A stretch of DNA of 64,000 nucleotides, from NCBI GenBank assembly GCA_902518155.1, contig CABYFA010000001.1, positions 133,942 to 197,941 on the forward strand, written 5' to 3'. The number at the start of each line of letters is the position of its first letter. The first letter of the stretch is position 1. Below the pieces are notes generated by a model. The model had not been told where the DNA came from, ran no database searches, and worked only from the letters and a program-made list of their open reading frames with translations. Shown piece after piece: positions 1-64,000 of this stretch. Source of the DNA: an uncultured Pelagibacteraceae bacterium. Lineage in GTDB: Bacteria > Pseudomonadota > Alphaproteobacteria > Pelagibacterales > Pelagibacteraceae. A program made the position numbers and the translations under genes.

Positions 1-378
1 ACCAATATTTTCTTTATCAGTAAATGTTTCTATGTCATAGAGGCTCAGGGTTTCAATAATTGATTTTTCAATTACAGATATGAATTTTCTAATATCTTTC
101 TTACCTTTCTTTAAATCAATTACAAAATAACAAATGAGTTGTCCTGGTCCATGATAAGTTATTTTACCACCTCTATTAGTTTTTATAATATTTATAGATT
201 TATCTATTATCTCATTTTCTTTATAGCTTGTTCCCGATGTATAGATATGATCATGTTCTAAAACCCAAATCAAATCATCTACTTTTTTTAGATCGATATC
301 TTTAAGTCGATCTTCCATAAATGATATTGCGTCTTCATATTTTACTGGATTTTGGGACTTTTTAATTTCTATAGGCAT
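1..378 (-). CDS. lipB: Lipoyl(octanoyl) transferase LipB, C-terminus cut by window edge
   Basis: Reading the minus strand from the ATG at 376-378 gives an open frame of 126 codons that runs off the left edge. It contains the LipB signature: RGG at residues 69-71 and HGPGQL at 76-81. The family transfers octanoyl from acyl carrier protein to the lipoyl domains of 2-oxoacid dehydrogenases and the glycine cleavage H protein in the cytoplasm. The conserved catalytic Lys and Cys lie further downstream in the family and are outside the window. It is divergent from mgtE with about 60 bp between start codons. The identification is firm; the end is not visible. Confidence 0.93.
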
Positions 379-438
379 TTAAAAATTGTATTCTTTTCAT
401 TTTGTATTAAAAGATCCGTCTAAATAATAGGTGTATTT

Positions 439-1812
439 ATGACTTTAATAAAAAAAATTAAAGATAAAAAAGTCAATTTTGAATTTAATAAGGAATATAT
501 AAAAGTTGTAACAGACAAAATTACCTCAAATGATGCATCTTTTATAACTAGATCTTTTGAGGAAATGCATCCCGCTGATGCTGCTGATATTATTGAGCAT
601 TTAAGTGAAAGTGACAGAGAAAGTTTAATAAAATTAAATAATTTTAAGATTGATCCAGAAGTATTTGTTGAATTAAATGAGTCTGTTCAATCAGAAATCA
701 TTAAATATCTTTCCTCAGATGCAATTGTTAGGATTTTAAAAAATTTAGAGTCTGATGACGCCATAGCTATTTTAGAAAATGTTGAAGAAAAAGATAAAAA
801 TTCAATATTAAGTTTATTACCCCCAAAAGATCGATTTGCTTTATTAGAAGGTCTTAGTTATCCAGAGGATAGTGCTGCTAGGATAATGCAAAGAGAATTT
901 ACAGCAATCCCAAGTAACTGGTCGGTAGGACAAACTATTGATTATTTAAGAGAGAATAAAGACTTACCAGAAGAGTTTTTAGAAATTTACATTGTTGATG
1001 AAAATTTTAAACCTATTGGTGCTGTACCATCCTCTAAAGTATTAAGAACACCTAGAGAAACAAAAATGTCCTCAATAATGGATGATTCAATTTTTTTAGT
1101 TCCAGTGGATATGGATAGAGAAGAAGTTGGTAATTCATTTGAAAATTACAATTTAAACTCAGCTTGTGTTGTAGATAAGAATAATAAACTTGTAGGAATG
1201 ATAACTTCCGATGATGTATTAACAGTTTTAAAAGAAGAAGCTGAGGAAGATGCTTTAAGATTAGCTGGTGTTGGTGACGAAGAAATTACAGATGGTGTTA
1301 TCACAAAAACTAAAAGACGATTTAACTGGTTACTATTAAACTTATTCACGGCATTTCTGGCTACTTATTGTATAAGTTTGTTTGGTGCAACAATTGAACA
1401 AATGGTTGTCTTGGCATTTTTAATGCCAATAGTTGCATCGATGGGTGGTAATGCAGGTATGCAAACTTTAGCTGTTACTGTTAGAACTTTAGCAACAAAT
1501 GATTTAACAAAAAATAACTTTAATCAAAACATTATAAAGGAATTTAATATTGGTATTCTCAATGGAATAATTTTTGCTGTTATAAGTTCTTTTATCGTTC
1601 AAGTCTGGTTTCAAGATTACCAATTATCATTAATAATATCGATCTCAATGATTTTGACAATGGTAGTGGCAGGTTTATTTGGAATACTTGTTCCAGTCAC
1701 GTTAAAAAAAATGAAAATTGATCCAGCAATTGCCTCTAGTGTTTTCGTAACAACAATAACTGATGTAATAGGTTTTGTTTCTTTTTTAGGTGTTGGGGCT
1801 TATTTTTTATAG
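439..1812 (+). CDS. mgtE: Magnesium transporter MgtE
   Basis: A 457-residue protein with the full MgtE plan. It has an N-terminal superhelical MgtE_N domain (about residues 30-130, beginning near MHPADAADIIEHL), a CBS-domain pair (about 140-265) and a C-terminal membrane part from about residue 290 with five predicted helices. The pore-region segment MPIVASMGGNAGMQ is visible. MgtE is a gated inner-membrane Mg2+ channel whose cytoplasmic domains sense Mg2+. Length is normal for the family. It is divergent from lipB and convergent with panC, with only 4 bp between the mgtE and panC stop codons. Confidence 0.95.
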   Translation: MTLIKKIKDKKVNFEFNKEYIKVVTDKITSNDASFITRSFEEMHPADAADIIEHLSESDRESLIKLNNFKIDPEVFVELNESVQSEIIKYLSSDAIVRILKNLESDDAIAILENVEEKDKNSILSLLPPKDRFALLEGLSYPEDSAARIMQREFTAIPSNWSVGQTIDYLRENKDLPEEFLEIYIVDENFKPIGAVPSSKVLRTPRETKMSSIMDDSIFLVPVDMDREEVGNSFENYNLNSACVVDKNNKLVGMITSDDVLTVLKEEAEEDALRLAGVGDEEITDGVITKTKRRFNWLLLNLFTAFLATYCISLFGATIEQMVVLAFLMPIVASMGGNAGMQTLAVTVRTLATNDLTKNNFNQNIIKEFNIGILNGIIFAVISSFIVQVWFQDYQLSLIISISMILTMVVAGLFGILVPVTLKKMKIDPAIASSVFVTTITDVIGFVSFLGVGAYFL

Positions 1813-1816
1813 AATT

Positions 1817-2626
1817 TTAAAAATTATCAATCAACCTTACATTATTAATATAAAAAGATACGAAGATTTTTGAATTTTTTAATTTATTGGAAATTTTAAG
1901 ATTTTTAATATTTCTTAATTCGAGATATTCAATCTTAACATTTTGTAATTTATTTATTTCATTTCTAGTTTTATTTAGCACTTTTTTAATACTTGATTGC
2001 ATATGTAACTTTCTTTTAAGTTTCATAATATTGTTAATTAATTTTGCAGCCAAATTTTTTTCACGTTTTTGTAATAATGAATTTCTGGAAGATAATGCTA
2101 ATTTATTTTTTTCTCTAATTGTTCTACATTCTATTAATTTTGAAGAGTGTTTTCTTAAATATTTTTTTAAAAGATATAATTGTTGAAAATCTTTTTCTCC
2201 CATAAAAATTTTTTGAGGTTTGATGTTTTCAATTAGCCGTTCCATTACATCAATTACACCCTCGAAATGTCCTTTTCTGTACTTAGCACATAATATCTTA
2301 TCTTTTTTTGAAATTATAATCTTAGAGAATCTCTTTACTCTATAAATTTCCTTAACAGTTGGTAAATATACATAATTAACTTTAAGTTTTTTTAAAATCG
2401 ATAAGTCCTTCTTTCTATTTCTTGGATATTTCTTAAAATCATTTTTATTATTAAATTGTTTTGGATTTACAAATATACTTACAATTGTTTTATTACATTT
2501 TTTTTTGGATTGTTTAATTAACGATATATGGCCTTTGTGAAGACTTCCCATAGTAGGTACAAAACCTAGATTAGACACATTTTCTAATGCCTCATTTAAA
2601 TCATTATTATTCAATAAAATTTTCAT
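1817..2626 (-). CDS. panC: Pantoate--beta-alanine ligase
   Basis: A 269-residue protein when started at the ATG at 2624-2626. The open frame extends upstream to 2791, but that extension lies antisense to galU and does not resemble the family, so I reject it. Visible motifs are the nucleotide-binding PTMG (24-27) and HKGH (30-33), MGEKDFQQL in the middle, and LALSSRN. The enzyme condenses pantoate with beta-alanine using ATP, the last step to pantothenate and CoA. The protein is very lysine-rich, typical of this genome. No panB or panD is beside it. The divergent gap to galU is only about 34 bp, so both promoters must be very compact or overlap the coding regions. Confidence 0.93.
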   Translation of the reverse strand: MKILLNNNDLNEALENVSNLGFVPTMGSLHKGHISLIKQSKKKCNKTIVSIFVNPKQFNNKNDFKKYPRNRKKDLSILKKLKVNYVYLPTVKEIYRVKRFSKIIISKKDKILCAKYRKGHFEGVIDVMERLIENIKPQKIFMGEKDFQQLYLLKKYLRKHSSKLIECRTIREKNKLALSSRNSLLQKREKNLAAKLINNIMKLKRKLHMQSSIKKVLNKTRNEINKLQNVKIEYLELRNIKNLKISNKLKNSKIFVSFYINNVRLIDNF

Positions 2627-2660
2627 TTGTATAAAACTTTTTAATAAGTAAAACATTTGA

Positions 2661-3476
2661 ATGATTAAACAAGCAATTATTCCTTTAGCTGGTTTGGGCA
2701 CACGTTTACTTCCATTAACCAGTGTATTTCCAAAAGAGCTTTTGCCTATTAATGGTAAACCAGGAATTGAATACATTCTAGATGAATGCATTGATGCAGG
2801 TATTAAAGAGGTTATTTTTATAATTTCAAATAAGAAGAAAATGATAAAGACTTATTTTTATAATGATAATTTTTATAAAAAAATTATTAAAAAAAAGAAA
2901 GATAAAAGAATTAAGGAAGAATACAAAAAAATTTTAAAATATAAAAAAATGATAAAATTTGTTTATCAAAACAAACCACTTGGCACTGGAGATGCTGTTT
3001 TAAAAACAAAAAAATTCATAAAACATAATTTTTTTTTAATGTTGTTACCAGATGATCTTATTATTAAAAGAAATTGTTCTAAATCAATGATAAAGATTCA
3101 TAAAAAATACAAGGCGTCTGTTATGGCGAGTATGAATGTTAAAAAAAATAATGTTTCAAGATGGGGAATTTATAAGTTAAAAACTAAAATAAATAAGAAT
3201 AATTATTTGATCTCAGATGTTATTGAAAAACCTTCTGTAAAAAAAGCACCATCTAATAAAGCGGTGATTGGAAGATATATTTTACCTAGAGAAATTTTTT
3301 CAAAATTACTGAAACAAAAACCAGGTAAAGGAGGAGAAATACATATTACAGATGCTATCCAAACATTAATTCAAAATGATAAAAAATTCATTGCTCATAA
3401 TTTTTCTGGAAAATATCTTGATTGTGGAAGCATGAGTGGTTACATCAAATCAACTTTAGAGATAGCTAAATCATGA
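2661..3476 (+). CDS. galU: UTP--glucose-1-phosphate uridylyltransferase
   Basis: A 271-residue nucleotidyltransferase, slightly shorter than the usual 290-300. The N-terminal signature AGLGTRLLPLTSVFPKELLP (residues 10-29) binds the nucleotide and phosphate, and a PLGTGDAV-type segment follows mid-protein. It makes UDP-glucose from UTP and glucose-1-phosphate in the cytoplasm. Its stop codon overlaps the ATG of the next gene by 4 bp (ATGA), so galU and ugd are translationally coupled. The pair should channel glucose-1-phosphate to UDP-glucuronate for surface polysaccharide or glycolipid synthesis. Confidence 0.94.
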   Translation: MIKQAIIPLAGLGTRLLPLTSVFPKELLPINGKPGIEYILDECIDAGIKEVIFIISNKKKMIKTYFYNDNFYKKIIKKKKDKRIKEEYKKILKYKKMIKFVYQNKPLGTGDAVLKTKKFIKHNFFLMLLPDDLIIKRNCSKSMIKIHKKYKASVMASMNVKKNNVSRWGIYKLKTKINKNNYLISDVIEKPSVKKAPSNKAVIGRYILPREIFSKLLKQKPGKGGEIHITDAIQTLIQNDKKFIAHNFSGKYLDCGSMSGYIKSTLEIAKS

Positions 3477-4771
3477 AATTGTGTATGATTGGTACTGGTT
3501 ATGTAGGTTTAGTAAGTGGAGTTTGTTTTGCTGATTTAGGAAATGATGTTATTTGTGTAGATAATAATGTTGATAAAATAAATTTACTAAAAAAAGGAAA
3601 GATTCCAATTTATGAACCTGGTTTATCAGAATTAGTAATAAAGAATTTTAAGAATAAAAAATTAAATTTTTCTACAGATTTAAAAAAATCAATTAAAGAC
3701 TCAGACATAATTTTTATTTGTGTTGGTACACCAACAAAAAAAGGTGGTAGTTCAGCAGATTTAAGTCAAATTTACAAAGTTTCTAAAGAAATAAGTTCCT
3801 CAATTAATAAATTTAAAATTATCATAACAAAATCAACAGTCCCCGTGACGACAGGAGATGAAATTGAAAAAATATTATCTAAAAAAAATAGTAAAAAGAA
3901 ATTTTCTGTTGTTTCAAATCCTGAATTTCTAAGAGAGGGAGAAGCAATAAGAGATTTTGTTTATCCTGATCGTGTGGTTGTAGGAACTAATGATAAAAAA
4001 GCAGGTAAAATTTTAAAAAATCTTTATAGCCCACTTATTTCTAAGGGTGCTTCTTATTTACAAACTTCTAGAAGAGCCGCAGAATTGATTAAATATGCCT
4101 CTAATGCTTTTTTAGCCACAAAGATTACTTTTATAAATGAAATAGCAAATTTATGTGAAAAAACTAATATTGATGTTGAAGATATAGCAATTGGTATGGG
4201 ATTGGATAAAAGAATAGGGAGTCGATTTCTTAGAGCAGGTCCTGCTTATGGTGGATCTTGCTTTCCTAAAGATACAAAAGCTATTATCACAACAGCAGGT
4301 AAATTTAAAACAAATCTATCAGTAATAAAATCAGTAATTAAATCAAATGAAAATAGATCTAAAATTTTATTAGAGAGAGTCAATAGAATTTTAAATAGGA
4401 AAATTAAAAATAAAATAATTACCTTTTTAGGTGTTACATTTAAAGCTAATACAGATGATATGAGAGATTCTTCAAGTTTAAAAATGATACCATGGTTATC
4501 TAAGAAAGGAGCAATTATTAGATATTTTGATCCAACTGGTTATAAAACTGAATTTAAGAAGTTTAAAAATGTAATTAATAAGACTTCAATAAAAGATGCA
4601 GTTCATGGGGCTGATCTTGTTATTATTCATACTGAATGGAATGATTTTAAATCAATTAATTTTAAACATTTAGTTAAAGATAAGAAGTTCATGATTTTTG
4701 ATATGAGAAATATATATTCTTCATCAAAGATTAAAGACCAAGGGTTAAAATATTTTAGTGTTGGAAAGTGA
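3473..4771 (+). CDS. ugd: UDP-glucose 6-dehydrogenase
   Basis: A 432-residue UDP-glucose/GDP-mannose dehydrogenase family member. The N-terminal Rossmann motif is GTGYVGLVSG (7-16), SNPEFLREGEA follows (about 148-158), and the catalytic cysteine is Cys263 in GPAYGGSCFPKDTKA. The C-terminal UDP-binding domain includes FKANTDDMRDSSS. It oxidises UDP-glucose twice with NAD+ to UDP-glucuronate. It is in an operon with galU (4-bp overlap), which favours UDP-glucose over GDP-mannose as substrate. It is convergent with the ridA-like gene, with 4 bp between stop codons. Confidence 0.94.
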   Translation: MKLCMIGTGYVGLVSGVCFADLGNDVICVDNNVDKINLLKKGKIPIYEPGLSELVIKNFKNKKLNFSTDLKKSIKDSDIIFICVGTPTKKGGSSADLSQIYKVSKEISSSINKFKIIITKSTVPVTTGDEIEKILSKKNSKKKFSVVSNPEFLREGEAIRDFVYPDRVVVGTNDKKAGKILKNLYSPLISKGASYLQTSRRAAELIKYASNAFLATKITFINEIANLCEKTNIDVEDIAIGMGLDKRIGSRFLRAGPAYGGSCFPKDTKAIITTAGKFKTNLSVIKSVIKSNENRSKILLERVNRILNRKIKNKIITFLGVTFKANTDDMRDSSSLKMIPWLSKKGAIIRYFDPTGYKTEFKKFKNVINKTSIKDAVHGADLVIIHTEWNDFKSINFKHLVKDKKFMIFDMRNIYSSSKIKDQGLKYFSVGK

Positions 4772-4775
4772 AAAT

Positions 4776-5237
4776 CTAATTTAACTCAAATATTGCATCT
4801 ACCTCAACCGAAACGCCTAATGGTAAACTATTTGTGCTCACAGCAGCCCTAGTATGCATACCTGCGTCTCCAAAAATTGAAGCAATCAAATCAGATGCGC
4901 CATTTATTACTTTAGGTTGATCAATAAAGTCATCTGTTGAGTTTACAAATCCTGTTAATTTCACACATGATTTTATTTTTGATAAATCATCGTCGCAGGC
5001 TTTTTTAACTTGGGCAATAATACTTAACGCGCATCTCTTAGCAGCATTGTAACCAGCTGTGACATCTAATTCTTTACCAACTTTTCCTTTGATTAATTCG
5101 CCATTATCATCAATAGAAATTTGTCCTGATATGAATAACATTTTTCCTGTAATTTTTGTTGCAACATAATTACCAACTGGTGCTTTTGCTTCAGGAAGTT
5201 TTATATTAAGTTCTCTTATTTTATCTTCAAAATTCAT
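4776..5237 (-). CDS. RidA/YjgF-family protein
   Basis: A 153-residue protein of the RidA/YjgF/UK114 superfamily, somewhat longer than canonical RidA (about 128 residues). Features are a KMLFISGQIS strand early on and the C-terminal segment GMHTRAAVSTNSLPLGVSVE, containing the arginine that in RidA binds the substrate carboxylate. RidA deaminates reactive enamine/imine intermediates from PLP enzymes; the longer subfamilies are less well understood, so the substrate is uncertain. Its ATG overlaps the topA stop by 4 bp (5234-5237), implying co-transcription and translational coupling. Confidence 0.85.
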   Translation of the reverse strand: MNFEDKIRELNIKLPEAKAPVGNYVATKITGKMLFISGQISIDDNGELIKGKVGKELDVTAGYNAAKRCALSIIAQVKKACDDDLSKIKSCVKLTGFVNSTDDFIDQPKVINGASDLIASIFGDAGMHTRAAVSTNSLPLGVSVEVDAIFELN

Positions 5238-7819
5238 TTTGTTTTTTTTCTTTTTGATTTTTTTGTTTTATCGTATTCTCTTCTTTTCTCAATTAATATT
5301 AAAGCTTCTTCCATCGTTAATTCAGTGGGGTCTTTTTCTTCAGGAATAGTTGCATTGAGTGATTTATATTTTATATAAGGTCCATACTGACCCTTCATGA
5401 CTCTAACAGGTTTTTTATCCTCGGGATGTTCTCCCAAATCTTTTATCATAGAAGAAGACATCCTACCAGGTTTAGCCTCAGCTATTAATGTTATTGCTCT
5501 ATTTAAACCTATGGAAAATATTTCCTCTACATTTTCTATTTTTGCTGATTTATTTTCACACTTTAAGTAAGGACCAAATCTTCCAACATTTAGTGTAATC
5601 TCTTTTTGATTATCTGGATTTATTCCTAAAGATTTAGGTAGCGAACATAAAAATTGAGCTTTTTCCAAATTAATACTCTCTAATTCTAATCCTTTTGGTA
5701 TTGAAACATTTTTAAAAAGTTCATTTACATCTGACTTTAATTTTTTAGTTTTTTTCTTTTTCTTACTAATTTTTTCAACTTCTATATCAGAAGGGATTTT
5801 CTCATATTGAAGGTAGGGGCCAAATCTACCATTTTTCAAATATATATCATTTCCATTTTCATGTTTTCCTATGAATTTTGGTTCAGCTAATTGTGCTTGA
5901 GCAGCAGCTTTTGCTTTAGATAAGGGCCGTGTAAATTTACATTCTGGATAATTTGAACACCCTATAAAAGCGCCTCCTCTGAAACTATTCTTTAAACTAA
6001 GTGTTCCAGAACTACATAATTGACATTTTCTTACTACATTACCTTCATCATCCTTATCAAAAATTAATTCACCTAGACTATCATTGAGTAAATCCAACAC
6101 CTCTCTAGTTCTTTTTTCTTTCACTTCCGAAACATTATTATTGAAGTCTTTCCAAAAAAGTTCCAAAACTTTAATCCAACTTTCTTTGCCAGTTGTGATC
6201 TCATCAAGTTGATCTTCTAATCCTGCTGTAAAGTTGTAATCTACATATTTTGAGAATAATTTTTCTAAAAAGGCTGAAATTAATTTACCTCTATCTGTAG
6301 GAAAAAATCTTTTATTCAATATCTCTGCATAACCTCGATTGGCAATAGTAGAAATAATACTTGCATACGTAGAAGGCCTCCCGATACCAAGCTCCTCAAG
6401 TTTTTTAACTAAACTAGCTTCAGAATATCTTGGTGGTGGTTGTGTATAATGCTGTTCATCTATTAGCGCCTCAATATTAATAGGTCCTTTAGACACAGCA
6501 GGTAAAATAGTTTCATCATCATCTTTGCTTTGATTATTATAAATCTTTAAGAAACCATCAAATCTTAAAACTGATCCACTGGCTTTACAAATTGTATCAT
6601 TATTATCTGACGTTATGGTGATAGTATTTCTATCAAATTTAGCTGACTCCATCTGAGAAGATAAAGCTCTACTCCAAATAAGATCATAAAGTTTATTTTG
6701 ATCTGTACTTAAATATTTTTTAACACTTTGAGGAGTTCTAATAATATCAGTAGGTCTGATCGCTTCGTGTGCTTCTTGCGCATTTTTAGCTTTTTTGCCT
6801 GAATAATTCAAAACATCTTTAGGCAAGTATTCATTACCAATTTCTTTTTGGATATAGTTTCTGAAACTTGTAACAGCATCTTTAGATAAATTAGTTCCAT
6901 CAGTTCTCATATAAGTAATTAAGCCAATTGTTTCACCTTCCACCTCTATACCTTGATAAAGTTTTTGGGCAATTTGCATTGTTCTAGATGCACCAAAACC
7001 TAGTCGACTCGATGCAGTTTGTTGAAGAGTTGAAGTTGTAAATGGTCCAGAGGGATTACGATTTACTATTTTGCTAGAAATATCAGTTATACTAAATTTT
7101 TTTTTATTAATACTTGATATGGCTTTATTTATCTCTTCTTTATTTCTAAATGAAAATTTTTCAATTTTATTGTTGTCAAGCTGACTAATACTAGCAGTGA
7201 AATTTTGATTTGCAGTATCAGCAAATTTAATACTTAGAGTCCAAAATTCCTCAGGTTTAAAAGACTCGATTGCATGTTCTCTCTCAGTAATTAATTTTAA
7301 AGCAACAGATTGAACTCTTCCTGCAGATTTTGAACCTGGAAGTTTCGTCCAGAGGATCGGGGATATATTAAAACCAACCAAGTAGTCCAAGGCTCTTCTA
7401 GCCATATACGCATCGACTAATAATGGCTCAATTTGCCTAGGATTTTCAATTCCTTGAATAACAGCTTTTTTGGTTATTTCATTAAATACAACTCGTTCAA
7501 TTTCTTTATCTTTTAAAAGTTTTTTTTCATTCAAATATTCTTTGACATGCCAAGCAATTGCCTCACCTTCACGATCAGGGTCAGTTGCTAATATAATTTT
7601 AGATGAGTCTTTAGCCGCATCAGTTATTTCTTTTAAATATTTTTTTGAAAAACTATCAACTTCCCATTCCATTTTAAAATCTTGATCTGGATTGACTGAA
7701 CCATTTTTTGACGGCAAGTCTCTTATATGACCATAACTTGCTAAAACTTTATAATTATCACCTAAGTATTTATTAATAGTTTTTGCTTTAGCAGGACTTT
7801 CTACAATGACCAAATTCAT
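5234..7819 (-). CDS. topA: DNA topoisomerase I
   Basis: An 861-residue type IA topoisomerase that relaxes negative supercoils. The N-terminal Toprim domain starts with VIVESPAKAKTINKYLG and has ATDPDREGEAIAWH. The active-site tyrosine lies in GLITYMRTDGTNLS, about residue 305. One four-cysteine zinc element (CQLC ... CSNYPEC) follows at about 610-640. The tail then carries three GRFGPYLQ-like repeats typical of alphaproteobacterial TopA C-termini. It sits downstream of plsY with a 36-bp gap. In many alphaproteobacteria dprA lies between plsY and topA; it is absent here. Confidence 0.96.
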   Translation of the reverse strand: MNLVIVESPAKAKTINKYLGDNYKVLASYGHIRDLPSKNGSVNPDQDFKMEWEVDSFSKKYLKEITDAAKDSSKIILATDPDREGEAIAWHVKEYLNEKKLLKDKEIERVVFNEITKKAVIQGIENPRQIEPLLVDAYMARRALDYLVGFNISPILWTKLPGSKSAGRVQSVALKLITEREHAIESFKPEEFWTLSIKFADTANQNFTASISQLDNNKIEKFSFRNKEEINKAISSINKKKFSITDISSKIVNRNPSGPFTTSTLQQTASSRLGFGASRTMQIAQKLYQGIEVEGETIGLITYMRTDGTNLSKDAVTSFRNYIQKEIGNEYLPKDVLNYSGKKAKNAQEAHEAIRPTDIIRTPQSVKKYLSTDQNKLYDLIWSRALSSQMESAKFDRNTITITSDNNDTICKASGSVLRFDGFLKIYNNQSKDDDETILPAVSKGPINIEALIDEQHYTQPPPRYSEASLVKKLEELGIGRPSTYASIISTIANRGYAEILNKRFFPTDRGKLISAFLEKLFSKYVDYNFTAGLEDQLDEITTGKESWIKVLELFWKDFNNNVSEVKEKRTREVLDLLNDSLGELIFDKDDEGNVVRKCQLCSSGTLSLKNSFRGGAFIGCSNYPECKFTRPLSKAKAAAQAQLAEPKFIGKHENGNDIYLKNGRFGPYLQYEKIPSDIEVEKISKKKKKTKKLKSDVNELFKNVSIPKGLELESINLEKAQFLCSLPKSLGINPDNQKEITLNVGRFGPYLKCENKSAKIENVEEIFSIGLNRAITLIAEAKPGRMSSSMIKDLGEHPEDKKPVRVMKGQYGPYIKYKSLNATIPEEKDPTELTMEEALILIEKRREYDKTKKSKRKKTK

Positions 7820-7855
7820 AAACTACAAACTACCCAAAAGCTTTAGATAGTCAAT

Positions 7856-8434
7856 TTAATAAATTTTTGTCTTAGTTTCTTCTTTATTTATCAATCTTTT
7901 AATATTTTCTCTGTGAGTAAAAAAAATCAAGATAAACATGATCGTAAAAAAAATTGCTTGATTAAGCTGAGTGGAAATTAATAGGTAGATTGGAATAGAT
8001 ATTGAAGCTACTAAAGATGATAGTGATGAAAATTTTGAAATAAAAAAAGTTATAAACCAACATACAGAAAATATAATTCCAAAATATAAATTTATAGCAA
8101 ATAAAATACCAACATAGGTAGCAACACCTTTGCCACCTTTAAACTTAAGCCAAATTGGAAATACATGACCTAAAAAGGCACATAAAGATGCAATATATAA
8201 AAAATCTTGGTAGAAAATTTTTACATAAATAACTGGAATAATTGCTTTTAAAATATCTAATGCTAACGTGAAATAACCAATACTTTTGTTACCAGTTCTC
8301 AAAGCATTGGTAGCTCCAATATTACCAGATCCAATTTCTCTTATATCTTTTTTTAAAAATATCTTTGTAAGTATATATCCAAAAGGTATAGAGCCCATGA
8401 GGTAGGAAATTATACCTATCAAAAAAATATCCAT
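7856..8434 (-). CDS. plsY: Glycerol-3-phosphate acyltransferase PlsY
   Basis: A 192-residue inner-membrane protein with about five hydrophobic helices. The three PlsY motifs are visible: GSIPFGYI near the N-terminus, GSGNIGATNA around residues 36-45 and GGKGVATYVG around 100-109. It acylates glycerol-3-phosphate with acyl-phosphate to give lysophosphatidate. Its partner PlsX, which makes the acyl-phosphate, is encoded in the same window at 46322. The gene starts 1 bp after the stop of the pyrC-like gene and is probably in the pyrB-pyrC-plsY-topA-ridA operon. Confidence 0.95.
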   Translation of the reverse strand: MDIFLIGIISYLMGSIPFGYILTKIFLKKDIREIGSGNIGATNALRTGNKSIGYFTLALDILKAIIPVIYVKIFYQDFLYIASLCAFLGHVFPIWLKFKGGKGVATYVGILFAINLYFGIIFSVCWFITFFISKFSSLSSLVASISIPIYLLISTQLNQAIFFTIMFILIFFTHRENIKRLINKEETKTKIY

Positions 8435-8435
8435 A

Positions 8436-9722
8436 CTAAAGCTTAAATAATTCTTTTCCTTTTACAAATGTATTCGTGACTTTACCTTGGAGTTTTTTGT
8501 CTTCAATTGAGGTATTTTTTGATTTTGAAACCAATTTTTCTTTTTTTACAATCCATGGTTTACTTATATCTACAACACAAAAATCTGCATCATTACCAAT
8601 GGAGAGGTTACCTTTATCTATTTTGAGAATTTTTGCAGGATTCGAAGTAAGCGCTTTAATTAATGTTTCTAATTTTAAAGATCCATTATGATATAACTCT
8701 AAACTTAAAGATAATAGAGTTTCTATACCTGATGCACCTGTTGCAGCTTGAGAAAATGTTAATCTCTTTGACTCTTCATCTTCAGGTTTGTGATCTGAAA
8801 CAATCACATCAATTAATCCATCCTTTAATCCTTCCACTAGAGCAATTCTATCTTCCTCACGCCTCAAAGGTGGAGATAGTTTTAAAAAAGTTCTAAAATC
8901 ACCAATATCATTTTCATTTAAAGAGAGATTATTTATCGAAACACCGGATGTGAATTTTACGATTTCCTTCCTATGTTTGATTACCTCAATAGATTTTTGC
9001 GATGATAATTGAGAAATATGATATCTACATTTTACTCTTTCAAGTAAAGTAAGATCTCTTTCAATCAAAATTCTTTCTGCTATCTCAGGAATACCTGATA
9101 ATCCTAATTTAGATGCGATAATGCCTGAATTTATCATCCCATTTTTTGCAAGTTCATAATCTTCTGCATGTTGCATTATTAAACAGCCAATATCTTTTGC
9201 AGAATTCATTATCCGAGACATTAATCTGGGATTTTGAATAGTTTTAATGCCATCAGTAAATGCTATTATACCTTTACTTTGGAGAAGACCAAATTCTGTC
9301 ATGTTGTTTCCTTCAATATTTTTTGTAAGTGATGCACATGGAAAAATGTTTATTCGAGATTTATCTCTTCCTCTTCTTTTTAGAAAATCAACTATAGATA
9401 CGTTGTCAATTATCGGATCTGTATTTGGCATTGTTACCACAGAAGTTACGCCACCAGCTAAAGCAGCATTACTTAAGGTTCTAAAATTTTCTTTATATTC
9501 ATAGCCTGGTTCACCTACAAATACTCTCATGTCAACTAAACCTGGAAATATATATTTTCCCTTTAAGTCAATTGGTTTTTCTCTTGTAGGAAGATTATTT
9601 GTATTAACCTTTTTTCCTACCGCTTCTATCTTTCCTTCTTCAGAGATTATAAGACCACCCGTCTCGTTAATTGAATTATGTGGGTCAATTATATTTGCGT
9701 TTATGAAATATTGTTTTTTCAT
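8436..9722 (-). CDS. pyrC: Dihydroorotase-family protein, probably catalytically inactive partner of PyrB
   Basis: A 428-residue class I dihydroorotase-like amidohydrolase. Where active enzymes have a metal-binding HxH after GLVD, this protein reads GLVDMRVFVGEPG, with Arg66-Val-Phe68 replacing both histidines. The later VSDHKPEDE retains Asp-His but departs from the usual DHAPH. Loss of HxH matches the non-catalytic dihydroorotase homologues (often called PyrX) that form a complex with aspartate carbamoyltransferase in some bacteria. Adjacency supports this: the start is directly after the pyrB stop (9723). A separate active dihydroorotase should exist elsewhere in the genome. The family is certain; inactivity is inferred from the missing ligands. 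Confidence 0.88.
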   Translation of the reverse strand: MKKQYFINANIIDPHNSINETGGLIISEEGKIEAVGKKVNTNNLPTREKPIDLKGKYIFPGLVDMRVFVGEPGYEYKENFRTLSNAALAGGVTSVVTMPNTDPIIDNVSIVDFLKRRGRDKSRINIFPCASLTKNIEGNNMTEFGLLQSKGIIAFTDGIKTIQNPRLMSRIMNSAKDIGCLIMQHAEDYELAKNGMINSGIIASKLGLSGIPEIAERILIERDLTLLERVKCRYHISQLSSQKSIEVIKHRKEIVKFTSGVSINNLSLNENDIGDFRTFLKLSPPLRREEDRIALVEGLKDGLIDVIVSDHKPEDEESKRLTFSQAATGASGIETLLSLSLELYHNGSLKLETLIKALTSNPAKILKIDKGNLSIGNDADFCVVDISKPWIVKKEKLVSKSKNTSIEDKKLQGKVTNTFVKGKELFKL

Positions 9723-10664
9723 TTAAGTACAAAAAATCTTTAAACAGGCCATTCTTACCGCAACTCCTAGTTCTACTTGTTCTTTAATTACGCTTTTATT
9801 GATATCATCAGCTAAATTAGTATCTATCTCAATACCTCTATTCATTGGACCTGGGTGCATGATTAATGCATCAGTTTTTGCATATTCTAATTTATCTGGT
9901 GTAAGGCCATAATATTCATAATATTCTCTATTAGATGAGAGATAAGAACTTGTCATTCTTTCATTTTGTAATCTTAACATCATTACAATATCACAATCTT
10001 TTAATCCTTTTTTCATATCGGTGAATGTATTGACACCAAATTTTTCTATTTCCTTAGGCATCAAATTTGTGGGAGCAATTATATTTACTTCTGCTCCTAA
10101 CATATTCAGTAAATAAATATTAGATCTTGCAACTCTTGAATGTAGGATATCTCCACAGATGGCAATTCTTAAACCTTCAATTTTTTTTTTTCGATTTATA
10201 ATTGTCAAAGCATCTAATAAAGCTTGAGTAGGGTGTTCTCTTCTTCCATCCCCAGCATTTAAAACTGCACAATTAACTTTTTGAGAAAGTAGGTTACATG
10301 CCCCAGAGTCTTGGTGTCTTATTACAATAATATCAGGATGCATAGCATTTAGTGTCATTGCTGTATCAATAAGAGTTTCACCTTTTTTAATTGCAGAATT
10401 ACTTATATTCATTGACATCACATCAGCTCCAAGTCTTTTTCCTGCCAATTCAAATGAACTTTGCGTTCTTGTTGAGGGCTCAAAAAATAAATTGATCTGT
10501 GTTTTTCCTCTTAGTGCATCAATTTTTTTATTTTTACTTTGGTTTACTTTTATAAAATCGTGAGCTTCATCAAGTATTAGATTAACATCATTTATAGATA
10601 AATCTTGGATACCTAACAGATGTTTTTGGGAAATTTTAATAGCTTTATTTGATTTAATTGCCAT
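9723..10664 (-). CDS. pyrB: Aspartate carbamoyltransferase catalytic subunit
   Basis: A 313-residue ATCase catalytic chain, starting at the ATG 10662-10664. An in-frame start at 10703 would add 13 hydrophobic residues not typical of the family. The carbamoyl-phosphate loop FFEPSTRT is at 60-67, then HPTQALLD and near the C-terminus HPGPMNRG. It forms N-carbamoyl-aspartate in pyrimidine synthesis. No pyrI regulatory subunit is nearby; together with the adjacent dihydroorotase-like gene this points to the PyrB/pseudo-DHOase complex type. The protein ends in MACLKIF-Cys-Thr directly before the next start. Confidence 0.95.
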
Positions 10665-10706
10665 TAAAACCAACTCTATAGCTATAAAGTTATATAATAG
10701 CAAGTA

Positions 10707-11162
10707 TTAATTGTTCAAAAAATCTATTGCTCCTTGCAGTATAAAAGCGGCAGCATTTTCATCAATTTTTTTTTCTCTTTTACTCACATTTACATCTAAT
10801 TGACTAGAAAGATTAAATGCACCAACAGTTGATAATCTCTCATCCCATAAACAAACTGGAATATCAATGTTCTTTTCAATATACGTTGAAACATCATTTA
10901 CTGATTGAGAAGATTTCCCAGAAGAGCCATCCATATTTAAGGGGTTTCCTATTATGATTCCCTTTATGTTGTTTTCGATAATTATTGATTTAAGTTGATC
11001 TATAAGGTTTTGAGAGGATTTTTTTTCTATAGTTATAAAGGGTGTGGCAATTAATTGTTTTTCGTCACAAATTGAAACTCCTATTCGTTTTGAACCAAGG
11101 TCTAAGCCTATCAATCTGCACTTATCTAAGTGATTTTTTTTAAATTCCTCTAACGTGATCAT
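10707..11162 (-). CDS. ruvX: RuvX/YqgF family putative pre-16S rRNA nuclease
   Basis: A 151-residue RNase H-fold protein. The first acidic strand is LIGLDLGSKRIGVS, followed by GIIIGNPLNMDGSSG and later WDERLSTVGA and a C-terminal DENAAAFILQ. These are the conserved blocks of YqgF/RuvX, which in E. coli matures the 16S rRNA 5' end. It is the first gene of the leftward pyrB operon, 42 bp upstream of the pyrB start, and is divergent from gatC with 50 bp between starts. Alphaproteobacteria often have this ruvX/gatC divergent arrangement next to pyrB, which supports the call. Confidence 0.9.
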   Translation of the reverse strand: MITLEEFKKNHLDKCRLIGLDLGSKRIGVSICDEKQLIATPFITIEKKSSQNLIDQLKSIIIENNIKGIIIGNPLNMDGSSGKSSQSVNDVSTYIEKNIDIPVCLWDERLSTVGAFNLSSQLDVNVSKREKKIDENAAAFILQGAIDFLNN

Positions 11163-11212
11163 ATTGTATATTTTTAACTAAAATGATAGTTTGCGTCATA
11201 CCTAAATAGCAT

Positions 11213-11500
11213 ATGAGCATAGATCTTAAAACAATAAAACACATATCTAAATTATCAAGAATTTCTGTTGATGAAAAAAGGGCAGAAAAATTAGCTGATG
11301 ATTTGAATTCAATTTTTGAATTTATTGAAAAGCTAAATGAATTAAAAACCGATGATGTAAAGCCATTAACATCAATAGCTGAAACAACTTTAAAATTCAG
11401 ATCTGATGAGATCAAAAGTAAAAATATTAGAGAACAAATAATTAAAAATTCTCCTGAAGATAATGAGGATTATTTTGTTGTACCAAAGGTAATTGAATAA
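11213..11500 (+). CDS. gatC: Asp-tRNA(Asn)/Glu-tRNA(Gln) amidotransferase subunit C
   Basis: A 95-residue GatC. The N-terminus IKHISKLSRISVDEK and the middle ELKTDDVKPLTS match the family, and length is normal. GatC wraps GatA and GatB and stabilises the amidotransferase that converts misacylated Glu-tRNA(Gln) and Asp-tRNA(Asn). The stop overlaps the gatA ATG by one base. An antisense open frame at 11140-11415 is a shadow of this gene. Confidence 0.93.
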   Translation: MSIDLKTIKHISKLSRISVDEKRAEKLADDLNSIFEFIEKLNELKTDDVKPLTSIAETTLKFRSDEIKSKNIREQIIKNSPEDNEDYFVVPKVIE

Positions 11501-12957
11501 TGTCAGACATTACCAAACAATCTTTAACAGAATTAGTAGAGAATATTAAAAATAAGAAACTTTCTTCAACAGATGTGACCAAAGCGTTTATTCAAAGGTC
11601 TGAAAAATCTAGTGAGTTAAATGCTTATATCACAGACGATTTTACATCGGCATTAGATAAAGCAAAAAAGTTTGATCAGAAACCAAATTTAGATTTAAAA
11701 TTACCTGGTATACCTATGGCTGTTAAAGATTTGTTCTGCACAAAAAATGTTAAAACAACTGCTGGTAGTAAAATTTTGAATAATTTTGTACCAACTTATG
11801 AGTCAACAGTTACTGAAAATATCTGGCATGAAGGTGCAATACTTCTGGGTAAATTAAATTGTGATGAGTTTGCAATGGGTTCATCTAATGAGACGAGTCA
11901 TTTTGGAAACGTACAAAATCCTATTGATAAAAATTTAGTCCCTGGAGGTTCTTCGGGTGGTTCAGCATCAGCAGTTGCTGGACAATTAACTCCAATCACA
12001 ATTGGTACTGACACTGGAGGGTCGATTAGACAACCAGCTTCATTTACTGGAATTGTTGGTTTAAAACCAACATACGGAAGTTGCTCACGATATGGGATAG
12101 TTGCTTTTGCTTCCTCATTAGATCAGGCAGGACCAATGGCCCAAAATGTAAAAGATTGTGCTTTATTGCAAGAAGTAATCAGTACATATGATTCAAAAGA
12201 TTCTACTTCAATCAATTTTAAAAGAAATCATTATAGCAAAGAACTTACAAAAAATATAAAAGGAAAAAAAATTGGAATTCCAAAAGAATATAGAGTTGAT
12301 GGTATGCCTAAAGAAATTGAGGATCTTTGGCAAAAAGGCATTCAATACGCAAAAGATTGTGGTGCTGAAACAATTGACATATCACTTCCACATACAAGTT
12401 ATGCTTTACCAACTTATTATATTGTAGCTCCGGCAGAGGCATCTTCCAATTTAGCAAGATATGATGGTGTAAAGTATGGATATAGAGCTAAAGGTGAAAA
12501 TTTAATTGATATGTATGAAAAAACTAGATCTGAAGGCTTTGGTGCTGAAGTTCAAAGAAGAATTATGATTGGAACTTATGTATTATCATCTGGTTATTAT
12601 GATGCATACTATCTTAAAGCTCAAAAGGTGAGAAAACTTATCAAAAATGATTTTGATGAGGCATATAAGAGGGTTGATGCAATTTTAACGCCATCAACAC
12701 CTAGCTCAGCTTTTAAAATAGGTGAAAAAACAAATGATCCGGTTTCGATGTATTTAAATGATATATTTACAGTACCAGTTAATTTGGCAGGCCTGCCTGG
12801 TATATCAATTCCTGCAGGACACGATACTAAAGGTTATCCTCTTGGTTTACAAATAATCGGTAAAGCCTTTGATGAACAAAATATATTAAATATTGCTTTT
12901 GCTATGGAGGAGAAAATAAATTTTAAAAACAAAATTACTGATTGGTGGATTAAGTGA
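11500..12957 (+). CDS. gatA: Asp-tRNA(Asn)/Glu-tRNA(Gln) amidotransferase subunit A
   Basis: A 485-residue amidase-signature protein. The Ser-cisSer-Lys catalytic triad regions are visible: the lysine in [13 protein letters not shown], the first serine in [12 protein letters not shown] and the nucleophilic serine in [14 protein letters not shown]. GatA releases ammonia from glutamine, which passes to GatB for transamidation. Length is typical. It is the middle gene of gatCAB, overlapping gatC by one base and gatB by 4 bp (GTGA). Confidence 0.97.
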
Positions 12958-14429
12958 ATAAGAAAAACACAGAATATTTGATTAATCGGAAAGATAATCA
13001 ATATGAAGTTGTAATTGGATTAGAGGTACATGCTCAAGTATTATCCGAGTCAAAACTATTTTCTTCTTCATCAACTAAATTTGGTGCTGAACCAAATACA
13101 CAAGTAAGTTTAGTTGACGCTGCATTTCCAGGAATGCTACCTGTAATAAATGAATTTTGTATTAAACAAGCTATTAAAACTGGCATTGGTCTTAATGCAA
13201 AAATTAATAAACGCTCTGTATTTGATAGAAAAAATTATTTTTATGCTGATTTACCTCAAGGATATCAAATATCACAATTTAAAGATCCAATAGTAGGTGA
13301 GGGCAAAGTTATTTTGGATATGCCTAATGGTCAAAAAGAAGTAGGTATAGAAAGATTACATCTAGAACAAGATGCTGGAAAAAGTATTCATGATCTTGAC
13401 CCACAAAATACTTTTGTAGATTTAAACAGATCAGGGGTAGCTTTAATGGAAATAGTGAGCAAGCCTGATCTAAGGTCCCCAGATGAGGTTAATGCTTACA
13501 TTAAAAAATTACGATCTATAATGAGGTACCTAGGAACTTGTGATGGAAATATGCAAGAAGGCTCTTTAAGAGCGGATGTAAATGTTTCTGTAAGACCAAA
13601 AGGCTCAAAAGAATTTGGCACTCGATGTGAAATTAAAAATGTTAATTCAATTAAGTTTATGCAAATGGCAATAGAATATGAGGCTAATCGCCAAGTTGAT
13701 TTAATAGAAGAGGGCAAAACTATTGATCAAGAAACAAGACTTTTTGATACGAAAAAAAATGAGACAAGATCAATGAGATCAAAAGAAGATGCTCATGATT
13801 ACAGATATTTTCCTGACCCTGATTTATTACCTTTGGAGGTATCGGAAAAATTTATTAAAGAACTTAAAAATGATATTCCAGAGCTTCCAGATGACAAAAA
13901 AAAAAGATTTATTGAAGAGTTTGAATTGTCTCCTTATGATGCCAATATTTTAGTGTCTGATATTGACACTTCAAAATATTTTGAAGAAGTTGTAGCCAAA
14001 ATGGGCAAGAACAAAGATATTAAGTTAGCAGTCAATTGGATTACAGGAGAACTGTTTGCTGTTTTAAATAGCAAAGGTTTAGAAATTTCTCAGAGTCCGG
14101 TGAGTGCTAAGAACTTTGCCATATTGATAAATCTAATTAAGAATGGAACTATTTCTGGAAAAATAGCAAAAACTGTTTTTGAATTAATGATTGATGGAGA
14201 TAAAGATCCACAAAAAATTGTTGAAGAAAAAGGATTAAAGCAACAAAGTGATCCAAAGGCTTTAGAAGTTTTAATTGACAAAATAATTAATGAGAACAGG
14301 GAAAAAGCTATCGAATATAAACAAGGTAAAGAAAAATTATTTGGTTTTTTTGTGGGTCAAGCAATGAAGGCATCTGGTGGAAAAGCAAATCCTCAATTAA
14401 TCAATGAGATCCTGAAGAAAAAATTATAA
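12954..14429 (+). CDS. gatB: Asp-tRNA(Asn)/Glu-tRNA(Gln) amidotransferase subunit B
   Basis: A 491-residue GatB. The start is a GTG at 12954 that overlaps the gatA stop (GTGA), so translation is coupled. The kinase-like N-terminal domain begins with [13 protein letters not shown] and contains [13 protein letters not shown]. The C-terminal helical and YqeY-like tail, from about residue 300 to 490, binds the tRNA. GatB activates the misacylated glutamate or aspartate with ATP and amidates it using ammonia from GatA. It is followed 4 bp later by the methyltransferase gene. Confidence 0.97.
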
Positions 14430-14433
14430 GGTT

Positions 14434-15084
14434 ATGGGTTCAGACCTTAATATCACAAAGCATTTACAAGATTATATACTAAAGAATGGTTTGAAATTAC
14501 ATCCAATTCAAAAAGAAATAATAGACTATAACTTATCACTTGGTGATATTAAAAGAATGCAAATATCTATTTCTCAATGTCAATTTTTACATTTGATTAT
14601 TAAGATCTCCAAAATTACAAAAGTATTAGAGATAGGAACTTTTACAGGTTTAAGCACTTTATCTATGGCTTTAGCATTACCAGATGAGGGTAGTATAATT
14701 GCTTTAGATAAAAATGAAGAAACAAATAAAATTGCTCAAAATTTTTTTAAAAAAGCTAATCAAAATCACAAAATTAAAACAATAATTAAACCAGCTTTAG
14801 AAAGTTTGATGAGTATTAGAAATGAAAAATTTGATTTAGTTTTTATTGATGCTGATAAAATGAATTACCAAAAATATTATGAAATTTCACTAGATCTATT
14901 GAATAAAGAGGGTTTAGTAATTATTGATAATGTTTTATGGCATGGAGAAGTTGTTAATAAAAATATAAATGACAAATATACGAAAAGTATTAGAGATTTA
15001 AATCATTTTATTTCAAAGGATAAAAGAATTGAAAAGGTTATGCTGCCTTTTGGTGATGGAATGACTGTATGTAGGAAGATTTAA
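14434..15084 (+). CDS. Class I SAM-dependent O-methyltransferase (caffeoyl-CoA OMT-like family)
   Basis: A 216-residue methyltransferase of the catechol/caffeoyl-CoA O-methyltransferase fold. The SAM-binding motif VLEIGTFTGLSTLSMA follows a helical cap, and the metal/substrate region has FDLVFIDADKMNYQKYY and LVIIDNVLWHGEVV. Bacterial members methylate catechol-like small molecules; the natural substrate cannot be read from sequence. It follows gatB by 4 bp and its stop overlaps the start of trhO by one base, so it is in the same transcription unit. Confidence 0.85.
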   Translation: MGSDLNITKHLQDYILKNGLKLHPIQKEIIDYNLSLGDIKRMQISISQCQFLHLIIKISKITKVLEIGTFTGLSTLSMALALPDEGSIIALDKNEETNKIAQNFFKKANQNHKIKTIIKPALESLMSIRNEKFDLVFIDADKMNYQKYYEISLDLLNKEGLVIIDNVLWHGEVVNKNINDKYTKSIRDLNHFISKDKRIEKVMLPFGDGMTVCRKI

Positions 15085-15992
15085 TGTTCACTATATTCGG
15101 ATTTTATAAATTTCAAAAAATGAATAATTTAAAAAAAAATCAAAAAATATTGAATAATCTTTTAGTTAATAAAAACATATATGGATCAATTATTCTATCA
15201 AAAGAGGGTTTAAATGGATCTATATCTGGAAAAAATAAAGATATTAAGGCTACAATTATTAAATTAAAAAAAATTTTTAGTATTAAAGAATTTGATAGTT
15301 TCAATAATTCAAAAAGTAAATTTAAACCTTTCCACAAATCTAAAGTGAAAATTAAAAAAGAAGTCGTTCCAATGGATCTTAAAATCTCAAATAAAATTAA
15401 AAAAAAGAATACTCATATTGAACCAACGAAGTGGAATGAATTAATAAAAGATAAGAAAACTTTTTTATTAGATGCAAGAAAACCTTTTGAGCATAAAGTT
15501 GGTTCTTTTAAAAAATCGGTAAATCCAAATATAGACAACTTTAGAGATTTCCCAAAATACTTAAAAAAGTTAAAAAAAGATCAACCAATAGCAATGTTTT
15601 GCACCGGTGGAATTAGGTGTGAAAAAGCCTCTGTATTTTTAGAAAAAAAAGGTTTTAAAAATATTTATCAATTAAAGGGTGGAATTTTGAATTACTTAAA
15701 AAAAATCAATCAAAAAAACAGTTTATGGAAAGGTGAGTGTTTTGTATTTGACAATAGAGTAACTCTAAAACATGGATTAGTACAAGGAACCTATTCAATT
15801 TGCGGTGGATGTAGACAGCCAATTTCAACTAAAGATAAAAAATCTAAAAAATATGAAGAGGGAGTAACTTGTCCAAATTGTATTGATAAACTCTCAAAAA
15901 ACCAAAAATCTCGTTTTAGAATGAGACAAAGTCAGATATACAAAGCAAAGCAATCTGGAAAAAGATATATTTTTCAAAAAGAATTTAAATAA
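15084..15992 (+). CDS. trhO: tRNA uridine(34) hydroxylase TrhO (YceA, rhodanese-like)
   Basis: A 302-residue TrhO/YceA protein. An N-terminal acylphosphatase-like domain (about residues 1-95) precedes a rhodanese domain with the catalytic cysteine in MFCTGGIRCEKAS, giving the characteristic CxGGIRCE. A C-terminal cysteine cluster, CGGC and CPNC, follows. The family hydroxylates U34 of certain tRNAs using prephenate in an oxygen-independent or oxygen-dependent way, depending on the member. Length and domains are normal. It overlaps the methyltransferase stop by one base. Confidence 0.9.
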   Translation: MFTIFGFYKFQKMNNLKKNQKILNNLLVNKNIYGSIILSKEGLNGSISGKNKDIKATIIKLKKIFSIKEFDSFNNSKSKFKPFHKSKVKIKKEVVPMDLKISNKIKKKNTHIEPTKWNELIKDKKTFLLDARKPFEHKVGSFKKSVNPNIDNFRDFPKYLKKLKKDQPIAMFCTGGIRCEKASVFLEKKGFKNIYQLKGGILNYLKKINQKNSLWKGECFVFDNRVTLKHGLVQGTYSICGGCRQPISTKDKKSKKYEEGVTCPNCIDKLSKNQKSRFRMRQSQIYKAKQSGKRYIFQKEFK

Positions 15993-16000
15993 GGATAATT

Positions 16001-17371
16001 TTGTCTAAATCAATAAAATTAACAAAAGATCCAATTTGGACACTATTGAGAAGAGTTACGATACCCGCAAGTGTAGGCTCATTATTTCAAACATTTTATA
16101 ATTTAGTTGATACTTGGTTTGCGGGAAGAATTTCAGCAGAAGCAATAGGTGCAATTGCGAAATCGTTTCCAATATATTTTACCATTGTAGCTGTTGGTGT
16201 TGGATTAGGTGCCGCAACTAATGCTTTAATTGGTAATTCAATCGGTGAAAAGAAAATAAGAGTTGCATCATTATATGTGGCTCAGTCTTTAATCTTTGCA
16301 GTTTTAGTGTCAATAATTGTTACAATATTTGGTTTAAATGCATCAAATTATCTTTTAGGTGTCATGGGATCTGATGAAGCCGGAATAATTTTAACGAGAG
16401 AATATTTAGATATTATTTTCTACGGAACTTTTATTGTATTGATACAGATATCTTTAAATGGAACTTTGAATGCTCAAGGTGATACCAAAAGTTATAGAAA
16501 TGTATTGATATTTAGTTTTTTCCTTAACATTTTTTTAAATCCTCTTTTTATATGGGGATATGGATTTATCCCAGGATTTGGAATAGCTGGCCTTGCTATT
16601 GCTACTGTAATTTCTCAATCAATAGGAACAATCTATTTAGCTTTTAAAGTTAATAATTGTCAAATAAGGAATTACCTTAAACCTCAATGCTTTATTCCAA
16701 AATTTGAATATTTAAAATCATTAACAAATCAAGCTGTACCAGTAATGTTTAGTATGTTGTTTATTGGTGTAGGTATATTTAACATTTTATATTTCATAGG
16801 TAAATTCGGGGATTTAGCAACAGCTGGTTATGGTGCAGCATTAAGAGTAGAGCAAGTTTTTTTATTACCTGTTATTGGTTTAAATACTGCAGTCCTTTCA
16901 ATCGGAGGACAAAATTTTGGTGCAAAAGCCTATAATAGAATAAGAGAGCTTTATACTAAGGCTTTATTTTTTGGAATATCATTTATGACTGTTGCTGGAG
17001 TAATAATTTTTTTTGGGGCTGAATTTTTCGTATCTTTATTTACTGATAATCAAGAAGCAGTTATGAGTGGAGCTATTTATCTCAAGGTTGCAGCTTTAAT
17101 TGGACCAATTTATCCAGTCTTCTTTATTACTACAGCAGTATTTCAAGCTGTTAAAAAACCTTTGTATAGTCTCTATTTGAGTATTTTAAGATTAACAGCG
17201 TTTCCTTTTTTAAGTTTATGGTATGTGATAAATATAAGAGGTGGTGATTACCAAGATATTTTTTATACTATTATGGTGACTAATTGGGCTATGGGAATTG
17301 CTGTTTTAATATTTATTGGGTATTTTCTAAATAATGTATTTAAACAAAATAAAGCTATTTTTAGTTATTAG
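16001..17371 (+). CDS. MATE family efflux transporter
   Basis: A 456-residue protein with about twelve hydrophobic segments in two similar halves, as in the MATE superfamily. The opening TLLRRVTIPASVGSLFQTFY and NLVDTWFAG are typical. These inner-membrane antiporters export organic cations or drugs with Na+ or H+. The start is a TTG at 16001, supported by AGGA at 15992-15995 five bases upstream; the next ATG is too far inside. The 3' end overlaps the nuclease gene by 38 bp. Substrate unknown. Confidence 0.88.
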   Translation: MSKSIKLTKDPIWTLLRRVTIPASVGSLFQTFYNLVDTWFAGRISAEAIGAIAKSFPIYFTIVAVGVGLGAATNALIGNSIGEKKIRVASLYVAQSLIFAVLVSIIVTIFGLNASNYLLGVMGSDEAGIILTREYLDIIFYGTFIVLIQISLNGTLNAQGDTKSYRNVLIFSFFLNIFLNPLFIWGYGFIPGFGIAGLAIATVISQSIGTIYLAFKVNNCQIRNYLKPQCFIPKFEYLKSLTNQAVPVMFSMLFIGVGIFNILYFIGKFGDLATAGYGAALRVEQVFLLPVIGLNTAVLSIGGQNFGAKAYNRIRELYTKALFFGISFMTVAGVIIFFGAEFFVSLFTDNQEAVMSGAIYLKVAALIGPIYPVFFITTAVFQAVKKPLYSLYLSILRLTAFPFLSLWYVINIRGGDYQDIFYTIMVTNWAMGIAVLIFIGYFLNNVFKQNKAIFSY

Positions 17372-17813
17372 TTTTTTTCTATCCTCTTTTTTCTTAACTC
17401 TAAAAGATGTTAAATCAGATGAAATCAAAGTTGTTGATGGTGATACTATACATTTAAATGGAAAAAAAATTAGATTTAGTGGAATTGATACACCTGAACT
17501 AAAACAAACCTGTAGTAAGAATAATCAAATAATTTTATGTGGGATTGAAGCAAAAAAATTATTAATTAATAGAATAGGAAATAATGAGATAAAATGTGTT
17601 GAGGAGGGGAAGGACCAGTATCAAAGAATTTTAGCTGAATGTTTCGTAAATAATATTAGTTTATCAAGTTATTTGGTAAAAGAAGGTTATGCTTTTGCAT
17701 ATAGAAAATATTCAAAGAAATTCGTACCTGATGAGAACTATGCAAGATTAAATAATTTAGGAATGTGGTCTATGAAATTTGAATATCCTTGGGACTGGAG
17801 AAAAAAAAATTAA
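17334..17813 (+). CDS. Secreted thermonuclease (SNase-like) protein
   Basis: A 159-residue staphylococcal-nuclease-fold protein. The N-terminal hydrophobic segment FLVISFFLSSFFLTL looks like a signal peptide or anchor, placing the enzyme in the periplasm or outside. The SNase core follows: VVDGDTIHLNGKKIRFSGID, TPELKQTC, a DQYQRILAECF strand with the catalytic Arg, and EGYAFAYRKYSK. It would cleave DNA or RNA in a Ca2+-dependent manner. It starts inside the MATE gene with a 38-bp overlap and is convergent with the ABC permease, overlapping it by 4 bp. Confidence 0.87.
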   Translation: MYLNKIKLFLVISFFLSSFFLTLKDVKSDEIKVVDGDTIHLNGKKIRFSGIDTPELKQTCSKNNQIILCGIEAKKLLINRIGNNEIKCVEEGKDQYQRILAECFVNNISLSSYLVKEGYAFAYRKYSKKFVPDENYARLNNLGMWSMKFEYPWDWRKKN

Positions 17814-18541
17814 TCTTTTTGTAATCTTTTTTCTAATTTTCTAACTAAAAAAGAAACAACCAAAATTAAAACAAGATACTCGAGGATTAAAAATGTATAA
17901 ATTTCTAGCGGCCGATAAGTTGTCACAACTAGTTCGTTTGCTTTTCTTGTTAAATCTCCAATACCAATTATTGACACAAGTGATGACATTTTAAGAACAT
18001 AAACAAATTGATTACCTATAGCTGGTAAAATATTCTTTATTGCTTGTGGTAAGATAACTAATCTTAATTTTCTAAAAAAACTTAATCCCAAAGAACTTCC
18101 CGCTTCCCATTGTGATTTTTTAATTGAATTAATTCCCGCTCTAAATATTTCTGCTTGAAAAGCACTTTCACTAATTGAAAGAGCTATGATACCAGAAACA
18201 AAAGGACTAAAACTTATACCTGTCATAATTGGTAAACCGTAATAAATCCATAAAATCAAAACTAATAAAGGAATTGCTCTTACAATCTCCACATATCCAA
18301 TATTCAGATAGGTTAAAAATTTGCTCTTAGCTAGTGATGGAATAGCAACTAAAAGACCTAGGATAATTGAAATAATTATAGAGACTATACTTATATAGAT
18401 AGTGGTTGTTAAACCACTTAATAAAAACTTTAAGTTAGTTAATCCTTCAATATTGTTTGGAGACAAGATTAACCAATTTAATTCACTTTTACCGCATGAA
18501 GTTAATGGGAAAATTAAGAGTAAAAAAAATAAATTTCTCAC
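17810..18541 (-). CDS. Polar amino-acid-type ABC transporter permease with lipobox-like N-terminus
   Basis: A 243-residue HisM/GlnP-type permease. The core has about five membrane helices, and the ATPase-coupling (EAA) loop is EAGSSLGLSFFRKLRLVILP followed by PAIGNQFVYVLKMSSL. The N-terminus is unusual: MRNLFFLLLIFPLTSCGK resembles a lipoprotein signal with lipobox LTSC, followed by an extra loop before the first permease helix. It lies 40 bp downstream of a periplasmic binding protein gene on the same strand. No ATP-binding subunit gene is in the vicinity, so the ATPase must be shared or elsewhere. The substrate is probably an amino acid or related compound. Confidence 0.88.
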   Translation of the reverse strand: MRNLFFLLLIFPLTSCGKSELNWLILSPNNIEGLTNLKFLLSGLTTTIYISIVSIIISIILGLLVAIPSLAKSKFLTYLNIGYVEIVRAIPLLVLILWIYYGLPIMTGISFSPFVSGIIALSISESAFQAEIFRAGINSIKKSQWEAGSSLGLSFFRKLRLVILPQAIKNILPAIGNQFVYVLKMSSLVSIIGIGDLTRKANELVVTTYRPLEIYTFLILEYLVLILVVSFLVRKLEKRLQKD

Positions 18542-18581
18542 TCTTCAAGTTATAAAGAATTAAAAACTAATTACTAATTTT

Positions 18582-19349
18582 TTATAAACTCTTTAAATTA
18601 TATTTAGCTAATAACTTAGTGAAGAACCCTGAGGATTTTTTATCTTTAATCCATTTATTTACATAATCGTTCCACTTAGTATCACCTTTTGGCACCATCA
18701 TTGCTAAAAAAGCTGGATTTTTTCCACCATCTGGAACAATTGCTAATTGAGGATATTTGATAACCAGTTTATTTGCTTCTGTTGAACTTGTAATATTACC
18801 ATCAGCTCTACCTGCTAATACTTCCTGAAAGTCTCTAGCTGGAGCTTCAATTGAGTTTAATTTTGATTTTGGAAAAAATTCTTTCGCTTTTTCTTCTTGA
18901 GAAGTACCAAGAGTAGTTGCTATCGTTACGTTTTCGTTATTTAGGGAGTCCCAAGTAGGGAATTTTTTTAAGTTCTTTTTAAGGACAAGTGGTACAGTAG
19001 CATATTTGTAATAAGTATCAGTAAATCCTGCTACCTCAGCTCGTTTTGGAGTTTTTGTTACACTTGTTGAAATATCATACCTTGATGATGTTATACCTGA
19101 AACAATAGTTTTCCATTCTGCAGGTACAAATTCAATCTTTACGCCCATATCTTTTGCAAGTTCATTCATGACATCAATATCAAAACCTTTATATTTATTA
19201 GTAGCTGGGTCTTTAACTGTCATGGGATCCCAATCTCCAGTAGTTCCAACTTTTAATACACCTGATGATAGTATTTTATTTAAATTTGAATCTGCATTAA
19301 GTGAGAATGGTAAAAAGGTAAATAATATTAATAATAGTAATTTTTTCAT
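18582..19349 (-). CDS. Periplasmic substrate-binding protein (SBP family 3, cyclohexadienyl-dehydratase-like)
   Basis: A 255-residue protein with a cleavable signal peptide ([19 protein letters not shown], cleavage near residue 19-20). A family 3 solute-binding fold follows: [15 protein letters not shown], then [18 protein letters not shown] and later [15 protein letters not shown]. The pattern resembles periplasmic amino-acid binding proteins and also the PheC-type cyclohexadienyl dehydratases that share the fold. The permease directly downstream makes a transport role more likely. It follows the soxBDAG operon on the same strand; the proximity to sarcosine oxidase is suggestive but does not prove the substrate. 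Confidence 0.87.
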
Positions 19350-19386
19350 AATTAAATAACTACATTATTTTTTTTATTATTGAGAT

Positions 19387-19950
19387 CTATAATCTTGACG
19401 CACTATCATTCATCCATGAAAATAAATGATCTGAAAAGGATCTTCTCACAAATAAATTTACATCATTAATGTCCTGATTGTGAACAATTATATCAATTTT
19501 TGTCAAAATTGTTTGAGTTACAAGGCCTTTTTTGGATTTAAAATCATTAAAATTAAACGGAGATCCAGTTTCAAATAAATCAAAAATTTTATCACCTTTA
19601 AGATTTATTAATACAAATTGGTCTGTGACATCAGTTACAGCACCCAAATTTGTTTTACAAATATTTTTATTGAGTAATTTTTCTACATTGTAATTATTAT
19701 CATCTGATTTTAAAATTTCATTTGAAAAAATCATCCATTCATCCGGGCTTAACCAAAGAGCTGTTAATTGATCACTTCTTGAGGAAGTATTTGCTTCATT
19801 TGGCAAAAGTAGATTTAATGATTTTCCAACTGCAGATAAAAACTGTCTTTTTTTTCCTCTAATAATAAGTTTCATGACAGGTTTTATTTCTCTCATTTGC
19901 AAACCTGGATAAGATTTATCATTTTCAATTACATTTGAATAATTAAGCAT
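19387..19950 (-). CDS. soxG: Sarcosine oxidase gamma subunit
   Basis: A 187-residue SoxG-like protein, the last gene of soxB-soxD-soxA-soxG on the minus strand. Recognisable parts are REIKPVMKLIIRGKKRQFL, LWLSPDEWMIF and VTDVTDQFVLINLKG, the latter resembling the aminomethyltransferase-like fold of the gamma subunit. SoxG is part of the heterotetrameric sarcosine oxidase and contacts the alpha subunit. Its start overlaps the soxA stop by 8 bp (19943-19950). Sequence conservation of this subunit is low, so the call rests partly on position. Confidence 0.87.
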   Translation of the reverse strand: MLNYSNVIENDKSYPGLQMREIKPVMKLIIRGKKRQFLSAVGKSLNLLLPNEANTSSRSDQLTALWLSPDEWMIFSNEILKSDDNNYNVEKLLNKNICKTNLGAVTDVTDQFVLINLKGDKIFDLFETGSPFNFNDFKSKKGLVTQTILTKIDIIVHNQDINDVNLFVRRSFSDHLFSWMNDSASRL

Positions 19951-22948
19951 TTAATCTTTTGTTCTCCTTGTCCAGGAATACCGGATCTGTAACCGTTACA
20001 TTGATTTGTTTTTTTTCCATTGGAATTATCAATTTTTGACCCATCATATTTTTTCCGCCCTTAACTACTCCAAGAGCAATAGATTTTTTTAAATTTGGAC
20101 TAAAATAACTAGAAGTAACATGACCTAACATTTCTATTGGTGTTTTATTCATATCTGCAACAATTTGTGCCCCTTCTTCTAATATTTCTTCTGGATTGTC
20201 TGTGATAAGACCTACTAATTGTTTCCTATCTTCCCTTATAGTATCTGATCTATATAAAGATCTTTTACCTATAAAATCAAATTTCTTTTTACTAACTATC
20301 CAATCCATTTGTAAATCAATTGGTGTCATAGTTGCATCTGTGTCTTGACCGGCTATGATAAATCCTTTTTCCGCTCTTAATAAATGCATTGTTTCAGTCC
20401 CATAGGGAGTAATATTAAACTCCTTTCCTGCCTCCATACAATTTTCCCATACTGATTTAGCGTAATTGGCCTGAATATTGATTTCATAACTTTGTTCACC
20501 AGTAAAACTTATTCTCATAACTCGACATTTCACTTTACCAATTTTTGAATTCTTAAATGACATATGAGGAAAATCTTTATCTGATAAATCGATTTCAGGT
20601 ATTACTTTTTGAATTATCTTTTTACTATTAGGACCACAAACACTAATAGTTGCGTAATGGTCAGTTACAGATGTCAAATACACATCTAGCTCAGGCCATT
20701 CTGTTTGAAGATAATCTTCAAGTTTACCTAAAACTGTAGCAGCACCACCAGTTGTCGTTGTCATAATATAATGATTTTCGTCTAATCTGGTAGTAACACC
20801 ATCGTCATAGACCATGCCATCTTCGTTTAGCATTAAACCATATCGACATTTTCCAATCTCAAGTTTTGACCAAGCGTTGGTGTAAACTCTATTTAAAAAT
20901 TCAGAGGCATCAGTACCTTGAATATCAATTTTACCTAACGTGGATGCATCTAATATGCCTGCACTATCTCTTGCAGCTTTACTCTCTCTTTGAACAGCTT
21001 CGTGCATGTTTTCACCATTCTGTGGATAATACCAAGCTCTTTTCCATTGTCCTACATTCTCAAATTCAGCTTTGTTTTCAACATGCCATTCGTGAATTGG
21101 TGTTTTTCTTATTATATCAAAATATTTACCAACATTTCTTCCAACGATAGTACCAAATGTAAGAGGAGTGTAGGGTGGTCTAAATGTTGTAGTACCAAGT
21201 TCACCCATTTTAGAAGACGCTGTTTCGGAAATTATTCCTAAGGCATGCATATTCCCAAGTTTACCTTGATCTGTACCCATACCTGTTGTTGTATATCTTT
21301 TTACATGTTCAATAGACCTGAAACCTTCTCTTAAAGCTAATTTAATATCTTTGGCTGTTGCATCGTTTTGAAAATCTACAAATGATTTAGTTTTCCCTAC
21401 AATTTTATTCGAAGGCAATAACCAAATATTTCTTTTTGATTTGTTAAATGCTGAATATATTTCAATATTTTCGTATTCGGTTTTTTTGATATTTAAAAAT
21501 TCTTTGAGTAATTTAGGCGTATTAATTAATATTTCATCTAAAGTAAAATCACCATTACAACTTCCGATACTTATCTGATTTGATGGATAAGTATTTGGAA
21601 TAAAAACTTGATCATCATCTCTAAATTTAAGTTTTCCACCCGATTGAGTAAATAGATGAACTGCTGGTGTCCAACCTCCTGAAATACCTAAACTATCGCA
21701 TGAAATATTTTCTTTTGATCCTATAACCTTTTGACCATCTTTAGATAATTTCATTATAGAGACACTATTTATTCTTTTGTATCCAAATGTATCTACAATT
21801 GTGTAACCTTTATAAATCTTAATATTGTTTTTTTCAGTTTCTTTAATAAGTTTAGAATCAATTTCTTCTCTATTGTCAATTATCGCTTGTACTTTAATCC
21901 CTTTTTGAATTAAACTTATTGCAGTTTCATAAACGCTATCATTATTGGTAAATAAAATATTTTTCTCTCCACATGCTACACCAAATAAATCTGCATATTT
22001 TTTTATAGCAGATGAAAGTAATATCCCTGGGCGATCGTTATTGTCAAAAATTAAAGGTCTTTCTATAGACCCTGTGGCTGTAATAACTTTTTTAGCGCGT
22101 ATTTTAAGTAATCTTTGACGAGTTTTATTTTCTCTTTGTTCAAGTGGCAAGTGATCAGTTAAATTTTCTCTTGCTAATAAAAAATTATAACCATGAAAAG
22201 CAGCAACACTTGTTCTGGTTTTAATTTCTAAATTTTCAATTTTTTTTACTTCATTGATTTCCTTTTCTAACCATGAAGCTGAATTTTGATTGTTAATTTT
22301 AAAAAATTCTGAGTCTTGATAAATTGTAGAACCACCTAAATATGATTTTTCCTCAACCAATAGTGTTTTAAAACCATTTTTTGCTGCTGTTTTTGCTGCG
22401 ATAAGTCCTGAAATACCTGCACCAATAACTAATACATCGCAATGAATGTATTTGTGTTCATATATGTCAGGGTCTGGAACATCAGGTGATTTTCCTAAAC
22501 CAGCAGATTTTCTAATAAAATATTCATATTTTTCCCAAAAACTTGCTGGCCACATAAAAGTCTTGTAGTAAAAACCTGCAGGTAATAATGGACTTAAAAA
22601 ATTGTTTATACCTCCAATATCAAACTTCACACTAGGCCAACAATTTTGACTTGTAGCAACAAGACCCTCATATATTTCTATTTCAGTAGCTCGTACATTT
22701 GGTTCTGTTCTTGAAGTTCCATTATGAAGTTGAACAATGGCGTTTGGTTCCTCTGACCCAGCAGTCATAATTCCTCTAGGTCTATGGTATTTAAAACTTC
22801 TACCAACTAGGTGGATGTTATTAGCCAATAGGGCAGAAGCAAGTGTATCACCTTTAAATCCATAATAAGTTGTACCATTAAATTTAAATGAAATTCGATA
22901 TGTTTCATCAACTAATTTACTACTTTTAACTCTTAAATTTTTTGTCAT
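19943..22948 (-). CDS. soxA: Sarcosine oxidase alpha subunit
   Basis: A 1001-residue SoxA. The N-terminus has a 2Fe-2S-ferredoxin-like fold without obvious cluster cysteines (NGTTYYGFKGDTLASALLAN). Next is an NAD-binding region, CDVLVIGAGISGLIAAKTAA (about residues 170-190). The C-terminal third (from about 590) is a glycine-cleavage T-protein-like folate-binding domain. Together with SoxB, D and G it demethylates sarcosine oxidatively, forming glycine and 5,10-methylene-tetrahydrofolate when folate is present. In SAR11-type metabolism this is the last step of glycine betaine demethylation. It ends 8 bp inside soxG and begins 3 bp after the soxD stop. Confidence 0.96.
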   Translation of the reverse strand: MTKNLRVKSSKLVDETYRISFKFNGTTYYGFKGDTLASALLANNIHLVGRSFKYHRPRGIMTAGSEEPNAIVQLHNGTSRTEPNVRATEIEIYEGLVATSQNCWPSVKFDIGGINNFLSPLLPAGFYYKTFMWPASFWEKYEYFIRKSAGLGKSPDVPDPDIYEHKYIHCDVLVIGAGISGLIAAKTAAKNGFKTLLVEEKSYLGGSTIYQDSEFFKINNQNSASWLEKEINEVKKIENLEIKTRTSVAAFHGYNFLLARENLTDHLPLEQRENKTRQRLLKIRAKKVITATGSIERPLIFDNNDRPGILLSSAIKKYADLFGVACGEKNILFTNNDSVYETAISLIQKGIKVQAIIDNREEIDSKLIKETEKNNIKIYKGYTIVDTFGYKRINSVSIMKLSKDGQKVIGSKENISCDSLGISGGWTPAVHLFTQSGGKLKFRDDDQVFIPNTYPSNQISIGSCNGDFTLDEILINTPKLLKEFLNIKKTEYENIEIYSAFNKSKRNIWLLPSNKIVGKTKSFVDFQNDATAKDIKLALREGFRSIEHVKRYTTTGMGTDQGKLGNMHALGIISETASSKMGELGTTTFRPPYTPLTFGTIVGRNVGKYFDIIRKTPIHEWHVENKAEFENVGQWKRAWYYPQNGENMHEAVQRESKAARDSAGILDASTLGKIDIQGTDASEFLNRVYTNAWSKLEIGKCRYGLMLNEDGMVYDDGVTTRLDENHYIMTTTTGGAATVLGKLEDYLQTEWPELDVYLTSVTDHYATISVCGPNSKKIIQKVIPEIDLSDKDFPHMSFKNSKIGKVKCRVMRISFTGEQSYEINIQANYAKSVWENCMEAGKEFNITPYGTETMHLLRAEKGFIIAGQDTDATMTPIDLQMDWIVSKKKFDFIGKRSLYRSDTIREDRKQLVGLITDNPEEILEEGAQIVADMNKTPIEMLGHVTSSYFSPNLKKSIALGVVKGGKNMMGQKLIIPMEKKQINVTVTDPVFLDKENKRLNA

Positions 22949-22951
22949 TGA

Positions 22952-23227
22952 TTATTTAACTGGTGGTTTTTCACCCATTTTGTAAACGGCTTTAATTTCA
23001 TCATTTGATGTATCTCTCACCATGTTAAACCATTTTCTACAACCATGAATGTGGTTCCATCTTTCGAATTGAATACCTTTAATATTTTTTCTCATAAATA
23101 AATATTCTGCCCATTGATCGTCACTTAATTCAGTTGGTTGTTTGGGCCTAACAATATGAGCTTCTCCACCAGCTTTAAATTCACTTTGTTCTCGTTCACC
23201 GCAAAAAGGACAATTAATTAAAAACAT
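22952..23227 (-). CDS. soxD: Sarcosine oxidase delta subunit
   Basis: A 91-residue SoxD. The zinc-binding elements are visible: CPFCGERE at residues 6-13 and HIHGCRKWFNM near residue 60. The family subunit binds one zinc and helps assemble the heterotetramer. The gene sits between soxB and soxA as in other sox operons, overlapping soxB by one base. Length is normal. Confidence 0.95.
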   Translation of the reverse strand: MFLINCPFCGEREQSEFKAGGEAHIVRPKQPTELSDDQWAEYLFMRKNIKGIQFERWNHIHGCRKWFNMVRDTSNDEIKAVYKMGEKPPVK

Positions 23228-24480
23228 TAGTGTGCTACAGCTGCTGCACCATGTTCGTCCACAAGGTCACCACTTACAAATCTATTCAAATTAAATGCAG
23301 CATTAAGTTTGTGCGGTTCATCGTTGGCTATTGTATGCGCAAACAAATCTCCAGAGCCAGGTGTAGCTTTAAATCCTCCCGTTCCCCAACCACAATTAAA
23401 ATATAAACCTTTGATTGATGTTTTACTTATAATTGGGCTTGCATCTGGACAAATATCTACAATTCCACCCCATTGTCTTAACATTCTCATACGACTAAAG
23501 ATAGGGTATAACTCTAAAATTGCATTTAATGTCCCCTCAACAATATCATGACTTCCTTTTTGTGAGTACGATACGTAATCATCAGTTCCTGCGCCGATTA
23601 CTAATTCACCTTTATCTGATTGACTAACATATGCATGAACAGCATTTGACATAACAACTGTATCTATGATTGGTTTCACAGGCTCTGAAACTAAAGCTTG
23701 GAGCGGTTTACTCTCTAATGGCAACCTTAATCCAGCCATATTAGCTATCACACTAGAGTGACCTGCAGCTACTACACCAATTTTATTTGTTTTAATAAAT
23801 CCTTTTGTAGTTTCAATTCCTTCAACTGCATCGCGATTTCTCTTAATACCTTTAACTTCACAATTCTGAATTATATCCACACCCATTTCATCTGCACCAC
23901 GTGCATACCCCCATGCAACCGCATCATGTCTTGCAGTCCCAGCTCTTTTTTGTAAAGTTCCACCTAATACAGGGTATCTTATATCTGGAGATGTATTTAT
24001 TATTGGACAAAATTTTTTAACTTCTTCAGTATTTAAATATACTGCATCAATACCATTAAGTCTGTTAGCATGAGTTCTTCTTTTTAGATCTCTTACATCT
24101 TGAAGATTATGAGCAAGATTCATTACTCCTCTTTGACTAAACATTACATTGTAGTTTAATTCTTGAGAAAGGCCTTCCCATATTTTAAGAGCATGATCAT
24201 AAAGACCAGCACTTGCGTCCCATAAATAATTAGATCTAATAATTGTTGTGTTTCTTCCTGTATTCCCACCACCAATCCAACCTTTTTCAACAACAGCAAT
24301 ATTTTTCATATTATGTTTTTTTGCCAGATAGTAAGCTGTTGCTAAACCATGGCCACCCCCACCAATAATTACCACATCATATTCTTTTTTTGGCTCAGGG
24401 TCTTTCCATGCCTTTTCCCAATTTTCATGATAAGAAAAAGCATTTTTAATAAGCGAAAATATTGAATACTTATTTTTCAT
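23227..24480 (-). CDS. soxB: Sarcosine oxidase beta subunit
   Basis: A 417-residue FAD-dependent oxidoreductase of the DadA/SoxB family. The dinucleotide-binding motif is [20 protein letters not shown] (about 33-52), followed by [17 protein letters not shown]. SoxB carries the noncovalent FAD and the covalent FMN used to oxidise sarcosine. It is the first gene of the soxBDAG operon. The about 65 bp between it and the tRNA-Ser gene probably contains the promoter. Confidence 0.96.
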
Positions 24481-24544
24481 AATTAATGAATAATTACTTT
24501 ATTAATGTTGATTATTCAATACAATCAAAGGCGACAAATTTCTT

Positions 24545-24636
24545 GGAAGAGTGGGTGAGAGGCTTAAACCAGTCGTTTGCTAAATGACCGTGCGAGGAAA
24601 CTTGTACCGAGGGTTCGAATCCCTCCTCTTCCGCCA
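24545..24636 (+). tRNA. tRNA-Ser (GCU anticodon)
   Basis: A class II tRNA with a full cloverleaf. The acceptor GGAAGAG (24545-24551) pairs with CTCTTCC (24626-24632), with a discriminator G and encoded CCA. The anticodon stem GTCGT/ATGAC carries loop TTGCTAA with anticodon GCT at 24579-24581. A long variable arm and TTCGAAT T-loop are present. It reads AGU/AGC codons. Its 3' end is only 3 bp from the convergent slt stop codon. Confidence 0.97.
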
Positions 24637-24639
24637 TTA

Positions 24640-26850
24640 TTAAAACAAGGGATTATTCTTGAAAAAATCTTTCATTGCGATTGGCTGCTGTTCAAGCACA
24701 TATCTATAAACATTGTAGTTTTCTAATACTCTTTGGACATAATTTCTAGTTTCTTTAAATTTAATTAATTCAATCCAGTCGATATAATCAATTTGATTTT
24801 TTTGAGGATTTTTGTTTATTTTTTTCCAATATCGAACTCTTTTTGGTCCAGCATTATAAGCAGCCACTGCAAATGGATAAGCACCATCATATTCAAGAAT
24901 TAATCCTGCTATATAATGTGATCCTAGGTTAATATTATATTCTGCATCAGTAGTTAACCTAGATTTTGAATAAGGAAGTTTTGCCTGTTTAGCAACTAGT
25001 TTAGCAGTGTAAGGCATTAATTGCATTAAACCTTTTGCACCAGCATGACTATTGGCACTTAAATCAAACTCACTCTCTTGTCTTATGATTGAAAGAATGA
25101 AAGCATTATCTGGAATTTTTCTTCCATTAATATATTTGGGTGTGCTTATGATTGGGTAATTATATTTGTTGTGAAATCTTTTTTCATAGGATGCTATTTT
25201 AGAAATTTGAATAGCAAAATCAAATCGTTCTATATTTGTTGCAAGTTCAGCTGCTAAAACCTCACTACCATTAGCAACATCATCATTAGCCAAATGTCTT
25301 AGTATATGTTTAGCATATTTATCTTCATTTAGTTCATCAAGTAAATATGTTAATTTGACTAAATCTTTTTTAAAAAAGTAATCACGATATTCTTTTTTAA
25401 TAATCATGTCTTTTGAAAGCTCAAATTTTTCATTTGGACTAATTTCCATAAATGCCAATTGACCGTAATAAGTGGTCAAATAATTTGTTGCTTCTTTAAA
25501 CCATTTATAAGATAGATCTTTATCACCAAGTTTTTTATAAGTTTTACCTAACCAATATGCACCTCTAGCTGTACTAATAGGGTATCCAACATTATTATAA
25601 AAATTTTCAAAATGTTCTTTGGCTAATACTGGATCATCTAGAAAACTTAATGCAATCCAACCACTCATCCACTCAGCAGCAGCAAATTCAGGTCCATCAT
25701 TCATTCCATGGTTGCTGGCAATTTTATAAGCTAATTCATATTTTTTTTTATATATTAATGATCTGGAAATTATTTCTCTTTCTATCCACCATTTATCCGG
25801 ACGAACTAAGTAATCTTTTGTGTTTTTTATCTTTAGAAGAATTTCAACAGAACTATCAACTCTTCCTCTTTTTCTTCTCCATTTTAATCTATCGTAATTT
25901 AAACCAGCATCATTTTTAAGATTAGATGGAACTTTAGAGATAGCATTATCGACACCATACGATTTACTCATCAACAGTTGTCTGGCTGTATATAATAGTT
26001 CATAATCTTTAGGTAAATATCTTAATAGTCGTTTTAAGTCCCAGTATTTGTTATTCCAAGCAAGATATTCTGCTCGTTTAATATAATCATCTGCATTAAG
26101 ATATTTCTTAAATTTCTTACGATAAAATCTTAAATCTGTTTTAGACAATTCAGCTGATATCCAGCCTTCTTTAATAAATCTGATTCCCTTTTCCTTATTA
26201 CCATTAAGAATAAGACTTTCCCCCAATATCATTTTACCAAAACCACTTAAAGGTTCTGCAGGACCAAACCAATCTATAATTTTTTTTGGACTAATTTTTT
26301 CTGTAGAAAGTTTATGTTCTGCTAAATATTTTATTCTTCCAATTCTAGGATAATCTTCATTTGAGTCTATGAATGTTTTATACTCATAATAAGAAGCTTG
26401 ATTTCCCTTTGTAAGTAAATGTCTCCATTGAATAAAATCATATATAGATTTATCTTTAGCTCTTTTGGCAGTTTTTATTGCAGCTGTCCAATTAGCTCTT
26501 TTCATTTCAGCAATTGCTTTTTTGGCCAATGCGAAGTCTTTTTTACGATAATATTTTGATATCTTTATTTCTGTTGTTTTTTTTGTCCCAGCAATTAAAG
26601 GTTTTTTTTTGGGAAGTATCAGTCCACTTATCTTCTTTTCTGGCTTAGATTCAACTTTTTTTTCTATCTCTTTTGTTAATATTTTTGGTATTGGTTTGGG
26701 TAAAGGTTTTAGTACATCTATTAATAATTTTTTTTTTGTTAGCTCTTCAGATTGGGTAGGTTTTTTTAATGGGATTATGTCTGACTGAGCTATAGTGAGT
26801 AGACCGAATAAATTAATTAATACTATCCAAAATAAGATTTTTTTAATCAT
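24640..26850 (-). CDS. slt: Soluble lytic murein transglycosylase
   Basis: A 736-residue protein with an N-terminal signal or anchor (IVLINLFGLLTIAQS) and a long helical superhelix. The C-terminal SLT domain is at about 580-700: catalytic glutamate in IRQESEFDLSANS, then GAKGLMQLMP and AVAAYNAGPKRVRYW. It cleaves peptidoglycan glycan strands in the periplasm, producing 1,6-anhydro ends. It is divergent from dapA with about 43 bp between starts. In several alphaproteobacteria slt also neighbours dapA-smpB. A proline/lysine-rich linker follows the signal segment. Confidence 0.93.
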   Translation of the reverse strand: MIKKILFWIVLINLFGLLTIAQSDIIPLKKPTQSEELTKKKLLIDVLKPLPKPIPKILTKEIEKKVESKPEKKISGLILPKKKPLIAGTKKTTEIKISKYYRKKDFALAKKAIAEMKRANWTAAIKTAKRAKDKSIYDFIQWRHLLTKGNQASYYEYKTFIDSNEDYPRIGRIKYLAEHKLSTEKISPKKIIDWFGPAEPLSGFGKMILGESLILNGNKEKGIRFIKEGWISAELSKTDLRFYRKKFKKYLNADDYIKRAEYLAWNNKYWDLKRLLRYLPKDYELLYTARQLLMSKSYGVDNAISKVPSNLKNDAGLNYDRLKWRRKRGRVDSSVEILLKIKNTKDYLVRPDKWWIEREIISRSLIYKKKYELAYKIASNHGMNDGPEFAAAEWMSGWIALSFLDDPVLAKEHFENFYNNVGYPISTARGAYWLGKTYKKLGDKDLSYKWFKEATNYLTTYYGQLAFMEISPNEKFELSKDMIIKKEYRDYFFKKDLVKLTYLLDELNEDKYAKHILRHLANDDVANGSEVLAAELATNIERFDFAIQISKIASYEKRFHNKYNYPIISTPKYINGRKIPDNAFILSIIRQESEFDLSANSHAGAKGLMQLMPYTAKLVAKQAKLPYSKSRLTTDAEYNINLGSHYIAGLILEYDGAYPFAVAAYNAGPKRVRYWKKINKNPQKNQIDYIDWIELIKFKETRNYVQRVLENYNVYRYVLEQQPIAMKDFFKNNPLF

Positions 26851-26893
26851 AATCTTTTACTATATGAATCTACAATGTATGTTATAAGTATTT

Positions 26894-27775
26894 ATGTTTA
26901 AAGGATCAAATGTTGCTTTAGTCACCCCGTTTAAAAATGATAAACTTGATGATGAGACATATATTAATTTAATTCATTTTCATATCCAAAATGGGACAAA
27001 TGGATTAGTTCCAGCAGGAACAACTGGTGAGTCACCAACTTTAAGTCATGATGAACATGAAAGAGTGATTGAGTTATGTGTAAAAGAAAGTAATGGAAAA
27101 TTACCAGTTTTTGCAGGTACAGGATCGAACTCTACAGAGGAGGCTATTTCACTTACAACCCATGCAGAAAAAATTGGAGCCACAGGCGCTCTTGTTGTAA
27201 CACCCTATTATAACAAGCCAACACAAGAGGGTTTATACCAACATTATAAAGCAATAAATGACAAATGTGGAATACCTATAATAATTTATAATATTCCTGG
27301 GAGATCGGTTATTGATATGTCAGTTGATACTATGGCTAGATTATTTGAATTGAAAAATATTATTGGTGTTAAGGATGCAACTGGAGACCTAAATAGGGTT
27401 GAACAAACTTTAAAAAAGATGGGAAATGAATTCATTCAATTAACTGGTAATGACGATAATGCTTTAGAATTTAATAAAAGAGGTGGAGTGGGAGCTATAA
27501 GTGTTACTGCAAATATTGCTCCAAAACTTTGTTCTGATTTTCAAAAATTTTCAAAATCTGAAAATAACGATGAAATTAAAGAGGCTGAAAAAATTGATAA
27601 AATATTACAACCTCTACATCATGCAATGTTTGTCGAAAGTAATCCAAGTCCAGTAAAATACGCAGCAAAATTATTAAATCTTTGTGATGATAATGTAAGA
27701 CTACCTCTTGTAAAAGTGACAGCTGAAACTAAGGATATCGTTAAAAAAGCACTTCATTCTGCAAAACTAGTTTAA
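26894..27775 (+). CDS. dapA: 4-hydroxy-tetrahydrodipicolinate synthase
   Basis: A 293-residue class I aldolase of the DapA family. The pyruvate Schiff-base lysine is Lys160 in [10 protein letters not shown], Tyr132 is in IYNIPGR, and the substrate loop [10 protein letters not shown] is at 42-51. It condenses pyruvate with aspartate semialdehyde, the first committed step to diaminopimelate and lysine. The aspartate branch is also represented by hom in this window. The stop overlaps the smpB ATG by one base. Confidence 0.96.
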
Positions 27776-28245
27776 TGAAAAAAAAAACCAATAGTGGTTT
27801 AAAAATAATTTGTCTTAATAAAAAAGCTAGTTTCAATTATTTTTTTGAGGATTTGTTTGAAGCAGGTATTGTTTTAAAAGGTTCTGAAATAAAATCAATT
27901 CGTAATGGTAAAGTTAACATAGCAGATTCTTACGCAATAGAAAAAAAAGGTGAAATAGTCTTGATAAATTCACATATTGCATCTTATAAGCAAGCTAGTT
28001 ATTCAAACCATAATCCAACCGATGAAAGAAAATTGTTATTAAATAAGAGAGAAATTAATAAACTAATTGGGAAAATGCAAAGAGACGGACTTACAATAGT
28101 ACCTACAAAAATGTATTTTAAAAAAGGAAAAGCAAAATTAGAGTTAGCTGTAGCCAAGGGTAAGAAACAATTTGATAAAAGAGCAGTAAAAAAACAAAGA
28201 GACTGGAATCGTGATAGAGCAAGATATATTAGAAAATCAAGTTAA
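27775..28245 (+). CDS. smpB: SsrA-binding protein SmpB
   Basis: A 156-residue SmpB: beta-barrel core with [20 protein letters not shown] and a basic C-terminal tail ending in [16 protein letters not shown]. SmpB binds tmRNA and its tail reads the empty mRNA channel during trans-translation. Length is normal. It overlaps dapA by one base and the folK frame by 35 bp. The tmRNA gene itself was not found in this window. Confidence 0.95.
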
Positions 28246-28723
28246 TCCTGTCTATTTAGGTATAGGTTCTAATCTTGGAAATAAAATCAATAATATTGAA
28301 TTAGCTAAATCAAAATTAATTCTTAATGATATTATGATAGTAAAATCATCAAGCTATTATGAGAGTTTGTCTTGGCCTGATAATAACAATCCTAAATTTT
28401 ACAATGTTGTAGTTAAGGTTCTAACTAAATTATCACCTTTTGAATTAATAAGTGTTTGTAAAACTATTGAAACAAGCCTGGGACGAAAGAAAAGACTTCG
28501 AAATGCTCCTAGAGAGTGCGATATTGATATAATTGATTTTAATAGAAGAAAAATGAAAGGTGAATTAAATCTACCTCATTCAAGAATGCATAAAAGAAAT
28601 TTCGTCCTTTTTCCATTATTTGAGATAGATAAAAATTGGAAACATCCAGTTTCAAAACATTCCATAAAAAAACTATTATTATCATTAAAAAATAGAGACA
28701 TTAGGTCTATTAAACAAATTTAA
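28211..28723 (+). CDS. folK: 2-amino-4-hydroxy-6-hydroxymethyldihydropteridine pyrophosphokinase
   Basis: A 170-residue HPPK. The opening [17 protein letters not shown] and the signature [15 protein letters not shown] are diagnostic, and the C-terminal [16 protein letters not shown] is also typical. The enzyme pyrophosphorylates the pterin in folate synthesis. No ATG precedes the first conserved strand, so the likely start is the GTG at 28211, which lies 35 bp inside smpB. Only 20 bp separate it from spoT; rpoZ, often located here in relatives, is absent. Confidence 0.9.
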
Positions 28724-28743
28724 TTTAGTGATATAGTGTTTAA

Positions 28744-30489
28744 ATGCTTAATTCTGAAGATTTAATAAATAAAGTAAAAATTTATAACAAATTTTTAAAC
28801 CCTGAAAAACTGAATAAAGCTTATGATTTTGCTGTTAAAGCTCATAGTAATCAAAAGAGAGCTTCAGGTGACCCATATTCAGTACATCCAATAGAAGTCG
28901 CAAATATCCTAACAGATCTTAAATTAGATAGCGCTACTATTACCACTGGTTTATTACATGATACAATCGAAGATACCTACGCTACTTACGAGACAATTAA
29001 AGGAGAATTTGGTGAAGAGGTTGCAGATTTAGTTGATGGTGTTACAAAAATTTCAGTTTTTGAAAACACCGCAACCACAAACTCAAAAGCAGAAAACTTT
29101 AGAAAACTTATTTTAGCTACCTCAAAAGATATAAGAGTTTTGTTGGTTAAAATTGCAGATCGTTTACATAATATGAGAACGATAAAAGCTATTACCAAAG
29201 AAGATAAAAGAAAAAGAATTGCACAAGAGACAATGGAAATTTATGCACCATTAGCTGATAGAATGGGAATGCATAGAATTCGTGATGAACTTGAAGATTT
29301 ATCTTTTGAAGTTTTGAATAATGATGCAAGAACACTAATTCAAAATAGATTAGATGAAATCAAATCTGACAAAAAAGATATTTTCGAGTCTCTTTCAAAT
29401 GAAATAAATACTTTGTTAAATGACAATAATATTCAATCTAAAATTTATGGAAGAGGCAAAACACCTTTTTCAATTTGGAGAAAGGTTCAAAAGAAACGAG
29501 TTTCTCTTGAACAAATAACTGATATTATTGGATTTAGAATAATTTTAGAAAATATTGATGATTGTTACAAAACTTTAGGAATAATACATAAAGAATACAA
29601 TTGTATACCTGGCAAATTTAAAGATTATATCTCTTCACCTAAAATTAATGGTTATAAATCAATTCATACAGCGGTTATTGGATCTAATAAAAAACCCATA
29701 GAAATTCAAATTAGAACAACAGAAATGCATGATTTCGCTGAAAGAGGTATTGCTTCACACTGGCAATATAAATCTTCTGAGAAATTTAATTCTTTAACCT
29801 GGAAAGAATATGACTGGTTAAAAGATTTAGTAGAAATTATTGAAAAAAATCAAAATCCAGAGCATTCATATGAATATACAAAACTACAAATGTTCCAAGA
29901 AAATGTATTTTGCTTTACACCAAAAGGATCGGTTATTAAATTACCAAAAGATGCTACTCCAATTGATTTTGCATATGCCGTACATACTAAAATAGGAGAT
30001 ACTGCAATCGGATGTGAAATTAATGGTAATAAAAGTGAACTCCAAACTATTTTAAGAAATGGAGATCGAGTTAAAATTATTACCTCTAAAAATCATTCAC
30101 CATCATTGCATTGGATCCCAATAACAAAAACAGGAAAAGCAAGGGCAGCTATAAGACGTTATTGGCATGAAAAGGGAGAAAGAAAAGAGGAAAGAGTAAA
30201 AAAGTACAATACTACTTTATGGATATCTTTACCAGATAAACCCGGTCAGCTTGGTAATGTTAGTTCATTAATCGGAGAGCATAAACTGAATATTTCAAAC
30301 CTTGTGATGGCAGGCAAAAACCCTAACTACATAAATTTTAAATTCCAATTAATCATAAGAGATTTAAAAAATTTCACTAATTTTATTGCAGAGCTAAAAC
30401 AAAAAGGTATAAAATTTAAGATAATCAGACACGAAGATAAAAGAAATGCTTTCACACAAAAAATCCTTAGATATTTTAAGAAAAACTAA
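28744..30489 (+). CDS. spoT: Bifunctional (p)ppGpp synthetase/hydrolase
   Basis: A 581-residue RelA/SpoT homologue, shorter than the usual 700-750. The hydrolase HD motif is LLHDTIEDT, with His72-Asp73. The synthetase domain includes DIIGFRI, GKFKDYISSPKINGYKSIHT and EIQIRTTEMHDFAERG. A TGS domain (VFCFTPKGSVIKLPKDATP) and C-terminal ACT domain (ISLPDKPGQLGNVSSLIG) follow. Part of the region between TGS and ACT appears shortened. Both catalytic sites look intact, with the charged loop near KFKD resembling bifunctional enzymes. It is the stringent-response regulator. The last 44 bp overlap pyrE. Confidence 0.93.
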   Translation: MLNSEDLINKVKIYNKFLNPEKLNKAYDFAVKAHSNQKRASGDPYSVHPIEVANILTDLKLDSATITTGLLHDTIEDTYATYETIKGEFGEEVADLVDGVTKISVFENTATTNSKAENFRKLILATSKDIRVLLVKIADRLHNMRTIKAITKEDKRKRIAQETMEIYAPLADRMGMHRIRDELEDLSFEVLNNDARTLIQNRLDEIKSDKKDIFESLSNEINTLLNDNNIQSKIYGRGKTPFSIWRKVQKKRVSLEQITDIIGFRIILENIDDCYKTLGIIHKEYNCIPGKFKDYISSPKINGYKSIHTAVIGSNKKPIEIQIRTTEMHDFAERGIASHWQYKSSEKFNSLTWKEYDWLKDLVEIIEKNQNPEHSYEYTKLQMFQENVFCFTPKGSVIKLPKDATPIDFAYAVHTKIGDTAIGCEINGNKSELQTILRNGDRVKIITSKNHSPSLHWIPITKTGKARAAIRRYWHEKGERKEERVKKYNTTLWISLPDKPGQLGNVSSLIGEHKLNISNLVMAGKNPNYINFKFQLIIRDLKNFTNFIAELKQKGIKFKIIRHEDKRNAFTQKILRYFKKN

Positions 30490-31033
30490 TGCATTATTAG
30501 AGGGACATTTTGTTTTATCTTCTGGATTACACTCTTCAAAATATATTCAATGCGCAAAACTATTAAGTTTTCCGCATAAGGCAGAGAAAATTTGTAAATC
30601 TTTAGCCGGAAAAATTAAGAAAAAATTTAAAAACTTCGACTTAATTTTATCACCAGCAATGGGTGGTATAATAATCGGTTATGAAATTGGTAGACTGCTT
30701 AAAAAAGAAACTATTTTCTGTGAAAGAGTAAAAGGGAAATTTCAATTAAGAAGAGGTTTTCAAATTAAAAAAGGATCAAAAGTATTAATTATTGAAGATG
30801 TTATAACCACAGGCAAATCAAGCATGGAATGTGTAAAATTGATTAAAAATTCAAAAGCAAAACTAATGGGTTTTGCAACAATTATTGATAGATCATCAAA
30901 AAATAATTTAAAGATAAAAAAAAATATAGTTTCACACCTCAAAATTTCTGTTCCAACTTATAAAAAGAACAAGATTCCAAACGAATTGAAATTAATTCCA
31001 TTTTCAACACCGGGAAGTAGATACACGAAGTGA
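30446..31033 (+). CDS. pyrE: Orotate phosphoribosyltransferase
   Basis: A 195-residue PRTase. The PRPP-binding motif VLIIEDVITTGKS is near residues 113-125, and the N-terminal hood FVLSSGLHSSKYIQC is typical of PyrE. It converts orotate and PRPP to OMP. The ATG at 30446 lies 44 bp inside spoT; this long overlap is unusual, but the N-terminal residues match the family, so the start is kept. The stop overlaps pdxJ by 4 bp. Confidence 0.93.
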   Translation: MLSHKKSLDILRKTNALLEGHFVLSSGLHSSKYIQCAKLLSFPHKAEKICKSLAGKIKKKFKNFDLILSPAMGGIIIGYEIGRLLKKETIFCERVKGKFQLRRGFQIKKGSKVLIIEDVITTGKSSMECVKLIKNSKAKLMGFATIIDRSSKNNLKIKKNIVSHLKISVPTYKKNKIPNELKLIPFSTPGSRYTK

Positions 31034-31746
31034 GACGTCTTGGAGTAAATATTGATCATATAGCAACGCTGAGAAATGCTAGAGGTGAATTACATCCAGA
31101 TCCGATATTTGCAGCTAAATTTGTTAAAAAAGCAGGTGCTGACTCAATAACAATTCATCTTCGTGAAGATAGAAGACATATAAAAGATAATGATGCAAAA
31201 AAAATTTGTTCTTTAAAAAAGATTTTAGTTAATTTGGAAATCTCAACTAACTCAAAAATGACAAATAAAGCATTAAAAATAAAACCAAATTATATTTGTT
31301 TAGTGCCAGAAAATCGAAAAGAAGTTACTACAGAGGGAGGTTTAGACTTAGATAAAAATAAAAATAAAATTAAAGACATAATTTTGAAATTTAAAAAGAA
31401 AAAAATTAGAACTAGTTTATTTATAAATCCATCAATTAATGATATTAAAACCTCGTATAAATTAGGATCTGATTGTGTTGAAATTCATACAGGTAGACTT
31501 TCTAGATTAGTAAAATTGAAGAAGAATTATTCTAAAGAGCTTAATAGAATAAAAAAATGTTCAATTATTGCAAAGAAAATTGGTTTAGAAGTTCATGCTG
31601 GTCATGGACTTGATTATAAAACAACTGAATTATTATCTAGATTTAAAGAAATAGAAGAATTTAATATTGGACATTATTTAATCGGTGAGTCGGTATTTTT
31701 TGGTTTATCTAAAGTAATAAAAAAGTTTAAAAAAATTATTAAATAA
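31030..31746 (+). CDS. pdxJ: Pyridoxine 5'-phosphate synthase
   Basis: A 238-residue PdxJ TIM barrel. The start is GTG at 31030 (GTGA overlap with pyrE), giving RRLGVNIDHIATLRNARG. The conserved SITIHLREDRRHI and EVHAGHGLDYKT are also visible. It condenses 1-deoxyxylulose-5-phosphate with 3-amino-2-oxopropyl phosphate to form pyridoxine 5'-phosphate. PdxJ and AcpS are commonly adjacent, as here (5-bp gap). Confidence 0.96.
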   Translation: MRRLGVNIDHIATLRNARGELHPDPIFAAKFVKKAGADSITIHLREDRRHIKDNDAKKICSLKKILVNLEISTNSKMTNKALKIKPNYICLVPENRKEVTTEGGLDLDKNKNKIKDIILKFKKKKIRTSLFINPSINDIKTSYKLGSDCVEIHTGRLSRLVKLKKNYSKELNRIKKCSIIAKKIGLEVHAGHGLDYKTTELLSRFKEIEEFNIGHYLIGESVFFGLSKVIKKFKKIIK

Positions 31747-31751
31747 CAGAA

Positions 31752-32138
31752 ATGAAAATATTAGGTATAGGTGTTGATATTGTTCAAAATACAAGAATTA
31801 AGAAACTAATTAAAAACAAGAATTTTATAAAAAGAACTTTTGGAAACAAAGAAATAATTCTTGCTAAAAAATTTTCTAATAAAACTAATTATTTTGCTAA
31901 AAGATTTGCAGCTAAAGAATCATTAGCTAAAGCATTAGGCACAGGTTTTAGAGGTGGTTTAAATTTAAAAGATATAGAAATTTTAAATGACAGATTTGGA
32001 AAACCTTACTATCATAATACTAATAAACTAAATAAAATTATTAATAATAAATATAGAAGCAAGGATAATAATTTGTTTCTTTCAATTTCAGATGAAACAG
32101 ATTATTCAATATCATTTACAATAATATCTAAAAATTAG
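31752..32138 (+). CDS. acpS: Holo-[acyl-carrier-protein] synthase
   Basis: A 128-residue AcpS. The Mg2+-binding aspartate is in GIGVDIVQNTRI, and the second motif is KRFAAKESLAKALGTGF. The enzyme transfers 4'-phosphopantetheine from CoA to acyl carrier protein. Length is typical. It is followed 3 bp later by lepB in the conserved pdxJ-acpS-lepB-rnc order. Confidence 0.95.
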   Translation: MKILGIGVDIVQNTRIKKLIKNKNFIKRTFGNKEIILAKKFSNKTNYFAKRFAAKESLAKALGTGFRGGLNLKDIEILNDRFGKPYYHNTNKLNKIINNKYRSKDNNLFLSISDETDYSISFTIISKN

Positions 32139-32141
32139 ATT

Positions 32142-33274
32142 ATGACTAAAGTAAAAGATTCTTTTAAATTTATTTTATTATTATTAATAATTTCTTTTTT
32201 TTTATATTATTATGTTTCAGGAAATTGTTTAGGAATACCACTTTTTTTAATTAATTTTTTTGATTCAATTTTGTCATTTGTTAAAATGACAATTTTTTTA
32301 CTTTTTCAAAGTAAAATAGGCCTTATATTTATAGCGATCTTATCTATATTTTACTTTACTTATGATTATTTTATAGAAAAACAAGATGAAGTTAAAAACT
32401 CTGACAAACCCGACAAAAAAGTAACTTTTTTCATAGTAAATTTTCTTTTAATTTTTAATCCAATACCCTCATCTAAAACTTCAATTAAAATTTATAATAA
32501 GTATTTTCCTGAGCCAGTATTTAAATCAATTACAAATAATTTTGTTACATCTTTCTATGAAAACAGATCAACATTATTATTTGCACTTTATATAGCTATA
32601 ATCATTAGAAGTTTATTATTACAACCTTTTTATATACCATCCTCGTCAATGGAACCAAATCTGTTAGTTGGAGATAGAATCTTCGTATCAAAATATTCTT
32701 ATGGGTATAGTAAACATTCGTTCCCATTTAGCCCACCGATCTTTAAAGGAAGAATTCTTTCAAGCGAACCTGAAAGAGGTGATGTAGTAGTTTTCAAAAC
32801 ACCAGCTGATAATAGGACAGATTACATAAAAAGATTAATTGGATTACCAGGTGATACAATCAAATTTATTGAGTCAAATCTACACATAAATAATAGTGAG
32901 GTACTTAAATCAAGAATTTCAAAAAAAGATGTAATTTATTGTGGTGCTAACAAAATAGATGTATTTACATTTGAAGAAATATTACCAAATCAAAAAAAAC
33001 ATAAAGCTGTATATATAAATAGTTTTCCTTTTCAAAATTCAGATTCTTTTAAAGTACCTAAAGATCATTACTTTTTTTAGGTGACAATAGAGATTGCTCG
33101 AAGGATAGTAGATATTTGTCAAGTGTTGGTTATGTACATAAAGATAATTTAGTTGGGAAAGCTCAATTTATCTTTTTTTCATCCGACACAATTAATAGGC
33201 CAATATTTAATTTTTGGAAATGTGTTGATAAATCCTCGTTCAGATATGAAAGATTATTTAAAAAGATAAATTAA
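32142..33274 (+). pseudogene. lepB: Signal peptidase I, disrupted in this sequence by a -1 frameshift in a T tract
   Basis: The first reading frame gives 312 residues, ending at 33080 in KDHYFF-stop. The run of seven T at 33072-33078 needs one more T for the frame to continue as LGDNRDCSKDSRYLSSVGYV and onward to the TAA at 33272-33274. The restored protein would have 377 residues and all SPase I boxes: Ser169 in PSSSMEP, Lys230 in DYIKRLIGLPGD and the box E motif LGDNRD, which is exactly where the frame breaks. An N-terminal extension of about 140 residues with several hydrophobic helices precedes the catalytic domain. The stop overlaps the rnc ATG (TAATG). LepB is essential, so sequencing error or slippage is more likely than a true null. 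Confidence 0.88.
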
Positions 33275-33942
33275 TGAAGATAAATTACCAATCTTTAGAA
33301 AAAAAAATTAAGATCAATTTCAAAGACAAAGATTTGTTAGTTAGATCATTAACTCATAAAAGCTATAGCAAAGAAGTCAATAACGAAAAATTAGAATTTT
33401 TAGGAGATCGTGTCTTAGGTTTAGTAATTGCAAAAAAACTTTTGGAAATTTACCCCAATGAAAAAGAAGGTATATTAGATAAAAAGTTTGCATCGTTAGT
33501 AAATAAGAAAACTTGTTTACAAATCGCAAAAAAAATTAATCTTGATAAATATATTTTAACTTTAGATATTAAAAAAAAGAAAAACATTGTAGAAGATAAA
33601 GTTGTTTCTGATAGTTGTGAAGCATTAATAGGATCTATTTATCTAGATAAAGGTTTTAATTCTGTAGAAAAATTTATTTTAGAATTATGGTCGGAAAATA
33701 TTAAAGATAGTGTTGTTACTCAAATAGATGCAAAAACAAAATTACAAGAATTCTCTTTAAAAAGATTTAAGAAATTACCTATTTATAAACTTATCTCAAA
33801 TACCGGACCAAGACATAAACCCCTTTTTAAGGTTGGTGTAAAATTAATTGATACTAAGTTTTTTTTAGCAGAAGGCAGTTCGAAAAAAGATGCCGAACAG
33901 AATGCTGCTATAAAATGTTTACAAAATCAGAGCAAATTATGA
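33274..33942 (+). CDS. rnc: Ribonuclease III
   Basis: A 222-residue RNase III. The nuclease signature LEFLGDRVLGL is at residues 40-50, with the second acidic cluster in DKVVSDSCEALIGSIYLD. A C-terminal dsRNA-binding domain ends with EGSSKKDAEQNAAIKCL. It cleaves double-stranded RNA in rRNA and mRNA processing. The start overlaps the lepB stop and the stop overlaps recO (ATGA). In many proteobacteria era lies between rnc and recO; here it does not. Confidence 0.96.
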   Translation: MKINYQSLEKKIKINFKDKDLLVRSLTHKSYSKEVNNEKLEFLGDRVLGLVIAKKLLEIYPNEKEGILDKKFASLVNKKTCLQIAKKINLDKYILTLDIKKKKNIVEDKVVSDSCEALIGSIYLDKGFNSVEKFILELWSENIKDSVVTQIDAKTKLQEFSLKRFKKLPIYKLISNTGPRHKPLFKVGVKLIDTKFFLAEGSSKKDAEQNAAIKCLQNQSKL

Positions 33943-34619
33943 TTTGGGACGACATTGGATTTTTATTAAATAAAAATAGATATAATGAAAATTCATTAAT
34001 ATCCGAAATTTATACTAAAAATTTTGGTAAAGTGAGTGGCATTATTTTTGGTGGAACTTCAAAAAAAATTAAGAACTATCTTCAAATAGGAAATAAATTA
34101 TATGTAAATTATAATTCTAAAAATGAAAATAGTGTAGGTTACTTTAAGGTAGAAATTCAAGAAGCTTTATCTCCATTATATTTTGACAATCATCAAAAAT
34201 TAACTTGTATTTCCTCAGCTATGAATTTGGTTAAATTACTTACAGCTGAGTCACAAAAAAATGCAAGGATATTTTCTTTATTAGAAGAATTTTATATTCT
34301 ATTAAACTCTAAAGACTGGATAAAAAAATATATTTTTTGGGAATTGGAATTATTTAAATGTCTAGGCTATGACTTAAATTTTGAGAATTTAGTTAACGAA
34401 ATAATTATTGGTGATCAAAAACAATATATCTCAAAGTCATTAACAGAAAAAAGAATTATACCTAATTTTTTAATAGAAAAAAATAATTCAAGTGAAGATA
34501 TAGGATCTTTACTTACAGGTCTTAAATTGTTGAGTGATTATCTTGAAAAGTCAATTTTAAAGCCTAATAATTTAAACCAACCAATCAGCAGATTACAATT
34601 TATTAACACTTTAAAATAA
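33939..34619 (+). CDS. recO: DNA repair protein RecO
   Basis: A 226-residue RecO when started at the ATG 33939-33941, which overlaps the rnc stop (ATGA); an in-frame ATG at 33915 is inside rnc and adds nothing conserved. The N-terminal OB fold begins IWDDIGFLLNKNRYNENSLI, followed by a helical region. The family's C-terminal zinc cysteines are not evident, as in several proteobacterial RecOs. RecO loads RecA at SSB-coated gaps. It is convergent with hemB, with the stop codons immediately adjacent. Confidence 0.87.
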   Translation: MIWDDIGFLLNKNRYNENSLISEIYTKNFGKVSGIIFGGTSKKIKNYLQIGNKLYVNYNSKNENSVGYFKVEIQEALSPLYFDNHQKLTCISSAMNLVKLLTAESQKNARIFSLLEEFYILLNSKDWIKKYIFWELELFKCLGYDLNFENLVNEIIIGDQKQYISKSLTEKRIIPNFLIEKNNSSEDIGSLLTGLKLLSDYLEKSILKPNNLNQPISRLQFINTLK

Positions 34620-35609
34620 TTATTTAATAATTTGGTCTAATCTATCGGCGTAATAGCTAACAATAGCATTGGCTCCAGCTCTTTTAAAAGAAATAAGACT
34701 TTCTAAAATAATGTTTCGATCAGTTAAATCATTTTTAATTCCATATTCTAATAAAGAATATTCACCTGAGACTTGATATGCCATAACTGGAATCTTAAAG
34801 TTTTCTTTTACTTTTTTGATGATATCAAGATATGGTAGTCCAGGTTTAACCATAACCATATCAGCTCCTTCTTTTATATCCAAAGCAACCTCTCTTAAGG
34901 CTTCATCACTATTTCTATAATCCATTTGATAATTCTTTTTATTTCCTTTTAATAAGTTTTTTGAACCAACTGCATCTCTAAAAGGGCCATAAAAACTTGA
35001 CGCATATTTAACAGCATAAGAGAGTATTTGTGTCATTTTAAAATTATGTTTGTCTAGATATTTTCTAATTTCACCAATTCGACCATCCATCATGTCAGAT
35101 GGTGCTAAAACATCACAACCCATTTGTGCCTGTAACAAAGATTGATCTAATAAAATTTTTATGGTTTCGTCATTTAACACATATTTGTTTTGTAAAAGAC
35201 CATCATGACCATGTGAGGTATATGGATCTAATGCAACATCACACATTATCCCAATCTCATTTTTATATTTATTCTTTATTCTTTGTAATGCCCTACAAAC
35301 CAGATTATTTTCGTTAAGAGCCTCAGTACCTAAGTCGTTTTTTTTTCTTTTTTCAGTGTATGGAAATAATGCAATCATAGGTATACCTTTTTTAATTGCT
35401 CTATCTACTAAATTATTTAATTTATCGATTGTGTACCTGTAAACACCAGGCATTGATTTAATAGATTGTTTTTTATTTTTTCCATCAATTAGAAAAATGG
35501 GTAAAATAAAATCATTAGGTGTAAGATTATTTTCCTCAATTAACCTTCTTGACCAATCAGTTTTTCTATTGCGTCTTAGTCTCAATGCTGGGAATTTTCC
35601 TGTAATCAT
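34620..35609 (-). CDS. hemB: Delta-aminolevulinic acid dehydratase (porphobilinogen synthase)
   Basis: A 329-residue HemB. The Schiff-base lysine is in MVKPGLPYLDIIKKV, with the second lysine region corresponding to YASSFYGPFRDAVGS. Where zinc-dependent enzymes have a cysteine cluster, this protein reads DVALDPYTSHGHDGLL with no cysteines, the pattern of Mg2+-dependent alphaproteobacterial enzymes. It joins two 5-aminolevulinate molecules into porphobilinogen. It is divergent from the hydroxylase-like gene across a 91-bp gap. Confidence 0.96.
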   Translation of the reverse strand: MITGKFPALRLRRNRKTDWSRRLIEENNLTPNDFILPIFLIDGKNKKQSIKSMPGVYRYTIDKLNNLVDRAIKKGIPMIALFPYTEKRKKNDLGTEALNENNLVCRALQRIKNKYKNEIGIMCDVALDPYTSHGHDGLLQNKYVLNDETIKILLDQSLLQAQMGCDVLAPSDMMDGRIGEIRKYLDKHNFKMTQILSYAVKYASSFYGPFRDAVGSKNLLKGNKKNYQMDYRNSDEALREVALDIKEGADMVMVKPGLPYLDIIKKVKENFKIPVMAYQVSGEYSLLEYGIKNDLTDRNIILESLISFKRAGANAIVSYYADRLDQIIK

Positions 35610-35700
35610 GTTGTAATCTATTTAAAATATGCGACAAATGTTATATACAAATATATCTTAAAAAAGATATTAAACAACATCAGGAGACAAAAAATTACAG

Positions 35701-36291
35701 ATGAATTTAAATTTTAACGATTTCCAAAAACAAGATATTAAGTTTGATGTAAACAAACTTCAAAATGCTTATAAAGAATTATTAACCATCAAGGGTTTTT
35801 CAGGAGTTGATGGTGTTTCAAATTTTGGTGCCATTTCATTAACACAAATACCAGGTGATCCAGACTCTATTAAAGGTAATAAAGCAAGAGGTGTGTTCTG
35901 GACTAAACCAGACTCATCTGGAAAAGAAGCTATGAGAGATCAAATGATTGATGAGTCTGCCTATTCTGAATTTATTGAAGATTACAAACATACTTATTTC
36001 AAAGAAGTGTTTGATGTTCTTTCCTCAAAGTATAAATTAGGACGTGTAAGAATTCTATTAAAGGAGCCAAGATCAACTTTAAGCTGGCACAGAGATCCAG
36101 AGCCTAGACTACATATTCCGATAATTACTAACCCAGGTTCTATAATGGTTATTGATAATGTTGCAAAACATATGCCCGCAGATGGATCTGTTTGGATTAC
36201 TAATAATACTAAATATCACAACGCATTCAATGGGGGAGAGGAAAATAGAATCCATTTAGTTGCCTGCGTTTTAGATTACAAATTTAACTAA
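35701..36291 (+). CDS. Aspartyl/asparaginyl beta-hydroxylase-like Fe(II)/2-oxoglutarate-type protein
   Basis: A 196-residue protein with a jelly-roll hydroxylase-like core. LSWHRDPEPRLHIPIIT (about residues 123-140) supplies a His plus acidic pair, and the distal KYHNAFNGGEENRIHLVACV supplies the second His and the 2-oxoglutarate-binding Arg. These match the Asp/Asn hydroxylase (AspH-like) domain. The substrate is unknown. It sits 2 bp before rpiB on the same strand and has a GGAG about 20 bp upstream of the ATG. Fold assignment is good; catalytic activity is inferred. Confidence 0.75.
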   Translation: MNLNFNDFQKQDIKFDVNKLQNAYKELLTIKGFSGVDGVSNFGAISLTQIPGDPDSIKGNKARGVFWTKPDSSGKEAMRDQMIDESAYSEFIEDYKHTYFKEVFDVLSSKYKLGRVRILLKEPRSTLSWHRDPEPRLHIPIITNPGSIMVIDNVAKHMPADGSVWITNNTKYHNAFNGGEENRIHLVACVLDYKFN

Positions 36292-36292
36292 T

Positions 36293-36718
36293 TTGAAAAA
36301 AATATTTATTTCTTCAGATCACGCTGGATATAATTTGAAAGAACAAATTAAAAAAAAGTTTTTTAAAAGATATAATTTTCATGATCTTGGGACTGATAAC
36401 TCAAAGATCTCAGTAAATTACCCAGATTATGCTCATAAATTATGTAAAAGGGTCAGCGTTAACTCAAATAATATGGGTATTTTAGTTTGTGGTTCAGGTA
36501 TGGGAATGTCAATGGCGGCCAATAAACACAAAAAAATTCGAGCAGCGATGTGTTATTCAATAAAAAACACTAAATTATCAAGATTGCATAACAATGCTAA
36601 TATTATAACATTAGGATCTAGATTGACAAAAAAAAATACTGCCTTTAAATGTATTGAAGCATTTATTAATACTAAATTTGAGGGTGGTAGGCACAAAAAA
36701 AGAGTAAAAAAGATATAA
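36293..36718 (+). CDS. rpiB: Ribose-5-phosphate isomerase B
   Basis: A 141-residue RpiB/LacAB family protein. The phosphate-binding [14 protein letters not shown] is at the N-terminus and the active-site cysteine is in [17 protein letters not shown]. It interconverts ribose-5-phosphate and ribulose-5-phosphate. The start is TTG at 36293, directly giving [11 protein letters not shown], which matches the family N-terminus. In alphaproteobacteria rpiB-glyA-nrdR is a common cluster; glyA begins 7 bp downstream. Confidence 0.93.
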
Positions 36719-36725
36719 GGAAAAA

Positions 36726-38039
36726 ATGTCAAGTGAAACAAAATATATAAATTCTTCTTACCAAGATTTTTTTGAAAAAAGTCTTTCAAAATCTGATCCA
36801 GATTTATTTAAGGCAATAAATGATGAGTTAATTAGACAACAAAATCATATTGAGTTAATAGCCTCTGAAAATATAGTTTCACAAGCTGTATTAGAAGCTC
36901 AAGGATCAGTTCTAACAAATAAATATGCAGAAGGATATCCGGGCAAAAGATATTACAATGGTTGTGAGCATGTTGATGTAGCAGAACAACTGGCACTTGA
37001 AAGAATAAAAAAACTTTTCAATTGCAAGTATGCAAATGTACAACCTCATTCAGGTGCTCAAGCAAATGGTGCTGTATTTTTGGCTTTGTTAAAACCAAAC
37101 GACACTTTTATGGGTATGAGTTTAAATTCAGGAGGTCACATAACTCATGGGTTGAAAATTTCAATGTCAGGTAAATGGTTTAATGCAATAAGTTATGACG
37201 TAGATAAAAAATCTGAATTGATTGATTATGATAATGTTGAAAAACTCGCTCTAGAACATAAACCAAAATTAATTATTGCAGGTGGTAGTGCATATTCAAG
37301 AGTAATTGATTTTAAAAGATTTAGAGAAATAGCTGATAAGGTTGGTGCATATCTTATGGTAGATATGGCCCATTTTTCTGGTTTAGTAGCTGGCAAAGGA
37401 TATCCAAATCCTTGTGACTATGCACACGTCGTAACATCCACAACACATAAGGTATTTAGAAGTGCACGAGGTGGAATTATTTTATCGAATGATTTAGATC
37501 TTGGAAAAAAATTTGATACAGCTGTTTTTCCTGGTTATCAAGGTGGTCCTTTAATGCATATCATTGCCGCTAAAGCTGCTGGTTTTTTTGAAGCATTAAA
37601 ACCTGAATTTCAAACTTACATAAAAAATGTTTTAGCAAACGCTAAAATGTTAGCAGAGACTCTAAAAAATAATGGATTTAAGATTTACTCAGGTGGTACT
37701 GATACACATTTAATGTTAGTTGACTTGAGACCTTTTGGTGTAAAAGGAAATATAGCTTCTGAGAGTTTATGTAGAGCCAATATTACTTGTAATAAAAATG
37801 GGATCCCGTTTGATACAGAAAAACCAATGATAACTTCTGGTATAAGACTTGGTTCACAAGCTGCTACAACAAGAGGATTTGGTTTAAGTGAATTTGAAAA
37901 AGTAGGCGAATTAATAACTAAAGTAATAAAAGGATTATCTGAAAATCCAGAGGATAATAGTAAAGTGGAAAATGAAGTGAGAAAAGAAGTTATAAGTTTA
38001 TGTTCTAATTTTCCAATTTATAAAAATTTGAATAAATGA
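36726..38039 (+). CDS. glyA: Serine hydroxymethyltransferase
   Basis: A 437-residue PLP enzyme. [20 protein letters not shown] and [17 protein letters not shown] are near the N-terminus, and the PLP lysine is in [16 protein letters not shown]. It interconverts serine and glycine with tetrahydrofolate. With soxBDAG, which yields glycine and methylene-THF, it can make serine from sarcosine. An AGG-containing ribosome-binding site (TAAGGA) precedes the ATG. The stop overlaps nrdR by 4 bp. Confidence 0.97.
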
Positions 38040-38494
38040 TCTGTCCTTGTGAGAAAAAAGGGGAAACTTCTGTAGTTGATTCCAGGCCTACAGAAGATGG
38101 AACTGCGATTCGTAGAAGAAGACTATGTAGTTGTGGTGCAAGATTTACTACATTTGAGAGAATTCAGCATCGGGAGGTAATGGTTGTAAAAAAAAATGGA
38201 AGGAAATCTTCTTTTGATCGAGACAAATTAGCTAAGTCAATTTACATTGCATTAAAAAAGAGACCTTTAGATACGGAAACTGTCGAAAAATTTATCAGTC
38301 GAATTACAAGATCTTTAGAAGAACTAGGTCAGAATGAAATTGCAAGTAATACAATCGGAACAATGGTCATGGAAGGTTTAAAGGAACTTGATCCAGTAGC
38401 TTATGTTAGATTTGCATCTGTATACAGAAATTTTAGAGAAGAACAAGATTTCGTACAATTTGTGGACAAGCTAGATGTCTACAAAAAAAGATAA
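38036..38494 (+). CDS. nrdR: Transcriptional repressor NrdR with shortened zinc knuckles
   Basis: A 152-residue NrdR with zinc ribbon and ATP-cone. [17 protein letters not shown] and [12 protein letters not shown] identify it, and the ATP-cone runs [19 protein letters not shown] onward. NrdR represses ribonucleotide reductase genes in response to dATP/ATP. The family knuckles are CxxC; here they are C3-P-C5 and C31-S-C33, one residue shorter each. The ATGA overlap with glyA fixes the start, so the deletions are real in this sequence. The last 20 bp overlap ribD. Confidence 0.93.
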
Positions 38495-39578
38495 ATTTTC
38501 AATTCAAGATAAAAATTTCATGAAATTAGCTTTAAATTTAGCTAATGCGCGAAGAGGTTTAACAGGAAACAATCCATCGGTTGGATGTGTAATTGTAAAG
38601 AATAATAGAATAATTTCTATAGGACAAACAGGCTATAATGGCAGACCTCATGCTGAACATAACGCTATTTTAAATTGTTCAGAAAATTTAAAAGACTCAA
38701 AAATGTATGTTACTTTAGAACCATGTAATCATTATGGAAAAACTCCGCCCTGTACCAAAAATATTATAAAGAATAAAATCGGAGAAGTTTATTATTCAAT
38801 AGATGACATTGATTTAAAAGTAAAAGGCAAGAGTTATTCAATATTAAGAAAAAAAAACATTAGAGTTAAAAAGGGGCTTTTAAAAAAAGATGCAGAAAAT
38901 TTATACAGATCTTATTTTTTTAATAGAAAAAAGAATCTGCCATATGTAATTGGAAAAATTGCAGTATCAAAGAATAAGATTATTTACAGTAAAATATCAA
39001 AGAGAATTACTGATAAAACATCTGATAAATTAACTCATTATCTAAGATTAAAAAGTGATGGTATAATGATTTCTGGCAAAACACTAAATATCGATGATCC
39101 AAAACTAAATTGTAGGTTAGAGGGTTTTAATCAATTCTCCCCAAAAAGAATTATTTTAGACAGAAATCTAGAAATAAATTTGAAAAGTTATATAGCTAAA
39201 TCGGTAAAAAATGAAAATACTATCATTTTCCATAATTCTAACGATAAATCAAAAATAAAACTTTTAAAAAGGAGAGGTGCTATTCTAATAAAACAATCTA
39301 CAGATAAATACAAAAATTTAGATCTAAAAAAAATTCTGAAAAATTTATATAAAATGGAAATAAGAAATCTATTAGTAGAGGGCGGAGATATATTAACAAA
39401 AAATTTCCTTCAAAAAAAATTATTTAATGAATTTTATATGTTTAGAAGTTCGAAAAGTTTATCTAAAAACAAAAAACATGTTAATTTTACTTCTTTCAAC
39501 ATTTTGAATACCAAATATAATAATTGTAAGATAAACTTTAAATTAGCTAGCGATAAATTAACTATTTACAAAAATTGA
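38475..39578 (+). CDS. ribD: Bifunctional pyrimidine deaminase/reductase RibD
   Basis: A 367-residue RibD. The deaminase zinc site is GRPHAEHNAI with EPCNHYGKTPPC. The C-terminal reductase domain starts near PYVIGKIAVSKN and ends with LLVEGGDILTKNF. It performs the second and third steps of riboflavin synthesis. The reductase half is rich in Lys and Ile but keeps its hallmark motifs. It opens the ribD-ribE-ribB-ribH cluster and overlaps nrdR by 20 bp, an order common in alphaproteobacteria. Confidence 0.95.
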   Translation: MSTKKDKFSIQDKNFMKLALNLANARRGLTGNNPSVGCVIVKNNRIISIGQTGYNGRPHAEHNAILNCSENLKDSKMYVTLEPCNHYGKTPPCTKNIIKNKIGEVYYSIDDIDLKVKGKSYSILRKKNIRVKKGLLKKDAENLYRSYFFNRKKNLPYVIGKIAVSKNKIIYSKISKRITDKTSDKLTHYLRLKSDGIMISGKTLNIDDPKLNCRLEGFNQFSPKRIILDRNLEINLKSYIAKSVKNENTIIFHNSNDKSKIKLLKRRGAILIKQSTDKYKNLDLKKILKNLYKMEIRNLLVEGGDILTKNFLQKKLFNEFYMFRSSKSLSKNKKHVNFTSFNILNTKYNNCKINFKLASDKLTIYKN

Positions 39579-39579
39579 A

Positions 39580-40173
39580 ATGTTTAATGGAATTATTTTT
39601 AACAAAGGTTTAATAACAAAAATAATCAAAAGACCTAAAGGCATTAATATTTTTGTAAAATCTAATCTAAAATTAGGTTTAAAAGATATAGGTGTTTCTG
39701 TAGCTTGTGATGGGGTTTGTCTTACTCTCATTTCAATAAAAAAAAAGATTATGGAATTTTATTTATCTAATGAAACTATAAAAAGATCGAAATTTAGATA
39801 CATAAAGTTAAATGATAAAATTAATATAGAACTCCCTCTTAAATATGGTCAAAAAATTTCAGGTCATATTTGTCAAGGACATGTTGACACTGTTGGGAAA
39901 ATATTATCAGTGAACAAAATTGATAAATCTTATTTATTTGATTTTGAAATTAATAAAAAAGAGAGAAAAAATATAATCGAAAAAGCTTCAATTAGTATAA
40001 ATGGCATATCATTAACAATTTCTAAAGTGACAAAAAAAGGTTTTCAAATCTGGATAATTCCTCATACTTATAAATTAACAAATCTATCATCTCTTAAAAA
40101 AGGTAATTTAGTTAACGTAGAAATAGATATTCTTTCAAAATACGTTAGAAACTATTTTTATGAAAAAAAATAA
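39580..40173 (+). CDS. ribE: Riboflavin synthase alpha subunit
   Basis: A 197-residue protein with two lumazine-binding repeats. The N-terminal repeat begins MFNGIIFNKG, with VACDGVCLTL; the second contains GHICQGHVDTVGK and ISINGISLTISK. The usual start MFTGII is slightly altered. It dismutates 6,7-dimethyl-8-ribityllumazine to riboflavin. It overlaps the ribB ORF by 14 bp. Confidence 0.95.
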   Translation: MFNGIIFNKGLITKIIKRPKGINIFVKSNLKLGLKDIGVSVACDGVCLTLISIKKKIMEFYLSNETIKRSKFRYIKLNDKINIELPLKYGQKISGHICQGHVDTVGKILSVNKIDKSYLFDFEINKKERKNIIEKASISINGISLTISKVTKKGFQIWIIPHTYKLTNLSSLKKGNLVNVEIDILSKYVRNYFYEKK

Positions 40174-41260
40174 TTATTCATCAATAGAAACTATAATAAA
40201 TGTTGCAAAAAAAGGGGGTATGTACATTTTAGTTGATGATGAAAAAAGAGAAAATGAAGGTGATTTAGTTATGTCAACCTCGGATACAAATGCAAAAAAT
40301 ATTAATTTTATGGCTAAATATGGAAGAGGCCTTATTTGTTTAGCCTTAGATAGTCTTCAAGCTAAAAGATTAAATTTATCTTTAATGTCACCTGTAAATC
40401 AATCAAGAAATCAAACAGCATTTACAATTTCAATAGAGGCTAAGAAAGGTATCACTACTGGAATATCAGCAAAAGATAGAGCAAGAACTATCAAAATAGC
40501 CTCTAATAAAAATGTGAGTAAAAAAGATATAGTATCCCCTGGCCATGTGTTTCCAATTATTGCAAAGGATGGGGGTGTTCTTGTAAGAGCTGGCCACACA
40601 GAAGCTTCTGTAGATATTTCAAAGTTAGCTAAAAAGAATAATTCAGCGGTCATTTGTGAAATAATGAATGAAGATGGAACAATGGCTAAGGGTCAAGCAC
40701 TTTTAAATTTTGCACAAAAACATAAACTTAAAATTGGTAAAATTGAGGATTTAATTTCTTATCGGTTAAAAAAAGAAAAATTAGTAAAATTAAAAAAATC
40801 TTCGGATATCAAAGTAAAAAATCAAAAATATAAGATCAAAATATATGAGAATCTTCTAGATGGATCAGAACACTTTGCTCTGATTAAGGGATCTTTAAAA
40901 AGATCAATCGTACCACGTGTTAGAGTTATTTCATCAAATGTAGTTTATAACTATCTTATAAGTCAGAAACTTCCCAATTCATTTGATAAAACAATGAACT
41001 ATTTTAGAAAATATAATAATTGTGTACTAATCTTTATAAAAGACTCTAACTTAAATTCAGTAACTCAAACGCTTAAAAGTTTTAAAAATAAAAGTATTAA
41101 AAAGAAAGGTAAAGATAATCTTATAAGAAATTATGGAATAGGTGCCCAAATTATTAAAGATTTAAAAATCAAAAAGATGATATTAATTACTAGAACACCA
41201 AAAAAAGTTATTGGTTTAGAGGGGTATAACATTAAAATAACTAAACAAGAATTGATTTGA
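40160..41260 (+). CDS. ribB: 3,4-dihydroxy-2-butanone 4-phosphate synthase with degenerate GTP cyclohydrolase II-like domain
   Basis: A 366-residue two-domain protein. The N-terminal DHBP synthase (about 1-210) has DDEKRENEGDLVM, the GHVFPI segment and GHTEASVD, so ribulose-5-phosphate conversion should be intact. The C-terminal domain aligns with GTP cyclohydrolase II (RNYGIGAQIIKDLKIKKM, then GLEGYNIKI). It lacks the zinc cysteine cluster C-x10-C-x-C and catalytic residues. It therefore resembles the RibBX type of alphaproteobacteria. Real GTP cyclohydrolase II must be supplied elsewhere. The stop overlaps the ribH start (TGATG). Confidence 0.93.
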   Translation: MKKNNYSSIETIINVAKKGGMYILVDDEKRENEGDLVMSTSDTNAKNINFMAKYGRGLICLALDSLQAKRLNLSLMSPVNQSRNQTAFTISIEAKKGITTGISAKDRARTIKIASNKNVSKKDIVSPGHVFPIIAKDGGVLVRAGHTEASVDISKLAKKNNSAVICEIMNEDGTMAKGQALLNFAQKHKLKIGKIEDLISYRLKKEKLVKLKKSSDIKVKNQKYKIKIYENLLDGSEHFALIKGSLKRSIVPRVRVISSNVVYNYLISQKLPNSFDKTMNYFRKYNNCVLIFIKDSNLNSVTQTLKSFKNKSIKKKGKDNLIRNYGIGAQIIKDLKIKKMILITRTPKKVIGLEGYNIKITKQELI

Positions 41261-41646
41261 TGAAAAAAATTTTAATAGTAACAGCGGATTATTATAAAGA
41301 TATTTCTTTGGGTTTGTTAAATAGTGCAAAAAAAAATCTACCAAGAAATTTTAATATTAAAATAGTTAAAGTTCCTGGTGTATTTGAAATACCTGTAACC
41401 ATCTCAAAATATTTAAAAAAATTTGACGCTTTCATCGCTCTTGGATGTGTTATTAAAGGTCAGACTCCACATTTTGATTTCATATCTCAATCTTCAACTA
41501 ATGCTATTATGGATTTAGCTATAAATTCAAAAAAACCTATAGGAAATGGAATTCTAACTTGTTTAAATATGAGACAAGCAAAGGCCAGAAAAAAAAAGGG
41601 TGCTGAGGCAGCGAAAGCAGTTGTTTCAGTTTTATCTCAAAAATGA
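41260..41646 (+). CDS. ribH: 6,7-dimethyl-8-ribityllumazine synthase
   Basis: A 128-residue lumazine synthase when begun at the ATG 41260-41262, which overlaps the ribB stop as TGATG; a TTG three bases earlier is a weaker alternative. Typical segments are VPGVFEIPV, ALGCVIKGQTPHFDFIS with the catalytic His, and the GNGILTCLN region. It condenses the ribB product with the pyrimidine from RibD. ATGA overlap with nusB follows. Confidence 0.95.
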   Translation: MKKILIVTADYYKDISLGLLNSAKKNLPRNFNIKIVKVPGVFEIPVTISKYLKKFDAFIALGCVIKGQTPHFDFISQSSTNAIMDLAINSKKPIGNGILTCLNMRQAKARKKKGAEAAKAVVSVLSQK

Positions 41647-42047
41647 AACCAAAGTATAGCCCAAAAAATAACCCTAGAGTTATTATTATTCAAAAATTAT
41701 ATGGAATTTTATTTAATAACGACGAAAAAATAGAATTTCCAAAACATAGATTTAAAAAATTTATTAAGGATATTGTTTTAGGCACAATTGAACGGAATGA
41801 GATTATTGTAGATGAATTAGATAAAAATTTAGGTGATAATTTTAATTTATTCAAACTAGATAAGATATTCCAAGTTATATTAAAATCAGCAACATATGAG
41901 ATTTTATATAAACCCAATGTATCGATCAGGATAATTATTAAAGAATACTTAGATGCATCTAATCTCTTTTTAAATGACTCTCAAACAAAATATTTAAATG
42001 CATTATTAGACAATGCTGCCAAAAAATTAAGATCAACAAATGCATGA
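41643..42047 (+). CDS. nusB: Transcription antitermination factor NusB
   Basis: A 134-residue helical NusB. Conserved parts are QKLYGILF in the first helix and the C-terminal RIIIKEYLDASNLF-type segment; the family often reads DSxxFVNGVLD, here DSQTKYLNALLDNAAKKL. NusB acts with NusE on rRNA operons. It lies between ribH and thiL, as in many alphaproteobacteria. It overlaps ribH by 4 bp and thiL by 8 bp. Confidence 0.9.
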   Translation: MKPKYSPKNNPRVIIIQKLYGILFNNDEKIEFPKHRFKKFIKDIVLGTIERNEIIVDELDKNLGDNFNLFKLDKIFQVILKSATYEILYKPNVSIRIIIKEYLDASNLFLNDSQTKYLNALLDNAAKKLRSTNA

Positions 42048-42999
42048 ATTTGAGATAATCAAAAAATATTTTTCAAAACTCTCTTTAAATAATGAAAATT
42101 CACTTAGTTTAAATGACGATGTTTTTTTTGATAGATCGAAAAAATTAGTTATTTCTGTAGACACTTATATTGATAAATCGCATTTTTTTGATTTTAAAAA
42201 GCCTGATTTAGTTATTAAAAAAATTCTAAGATCCTCTATTTCTGATTTAATTTGCAAAGGTGTTAAACCAAAATATTATTTCATTTCAGGCTCTGGAAAT
42301 AAAAAAACATTTTCAAAGTCAAATTTAGAAAAAATTTCTCAATCACTAAAGAAAGAACAAAAAAAGTTTGGGATTTATATTTCAGGTGGAGACACTGTAT
42401 TTTCAAATAAATTGAGCTTTACAATAGTTTCTGTTGGTTTTTCCTCAAATATAATCTTTAGAAATAAAGCAAAATCTAATGATGACATCTATGTAACGGG
42501 TAACTTGGGCGATAGTTACATGGGCTTAGAAATATTAAAAAAAAAGTTTTCTTTAAAAAAAAATCTCAATAAATATTTTATAAAAAAATATTTCCTTCCA
42601 GAATTACATATTGATTTAACTAAAAAATTATTTAATTTTGCGAGTACCTCTATAGATATTTCCGATGGTCTTTTTGCTGATCTAGATAAATTAATTAATA
42701 AACAAAAATTATTTTATAAAATTAATATGTCTAATATTCCAATTTCTAAAAATCTAAAAAAAATAATACTTTCAAAGAAATTAAAAAAGATTAACTTCGT
42801 GTCTAAAGGTGATGATTATCAAATATTATTTACTGCCCCAAAAAAAAAGTCCAGAATCATCAAAAGAACCTTTAAATCTTTAGGTATTAAGATTTCAAAA
42901 ATTGGAAATATTTCTTCGGGTGGTCAAAAATCACAAATTATTGATGAAAAAGGGAATAAAATTGCCATTAAAAATAAAGGTCATTTCCATAATTTTTAA
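42040..42999 (+). CDS. thiL: Thiamine-monophosphate kinase
   Basis: A 319-residue ThiL/PurM-fold protein. N-terminal NDDVFFDRSKKLVISVDT, then YISGGDTVFSNKLSFTIVSVG and DDIYVTGNLGDSYMGLEIL, then DISDGLFADLDKL are the ATP and substrate elements. It phosphorylates thiamine monophosphate to the diphosphate cofactor. It overlaps nusB by 8 bp and is the last gene of the rib-nusB-thiL run; an 82-bp gap separates it from hppA. Confidence 0.93.
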   Translation: MHEFEIIKKYFSKLSLNNENSLSLNDDVFFDRSKKLVISVDTYIDKSHFFDFKKPDLVIKKILRSSISDLICKGVKPKYYFISGSGNKKTFSKSNLEKISQSLKKEQKKFGIYISGGDTVFSNKLSFTIVSVGFSSNIIFRNKAKSNDDIYVTGNLGDSYMGLEILKKKFSLKKNLNKYFIKKYFLPELHIDLTKKLFNFASTSIDISDGLFADLDKLINKQKLFYKINMSNIPISKNLKKIILSKKLKKINFVSKGDDYQILFTAPKKKSRIIKRTFKSLGIKISKIGNISSGGQKSQIIDEKGNKIAIKNKGHFHNF

Positions 43000-43081
43000 A
43001 AGTTATTTATTGCCTTTTATAGCTTTTTTTGTATTGTCCGATTTTTAATAACTAATAACCAACAACATAATTAAGGTTTAT

Positions 43082-45187
43082 ATGACTTCAACCATTGAGA
43101 CTATTCTTCTATATACTATTGGTGCTGGATTATTGTCTATAGTTTATGGATATTTAACTGGAAAAAATATTTTAAATTCAAGTGCTGGAAATTCTAAAAT
43201 GCAAGATATTGCATCAGCAATACAAATCGGTGCAAAAGCTTATCTCGCTAGACAATACAAAACTATTGCTATTGTTGGTGTTGTTGTTTTAGTTATTGTA
43301 AGTTTTGCTTTTAGTATGCTTGTTGGTTTAGGCTACCTAATTGGTGCAACTTTATCAGGTATAGCTGGATATGTTGGAATGTTAGTTTCAGTTCAAGCAA
43401 ATGTTAGAACCGCTGAAGCATCTAGAAAAGGGTTAGCTAGTGGTTTATCAGTCGCTTTTAAATCTGGAGCTGTAACTGGAATGTTAGTTGCTGGCTTAGC
43501 TTTATTATCAATAGCTGTGTATTATTATTTGTTGTTAAAATTTAATGTAGATGAAAGAGAAATCGTAAACGCATTAGTAGCCCTTGGATTTGGTGCATCA
43601 TTAATTTCTATCTTTGCAAGACTTGGTGGAGGTATTTTCACTAAGGGTGCTGATGTTGGAGCTGATTTAGTTGGAAAAGTAGAAGCAGGTATACCAGAAG
43701 ATGATCCTAGAAATCCTGCCGTAATTGCTGATAACGTTGGTGACAATGTGGGTGATTGCGCTGGAATGGCTGCTGATTTATTTGAAACTTATGCAGTAAC
43801 TATTGTTGCAACAATGGTTTTATCATCAATATTTTTTCCAGGAGATTTATCGATGATGATTTATCCACTGACGATTGGTGGGGCATGTATTTTAACCTCA
43901 ATTATTGGAACTTTTTTCGTTAAACTTGGTAGAAGTAAAAATGTGATGGGAGCTTTATATAAGGGGTTTGTTGTTTCAGCCTTGACTTCTTTGATTATTT
44001 TATATCCAGTTACTGATTATGTTCTAGGTTTAGAAAATTCTTATGGTTTAAATAATAAATCATTTTCTGGTATGAGCTTATATTATTGCGGAGTTATAGG
44101 ATTAGTTATTACAGGATTATTAATTTGGGTAACAGAATATTACACAGGAACAAATTATAGACCAGTCAAAAGTGTTGCAAGCTCCTCTACAACAGGTCAT
44201 GGAACCAATGTAATTCAAGGTTTAGCAATATCATTAGAAGCTACCGCAATACCAGCTTTAATAATTGTTGCTGGGATTTTACTCACTAACCATATTGCTG
44301 GATTATATGGAATTGCAATTGCAGTTACAACTATGTTGGCATTAGCAGGAATGGTTGTGGCACTAGATGCCTATGGACCAGTTACAGATAATGCTGGTGG
44401 TATAGCTGAAATGTCAAAGTTACCAAATAATGTTAGAAAAACTACTGATGCATTAGATGCTGTAGGTAATACTACAAAAGCAGTTACAAAAGGTTACGCA
44501 ATAGGGTCTGCTGGATTAGGAGCACTAGTTCTTTTTGCAGCTTATACTGAGGATATAAAACATTTTTCAAAAGAAGTTGGTTCAAAATTAGAAGGAATAG
44601 TTGTGACTTTTGATCTATCGAATCCTTATGTTGTTGTTGGTTTGTTGATAGGTGGAATGTTACCTTATTTATTTGGGTCTATGGGTATGCAAGCAGTTGG
44701 AAGAGCAGGGGGTGCTGTTGTTATAGAAGTAAGAAGACAATTTAAAAAATACCCTGGTATCATGAAAAGAAAACAGAAACCTGATTATGCTAAATTAGTT
44801 GATTTACTAACTGTAGCGGCAATAAAAGAAATGATTATCCCCTCATTATTACCTGTCTTGTCGCCTATTGTTTTATATTTGATAATATTTGCTATTGGTG
44901 GACAAGTTGCAGCCTTAGCATCAGTTGGGGCAATGTTATTAGGTGTTATTATTACAGGTCTATTTGTTGCAGTTTCAATGACAGCAGGTGGAGGAGCCTG
45001 GGATAATGCTAAAAAATATATTGAAGATGGAAATCATGGTGGAAAAGGATCTGAAGCTCATAAAGCAGCAGTAACAGGTGATACTGTAGGTGACCCATAT
45101 AAAGATACTGCTGGTCCTGCAGTAAATCCAATGATTAAAATAACAAATATTGTTGCTTTACTTTTATTAGCAGTTATCGCTGGCTAA
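43082..45187 (+). CDS. hppA: Membrane-bound proton-translocating pyrophosphatase, K+-independent type
   Basis: A 701-residue protein with about sixteen membrane helices. The pyrophosphate site is [20 protein letters not shown] followed by [19 protein letters not shown]. The sequence [20 protein letters not shown] has lysine where K+-dependent enzymes have alanine, so it belongs to the K+-independent H+-pumping class. It couples PPi hydrolysis to proton export and saves energy, as expected in an oligotroph. Its last 14 bp overlap the antisense end of bamE. Confidence 0.97.
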
Positions 45188-45659
45188 TTTCTTCTCTTTT
45201 TTTGGCCCTCACACCAAGAGGGTCATTGATTCTTTGTCTCATACTAGACATAAAATCATATATAAACGAATTTCTTGCAAAAGAAGCTTCGGTGGTTTCC
45301 TCAACAATCTTTATCTTATTCATATCATCCATATTATAAAAATTTTTTTTCTTAAGAATTCCAAAATTATCTATCTCTAAAACAAGTACATCGTTTTTAA
45401 AAATTTTCATTCGACCTAAATTTCTCAATCTGGATTGAGTTTGTTTTCTTTCAATATATATCCACACATCATTATCAAATTTACTTTTTGTTAGGGGAGT
45501 ACCTAAAATTTTTCTGACATCATTACTTGTTGATTGATTAATTATCAATTCTTTTTGTTTTTTTTCAAGAAAAGGAACACCATGATGTTTAACAACTTTT
45601 TTAAAGGAACAATTTGATACTACTAATGCAAAAAAAAATATATATAATATTTTAAACAT
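45174..45659 (-). CDS. bamE: Outer membrane assembly lipoprotein BamE-like (SmpA/OmlA)
   Basis: A 161-residue lipoprotein. The N-terminal signal ends in the lipobox VSNC (Cys17). The SmpA/OmlA domain has [20 protein letters not shown] and [14 protein letters not shown]. BamE is part of the outer-membrane beta-barrel assembly machine. Its start codon shares the palindrome CATG with the divergent chaperone gene, leaving no intergenic DNA. The C-terminal extension past the domain is longer than in E. coli, as in many alphaproteobacteria. Confidence 0.87.
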
Positions 45660-46125
45660 GTCTGAAAATTATATTAATGTGTATAACATTTTAATCAATT
45701 ACTCTAGAAATAAAGACTTATATAGATCTCTTAATCGAGAAGATAACTTTTCGGATCGGTTGACATTTTTTCTCATTCATTTTGCTTTCTTTTTAAAAAC
45801 CTTTAAAGATAAAGAAAATAAGGATATTTTACAAAGAATTTATGACTTTAATTTTAGACAATTAGAATTAAGTATTAGAGAGATAGGTTATGGAGATCAA
45901 TCAATTAATAAGAAAATGAAAATTTATCTAAATTTATTTCATGCTATTGTTTCAGAAATTCACTTTTGGGATAAACTAAATAGAAATGAAAAATCAAAAA
46001 AACTATCTTCTTTTTTAGAGGATTTTAAGGAAATAGATAATTTAGTTGATTATTTTGATGATTTTTCTCTAAATTTGAGGAAAAAAACTTTGAATTTTTT
46101 TTTAAAAAGTGTAAGTAGTCCATAA
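45658..46125 (+). CDS. Ubiquinol-cytochrome c chaperone (CBP3-like) family protein
   Basis: A 155-residue, mostly helical protein weakly matching the ubiquinol-cytochrome c chaperone family. It contains [20 protein letters not shown] and [20 protein letters not shown], and the latter resembles the family's REMGVGD motif. Position supports the call: alphaproteobacteria commonly encode this gene divergent from bamE and upstream of rpmF-plsX. The DUF177 (YceD-like) gene that usually follows is absent. It probably assists assembly of the cytochrome bc1 complex. The ATG overlaps the bamE ATG by 2 bp on the opposite strand. Confidence 0.75.
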
Positions 46126-46127
46126 TT

Positions 46128-46310
46128 ATGGCTGTACCTAAACGAAAACAAACACCATCAAGAACTGGTAAAAGAAGATCTCAAAATATGAAATTTTCAA
46201 CAAAGAATGTGATTGAAGACAAAAAATCTGGTGAATATAGATTATCTCATCATTTAGATTTAAAAACTGGAATGTACAAAGGTCGTCAAGTTTTAGACCC
46301 TGAAGAATAA
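46128..46310 (+). CDS. rpmF: 50S ribosomal protein L32
   Basis: A 60-residue L32: [20 protein letters not shown] is the hallmark N-terminus, followed by the alphaproteobacterial tail without zinc cysteines ([20 protein letters not shown]). It lies 2 bp after the chaperone gene and 11 bp before plsX, the widespread rpmF-plsX pair linking ribosome and phospholipid synthesis. Confidence 0.98.
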
Positions 46311-46321
46311 TTATTATTTAA

Positions 46322-47326
46322 ATGTCAAATTTAACTAAAATTGCAGTCGATGCAATGGGAGGTGATGGATCACCTAAAAAGATCATTGATGGTATTATTC
46401 ATAATCATAAATCAAATAAAAATAATTATTTTAAGATTTTTGGTAATAAAATTCAGATTGAATCATTTATTAAAGATAAATTAAGTAGTGATTCCTTCGA
46501 AGTTATACATACCAATAATGTTGTTAAAAGCACAGATAGTCCACTTGAAGCTGCCAAAAGAGGCAAAGATACAAGTATGTGGCTTGCTATTGAAAGTGTA
46601 AAAAAAAAAGAGACTGATATCGTCATATCTGCAGGAAATACTGGTGCATTACTTGTTATTGCAAAATTAAATCTTAAAATGATAGAAAACATTGATAAAC
46701 CGGCATTATCTGCGTTATGGCCAAACAAAAAAGGCATGAGCGTTGTATTAGACTTAGGTGCAAATATTGAATGTAACTCAAAAAATTTGGTTGATTTTTC
46801 AATTATGGGGGCATCTTTATATAAGTCTCTTTATCCAAACGAAATACCTAATGCAGCCTTGTTAAATATTGGTTCAGAAGAATTAAAAGGTAATGAAATT
46901 ATAAAGGAAACTTTTCAAATACTTAATGAAAAAAAATCTAATAATTTTAATTTTTCAGGTTATATAGAAGGTAATGAGCTTATGGATGGAAAAGTTAATG
47001 TAATTGTTTCAGATGGTTTTACAGGCAATGTTGCACTTAAAACAGCCGAAGGAACAGCAAACTTTATTACAGATGAACTTAAAAAAGTTTTCAAAAGTTC
47101 AATATTAGGCAAATTATCAGCAATATTAAATTTCTCAAATTTAAATAATTTCAAAAAAAGACTAGATCCAAGGCTTTATAATGGAGCTATTTTTATTGGC
47201 CTTGACTCGCCCGTTGTAAAAAGTCATGGAGGAACAGATTTTATTGGTTTTTCAAATTCATTAAATGTATGTAGTAAAATTATAAAAGGTGATTTAATCA
47301 ATAAGATCAGAGAAAATATTAATTAA
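46322..47326 (+). CDS. plsX: Phosphate acyltransferase PlsX
   Basis: A 334-residue PlsX. The N-terminal IAVDAMGGDGSPKKIIDG and the central SAGNTGALL are signature regions, and later VSDGFTGNVALKTAEG. It makes acyl-phosphate from acyl-ACP for PlsY, which is encoded at 7856. fabH usually follows plsX in related bacteria, but here ihfA follows with a one-base overlap. Confidence 0.96.
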   Translation: MSNLTKIAVDAMGGDGSPKKIIDGIIHNHKSNKNNYFKIFGNKIQIESFIKDKLSSDSFEVIHTNNVVKSTDSPLEAAKRGKDTSMWLAIESVKKKETDIVISAGNTGALLVIAKLNLKMIENIDKPALSALWPNKKGMSVVLDLGANIECNSKNLVDFSIMGASLYKSLYPNEIPNAALLNIGSEELKGNEIIKETFQILNEKKSNNFNFSGYIEGNELMDGKVNVIVSDGFTGNVALKTAEGTANFITDELKKVFKSSILGKLSAILNFSNLNNFKKRLDPRLYNGAIFIGLDSPVVKSHGGTDFIGFSNSLNVCSKIIKGDLINKIRENIN

Positions 47327-47631
47327 TGAGAATTAATTTAACTAAAAAGGACATTATAAACGCAATATATATGCAAATTGGTTTTTCCAAACAAATTACA
47401 GAAAATTTAATAGAAGAATTTTTTGCCGTAATAGTTTCAAACCTATGCAATAATAGATCAGTAAAAATTTCAAAATTCGGAACTTTTTTGATAAGATCAA
47501 AGAAATCAAGAATAGGCAGAAATCCAAAAACAAGAGAATTAAAAGAAATTTCTAGGAGAGATGTTATTTTGTTTAAACCATCAAAAGAATTTAAAGAATT
47601 GCTAAATAATAATGAAAAGAATGCAACTTAA
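47326..47631 (+). CDS. ihfA: Integration host factor alpha subunit
   Basis: A 101-residue HU/IHF family protein. LTKKDIINAIYMQIGFSK is the N-terminal helix-turn-helix-like part, and SRIGRNPKTRELKEISRRDV includes the DNA-intercalating proline arm. Alphaproteobacterial gene order (plsX, fabH, ihfA) favours the alpha subunit over HU. It bends DNA in recombination, replication and transcription. It overlaps plsX by one base and precedes the tRNA-Glu gene by 45 bp. Confidence 0.9.
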   Translation: MRINLTKKDIINAIYMQIGFSKQITENLIEEFFAVIVSNLCNNRSVKISKFGTFLIRSKKSRIGRNPKTRELKEISRRDVILFKPSKEFKELLNNNEKNAT

Positions 47632-47676
47632 TAACACTTGATAAAGATAAGATTTTACAATAGAAAACTGGAATTT

Positions 47677-47751
47677 GGTCCCTTCGTCTATCGGTTAGGA
47701 CACGTGGTTTTCATCCTCGAAAGAGGGGTTCGATTCCCCTAGGGACCGCCA
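47677..47751 (+). tRNA. tRNA-Glu (UUC anticodon)
   Basis: A complete cloverleaf. The acceptor GGTCCCT pairs with AGGGACC, with discriminator G and encoded CCA (47749-47751). The T-arm is AGGGG-TTCGATT-CCCCT. The anticodon loop is TTTTCAT with anticodon TTC at 47710-47712. The anticodon stem CGTGG/CCTCG has a central T-T mismatch (47705 with 47717); all other pairs are canonical. A GIY-YIG gene starts 6 bp after the CCA. Confidence 0.95.
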
Positions 47752-47756
47752 CATTT

Positions 47757-48005
47757 ATGGTGTTTTATGTCTATATGCTTAAAAACGTAAATAATAAAAT
47801 TACCAAAACTTATGTTGGATATACAAATAACCTCAATTTAAGACTTAAAAAACATAATACTAGTAAAGGAGCAAAGTCGACACGAGGTTTTAAGTGGAAA
47901 ATTATCTATAAAAAAAGATTTTATGATAAAAGATTAGCCATGTCATTTGAGTACAAATTAAAAAAAGACAAAAAAAAAAGAAAACACTTAATGAGTATAA
48001 GTTAA
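47757..48005 (+). CDS. GIY-YIG domain small protein (UPF0213/YhbQ-like)
   Basis: An 82-residue single GIY-YIG domain. The family motif is FYVYML followed by KTYVGYT, then the conserved Arg in NLNLRLKKHN and a Glu in the SFEYKLKK helix. These small stand-alone proteins probably nick or process DNA, but their role is not well defined. The gene starts 6 bp after tRNA-Glu and precedes the glycosyltransferase by one base. It is likely co-transcribed with the tRNA or carries no promoter of its own. Confidence 0.85.
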   Translation: MVFYVYMLKNVNNKITKTYVGYTNNLNLRLKKHNTSKGAKSTRGFKWKIIYKKRFYDKRLAMSFEYKLKKDKKKRKHLMSIS

Positions 48006-48006
48006 T

Positions 48007-50106
48007 ATGAAGATAGCATCAATATTACCATATAAAGAAAATTATACGCTAAAAGGGGCTGGAGCAGTTGCTTTATGGATCAGTGATTTTGTAAGAGATT
48101 CTAAATATAAGAAAAATACTTACATTATAGGTAGTACAAAAAACAAAAATTATTTAACAAAAAATTATATAAATATAGATAATATTAATTCGAAACTTAA
48201 TAGTACAACTAAAGAGTATTCAAACAAAATTATTAATAAAATCAAGAATTTGAATTTTGATGTTTTAGAATTACATAATAGACCAATTATGGTTAAAGAA
48301 TTTTTTGGAAAATTAAATTCAAAAATTATCTTATATTTTCATAATGACCCAACTACGATGAAAGGTGCTAAATCAGTTAATGAGAGAGTCTACCTATTAA
48401 AAAATGTTGATAAAATTATCTTTATCTCAAAATGGGTAAAAAAAAAGTTTTTTGAAAATTTGCCAAATTTATCAGATAACAAAACTCAAATAATTTATCA
48501 TAGTATCGATCCAATAAGAAAAAATACCAAAAAAAATAAACAAATAATCTTTGTAGGAAAATTAAACGAATCTAAAGGATATGATCTGTATTGCAAATCA
48601 ATGTTCAAAATCTTAGATCAATATAGTGAATGGCGTGCTATTTCAATTGGTGAAGAAAGAAGATTTCAAAATTTTCCTACTCATAAAAGACACTTTGATC
48701 TTGGTCAAATTCCGCATAATAAAGTTTTAGATTATTTAAGCAAATCTGAAATTGCTGTTATTCCCTCAAGATGGGAAGAGCCATTTGGTAGGACCGCATT
48801 AGAGGCTTCTTCACGTGGCTGTGCCACAATAATTTCTAATACCGGGGGTCTTCCTGAAACAACTGATTACGCAATTAAATTAAAAAAATTGGATACAAAA
48901 AATATTGAAAATGAAATCATAAAACTTATTAAAAATGATAAATTAAGAAAGCTTATTCAAATAAAAAGTAAGAATTTTGTAAAACACAAATTAAAAATAA
49001 ATTCTCAAAAAATTGATTTGATGAGAAACTCGTTGTTCCCTTTTAAGAAAATTAATATTAATGGCAATAAATTAAGGATTATAAACATTTATAATATAGC
49101 GCAAAAACTTAATCATAGAATTTATAATCTTTCGTTAGGTAAAAAATTTACCAATGGTTTTATCCGAAATGGTCATGATGTAATTGAAATTAGTGATAGA
49201 GATTATGTGAGACAAAATAAAGGAATTAATCTATTAAGTTTTAAAGACAAATTTCATAGCTATTTAATTGAAACCTTTAAAAATTATAATCCAGATTTAG
49301 TTATTTTTGGTCACTCAGATAACATAAATCATGAAATCCTGTCTGATTTTAGGTCAATTAATAAAAAAATAATTATCTCCCATTGGAATGAGGATCCATT
49401 AATGAAAAATTTATCAGATACCTCGGAAAACGTGAATAAATTAAAAAAATTTTTTCCAATGGTAGATCATTCATTTATTACAACTAATCCTTCTGTGTTA
49501 AAACATTCAAAAAAATTCAACCAAAATATTCATTTTTTTATGACACCTGTTGATAAAAATATTGAATGTTTCAATGTCTATAAATTAAAACCAGAAAATG
49601 ATGTTTTTTATGCAATGAGCCATGGTGTTAATAGAGCAACACTTAAGGAAGGAAAAACAGATAACAGAGTAATTTTTTTAGAAAAACTTATAAAAAAAAT
49701 GGATGGAATAAAATATGATTTTTATGGAATTGGAAAACAAGAACCTGTATGGGGAAATGAATTTTATAAATCGTTACTTAATTCAAAAATGGCATTAAAT
49801 CTCAGTAGGGGCGAACCTACCAAACATTACTCAAGTAACAGAATAGCTTCACTTATGGGAAATGGATTATTAGTTTTTATTGATAAAAAAGTAAGAATGA
49901 ATAATTTTTTCAACTCAAATGAAATAGTTTCTTATGATCACATCGATGATCTTGCTGAAAAAATCAAATTTTATAAAAAAAATGATAAATCAAGAATTAA
50001 AATCGCTAAAAAAGGTAAGGAGAAATATTTCAAATTATTTAATGAAGTAAAAATTTCAAAATATATAATTGATAAATCTATCGGAAAAAAAGCTTCATTA
50101 GTTTAA
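48007..50106 (+). CDS. Double-domain glycosyltransferase (GT4-like plus CgeB/GT1-like)
   Basis: A 699-residue protein with two GT-B-like halves. The first (about 1-345) is a GT4-type transferase: IIFVGKLNESKGYDLY starts its C-terminal lobe, and SRWEEPFGRTALEASSRG with the donor-binding acidic pair is near 257-274. The second half (about 350-690) resembles CgeB/Glyco_trans_1-type proteins with NYNPDLVIFGHSDN and LNLSRGEPTKHYSSNRIASL. No signal peptide is visible, so it likely acts at the cytoplasmic face on a surface glycan. It is alone in the neighbourhood and flanked by the recombinase, suggesting variable accessory content. Substrate unknown. Confidence 0.8.
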   Translation: MKIASILPYKENYTLKGAGAVALWISDFVRDSKYKKNTYIIGSTKNKNYLTKNYINIDNINSKLNSTTKEYSNKIINKIKNLNFDVLELHNRPIMVKEFFGKLNSKIILYFHNDPTTMKGAKSVNERVYLLKNVDKIIFISKWVKKKFFENLPNLSDNKTQIIYHSIDPIRKNTKKNKQIIFVGKLNESKGYDLYCKSMFKILDQYSEWRAISIGEERRFQNFPTHKRHFDLGQIPHNKVLDYLSKSEIAVIPSRWEEPFGRTALEASSRGCATIISNTGGLPETTDYAIKLKKLDTKNIENEIIKLIKNDKLRKLIQIKSKNFVKHKLKINSQKIDLMRNSLFPFKKININGNKLRIINIYNIAQKLNHRIYNLSLGKKFTNGFIRNGHDVIEISDRDYVRQNKGINLLSFKDKFHSYLIETFKNYNPDLVIFGHSDNINHEILSDFRSINKKIIISHWNEDPLMKNLSDTSENVNKLKKFFPMVDHSFITTNPSVLKHSKKFNQNIHFFMTPVDKNIECFNVYKLKPENDVFYAMSHGVNRATLKEGKTDNRVIFLEKLIKKMDGIKYDFYGIGKQEPVWGNEFYKSLLNSKMALNLSRGEPTKHYSSNRIASLMGNGLLVFIDKKVRMNNFFNSNEIVSYDHIDDLAEKIKFYKKNDKSRIKIAKKGKEKYFKLFNEVKISKYIIDKSIGKKASLV

Positions 50107-50115
50107 ATATAAAAT

Positions 50116-51069
50116 TTAAAATTTTACTTTATTGAGTGCATTATTTTTAAATATATTTGATTCTCTAATATATCTTCTGACCATTTGCGTTGTTTTATGT
50201 CCAGTCATTGCCATAATACTACGTTCATCAGCACCAGATTCTGCAGCGACTGTTGCAAAACCTGATCTTAAACTATGACCTGCAAAATTTTTATTCTCAA
50301 TACCAGCTAAATTTAGATATTCTTTCATTAATAAAACTACTGATTGGTCGGTTAATCTTTTTTCTGTCAAAGATAAACCTTTAGAAAATCTTCTAAAAAT
50401 AGGTCCAGATTTAATTTTAGAAACTTCTAGCCATTTTTTAATAGTGACCACTGGGCAATATTTTTCATTAGTAAAGTAGGGTAGTCCCTTAATCATTCCT
50501 TCACCAAATTGATCGGTTTTTGATCTTTTAATGGTGATTTTAAGACCCTCTAGTACAAATTCTAAATCTTCATGATCAATTGAAATAAGCTCACTTCGTC
50601 TAAATCCACCCCCAAAGCCAATTAAGATTATTGACTTGTCTCTAAATTTTTTAATGTCATCAATTTTTTGCTGATCTATTACATTAATTATAGATTTTAA
50701 ATGACTGATTAATATAGGTTTTTTACCTTTTTGAATGCTTCCTTTTACCCTTTTTATTCCCATTAAGTTTTCAACAATGATTGGATGTTTAGTATCTAGA
50801 TAGTGCCCTTTTAATTTATGAACCATGCCAATTGACACTAAACGTCTTCTTAAAGTGCTTATTTTCGAATTTTTAGAAAGGTGTGTAAGGTATAATGAAA
50901 CTATTTTTGGCTCTGATGGCAAATAATTCAAACCATGCTTAGCACAAAAAGCTCCAAAATCTTTAAAGTCTGAATTATATGCTCTTAAAGTATTATTTGC
51001 TTTTGAGCTTTTGAGGTTATTTAAAGTTGCCTCATGAAGGGATTTTAGGTCTGTTGTCAGTTCACTCAT
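50116..51069 (-). CDS. Tyrosine recombinase / phage-type integrase
   Basis: A 317-residue tyrosine recombinase. The SAM-like core-binding domain covers about 10-105. The catalytic domain has Arg157 in GFRRSELISI, His265 and Arg268 in GHSLRSGF, His291 in MTGHKTTQMV and the nucleophile Tyr300 in RRYIRES. All catalytic residues look intact. It differs from the usual XerC/XerD consensus and is nearer to mobile-element integrases. No tRNA gene or obvious flanking repeat was found beside it, and no other phage genes are near. Convergent with the glycosyltransferase gene by 9 bp. Confidence 0.88.
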   Translation of the reverse strand: MSELTTDLKSLHEATLNNLKSSKANNTLRAYNSDFKDFGAFCAKHGLNYLPSEPKIVSLYLTHLSKNSKISTLRRRLVSIGMVHKLKGHYLDTKHPIIVENLMGIKRVKGSIQKGKKPILISHLKSIINVIDQQKIDDIKKFRDKSIILIGFGGGFRRSELISIDHEDLEFVLEGLKITIKRSKTDQFGEGMIKGLPYFTNEKYCPVVTIKKWLEVSKIKSGPIFRRFSKGLSLTEKRLTDQSVVLLMKEYLNLAGIENKNFAGHSLRSGFATVAAESGADERSIMAMTGHKTTQMVRRYIRESNIFKNNALNKVKF

Positions 51070-51150
51070 GCAATTACTATTGATAACAATTAATTATCAC
51101 TAGTAATATATCAAGTGATTTTTAATGTCAATAGTTTTAATATAAAAATT

Positions 51151-51327
51151 ATGGGTTCAATTGATGGAGAAATTCCTGCTGTATGGTTTTTAATTACCTC
51201 TGTGGGATTTATTATTTTAAGTTCTATTCAGTATAAAAATCATGGCAAAAGCATTGAAACTGTTTTTTTATCTATTTTGGCAATCTTATTTTTAATTAGC
51301 TATTTTATCTTGGTTTTCAAAGCTTAA
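51151..51327 (+). CDS. Small two-helix membrane protein, unknown
   Basis: A 58-residue hypothetical protein from the ATG at 51151; a GTG at 51115 would give 70 residues. After MGSIDGEIPA there is a hydrophobic segment VWFLITSVGFIILSS, a charged loop QYKNHGKSIET, and a second helix VFLSILAILFLISYF. No family was recognised and no clear ribosome-binding site is seen. It is divergent from the integrase and lies just upstream of the structured RNA region. It may be a genuine small membrane protein. Confidence 0.5.
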   Translation: MGSIDGEIPAVWFLITSVGFIILSSIQYKNHGKSIETVFLSILAILFLISYFILVFKA

Positions 51328-51422
51328 TTTATCCCCAATATTCACAGGAATTTCTATAAATTTTTAGAATCAATTAAAAAGTGATACAGCTTTAAAATCA
51401 TATCTGTTAAAGTAAAAATGAA
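51328..51422. other. Short AT-rich spacer before structured RNA; probable promoter region
   Basis: About 95 bp with no reading frame of note. It contains the AT-rich sequence expected of a promoter for the RNA that follows, including TTAAAGT about 15 bp before the first hairpin, but no convincing -35/-10 pair can be fixed. A single near-match to a DnaA box (TTATCCCCA, 51330 region) is present and is not enough to call an origin. Confidence 0.3.
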
Positions 51423-51606
51423 TTAAGGGGCAACCCTTAACTGGCCAATTGGACAAAAGCCGAGAGGTACAAATCCAGGGGGCAGAAAGTTCTGCAAAGC
51501 ATCGCTGAACATGCAGAACGGGAGGCATGGCGGTAGCGCATCAACGACGTGCCAAAACAACTGTTCTTTGCACCCTTAAAAGTGCAAGGAAACAGGAGTT
51601 TTTTTT
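51423..51606 (+). ncRNA. Candidate structured RNA / cis-regulatory leader, unrecognised class
   Basis: About 184 nt that are visibly much richer in G+C than anything else non-coding in the window. Local helices are: TTAAGGG/CCCTTAA closed by a GCAA tetraloop (51423-51440); TTGGA with TCCAG (51449-51453, 51474-51478); GTTCTGCA with TGCAGAAC (51489-51496, 51512-51519), which competes with CAGAA/TTCTG; GGCATG with CGTGCC (51524-51529, 51548-51553) enclosing GCG-GTAG-CGC; and a long terminal hairpin with a T tract (51561-51606). I compared it by eye with tmRNA, RNase P RNA, SRP RNA, and glycine, cobalamin, SAM, TPP and THF riboswitches and found no match. It could be a 5' regulatory element for the microprotein and ogt, or a free-standing small RNA. 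Confidence 0.7.
51561..51606 (+). terminator. Terminator-like hairpin overlapping a Shine-Dalgarno sequence
   Basis: CTGTT-CTTTGCAC pairs with GTGCAAGG-A-AACAG (51561-51573 with 51582-51595, one bulged A): 13 base pairs around an 8-nt loop. Three bases (GAG) and then eight T residues (51599-51606) follow, so it looks like an intrinsic terminator. The AGGAG at 51594-51598, partly inside the hairpin, is 8 nt before the ATG at 51607, so the same structure could mask the ribosome-binding site. This is a typical riboswitch or attenuator expression platform, or simply an sRNA terminator. Confidence 0.7.
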
Positions 51607-51696
51607 ATGATATATCCTGCAAAAGAAATGATTATAGCTATTATTTGTGTCGTGGCGTTTTTCATATGGAGAAATCAAGATTTTTTTTTCAGTTAA
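51607..51696 (+). CDS. 29-residue single-helix membrane microprotein, unknown
   Basis: An ORF of 29 codons directly after the T tract. It has an AGGAG 8 nt upstream, and its TAA is followed at once by the ogt ATG. The peptide begins MIYPAKE, has a hydrophobic stretch MIIAIICVVAFFIW, and ends in a charged/aromatic tail RNQDFFFS. Size and topology are like small membrane-acting peptides, including type I toxins such as TisB (also 29 residues), but no sequence similarity is claimed. The good ribosome-binding site and tight coupling to ogt argue it is translated. Confidence 0.5.
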   Translation: MIYPAKEMIIAIICVVAFFIWRNQDFFFS

Positions 51697-51969
51697 ATGA
51701 TCAAAGGAACTGAATTTCAAATTAAAGTATGGAATTATCTTAAAAAGATCCCTAAAGGATCTGTAAAAACATATAAACAAGTAGCTATAGCAATAAATAA
51801 GCCAAAATCAGCTCGTGCGGTTGCTAATGCTTGTGCTAAAAACCCATATGCCCCAAAAATACCTTGTCATAGAGTGATTAGATCTGATGGAACTCTTGGA
51901 GGTTACTCTGGTAGAGGTGGAATCAAGCAAAAACTCAAATTACTAAGATCTGAAAAAGTATCTATTTAG
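51697..51969 (+). CDS. ogt: Methylated-DNA--protein-cysteine methyltransferase, catalytic domain only
   Basis: A 90-residue alkylguanine-DNA alkyltransferase domain. It has TEFQIKVWNYLKKIPKGSV, the arginine-finger region SARAVANACAKNP (Arg40) and the active site IPCHRVIRSDG with acceptor Cys57. The cysteine is present, so it is a suicide repair enzyme rather than an alkyltransferase-like PWHR protein. The usual N-terminal domain is missing, as in the short Ogt/MGMT forms. The gene starts directly after the stop of the 29-codon ORF and is probably co-transcribed with it. Confidence 0.92.
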   Translation: MIKGTEFQIKVWNYLKKIPKGSVKTYKQVAIAINKPKSARAVANACAKNPYAPKIPCHRVIRSDGTLGGYSGRGGIKQKLKLLRSEKVSI

Positions 51970-51994
51970 AGGTATTTTAAACATCTTTTAAGTT

Positions 51995-52023
51995 AAAAAA
52001 GTGAGTAAAATTAACGCTTTTTT
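51995..52023 (+). terminator. Probable intrinsic terminator after ogt
   Basis: AAAAAAGTG (51995-52003) pairs with CGCTTTTTT (52015-52023) around an 11-nt loop; the 3' arm and following ACCTTTTT give a T-rich tail. It lies 26 bp beyond the ogt stop. The stem is mostly A-T, in keeping with this genome, so it is modestly strong and could work in both directions. Confidence 0.6.
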
Positions 52024-52430
52024 ACCTTTTTGTAAGATTACTTTCTAAATAATATAATTCACCCTTCGGTTGTACCATATATTAGTCTATACCAAAAATA
52101 GACCCCTCTATGGGCGTTTAAATGCTATATTCAATTTGTGCATCGCTCTACTATTCAACTATATCAATGCTTTTGGACTGCCCTATTTTTTTAGAATTTT
52201 CATAATCACAATCGGAAAAAGTCGCTATTTTAAAAGGTTATTTGATGTTTTTCATAATTTACTATAAACCCACACTTTTGCAAAGCATATTAGGGTGATT
52301 TTAACATTCGTGTTCTAAAATATTCAAAAATTTTTATTATTTATATTTTTAATAAAAATACAATAAATACAATAGTTTATAATAAATACTTAATGTAATA
52401 CTTTAGATAATAGTAAATAAATATTACCTT
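52024..52430. other. About 400 bp without a supported gene
   Basis: This is the longest apparently non-coding stretch in the window. The first part (to about 52310) has moderate composition and one 65-codon open frame (52070-52267) without family resemblance or ribosome-binding site, which I do not call. The last about 110 bp are almost pure A/T. No tRNA, repeat array or clear IS remnant was found. In so compact a genome this suggests decayed accessory DNA or an unrecognised RNA next to the integrase/RNA/ogt segment. Confidence 0.5.
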
Positions 52431-53282
52431 TTATTTTACTTTTTTAACTAAGTTCTCTCTTCTTGAGATGTAGATACCACTTAATACAATGATAAACAAA
52501 CCTAAGAAAGTCCAATTATCAGGGAAATCACTAAAGAAATAATAGCCTATAACTATGTTAGTAATGATCTCAAAATAACTAAATGGAGCTAATTTTGAAG
52601 CATCAGCGTATTTTAGAGATAATATTAGAAATAAGTGACCTACGCAGGCAAATACACCAATAGCAGCCATCATTGACCACTGATTAATTGTTGGCTTAAT
52701 CCAAACAAAAGGCATTACACATGAAATAATAACAGCCCCTACTACACCAGTTAACAATAAAGTTAATAAAGGGTTGTCTGAAGTACTTAACTTACGAGTA
52801 ATAATTAAATAAAATCCATACATTATTCCTGTTCCAAGCGCAGCAATACTTGCTAAATTAATTTCTACAAAACCAGGTCTTATAACAACCAAGGATCCTA
52901 TAAATCCTATAATTACAGCTGACCATCTTCTAAATCCAACCTTCTCACCTAAAAAAATTGGAGAAAAAGCTGTAACAATTAAAGGTGCAACAAATGCCAA
53001 AGTTAATGCTTTTGCTAAAGAAATTACTGAAATGGCATAAAAGAAACAAATATTTGCTGTTAAAAGTATTAAGCCTCTTATAAATTGTAGCTTTGGTTTG
53101 TCTGTCCAAACAAGATTTTCTCGAAAAAAGAAAAACATAATTGGTAAAGTGAACGCCACAGTAAAAAAATATCTTGCCCAAGTGATTTGTAATACGGGTA
53201 ATTCTGCACTTAAATATTTAGCAAAACCATCCATAATTGGAAGCATTACCCACGCTAAAAGATTAAATGTAATAGCCTTCAT
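52431..53282 (-). CDS. EamA/DMT-superfamily transporter
   Basis: A 283-residue protein with ten hydrophobic segments arranged as two EamA repeats: first half from LLAWVMLPIMDGFAKYL to GFIGSLVVIRPGF, second from ASIAALGTGIMYGFYLI to GLFIIVLSGIYISRREN. It belongs to the drug/metabolite transporter superfamily, whose members move amino acids, metabolites or nucleotide sugars; the substrate is not predictable. It is followed upstream by the AEC transporter gene on the same strand (16-bp gap). Confidence 0.87.
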   Translation of the reverse strand: MKAITFNLLAWVMLPIMDGFAKYLSAELPVLQITWARYFFTVAFTLPIMFFFFRENLVWTDKPKLQFIRGLILLTANICFFYAISVISLAKALTLAFVAPLIVTAFSPIFLGEKVGFRRWSAVIIGFIGSLVVIRPGFVEINLASIAALGTGIMYGFYLIITRKLSTSDNPLLTLLLTGVVGAVIISCVMPFVWIKPTINQWSMMAAIGVFACVGHLFLILSLKYADASKLAPFSYFEIITNIVIGYYFFSDFPDNWTFLGLFIIVLSGIYISRRENLVKKVK

Positions 53283-53298
53283 ATAAGAAGGATATAGA

Positions 53299-54201
53299 TT
53301 AATTAAAGTATTTTAAAGCAAAGAATACAACAATTGGAATAGTTATAAAAGACATGAGTGTTGACACAACAATAGTACTAGCAACACTATCAACAATTTT
53401 TTTAGGTGAATAAATTGATGCAACAAGATAATTAAGAACTGCGCTAGGCATTGAACATTGTATCAGTAATACACCAGCTGCGAACCCTTCTAGACCAAAA
53501 TATAATATCAATAAATAACCGATAATAGGTCCAACAATCACTCGGCCTAAAGAAGAAAATATTGCCTTGTTAAGTGAAAAAACTTTAAGTCTTGTTAGTG
53601 CTATTCCTAATGACATCAAAATTAAAAATATCGTGGCATACATTAATAAAAAAGTAGTATTTTCTATAAATCCTGGAAGTTCATAATCGTAATAAAGTAA
53701 AAAAACTGCAATAATGATTGCATAAAAAGGTGGGCTTTTTAGTATGACTTGTAAACTAAATTTTCTATCTGCTAAAAAAACACCTAATGTAAAGTGACAC
53801 AAAATGATTAAAGCAGAAATAGCGGCTGAAACACCAAGACCTTTAGACCCGTACGCGAATAAACATATTGGTAAACCCATATTACCAGTATTAGGCATTG
53901 TTAAAGGCGGAAGTTCTCTTATTATATCTTTAGTATTCAAAAGAAATAATATGATTATTCCAACAATAATGAACCCAACAATTGCAATTGCATAGTACCA
54001 AAAATAGTTAATAAAAATACTAAATGATATATTTACTGGATTTAATGCATAAATAATCATTGCCGGTGTACCAACATTCGCAGCAAAATTAGTGATAAAT
54101 GTAGTGTCAATTTTAGGATTTTTTTTGCCTAGATAATATCCAATACCCACAACAAAGAATACTGGAAACAAAACTTCAAAAAGTTTTATATAAATATCCA
54201 T
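53299..54201 (-). CDS. AEC family transporter
   Basis: A 300-residue auxin efflux carrier family protein with about ten membrane helices; ITNFAANVGTPAMIIYAL and PPLTMPNTGNMGLPICLFAYG are characteristic, the latter being the helix-breaking NTGNMGLP motif. Bacterial members transport organic acids such as malate or related compounds. Its ATG shares one base with the stop codon of hom (54201), so it is downstream of hom in the same transcription unit. Substrate unknown. Confidence 0.9.
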   Translation of the reverse strand: MDIYIKLFEVLFPVFFVVGIGYYLGKKNPKIDTTFITNFAANVGTPAMIIYALNPVNISFSIFINYFWYYAIAIVGFIIVGIIILFLLNTKDIIRELPPLTMPNTGNMGLPICLFAYGSKGLGVSAAISALIILCHFTLGVFLADRKFSLQVILKSPPFYAIIIAVFLLYYDYELPGFIENTTFLLMYATIFLILMSLGIALTRLKVFSLNKAIFSSLGRVIVGPIIGYLLILYFGLEGFAAGVLLIQCSMPSAVLNYLVASIYSPKKIVDSVASTIVVSTLMSFITIPIVVFFALKYFN

Positions 54202-55493
54202 TAATTATAGAGTCTAATTAAAGTTGGAAATTTAAGAATATTTTTATTTTTTTTAAAAATTGATAGACAATTTTTTATATTTTTTTCAGTAGTTTTATGG
54301 CTTATAATAACAATTGTAGCCTTCTTATTTTTCTTATCAGGAGTTTGAATAATTCTTTTTACTGAGATCTTAAATTTAGATAATCGATTTGTTATTAAAG
54401 ATAAAACGCCCTGTTTATCCTTAACCTCAAATCTAAGATATAATGAATTAGAATAATTTTGATTGTTAAAGGGTTTTATAGATTTTCTTTTATTATAAGA
54501 AATTCCAAAAGGGGGTTTAATATTTCCTCTCAAAATTGATAATAAATCTGATAATAAAGATGATGAGGTTGGCCCAGGACCAGCCCCCTCCCCTTGTAAA
54601 ATACTTTGACCTACTGGTTTGCCCTCTGTAATAACCGCATTCATTACACCATTCACATTTCCAATATATGAATTTTTACTCACTAAACATGGATGTACTG
54701 TTTCAAATAATTGATTATTAATAATTTCAGAAATCCCAAGTAATTTTATCCTCAAACCTAATTGATTTGCTATTTTAATATCTTCTAGCTTAATGTTTTC
54801 AATTCCTTCCATTATACACTTACTTTTTGATATTTTGATATTAAATGAAAGCGCTGATAAAATTCTAATTTTAGCAAAAGCATCGAAACCATTAAGATCT
54901 AATTTAGGATTACCTGGTTCAGCATAACCAAGTACCTGAGCTTTCTTTAAAACTTTTTCAAAACTTTCGTTACTATTTTCCATCTCTGATAAGATATAAT
55001 TAGTTGTCCCATTTAAGATTCCATAAACTTTTTTAATCTTATTAGTTGCTAAACCCTCTTTAATAGTTCGAAGAATTGGAATTCCTCCAGCAACAGAAGC
55101 CTCGAACTCTAGATTTACTTTATTCATTTCAGCTAGTTTAGCTAAATGGTCCCCATGTTTAGCAATTAATGCTTTATTTGGCGTTATTACATTTACTTTA
55201 TTTTTCAAAGCGTATTCTACTATCTTTTTGGAAATACCATCAGATAAACCAATACATTCAAATAAAATATCTATTTTTTTTTCTTTAAAAATTTTTAAAG
55301 GATTTGAATAAAAATTTTTTTTATCTATGTTAAAACGTCTTTTTTTATTTTTATTTTTAGCAGATATAGCTACAATATTTATTTTTTTTCCAGTTTTTAT
55401 CTCTATTTCTTTCTTTTTTGAATTTAATTCATTGTACAAAAATATTCCGACCTGACCCAATCCAACTAGTGCAATATTTATATTTTTATTCAT
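54201..55493 (-). CDS. hom: Homoserine dehydrogenase
   Basis: A 430-residue homoserine dehydrogenase. It has the N-terminal NAD(P) motif ALVGLGQVGIFLYNEL, the catalytic core with EFEASVAGGIPILRTIKEGL and ILNGTTNYILSEM, and a C-terminal ACT domain (about 350-425, from LYLRFEVKDKQGVLSLITNR), as in threonine-sensitive enzymes. It reduces aspartate semialdehyde to homoserine, precursor of threonine and of the methionine branch used by MetY at 57866. The start overlaps the small lipoprotein stop by one base. Confidence 0.96.
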   Translation of the reverse strand: MNKNINIALVGLGQVGIFLYNELNSKKKEIEIKTGKKINIVAISAKNKNKKRRFNIDKKNFYSNPLKIFKEKKIDILFECIGLSDGISKKIVEYALKNKVNVITPNKALIAKHGDHLAKLAEMNKVNLEFEASVAGGIPILRTIKEGLATNKIKKVYGILNGTTNYILSEMENSNESFEKVLKKAQVLGYAEPGNPKLDLNGFDAFAKIRILSALSFNIKISKSKCIMEGIENIKLEDIKIANQLGLRIKLLGISEIINNQLFETVHPCLVSKNSYIGNVNGVMNAVITEGKPVGQSILQGEGAGPGPTSSSLLSDLLSILRGNIKPPFGISYNKRKSIKPFNNQNYSNSLYLRFEVKDKQGVLSLITNRLSKFKISVKRIIQTPDKKNKKATIVIISHKTTEKNIKNCLSIFKKNKNILKFPTLIRLYN

Positions 55494-55711
55494 TAGTTAA
55501 TATCCGGAAATTTACTTTTTTTGATATAATTATTAATATAAATTTCATACTCTTCAATTGTCATTAATCTAATATCATTTGATTTTTTTATTATCTCGGT
55601 CAGTTTATTATCATTTTTTTTATCATTTTTCTCATTCCAATATTTAGAGTCAATATTAAATGAACATGCGTTTAAAAATATGAAGAGAGCTATAAATAAT
55701 AATCTATTCAT
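55493..55711 (-). CDS. Small predicted lipoprotein, unknown
   Basis: A 72-residue protein with a lipoprotein signal: MNRLLFIALFIFLNAC, lipobox LNAC with Cys16. The mature part (SFNIDSKYWNEKNDKKND ...) is charged and ends in IKKSKFPDIN. No family is recognised. It is co-transcribed between argC and hom, with a 4-bp overlap with argC and one-base overlap with hom. The small size and position suggest a conserved envelope protein, but I infer no function. Confidence 0.75.
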   Translation of the reverse strand: MNRLLFIALFIFLNACSFNIDSKYWNEKNDKKNDNKLTEIIKKSNDIRLMTIEEYEIYINNYIKKSKFPDIN

Positions 55712-56730
55712 TTAAAACCAGCATCTTTTGGAAAATTAAATTTCATATTCATATTTTGTATTGCTTGACCTGCTCCCCCTTTAATAAGATTATCAATAGC
55801 AGAAAGTATAATTATCTTATTCTTATTTTTTGATTTACAAACAGATATATTGCAATTATTCGTATTAATTACATCATTTGTGCTTATTAATTTGTCTTTA
55901 TTTAATATTTTTATAAAATTTGCTTTTTTATAATATTTTTTCAACGTGTTTAATATTTTTGATACTGAAGAAGTCTGATTAAGCTCAACATAAATTGTGC
56001 TTAAAATGCCTCTAAACATAGGTGATAAATGAGGAGTAAAATCAAATTGAATATTTCCTTTAACGCATCTCTTGATCATTTCTTCAATTTCAGAATTATG
56101 TCTGTGTGATGCAACACCATAAGCACTTAAAGATTCATATAAATTTTTATCTTTATATTTTTTGTGTACACCTCTTCCAGCACCAGAATATCCTGATTTT
56201 GAGTCAATTATAATATTATGATTTTTTATTAATCTATCTTTTAATAAAGGTATCAAAGGTAATAGAATAGAAGTCGGATAACATCCAGGACAAGAAATAA
56301 TTTTATAATCTTGAACTTTTTTACCTGTAATTTCAGGTAAAGAATAAATACTATTCTTAATATTATATTTTGCTTTATGATCTTTTTTGTACCATTTTTT
56401 GTAATCTAAAGCTTTTTGAAGTCTAAAATCTGCGGCAAGATCAATTAAAACGTTTTGTTTATTCAAATATTTTGAAATTACTTGTGCTTCTCCATTGGGA
56501 AGTGCTGTAAATACAACATCAATTTCATTCAAAAATTTTTTATTGAATTTTACAATTTTGGGTAATCTTTTTAATCCAATTGTTTTATCGTAATAAGAAA
56601 TTTTTTTTCCTATTGATTTGTTTCCACATAAATACTTTATTTTTACATATTTATGTTTGTTTAACAATTTTATCAATTGGATACCAATATAACCAGTTGA
56701 ACCAGCGACTAATACATTAAGCTTAGGCAT
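55708..56730 (-). CDS. argC: N-acetyl-gamma-glutamyl-phosphate reductase
   Basis: A 340-residue ArgC. It shows the N-terminal VLVAGSTGYIGIQLIKLL Rossmann motif, the catalytic cysteine in ISCPGCYPTSILLPLIPL and the C-terminal histidine region HRHNSEIEEMI. It reduces N-acetylglutamyl phosphate in arginine synthesis. It lies 33 bp downstream of rpsI on the same strand, an order (rplM-rpsI-argC) common in alphaproteobacteria. Confidence 0.95.
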   Translation of the reverse strand: MPKLNVLVAGSTGYIGIQLIKLLNKHKYVKIKYLCGNKSIGKKISYYDKTIGLKRLPKIVKFNKKFLNEIDVVFTALPNGEAQVISKYLNKQNVLIDLAADFRLQKALDYKKWYKKDHKAKYNIKNSIYSLPEITGKKVQDYKIISCPGCYPTSILLPLIPLLKDRLIKNHNIIIDSKSGYSGAGRGVHKKYKDKNLYESLSAYGVASHRHNSEIEEMIKRCVKGNIQFDFTPHLSPMFRGILSTIYVELNQTSSVSKILNTLKKYYKKANFIKILNKDKLISTNDVINTNNCNISVCKSKNKNKIIILSAIDNLIKGGAGQAIQNMNMKFNFPKDAGFK

Positions 56731-56763
56731 TTCTTATTATAACAGTTAAAAATTAAAAAAAAA

Positions 56764-57201
56764 TTATCTTTTAGAAAACTGAAAGCTTCTTCTAGCTTTT
56801 CTTCTTCCAGGTTTTTTTCTTTCAACTGCCCTGGAGTCTCTCGTGGTTAATTTCTCAGTTCTAAGAGTAGATTTAAAGCTTTCATCAAATAATACCAAAG
56901 CTTTTGAAATTCCATGTACCATTGCCCCTGCTTGTCCTGTTGGACCGCCACCTTTAACATTACATCTCACATCATAATCTGTAGATTGATTTATTAATTC
57001 AAAAGGTCTTGTAATTTGCATTTTATGATTCTCGCTAGCGAAATACTCATTGTATAATTTACCATTAACATAAATTTTTCCTGAACCCTTTTTAAGCCAA
57101 ACTCTTGCAATAGATGTTTTCCTTCTTCCAGTTGCATATTTGCTATCCTTGAAATCAAGTTTTAACTTTGTTGTTTTTGATGAAGTTTGAGTGTTTTCCA
57201 T
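56764..57201 (-). CDS. rpsI: 30S ribosomal protein S9
   Basis: A 145-residue S9 with a short N-terminal extension rich in Thr/Lys. The core has YATGRRKTSIARVWLKKGSG and GGGPTGQAGAMVHGISKAL, and the C-terminus ends in the tRNA-contacting RRSFQFSKR. It is co-transcribed with rplM, whose stop lies one base upstream of its start. Confidence 0.98.
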   Translation of the reverse strand: MENTQTSSKTTKLKLDFKDSKYATGRRKTSIARVWLKKGSGKIYVNGKLYNEYFASENHKMQITRPFELINQSTDYDVRCNVKGGGPTGQAGAMVHGISKALVLFDESFKSTLRTEKLTTRDSRAVERKKPGRRKARRSFQFSKR

Positions 57202-57202
57202 A

Positions 57203-57661
57203 TTAATTTCTTGCTATATTCTTGCTATTTAACTTATCTAATTCAATTACTTTAGGATTCTGAGCTGAGTGAGGATGATTGTCACCAGCATATATTTTAA
57301 GTTTTGTAAGTTGTTTTCTGCCTAAAACACCACCTGGTAACATTCTTTTAACTGCTAATTTTAATGCCTCACCTGGTTTTTTTTCATGTAATTTTTCTGG
57401 AGTTGTTTCTTTAATACCTCCAGGATGACCAGTGTGTCTGTAATATTTCTTATTTTGAAATTTTTTTCCTGTAAATTTTGCATGCTCTATATTTTTGACT
57501 ACTACAAAATCTCCTGTATCCATATGAGGAGTGTATGTTGCTTTATTTTTTCCTCTAATGATTTTAGATACAATTGTTGCAAGCCTTCCTACAACAGCAT
57601 TTTTTGCATCAATTTCAAACCAAGATGAATTAAGCTCGCTTTTTTTAACAAATTTCGTCAT
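57203..57661 (-). CDS. rplM: 50S ribosomal protein L13
   Basis: A 152-residue L13, with WFEIDAKNAVVGRLATIVSK near the N-terminus and VKRMLPGGVLGRKQLTKLKI in the middle. First gene of the rplM-rpsI-argC unit on the minus strand. Its start is 204 bp from the divergent metY; the riboswitch occupies most of that gap on the other strand, so the rplM promoter must lie within or beside it. Confidence 0.98.
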   Translation of the reverse strand: MTKFVKKSELNSSWFEIDAKNAVVGRLATIVSKIIRGKNKATYTPHMDTGDFVVVKNIEHAKFTGKKFQNKKYYRHTGHPGGIKETTPEKLHEKKPGEALKLAVKRMLPGGVLGRKQLTKLKIYAGDNHPHSAQNPKVIELDKLNSKNIARN

Positions 57662-57743
57662 TACGCGAGGATTAATACTATTATTAGGTTTAAAGTCAAT
57701 TTTATATTTACCTTGTAAAACAACTCTATTCTGTTAAAAAGAG

Positions 57744-57787
57744 ATTGCCGATTTGATCCTATTGCGGGCATAAACTGCTAAAAGGGA
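57744..57787 (+). promoter_or_regulatory. SAM-II riboswitch aptamer (first of tandem)
   Basis: On the plus strand, GCCGATTT ... ATTGCGGGC ... TGCTAAAAAGGG reproduces the SAM-II consensus: a P1 stem of GCC with GGC, the conserved GATTT and ATTGC loop elements, and the 3' GCTAAAAAGGG strand forming the pseudoknot. SAM-II binds S-adenosylmethionine and typically controls methionine genes in alphaproteobacteria. CCGATTT (57748-57754) can also pair with AAATCGG (57798-57804), which would disrupt the aptamer and may form the on/off switch. The element lies 80 bp before the metY start. Confidence 0.88.
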
Positions 57788-57804
57788 AATTCTCACAAAA
57801 TCGG

Positions 57805-57861
57805 TAGGCATTTGAACTATATTGTGCGCCTTGCATAAAGCAAAAGCACTAAAAAAGGAGT
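57805..57861 (+). promoter_or_regulatory. SAM-V riboswitch aptamer overlapping the metY ribosome-binding site
   Basis: AGGCATTTG ... TATTGTGCGCCT forms the first stem and loop; the distal AAGCACTAAAAAAGGAG provides the pseudoknot strand, similar to SAM-II but with a longer hairpin. The 3' strand contains the AAGGAG Shine-Dalgarno 5 nt before the metY ATG, so SAM binding should block translation initiation. A SAM-II followed by SAM-V upstream of metY is known from Candidatus Pelagibacter ubique and related marine bacteria, supporting the assignment. Confidence 0.88.
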
Positions 57862-57865
57862 AAAA

Positions 57866-59194
57866 ATGAGTACAAAAAGAAATAATCCAGAAACTATAGC
57901 CATTCATGGTGGTGACTATAAAAGTGATCCAGCCACAAATGCTGTAGCTGTACCTATTTATAGAACGACATCGTATCAATTTAATAATACTGAGCATGCT
58001 GCTAATCTTTTTGCATTAAAAGAATTTGGAAACATCTACACAAGAATTATGAATCCGACCAATGATGTTTTAGAAAAAAGAGTTGCAGCTTTAGAGGGAG
58101 GACTATCTTGTGTAACAGTATCTTCGGGTCAAACAGCTTCATCTTTTGCAATATTAAATGTGGCTCAAGCGGGTGACAACATTGTAAGTTCAACAGATCT
58201 ATATGGTGGAACTGTATCTTTATTTACTCATACATTAAGTAAATTGGGAATTGAAATTAGATATGCGGATCCAAGTGATCCAAAAAATTTTGAAAAAATG
58301 GTAGATGATAAAACAAGAGCTTTTTATGGAGAAACTTTACCAAATCCTTATCTTAGAGTTTTTCCTATTAAAGAAGTTTCTGATATTGGCAGAAAATATA
58401 ACATTCCATTAATCATGGACAACACTGCATCACCAGTTATTTGTAAACCTATTGAACATGGTGCAGCCATAGTAATTCATTCCCTTACTAAATATATTGG
58501 TGGACATGGAACTGCAGTAGCTGGGAGTATTGTTGATAGTGGTAATTTTGATTGGACTGCTGATCCAAAAAGACAACCTTTATTTAATGAACCTGATGCT
58601 AGTTATGGTGGTGTAATATGGGGTAAAGCAGTGCCTGAGCTTACAGGAGCAAATGTTCCTTTTGCAGTGAGAGCTAGAGTATGTTTACTAAGAGATCTTG
58701 GTTCCGCATTAGCACCAGATAATGCATTTGCCATAATTCAGGGTTTAGAGACTGTAGCCTTACGTATGAAACAACATTGTCAGAATGCTGAGAAAGTTGT
58801 TAATTATTTAAAAAAACACAAAGAGGTTACAAAAGTAATCTATTCTACTGAACATGATAAACTAATCGCTGATAGAGCAAAAAAATACCTAAAGGGTGGT
58901 TATGGGCCAATGGTTGGTATTGAATTAAAAGGTGGTATTGAGGCTGGAAAAACATTTATTGAGTCTTTAAAAATGTTTTATCATGTTGCAAATATTGGTG
59001 ATGTAAGAAGTTTAGCAATACATCCTGCTAGCACAACTCATAGCCAATTAAATGAAAAAGAACTTGCAGCATCTGGAGTTACACAGAGCTATGTAAGACT
59101 TTGTATTGGTATTGAGCATGTAGATGATATCATTGAGGATTTAAACCAAGCTTTAAACAAATCTTCTAAAGGTAAATTAAGGGCAGTTAGTTAA
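57866..59194 (+). CDS. metY: O-acetylhomoserine aminocarboxypropyltransferase (MetY family)
   Basis: A 442-residue PLP enzyme of the Cys/Met metabolism family. ETIAIHGGDYKSDPATNAVA and VPIYRTTSYQFNNTEHAANL are typical of MetY, and the PLP lysine is in HSLTKYIGGHGTAVAG. The length (longer than MetB/MetC/MetZ at about 390) supports O-acetylhomoserine sulfhydrylase. It makes homocysteine directly from O-acetylhomoserine and sulfide or a related reduced sulfur source. It is controlled by the tandem SAM riboswitches directly upstream. The 3' end overlaps the ctaA 3' end by 8 bp on the other strand. Confidence 0.95.
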   Translation: MSTKRNNPETIAIHGGDYKSDPATNAVAVPIYRTTSYQFNNTEHAANLFALKEFGNIYTRIMNPTNDVLEKRVAALEGGLSCVTVSSGQTASSFAILNVAQAGDNIVSSTDLYGGTVSLFTHTLSKLGIEIRYADPSDPKNFEKMVDDKTRAFYGETLPNPYLRVFPIKEVSDIGRKYNIPLIMDNTASPVICKPIEHGAAIVIHSLTKYIGGHGTAVAGSIVDSGNFDWTADPKRQPLFNEPDASYGGVIWGKAVPELTGANVPFAVRARVCLLRDLGSALAPDNAFAIIQGLETVALRMKQHCQNAEKVVNYLKKHKEVTKVIYSTEHDKLIADRAKKYLKGGYGPMVGIELKGGIEAGKTFIESLKMFYHVANIGDVRSLAIHPASTTHSQLNEKELAASGVTQSYVRLCIGIEHVDDIIEDLNQALNKSSKGKLRAVS

Positions 59195-60149
59195 ATCTTG
59201 TATTAAGAAATAAAAAATAGATACAAGAAATTACCAAAAAGATTGAGCTTATTTGGTGCATAGATGCTATATAGATTTGTGCACCATATAAAACTGTTAT
59301 TATTCCTAAAAAAATTTGTAATAAAATAAAGAAACCCAATACATTTATAGACTTGTATAAATCAAAAATTTTGTTCTTATAAATTTTGTAAAACATAAAT
59401 AAATAATAAAATCCGATTATATAAGCTAAGTTTCTATGAATAAATTGAACCAAAGATGGATCGCTAAAAGCAGATAGTTTAAATAAATTAACAAATTCAT
59501 TGTCATCAGGAAAATATGCTGTACCCATATTTGGCCAAGAATTATAAATTTTTCCAGCATCCATACCAGATACAAAAGCTCCTATAACAATTTGTGTAAA
59601 GACCAATGTTAAAAAAACGAGTGGTATTAAAGGATTTATTTTATTTGTTGTATTATAACTCAAATTTAGCTTGAGATAGTTCCAGAATATTAATGATAAA
59701 ATAATAAAAGCAATCAATAAATGAATAGATAATCTAAAATGACTTACATCAACTCTATCTACAAGACCACTGCTGACCATATACCAACCAATAAAGCCTT
59801 GAAAACATATTAAAAAAAAAATTAAATACAAACTATACAATTTTGAAATACTAATTTTAAAAGAAAAATAAATTAATGGTATTAAAAATCCAATGCCAAT
59901 TAATCTTCCTAAAAAACGATGTGCCCATTCCCACCAAAAAATAATTTTGAATTCTTGCATATTCATATTGTAATTTTGTAATTTAAATTCAGGTATTTGC
60001 TTATAAAGATTAAAATATGAAATCCAGTCTTCTTGATTTAAAGGTGGTAAAAATCCTGAGAAAAGTTGCCATTTAGTAATTGAAAGACCCGAGTCCGTTA
60101 ATCTTGTTAAGCCTCCAACAACAATCATAATAGACACAATCCAAAACAT
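59187..60149 (-). CDS. ctaA: Heme A synthase (COX15/CtaA)
   Basis: A 320-residue membrane protein of the CtaA/Cox15 family with about eight helices. VGGLTRLTDSGLSITKWQLF lies at the extreme N-terminus, and the heme-ligand histidines are in WWEWAHRFLGRLIG and VQFIHRNLAYIIGF. It oxidises heme O to heme A for cytochrome c oxidase. The family usually has 15-20 extra residues before the first helix; here a stop codon precedes the ATG, so the short N-terminus is real or the true start uses another frame. Confidence 0.94.
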   Translation of the reverse strand: MFWIVSIMIVVGGLTRLTDSGLSITKWQLFSGFLPPLNQEDWISYFNLYKQIPEFKLQNYNMNMQEFKIIFWWEWAHRFLGRLIGIGFLIPLIYFSFKISISKLYSLYLIFFLICFQGFIGWYMVSSGLVDRVDVSHFRLSIHLLIAFIILSLIFWNYLKLNLSYNTTNKINPLIPLVFLTLVFTQIVIGAFVSGMDAGKIYNSWPNMGTAYFPDDNEFVNLFKLSAFSDPSLVQFIHRNLAYIIGFYYLFMFYKIYKNKIFDLYKSINVLGFFILLQIFLGIITVLYGAQIYIASMHQISSIFLVISCIYFLFLNTRFN

Positions 60150-60246
60150 TTAAATTAACCAGACAGATAATTGATAATTAATCTTATGATTTGCTGTGTA
60201 CATATGCGCATAAATATAATAATTTTTTAATTATCCAAATATATAA

Positions 60247-60537
60247 ATGTCGCCGCAAAAACGAAAAAAACTAAGCAAAATTAGATCAGAACTAGATAAA
60301 ATAGATAATTCACTTATAAAAATTATAAAAAAGAGAACATTTCTTGTAAAAAAAGTTTTAGAACTTAAAGATAGAAAAAATCAAATAGTTGATCAAAAAA
60401 GAATTAGATCCATACTTAGTAATATAAGAAAAAAATCTTTAAAGAATAAAATTGATCCACGTATTACTAATAGAATATGGAAAAATATGATCTGGTCCTA
60501 TATTGATTACGAAAGAAGAAATTTTAAAAAAAAATGA
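60247..60537 (+). CDS. Chorismate mutase type II domain protein
   Basis: A 96-residue, all-helical AroQ-type domain: KIRSELDKIDNSLIKIIKKR is the first helix with the conserved Arg, followed by TFLVKKVLELKDRK and a Gln/Lys-rich middle. Chorismate mutase makes prephenate for phenylalanine and tyrosine. It is a stand-alone short form, unlike the PheA fusion. Its stop codon is next to the convergent rpmG stop. Alphaproteobacteria have similar small monofunctional mutases, but the sequence is very basic, so function is probable rather than certain. Confidence 0.78.
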   Translation: MSPQKRKKLSKIRSELDKIDNSLIKIIKKRTFLVKKVLELKDRKNQIVDQKRIRSILSNIRKKSLKNKIDPRITNRIWKNMIWSYIDYERRNFKKK

Positions 60538-60729
60538 TTATTTACTATGTGGTGGTAATTTTTTTTCAACAAAAATTTCATGTTTTCTAGTTGAAGGATT
60601 ATATTTCCTAGCTTTTAATTTTACTTTGGCTTTTTCTCCACCAGCAGGTTTTTTTACATAATAAAAAAAAGGACTATCTGGTTTTTCTTCAGGGACTAAA
60701 CGAACTTTTATATGAGTTTTTTTTGCCAT
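60538..60729 (-). CDS. rpmG: 50S ribosomal protein L33
   Basis: A 63-residue protein with MAKKTHIKVRLVPEEKPDSP at the start and LKARKYNPSTRKHEIFVEKK near the end, which is the L33 core. No zinc cysteines are present, so it is the zinc-free type. It is convergent with the chorismate mutase gene and begins one base after the merR-like stop. Confidence 0.95.
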   Translation of the reverse strand: MAKKTHIKVRLVPEEKPDSPFFYYVKKPAGGEKAKVKLKARKYNPSTRKHEIFVEKKLPPHSK

Positions 60730-60730
60730 C

Positions 60731-61102
60731 TTATTTAAATTTTTTTAAACTTTTTATAATATTTGAAATCTTATTTAACTTATTTTTTAAATTATCCGTT
60801 CTTATAGAATTATCTGCCATTTCGTCAAGCTTTAAAGGTTCTTTATTATTTAGTATTTTCTTTACACCTTTGATAGTCATTCCTTGATCTTTTAATAAAA
60901 AATGAATTTTTTTTAATAATTCAATGTTTTTTTTGTCATAATATCTTCTATTTCCAGTAAGTATTTTAGGTTTAATTTGTTTAAATTCTTTTTCCCAGAA
61001 ACGAAGAGTATGAGTGGGTAAAGAGTCCCCTTTTTTTGATTTTAAATTTAATATTTTAACAACTTCGCTTATAGTTTTGTAAGAATTATCTTCTTTATTC
61101 AT
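60731..61102 (-). CDS. MerR-family transcriptional regulator
   Basis: A 123-residue regulator with a MerR DNA-binding domain: YKTISEVVKILNLKSKKG, PTHTLRFWEKEFKQIKP and GNRRYYDKKNIELLKKIHFL. The C-terminal tail is short and has no metal-binding cysteines. In alphaproteobacteria a MerR regulator commonly follows ihfA near plsX; here it has moved next to rpmG and glpX. The ligand and target are unknown. It overlaps glpX by 8 bp. Confidence 0.88.
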   Translation of the reverse strand: MNKEDNSYKTISEVVKILNLKSKKGDSLPTHTLRFWEKEFKQIKPKILTGNRRYYDKKNIELLKKIHFLLKDQGMTIKGVKKILNNKEPLKLDEMADNSIRTDNLKNKLNKISNIIKSLKKFK

Positions 61103-62042
61103 CTATTTCATTTTTTGATTTTATTATTTTTTTCAAATTTGTAGATTTATGCGTAATGAGCGTTTCTGATATATAATTATTTTCCTCTATTTTTATTCCA
61201 GAAACAATATCCCCGTTTGTAATGCCGGTTGCACAAAAAATTGAGTCACCTGTAATTATTTCATTTAACAAATACTTTTTATTTAAATCATCTATACCCA
61301 TTTTTTTTGCCCTATTTACATCATTTTGATTATCGAAAATGAATCTACCTTGAAAAAAACAATCAAAAGCATCCAAAGCAGAAGCTGCAAGCACACCCTC
61401 AGGTCCGCCACCAATTCCCATAAAAATATCTATATTATATTTTTTATCAGAAACTAATAAAGCTCCTGATACATCTCCATCAGAAATAAGTTTTAAATTC
61501 ACCTTCAAATTCCTTAGTTCCTCAATAATCTTTTTATGCCTTGGTCGATCTAAAATACATGCGGAAAGTTCATTAGGTTGTTTATTCTTATAATCTGCAA
61601 GATTAGAAATATTTTTTTTAACTGAATAATCCAAATCAATAATACCTTCAGAGGGTACATTTGCAGAAATTTTGTTCATATAAGTCTCCGGTGCACTAAA
61701 TAAATTTGACTTTTCTGCAACTGCAATAACGGATAATGCTCCTGGCTGATTATTTGCTGCAAAATTAGTTCCCTCTAAAGGATCCACAGCAATATCTAAC
61801 TCAGGGCCACTCATGGTACCTAAAGTTTCCCCAATATAAAGCATAGGAGCTTCATCCAGTTCTCCCTCTCCTATAACCACCTTTCCTCTCATTTCTATTT
61901 CATTAAGTTTATTTCTCATTGCATCTACAGCAGATTTATCAGCTGCTATTTTATCTTTTTTTCCAACAAAATGGTAAGATGATAAAGCAGCTTGAATTGA
62001 AACATTTAAAAATAAGTCTTCAAATTTTTTGTCTAATGACAT
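61095..62042 (-). CDS. glpX: Class II fructose-1,6-bisphosphatase
   Basis: A 315-residue GlpX. VVIGEGELDEAPMLYIGE and AVDPLEGTNFAANNQPGALS are the metal-binding segments, and GIGGGPEGVLAASAL is the substrate loop. It removes the 1-phosphate of fructose-1,6-bisphosphate in gluconeogenesis. The start shares the ATG-TAA junction with the SbmA-like gene (one base overlap), so it is downstream in the same operon; the MerR gene follows with an 8-bp overlap. Confidence 0.95.
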   Translation of the reverse strand: MSLDKKFEDLFLNVSIQAALSSYHFVGKKDKIAADKSAVDAMRNKLNEIEMRGKVVIGEGELDEAPMLYIGETLGTMSGPELDIAVDPLEGTNFAANNQPGALSVIAVAEKSNLFSAPETYMNKISANVPSEGIIDLDYSVKKNISNLADYKNKQPNELSACILDRPRHKKIIEELRNLKVNLKLISDGDVSGALLVSDKKYNIDIFMGIGGGPEGVLAASALDAFDCFFQGRFIFDNQNDVNRAKKMGIDDLNKKYLLNEIITGDSIFCATGITNGDIVSGIKIEENNYISETLITHKSTNLKKIIKSKNEIDE

Positions 62043-63034
62043 TATTTTGCAGTTTCAATAGATATGTTTTTCTCTAATTTTGACTCAAATTCTCTCAATC
62101 TTTTCCAAACTGAGATTAGCTCAACAATAATTGGCCAACTTCTAACTAAATATTGCAGTGATGTTTCAACTCGACCAAAAGCTCTTATAATTTGTTGAAC
62201 AAAACCGAGTGTTATTGCACCTGTCACTATCGTTGGTGCTAATGCTAAATATGGAACAATTACCATACCTTGTAAGTAACTCCATTTTACTGCATTAAAG
62301 TAAAGGTAATGAAAATACATCTTATAATGAATCTTTCTAACACCTCCATAAAGATCTGTAATTTTTGCAGGTTGTGCACTTTCTTTAAAATCTTCTCCTA
62401 AAACTAATTCTTTCCTATAAGCAGCCTCTTCTTTTTGAATATCATATTCAATTCCAGGAAGTTTAATTCCTACACTGGCCAATAATATTGTTCCACCCAG
62501 TGCAGATATAATCGCGACCCAAACTAAAGCGTGTTCAACTTCGCCAATCCATGGTAACACTGTAATACTTTTTGATAAGCCCCATAAAATTGGAGTAAAA
62601 GCAATCAACGTCATTACACTTCTCAGTAATTCAGCCCCTAGCCCTTCCATTATTCTAGCAAATTTAAGAGTGTCCTCCTGAACTCTTTGAGATGCTCCTT
62701 CTATAGAAGAGGCATCATTCCATTTGTCGTGATAAAAATCTGCCATTGCAGTTCTCCATCTAAATGTCCAGTGGCTGGTAAAATAATCACTAAAAATAAC
62801 TACTAAAATGTATACAGCTGCAATTTTAGCAAATGTAAAAAGATATGCGATAAATTCTTTTTCAGATACAGAATTAGGATTAGTGAGAGCTTTTTGTAAA
62901 GTATCGTAAAATTCACCAAACCATTCATTAATTCTCACATCAAGTTGAACCTGATACCAAGTAGCCATTAAAATCAGTAACGTTCCACCTATACTCCATA
63001 AATACCATCTTCTATCTGTAAAAAATTTAAACAT
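62042..63034 (-). CDS. SbmA/BacA-family peptide transporter, N-terminally short
   Basis: A 330-residue membrane protein aligning with SbmA from about its residue 85 onward. RRWYLWSIGGTLLILMATWY starts it, and TSHWTFRWRTAMADFYHDKW, EGASQRVQEDTLKFARIME and GIKLPGIEYDIQKEEAAYR are strongly conserved. SbmA/BacA imports peptides and other compounds through the inner membrane using the proton gradient. E. coli SbmA has about 406 residues; the first two helices are missing here. The ATG at 63032-63034 is preceded by the NDUFS4-like stop, so no longer start is available in frame. Confidence 0.88.
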   Translation of the reverse strand: MFKFFTDRRWYLWSIGGTLLILMATWYQVQLDVRINEWFGEFYDTLQKALTNPNSVSEKEFIAYLFTFAKIAAVYILVVIFSDYFTSHWTFRWRTAMADFYHDKWNDASSIEGASQRVQEDTLKFARIMEGLGAELLRSVMTLIAFTPILWGLSKSITVLPWIGEVEHALVWVAIISALGGTILLASVGIKLPGIEYDIQKEEAAYRKELVLGEDFKESAQPAKITDLYGGVRKIHYKMYFHYLYFNAVKWSYLQGMVIVPYLALAPTIVTGAITLGFVQQIIRAFGRVETSLQYLVRSWPIIVELISVWKRLREFESKLEKNISIETAK

Positions 63035-63041
63035 TATTTAT

Positions 63042-63323
63042 CTATTTTAAAAAATTATCTGCGTAGGATTTTTTTACTATTTTTCTTTTTTTTGGCTCAA
63101 TTAGTTCATAATCAATTTTTTTCTTCTTTGCATAATTTATTGCTAATTCTTTGGTTGAAAATTCTAATTTCAGCTCAGTATACGTATCATTAGAACTTTC
63201 CCATCCCATTAAAGGATTTTTTGTTGGATCATTAGTTTCAAATTCAAGTATCCATTTATCAAGTTTTCCTAAACCAGATTGCATTGCACTTTTATTAGGT
63301 ATGTAAATTTTTGCTTTTTTCAT
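63042..63323 (-). CDS. NDUFS4-like complex I accessory subunit
   Basis: A 93-residue protein, started at the ATG 63321-63323; a longer frame to 63359 crosses the tRNA remnant and is rejected. KAKIYIPNKSAMQSGLGKLD and WILEFETNDPTKNPLMGWES match the ETC complex I 18-kDa (NDUFS4) family of alphaproteobacteria and mitochondria, followed by FSTKELAINYAKKKKIDYEL. It stabilises NADH dehydrogenase. In alphaproteobacteria it commonly lies just downstream of a tRNA gene; a tRNA-Pro 3' fragment ends 5 bp upstream. Confidence 0.87.
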   Translation of the reverse strand: MKKAKIYIPNKSAMQSGLGKLDKWILEFETNDPTKNPLMGWESSNDTYTELKLEFSTKELAINYAKKKKIDYELIEPKKRKIVKKSYADNFLK

Positions 63324-63328
63324 ATCAA

Positions 63329-63352
63329 TGGTCGGAGTGGCAGGATTCGAAC
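63329..63352 (-). pseudogene. tRNA-Pro 3' remnant (candidate attachment-site core)
   Basis: On the minus strand, 24 nt match the T-loop, 3' T-stem, 3' acceptor strand, discriminator A and CCA of a bacterial tRNA-Pro. The acceptor CACTCCG with the C1-G72/A73 signature of proline tRNAs is visible. The rest of the tRNA is missing: the 5' T-stem reads AGAAG and does not pair with CCTGC, and no matching CGGAGTG follows. This is what integration of an element into the 3' end of a tRNA gene leaves at its distal side. Confidence 0.75.
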
Positions 63353-63561
63353 TTCTCACCTAAAACTCCAATTTGTTAAGTGTTTATACTAGTTCTTCTT
63401 TAAATTGAATTGGAAAAATTGACAAATATACAAATAAATAACCATTGATTTTGTTGAGAGAGTTGCGATTGGCGACTCTTTAACTCTCCATTTACTCTCC
63501 ACTTTTCTTGCCACCCCCTTATTAATATTTTTATAATCCTCCAATTAAAATTAAAATGAAA
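63353..63561. repeat. Non-coding region with short direct and inverted repeats
   Basis: About 210 bp between the tRNA remnant and the next ORF. Two direct copies of ACTCTCCA lie 11 bp apart (63483-63490, 63494-63501). GAGAGTT (63458-63464) and AACTCTC (63482-63488) form an inverted repeat with a 17-nt spacer. The repeats one helical turn apart, close to a tRNA 3' remnant, are like arm-type recombinase or directionality-factor binding sites. No gene was found. Confidence 0.5.
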
Positions 63562-63831
63562 TTATTTATTATCTATATCCGCAACAAAATCCAGATAAGA
63601 TTGAGATTTATCAATACCGCATTTTTCCATATGTTCTGGAGATAATGGCGCGGCTGCTAAAACTGTTCCTATTGGAAATTCTTCTGCAGAAATCCAATCT
63701 TTAGTGTCAAAATCCCAAACAACAGACGCAGCTCCTTCATCTGTAGTTCTAGCAACAGCACAATACAAACCACCACTGTTTCGTGGAGATACAAGTAATT
63801 CAGTTGGTCTCTTAATTTTTGCTTCTATCAT
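63562..63831 (-). CDS. Hypothetical protein, unknown family
   Basis: An 89-residue protein with no recognised domain. It starts MIEAKIKRPTELLVSPRN, has a compact middle GLYCAVARTTDEGAASVVWD, and a C-terminal part GIDKSQSYLDFVADIDNK. Codon and residue use (many Ala, Glu, Asp) is less Lys/Ile-rich than in the neighbours, which may suggest transfer. The ATG at 63829-63831 has GAGAGGATTT direct repeats just upstream, one containing a plausible ribosome-binding site. It lies inside the presumed element beyond the tRNA-Pro remnant. Confidence 0.7.
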   Translation of the reverse strand: MIEAKIKRPTELLVSPRNSGGLYCAVARTTDEGAASVVWDFDTKDWISAEEFPIGTVLAAAPLSPEHMEKCGIDKSQSYLDFVADIDNK

Positions 63832-63833
63832 TT

Positions 63834-63854
63834 AAATCCTCTCAAAATCCTCTC
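63834..63854 (-). repeat. Two 10-bp direct repeats upstream of the 89-residue ORF
   Basis: GAGAGGATTT (minus strand) occurs twice, at 63845-63854 and 63834-63843, again with an 11-bp period. The copy nearest the ATG supplies AGAGGA for ribosome binding; the other includes the stop of the preceding small ORF. Could be an operator or simple tandem duplication. Confidence 0.55.
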
Positions 63855-63987
63855 ATTTTTCTTTTACAAAATTTTTAATTGTGGTTCTGAAATAACTAAG
63901 ATTTTTATGGTGTTGATTGATGCTGGATTCAAAAAGAATTCTATATTTCTTCCTTTTACTATCTTCATAATCTAAAACAAAAGTCAT
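63853..63987 (-). CDS. Small ORF at window edge, unknown
   Basis: A 44-codon open frame from the ATG at 63985-63987, MTFVLDYEDSKRKKYRILFE onward, ending VKEK-stop at 63853-63855. The frame is open further upstream to the window edge, so it may be the end of a larger gene. No family recognised. Its stop overlaps the direct repeat in front of the next ORF. Weak support. Confidence 0.35.
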   Translation of the reverse strand: MTFVLDYEDSKRKKYRILFESSINQHHKNLSYFRTTIKNFVKEK

Positions 63988-64000
63988 ATAATTCTTTATC

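Follow-up and report, generated by a model that had tools for sequence, protein, structure and literature searches.

In the 64-kb window (the whole 64,000-nt stretch of DNA that was analysed), a short segment of high G+C content lies between a tyrosine recombinase gene on the reverse strand and an ogt-like gene on the forward strand. The region is organised as follows:

50116-51069, reverse strand: tyrosine recombinase (Phage_integrase)
51082-51098: dif-like sequence GATAACNATTAATTATC, exact match
51329-51346, forward strand: TTATCCCCAATATTCACA, two abutting DnaA-box-like 9-mers (TTATNCACA-like)
51380-51386, forward strand: AGTGATA block, a putative activator or -35-like element
51405-51413, forward strand: extended -10-like sequence TGTTAAAGT
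51416-51555, forward strand: full-length match to the Rfam family IMES-2
51607-51696, forward strand: micro-ORF for a 29-aa hydrophobic peptide, following a T tract (ATG at 51607)
51697-51969, forward strand: ogt-like gene, 6-O-methylguanine DNA methyltransferase, DNA-binding domain (PF01035, E 6.1e-33)

Segment 51423-51606 has 48.4% G+C against 28.7% for the window. Only 17 of the 63,817 overlapping 184-nt segments are equally G+C-rich and all of them lie inside 51412-51611, so that 51423-51606 is the richest bar shifts of a few bases. The fold of 51410-51610 reaches -68.6 kcal/mol versus -48.2 (sd 3.7) in 200 dinucleotide shuffles (z -5.5, none of the 200 as low). The Rfam scan of the window assigns 51416-51555 on the forward strand to RF02035, IMES-2, with 144.6 bits for a cut-off of 54.7, an E value of 1.5e-37 and model positions 1-141 of 141 covered; no other Rfam family scores above cut-off at this place. 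Membership follows from this score above the curated covariance-model cut-off, together with the presence of all four model hairpins.

The initial annotation had singled out a G+C-rich island of about 184 nt and a strongly folded RNA, both of which are borne out, and had located its hairpins accurately. It had also taken the RNA for an unrecognised class, a view overturned by the Rfam search that it had itself proposed: the covariance search settles the identity as IMES-2, and for this reason the new riboswitch falls. IMES-2 is an already catalogued structured RNA from the ocean, and the window copy is a new locus of a known family. We hold, with a probability of roughly 85%, that in this G+C-rich stretch a SAR11 bacterium carries an IMES-2 gene which stands alone as a small RNA gene, with promoter-like and terminator-like ends of its own.

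Several other identities were considered and rejected. None of the six frames crosses the 141 nt without a stop in more than 2 of 61 loci, and there is no conserved reading frame, so that a coding role is rejected. The window has no match to the alpha-type tmRNA model RF01849 and the above-cut-off tmRNA of the same genome is found elsewhere (G000:C11); since the SAR11 genomes tested have a tmRNA (19 of 20), IMES-2 is not a tmRNA in disguise. The 6S model RF00013 gives no match in 51300-51750 at E values up to 10, and a search of viral contigs with one 20-base IMES-2 pattern, bearing on a viral origin, returned 0 exact matches.

Hairpins and a probable loop-loop contact

The RNA is composed of successive hairpins on the forward strand, of which the last, together with its T8, lies outside model RF02035:

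51423-51440, forward strand: P1, 7-bp hairpin with a GCAA tetraloop (TTAAGGG-GCAA-CCCTTAA)
51441-51485, forward strand: P2, long hairpin with an internal loop and a GAGA apical loop
51489-51519, forward strand: P3, 8-bp hairpin with a 15-nt loop, stem GTTCTGCA/TGCAGAAC (51489-51496 with 51512-51519)
51502-51507, forward strand: kissing segment of the P3 loop, TCGCTG here and GCGCTA in most relatives, pairing with 51534-51539
51524-51553, forward strand: P4, hairpin with an internal G.A position and a 12-13-nt loop
51534-51539, forward strand: kissing segment TAGCGC of the P4 loop, pairing with 51502-51507
51561-51606, forward strand: P5, intrinsic-terminator-like 3' hairpin with T8; CTGTTCTTTGCAC/GTGCAAGGAAACAG (one bulge) pair 51561-51573 with 51582-51595, followed by GAG and T8 at 51599-51606

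Alignment A1 comprises 62 distinct cores, drawn from the 61 loci whose neighbourhoods were read and from 30 further loci (L002-L031), reverse-strand ones being turned; a partial match in G229 (L045), L040 and the sub-threshold L047-L051 were left out of the alignment and the counts. The initial annotation had proposed to look for covarying stems in SAR11 homologues, and such stems are found. Over the Rfam stems and the kissing helix, 94.6% of the cells are paired and both sides change in 31 of 45 pairs, versus 19.1 in shuffled alignments. The covariation score of this set is 0.424 against 0.180 when shuffled (0 of 500 as high) and at most 0.102 in slid versions. P1 is paired in 100% of the cells, with both-side changes in 4 of its 7 pairs. 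The lower helix of P2 is paired in 94.7% of the cells (both sides vary in 9 of 11 pairs) and its upper helix in 91.9% (2 of 4), while changes on both sides affect all 8 pairs of P3 and 5 of the 9 pairs of P4. Weak spots exist: one pair of the lower P2 helix fails in 32 of 62 sequences and the innermost pair of P3 fails in 15 of 62. The P4 column pair holding the G.A of the window is non-standard in 62 of 62. RNAalifold, which predicts no pseudoknots, recovers 33 nested pairs from the same alignment.

Covariation in this alignment supports a kissing contact in which the P3 loop (GCGCUA) meets the P4 loop (UAGCGC). Its cells are paired at 97.3% in the 62 sequences, with double changes in 3 of 6 pairs and 10 double-change cells against 0.8 in shuffles; its score of 0.119 exceeds the 0.060 of shuffles and the maximum of 0.057 reached by slid versions. 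The controls also set limits to this signal. The number of pair types is reached by 42 of 500 shuffles, sliding the helix by +3 leaves 8 double-change cells compared with 10 unslid, albeit with a lower score (0.035 versus 0.119), and kinship among the sequences inflates counts of this kind. Variants of the contact in A1 include GUGCU/AGCAC (L108), GUACU/AGUAC (L101), GCACU/AGUGC (L062, L104-L107) and UCGCU/AGCGA (L103). An inner pair is broken in a single sequence (L098). Of the two outer pairs, one is lost in 3 sequences and the other in 6; the window copy belongs to the 3, so that five of its six kissing pairs form.

Putative gene boundaries and changing neighbourhoods

The RNA is preceded by a block of conserved letters, laid out as TTATCC(A/C)C-NNN-(A)TTCACA, then CAA-N5-AAGTGATA, then TGnTAnnnT-like letters just 5' of the RNA. 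Its first element in the window, at 51329-51346, matches TTATCCMCNNNATTCACA exactly and is the sole site of the window with two mismatches or fewer. Sites of this kind are expected 0.29 times per window and occur at least once in 26 of 100 shuffles, for which reason the match in the window alone proves nothing. Across loci, 55 of 61 have a 9-mer that agrees with TTATNCACA in at least 8 of its 9 letters, compared with 5.8% of shuffled stretches. TTATNCACA is the DnaA box consensus, and it is by this resemblance that 51329-51346 may be a DnaA site. The second element has GTGAT in 57 of 61 loci and G[TAC]GAT in 61 of 61, counted with no shuffle control. For the third, a loose TGnTAnnnT/TGnTYWAAT-like motif occurs in 56 of 61, having been picked after viewing the alignment and likewise with no shuffle control; this -10-like motif would place the transcription start at about 51418-51424. 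The motif counts are not independent, the loci being related, and the argument is rather that the block persists where every neighbour differs: alignment A2 finds it before IMES-2 in differing neighbourhoods.

A profile of the block (A2/R1) was built with the upstream sequences of 40 of the 61 loci. Its top match is the IMES-2 locus, with E values of 3.5e-5 or better, in 9 of 9 genomes that bear the RNA. Among these, G034, G038 and G007 were outside the profile, while G001, a near-twin of G007, was inside. An earlier promoter pattern whose gap was set too short had been found in 1 of 18 genomes and missed the window's own site. In 17 genomes without IMES-2 no profile match surpasses E 0.0017. 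The idea that another RNA takes its place behind the block in such genomes was rejected: the best match, L299 (G020:C1:427319-427373, reverse strand, E 0.0017), is followed by a sequence of 27% G+C that looks coding by eye.

At the other end, the 3' hairpin folds in 61 of 61 loci, the 66-nt tail having a minimum energy of -19 to -28 kcal/mol with a sequence that differs between lineages. The T tract is less constant. A run of at least five T follows the hairpin in 32 of 33 ogt-linked loci versus 8 of the 22 with a convergent family-5 gene, which weakens the terminator claim at the latter, where the longest run is 3 in 14 of 22. Since the upstream block and the 3' hairpin accompany it, we interpret IMES-2 as an independent RNA about 190 nt in length.

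Neighbourhoods were read in 61 of the 200 matching genomes, the window and 60 others chosen to span genera and scores and hence not at random. The downstream gene, named after skipping ORF family 19 (an antisense overlap), is ogt in 34 of 61 loci, a convergent gene in 25 and another gene in 2; the 34, window included, comprise 33 assigned by ORF families and L091, added by its ogt 5' motif. Three arrangements recur. Type A (34 loci including the window) has the opposite-strand tyrosine recombinase, sometimes an ORF of 70 aa or a larger one resembling membrane proteins, IMES-2 and ogt. In type B (23 loci) an mnmA-like gene, named by eye, lies upstream and the convergent family-5 gene lies downstream in 22. 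Type C comprises 3 loci of genus g2; here, as judged by eye, the upstream gene is thermonuclease-like and the convergent downstream gene is SRAP-like. Locus L104 of genus g8 shares the upstream gene family of type C and has a different downstream gene. Conversely, ogt is retained in 14 of 14 recombinase loci from IMES-2-less genomes of the genus, with no IMES-2 seen between the two genes and other ORFs in its place in some. In G034, IMES-2 adjoins an mnmA-like sequence (L298) and is absent from the recombinase-ogt interval.

These arrangements bear on the other role offered in the initial annotation, a riboswitch-like element or attenuator acting in cis on ogt and, in the window, also on the membrane microprotein. 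The local anatomy on which it relied is correct: the hairpin at 51561-51595 is followed by T8 at 51599-51606, AGGAG at 51594-51598 is partly within P5 and thus overlaps the terminator hairpin, and an ATG comes next at 51607. The frequency of ogt behind the RNA (34 of 61) and a start codon lying close behind the T tract in those loci other than the window also speak for it. Because ogt is downstream in only 34 of 61 loci and the downstream gene is convergent in 25, IMES-2 is nevertheless no leader of ogt, and the persistence of ogt in the 14 loci lacking the RNA further argues against one. The switching device proposed with it does not hold across relatives. The 8-bp stem of P3 exists, but its alternative partner was taken as GCAGAAA (kept in 61 of 62 sequences), and the complementary TTCTGC is present in the stem of only 6 of 62, such that the one alternative pairing examined is no conserved, mutually exclusive structure. 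We therefore regard a cis-acting role on ogt as very unlikely. A free gene that changed place accounts for the neighbourhood pattern, which an ogt leader cannot, in agreement with the stand-alone small RNA abutting an ORF with its terminator that the initial annotation had listed as another option. The gene ogt is a neighbour of IMES-2, not a fixed partner.

The micro-ORF is found only in the window's genome among the 34 ogt-linked loci read. The ogt 5' motif starts at +196 to +212 from the IMES-2 start in 30 other loci versus +290 in the window, whose extra 90 nt or so before ogt correspond to the micro-ORF; in L078, L100 and L110, three further ogt-linked loci, the sequence runs straight into ogt. 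The closest relative read, L102, is 97% identical over the RNA and has no micro-ORF. As it is absent from the 33 other ogt-linked loci read, the micro-ORF is no conserved target of IMES-2 and, judging from these comparisons, is unlikely to be a regulated gene. A side effect in the window's lineage may be that some transcripts continue into ogt, and the short distance between the T tract and ogt leaves room for a secondary attenuation.

The recombinase has one match in each of 17 SAR11 genomes out of 17 (54-94% identity). Sequence GATAACNATTAATTATC, expected 0.36 times in the window with up to two mismatches, is located directly 5' of it in 48 of 50 loci. The two probably form a one-recombinase Xer/dif system at the terminus, a reading that contrasts with a statement in PMC2731167. 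In G015 and G001 the recombinase is near the turn of GC skew from positive to negative, the skew being sampled every 60-70 kb. On its left side (48007-50106 in the window, and type A loci among L072-L111) the adjoining gene varies by genome, a glycosyltransferase in the window, as in hypervariable islands. A recombinase tree mixed genomes with and without IMES-2, but it has odd long branches and crude ORF picks, and no conclusion is drawn from it.

The proximity of about 320 bp to this recombinase and its dif-like sequence, and the DnaA-box-like motifs upstream, could suggest that the conserved stretch acts as DNA, as a recombination or origin-related site, and not as RNA. This is extremely improbable: the covarying stems keep many G-U pairs of one strand, other genera have the element next to different genes, and in G001 it is remote from the skew switch. 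An origin of replication was rejected separately, since the G015 copy coincides with a positive-to-negative change of the sampled GC skew, which is what a terminus shows (the window has the same trend), and the G001 copy lies far from this change.

Patchy distribution in SAR11

SAR11 bacteria are among the most abundant in the sea. The IMES-2 motif was reportedly discovered in environmental sequences from the ocean, and its RNA is reported to be abundant in marine metatranscriptomes. Under strict filters IMES-2 scores above cut-off in 200 of the 397 genomes sampled from the order (SAR11), with a single match in each. It is present in 75 of the 151 genomes of this sample that are at least 90% complete and in 6 of 13 genera. 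A sensitive search of 26 genomes returned the same 15 above cut-off and none of the 11 previously lacking it. It also gave sub-threshold matches of 12-20 bits in some genomes, which carry no meaning because 4 of 14 control genomes likewise match below cut-off.

In the sample of the class, IMES-2 occurs in 3 of 385 genomes, all from the window's family, of which two other listed genomes have no match. A 20-base IMES-2 pattern run over named genomes found at least 120 stretches. Among the 80 matches listed, 78 are from Pelagibacteraceae, Pelagibacter or Pelagibacterales, and Rfam does not assign the other two, from Negativicutes and Leptolyngbyaceae, to IMES-2; the Rfam scan of eight named loci found the RNA in 6 of 6 from Pelagibacterales and in 0 of 2 from other taxa. 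IMES-2 is thus an accessory gene in SAR11 and, because about half of the sampled genomes lack it, no housekeeping RNA. A known marine RNA is now tied to SAR11, with the look of a free-standing gene, a loop-loop contact backed by covariation and a conserved upstream block, and its patchy presence provides species with and without it, so that its function can be tested by comparative transcriptomics in SAR11 isolates.

Possible mode of action and known systems

Comparison among sequences brings out the family membership, four covarying hairpins, a fifth hairpin at the 3' end, covariation for the kissing contact and an upstream block kept in unrelated neighbourhoods. The gene would yield a separate small RNA, some 185-190 nt long, that spans roughly 51420 to 51606. 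The upstream block, with its DnaA-box-like pair, GTGATA and extended -10-like sequence, would be its promoter, P5 and T8 would end transcription, and the product would presumably act in trans.

The way in which it acts is approached by elimination, Hfq and ProQ being the partners looked for. Hfq is undetected in 20 of 20 SAR11 genomes, including that of the window (91.8% complete), while the Caulobacter control matches; ProQ is likewise undetected in all 20, window's genome included, E. coli being the only control to match; and 6S RNA (RF00013) is undetected in 18 of 18, with matches in the Caulobacter and E. coli controls. These genomes (G000, G015, G001 and others) represent a lineage apparently devoid of Hfq, ProQ and 6S RNA. 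PMC2704228 reports SRP RNA and RNase P RNA for P. ubique.

The conservation of the helices and the contacting loops suggest a rigid tertiary fold, as expected of a protein-binding RNA. Since conservation resides largely in helices and in loops that pair mutually, and since neither Hfq nor ProQ is detected in the hosts examined, we tentatively favour, at a little under even odds, the view that IMES-2 is a compact, tertiary-folded RNA that acts through a protein which it binds, in the manner of 6S or CsrB-type RNAs. A trans-acting small RNA that pairs with mRNAs, by the exposed GCAGAAAG between P2 and P3 or by opened P3 and P4 loops, would suit a gene that stands by itself between an upstream block and a 3' hairpin of its own, and the retention of GCAGAAA in all but one of the 62 sequences would be in line with it. 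We find it doubtful: Hfq- or ProQ-dependent pairing is unlikely with neither chaperone detected in 20 genomes, and the conserved P3 and P4 loops pair with each other.

The protein bound could be RNA polymerase, IMES-2 standing in for the 6S RNA that is undetected in all 18 SAR11 genomes searched and is of similar length. This is distinctly improbable, given that IMES-2 has five distinct hairpins where 6S forms a single long one with a bubble at its centre, and that 7 IMES-2-less genomes searched also have no detectable 6S, therefore showing no pattern of exchange. As a speculation that we consider unlikely, IMES-2 might form the core of a ribonucleoprotein regulator peculiar to SAR11, responding to growth or replication state by way of a promoter with DnaA-box-like sites. 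Its gene would then be a self-contained promoter-RNA-terminator cassette that has come to occupy at least three chromosomal sites and is found in only about half of the species, in streamlined hosts without 6S or Hfq.

In the open literature searched, including PMC2704228, PMC6429828, PMC2731167, PMC5069720 and PMC2864571, we found nothing on a function or host of IMES-2, and the term itself turned up in a single paper, on a squid genome (PMC6962438). Riboswitches and leaders of SAR11 (SAM-V, glycine, rpsB and others) were found as G+C-rich intergenic islands in A+T-rich genomes, according to PMC2704228 and PMC6429828. IMES-2 came to light in the same manner; there these elements are described as preceding particular genes, whereas IMES-2 has no constant downstream gene. 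The window also carries a SAM-V riboswitch aptamer at 57797-57863 on the forward strand (85.8 bits in the Rfam scan). IMES-1 (RF02034) shares its name and discovery context with IMES-2; searched for as a possible substitute, it was found in 0 of 20 SAR11 genomes and had no match anywhere searched, so that the zero says little about its absence. 6S RNA (RF00013) resembles IMES-2 in length and in being a stand-alone gene, but its architecture differs and it gives no match. With the catalogued IMES-2 (RF02035), the window copy shares the full-length match and all four model hairpins, nothing being disqualifying. The RF02035 record may already hold the kissing contact, as the structure line of cmscan omits pseudoknots, and may name SAR11 hosts. 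Beyond the RF02035 match as printed by cmscan, the locus described here has the P3-P4 kissing contact, the 3' hairpin, a conserved upstream block and a host range.
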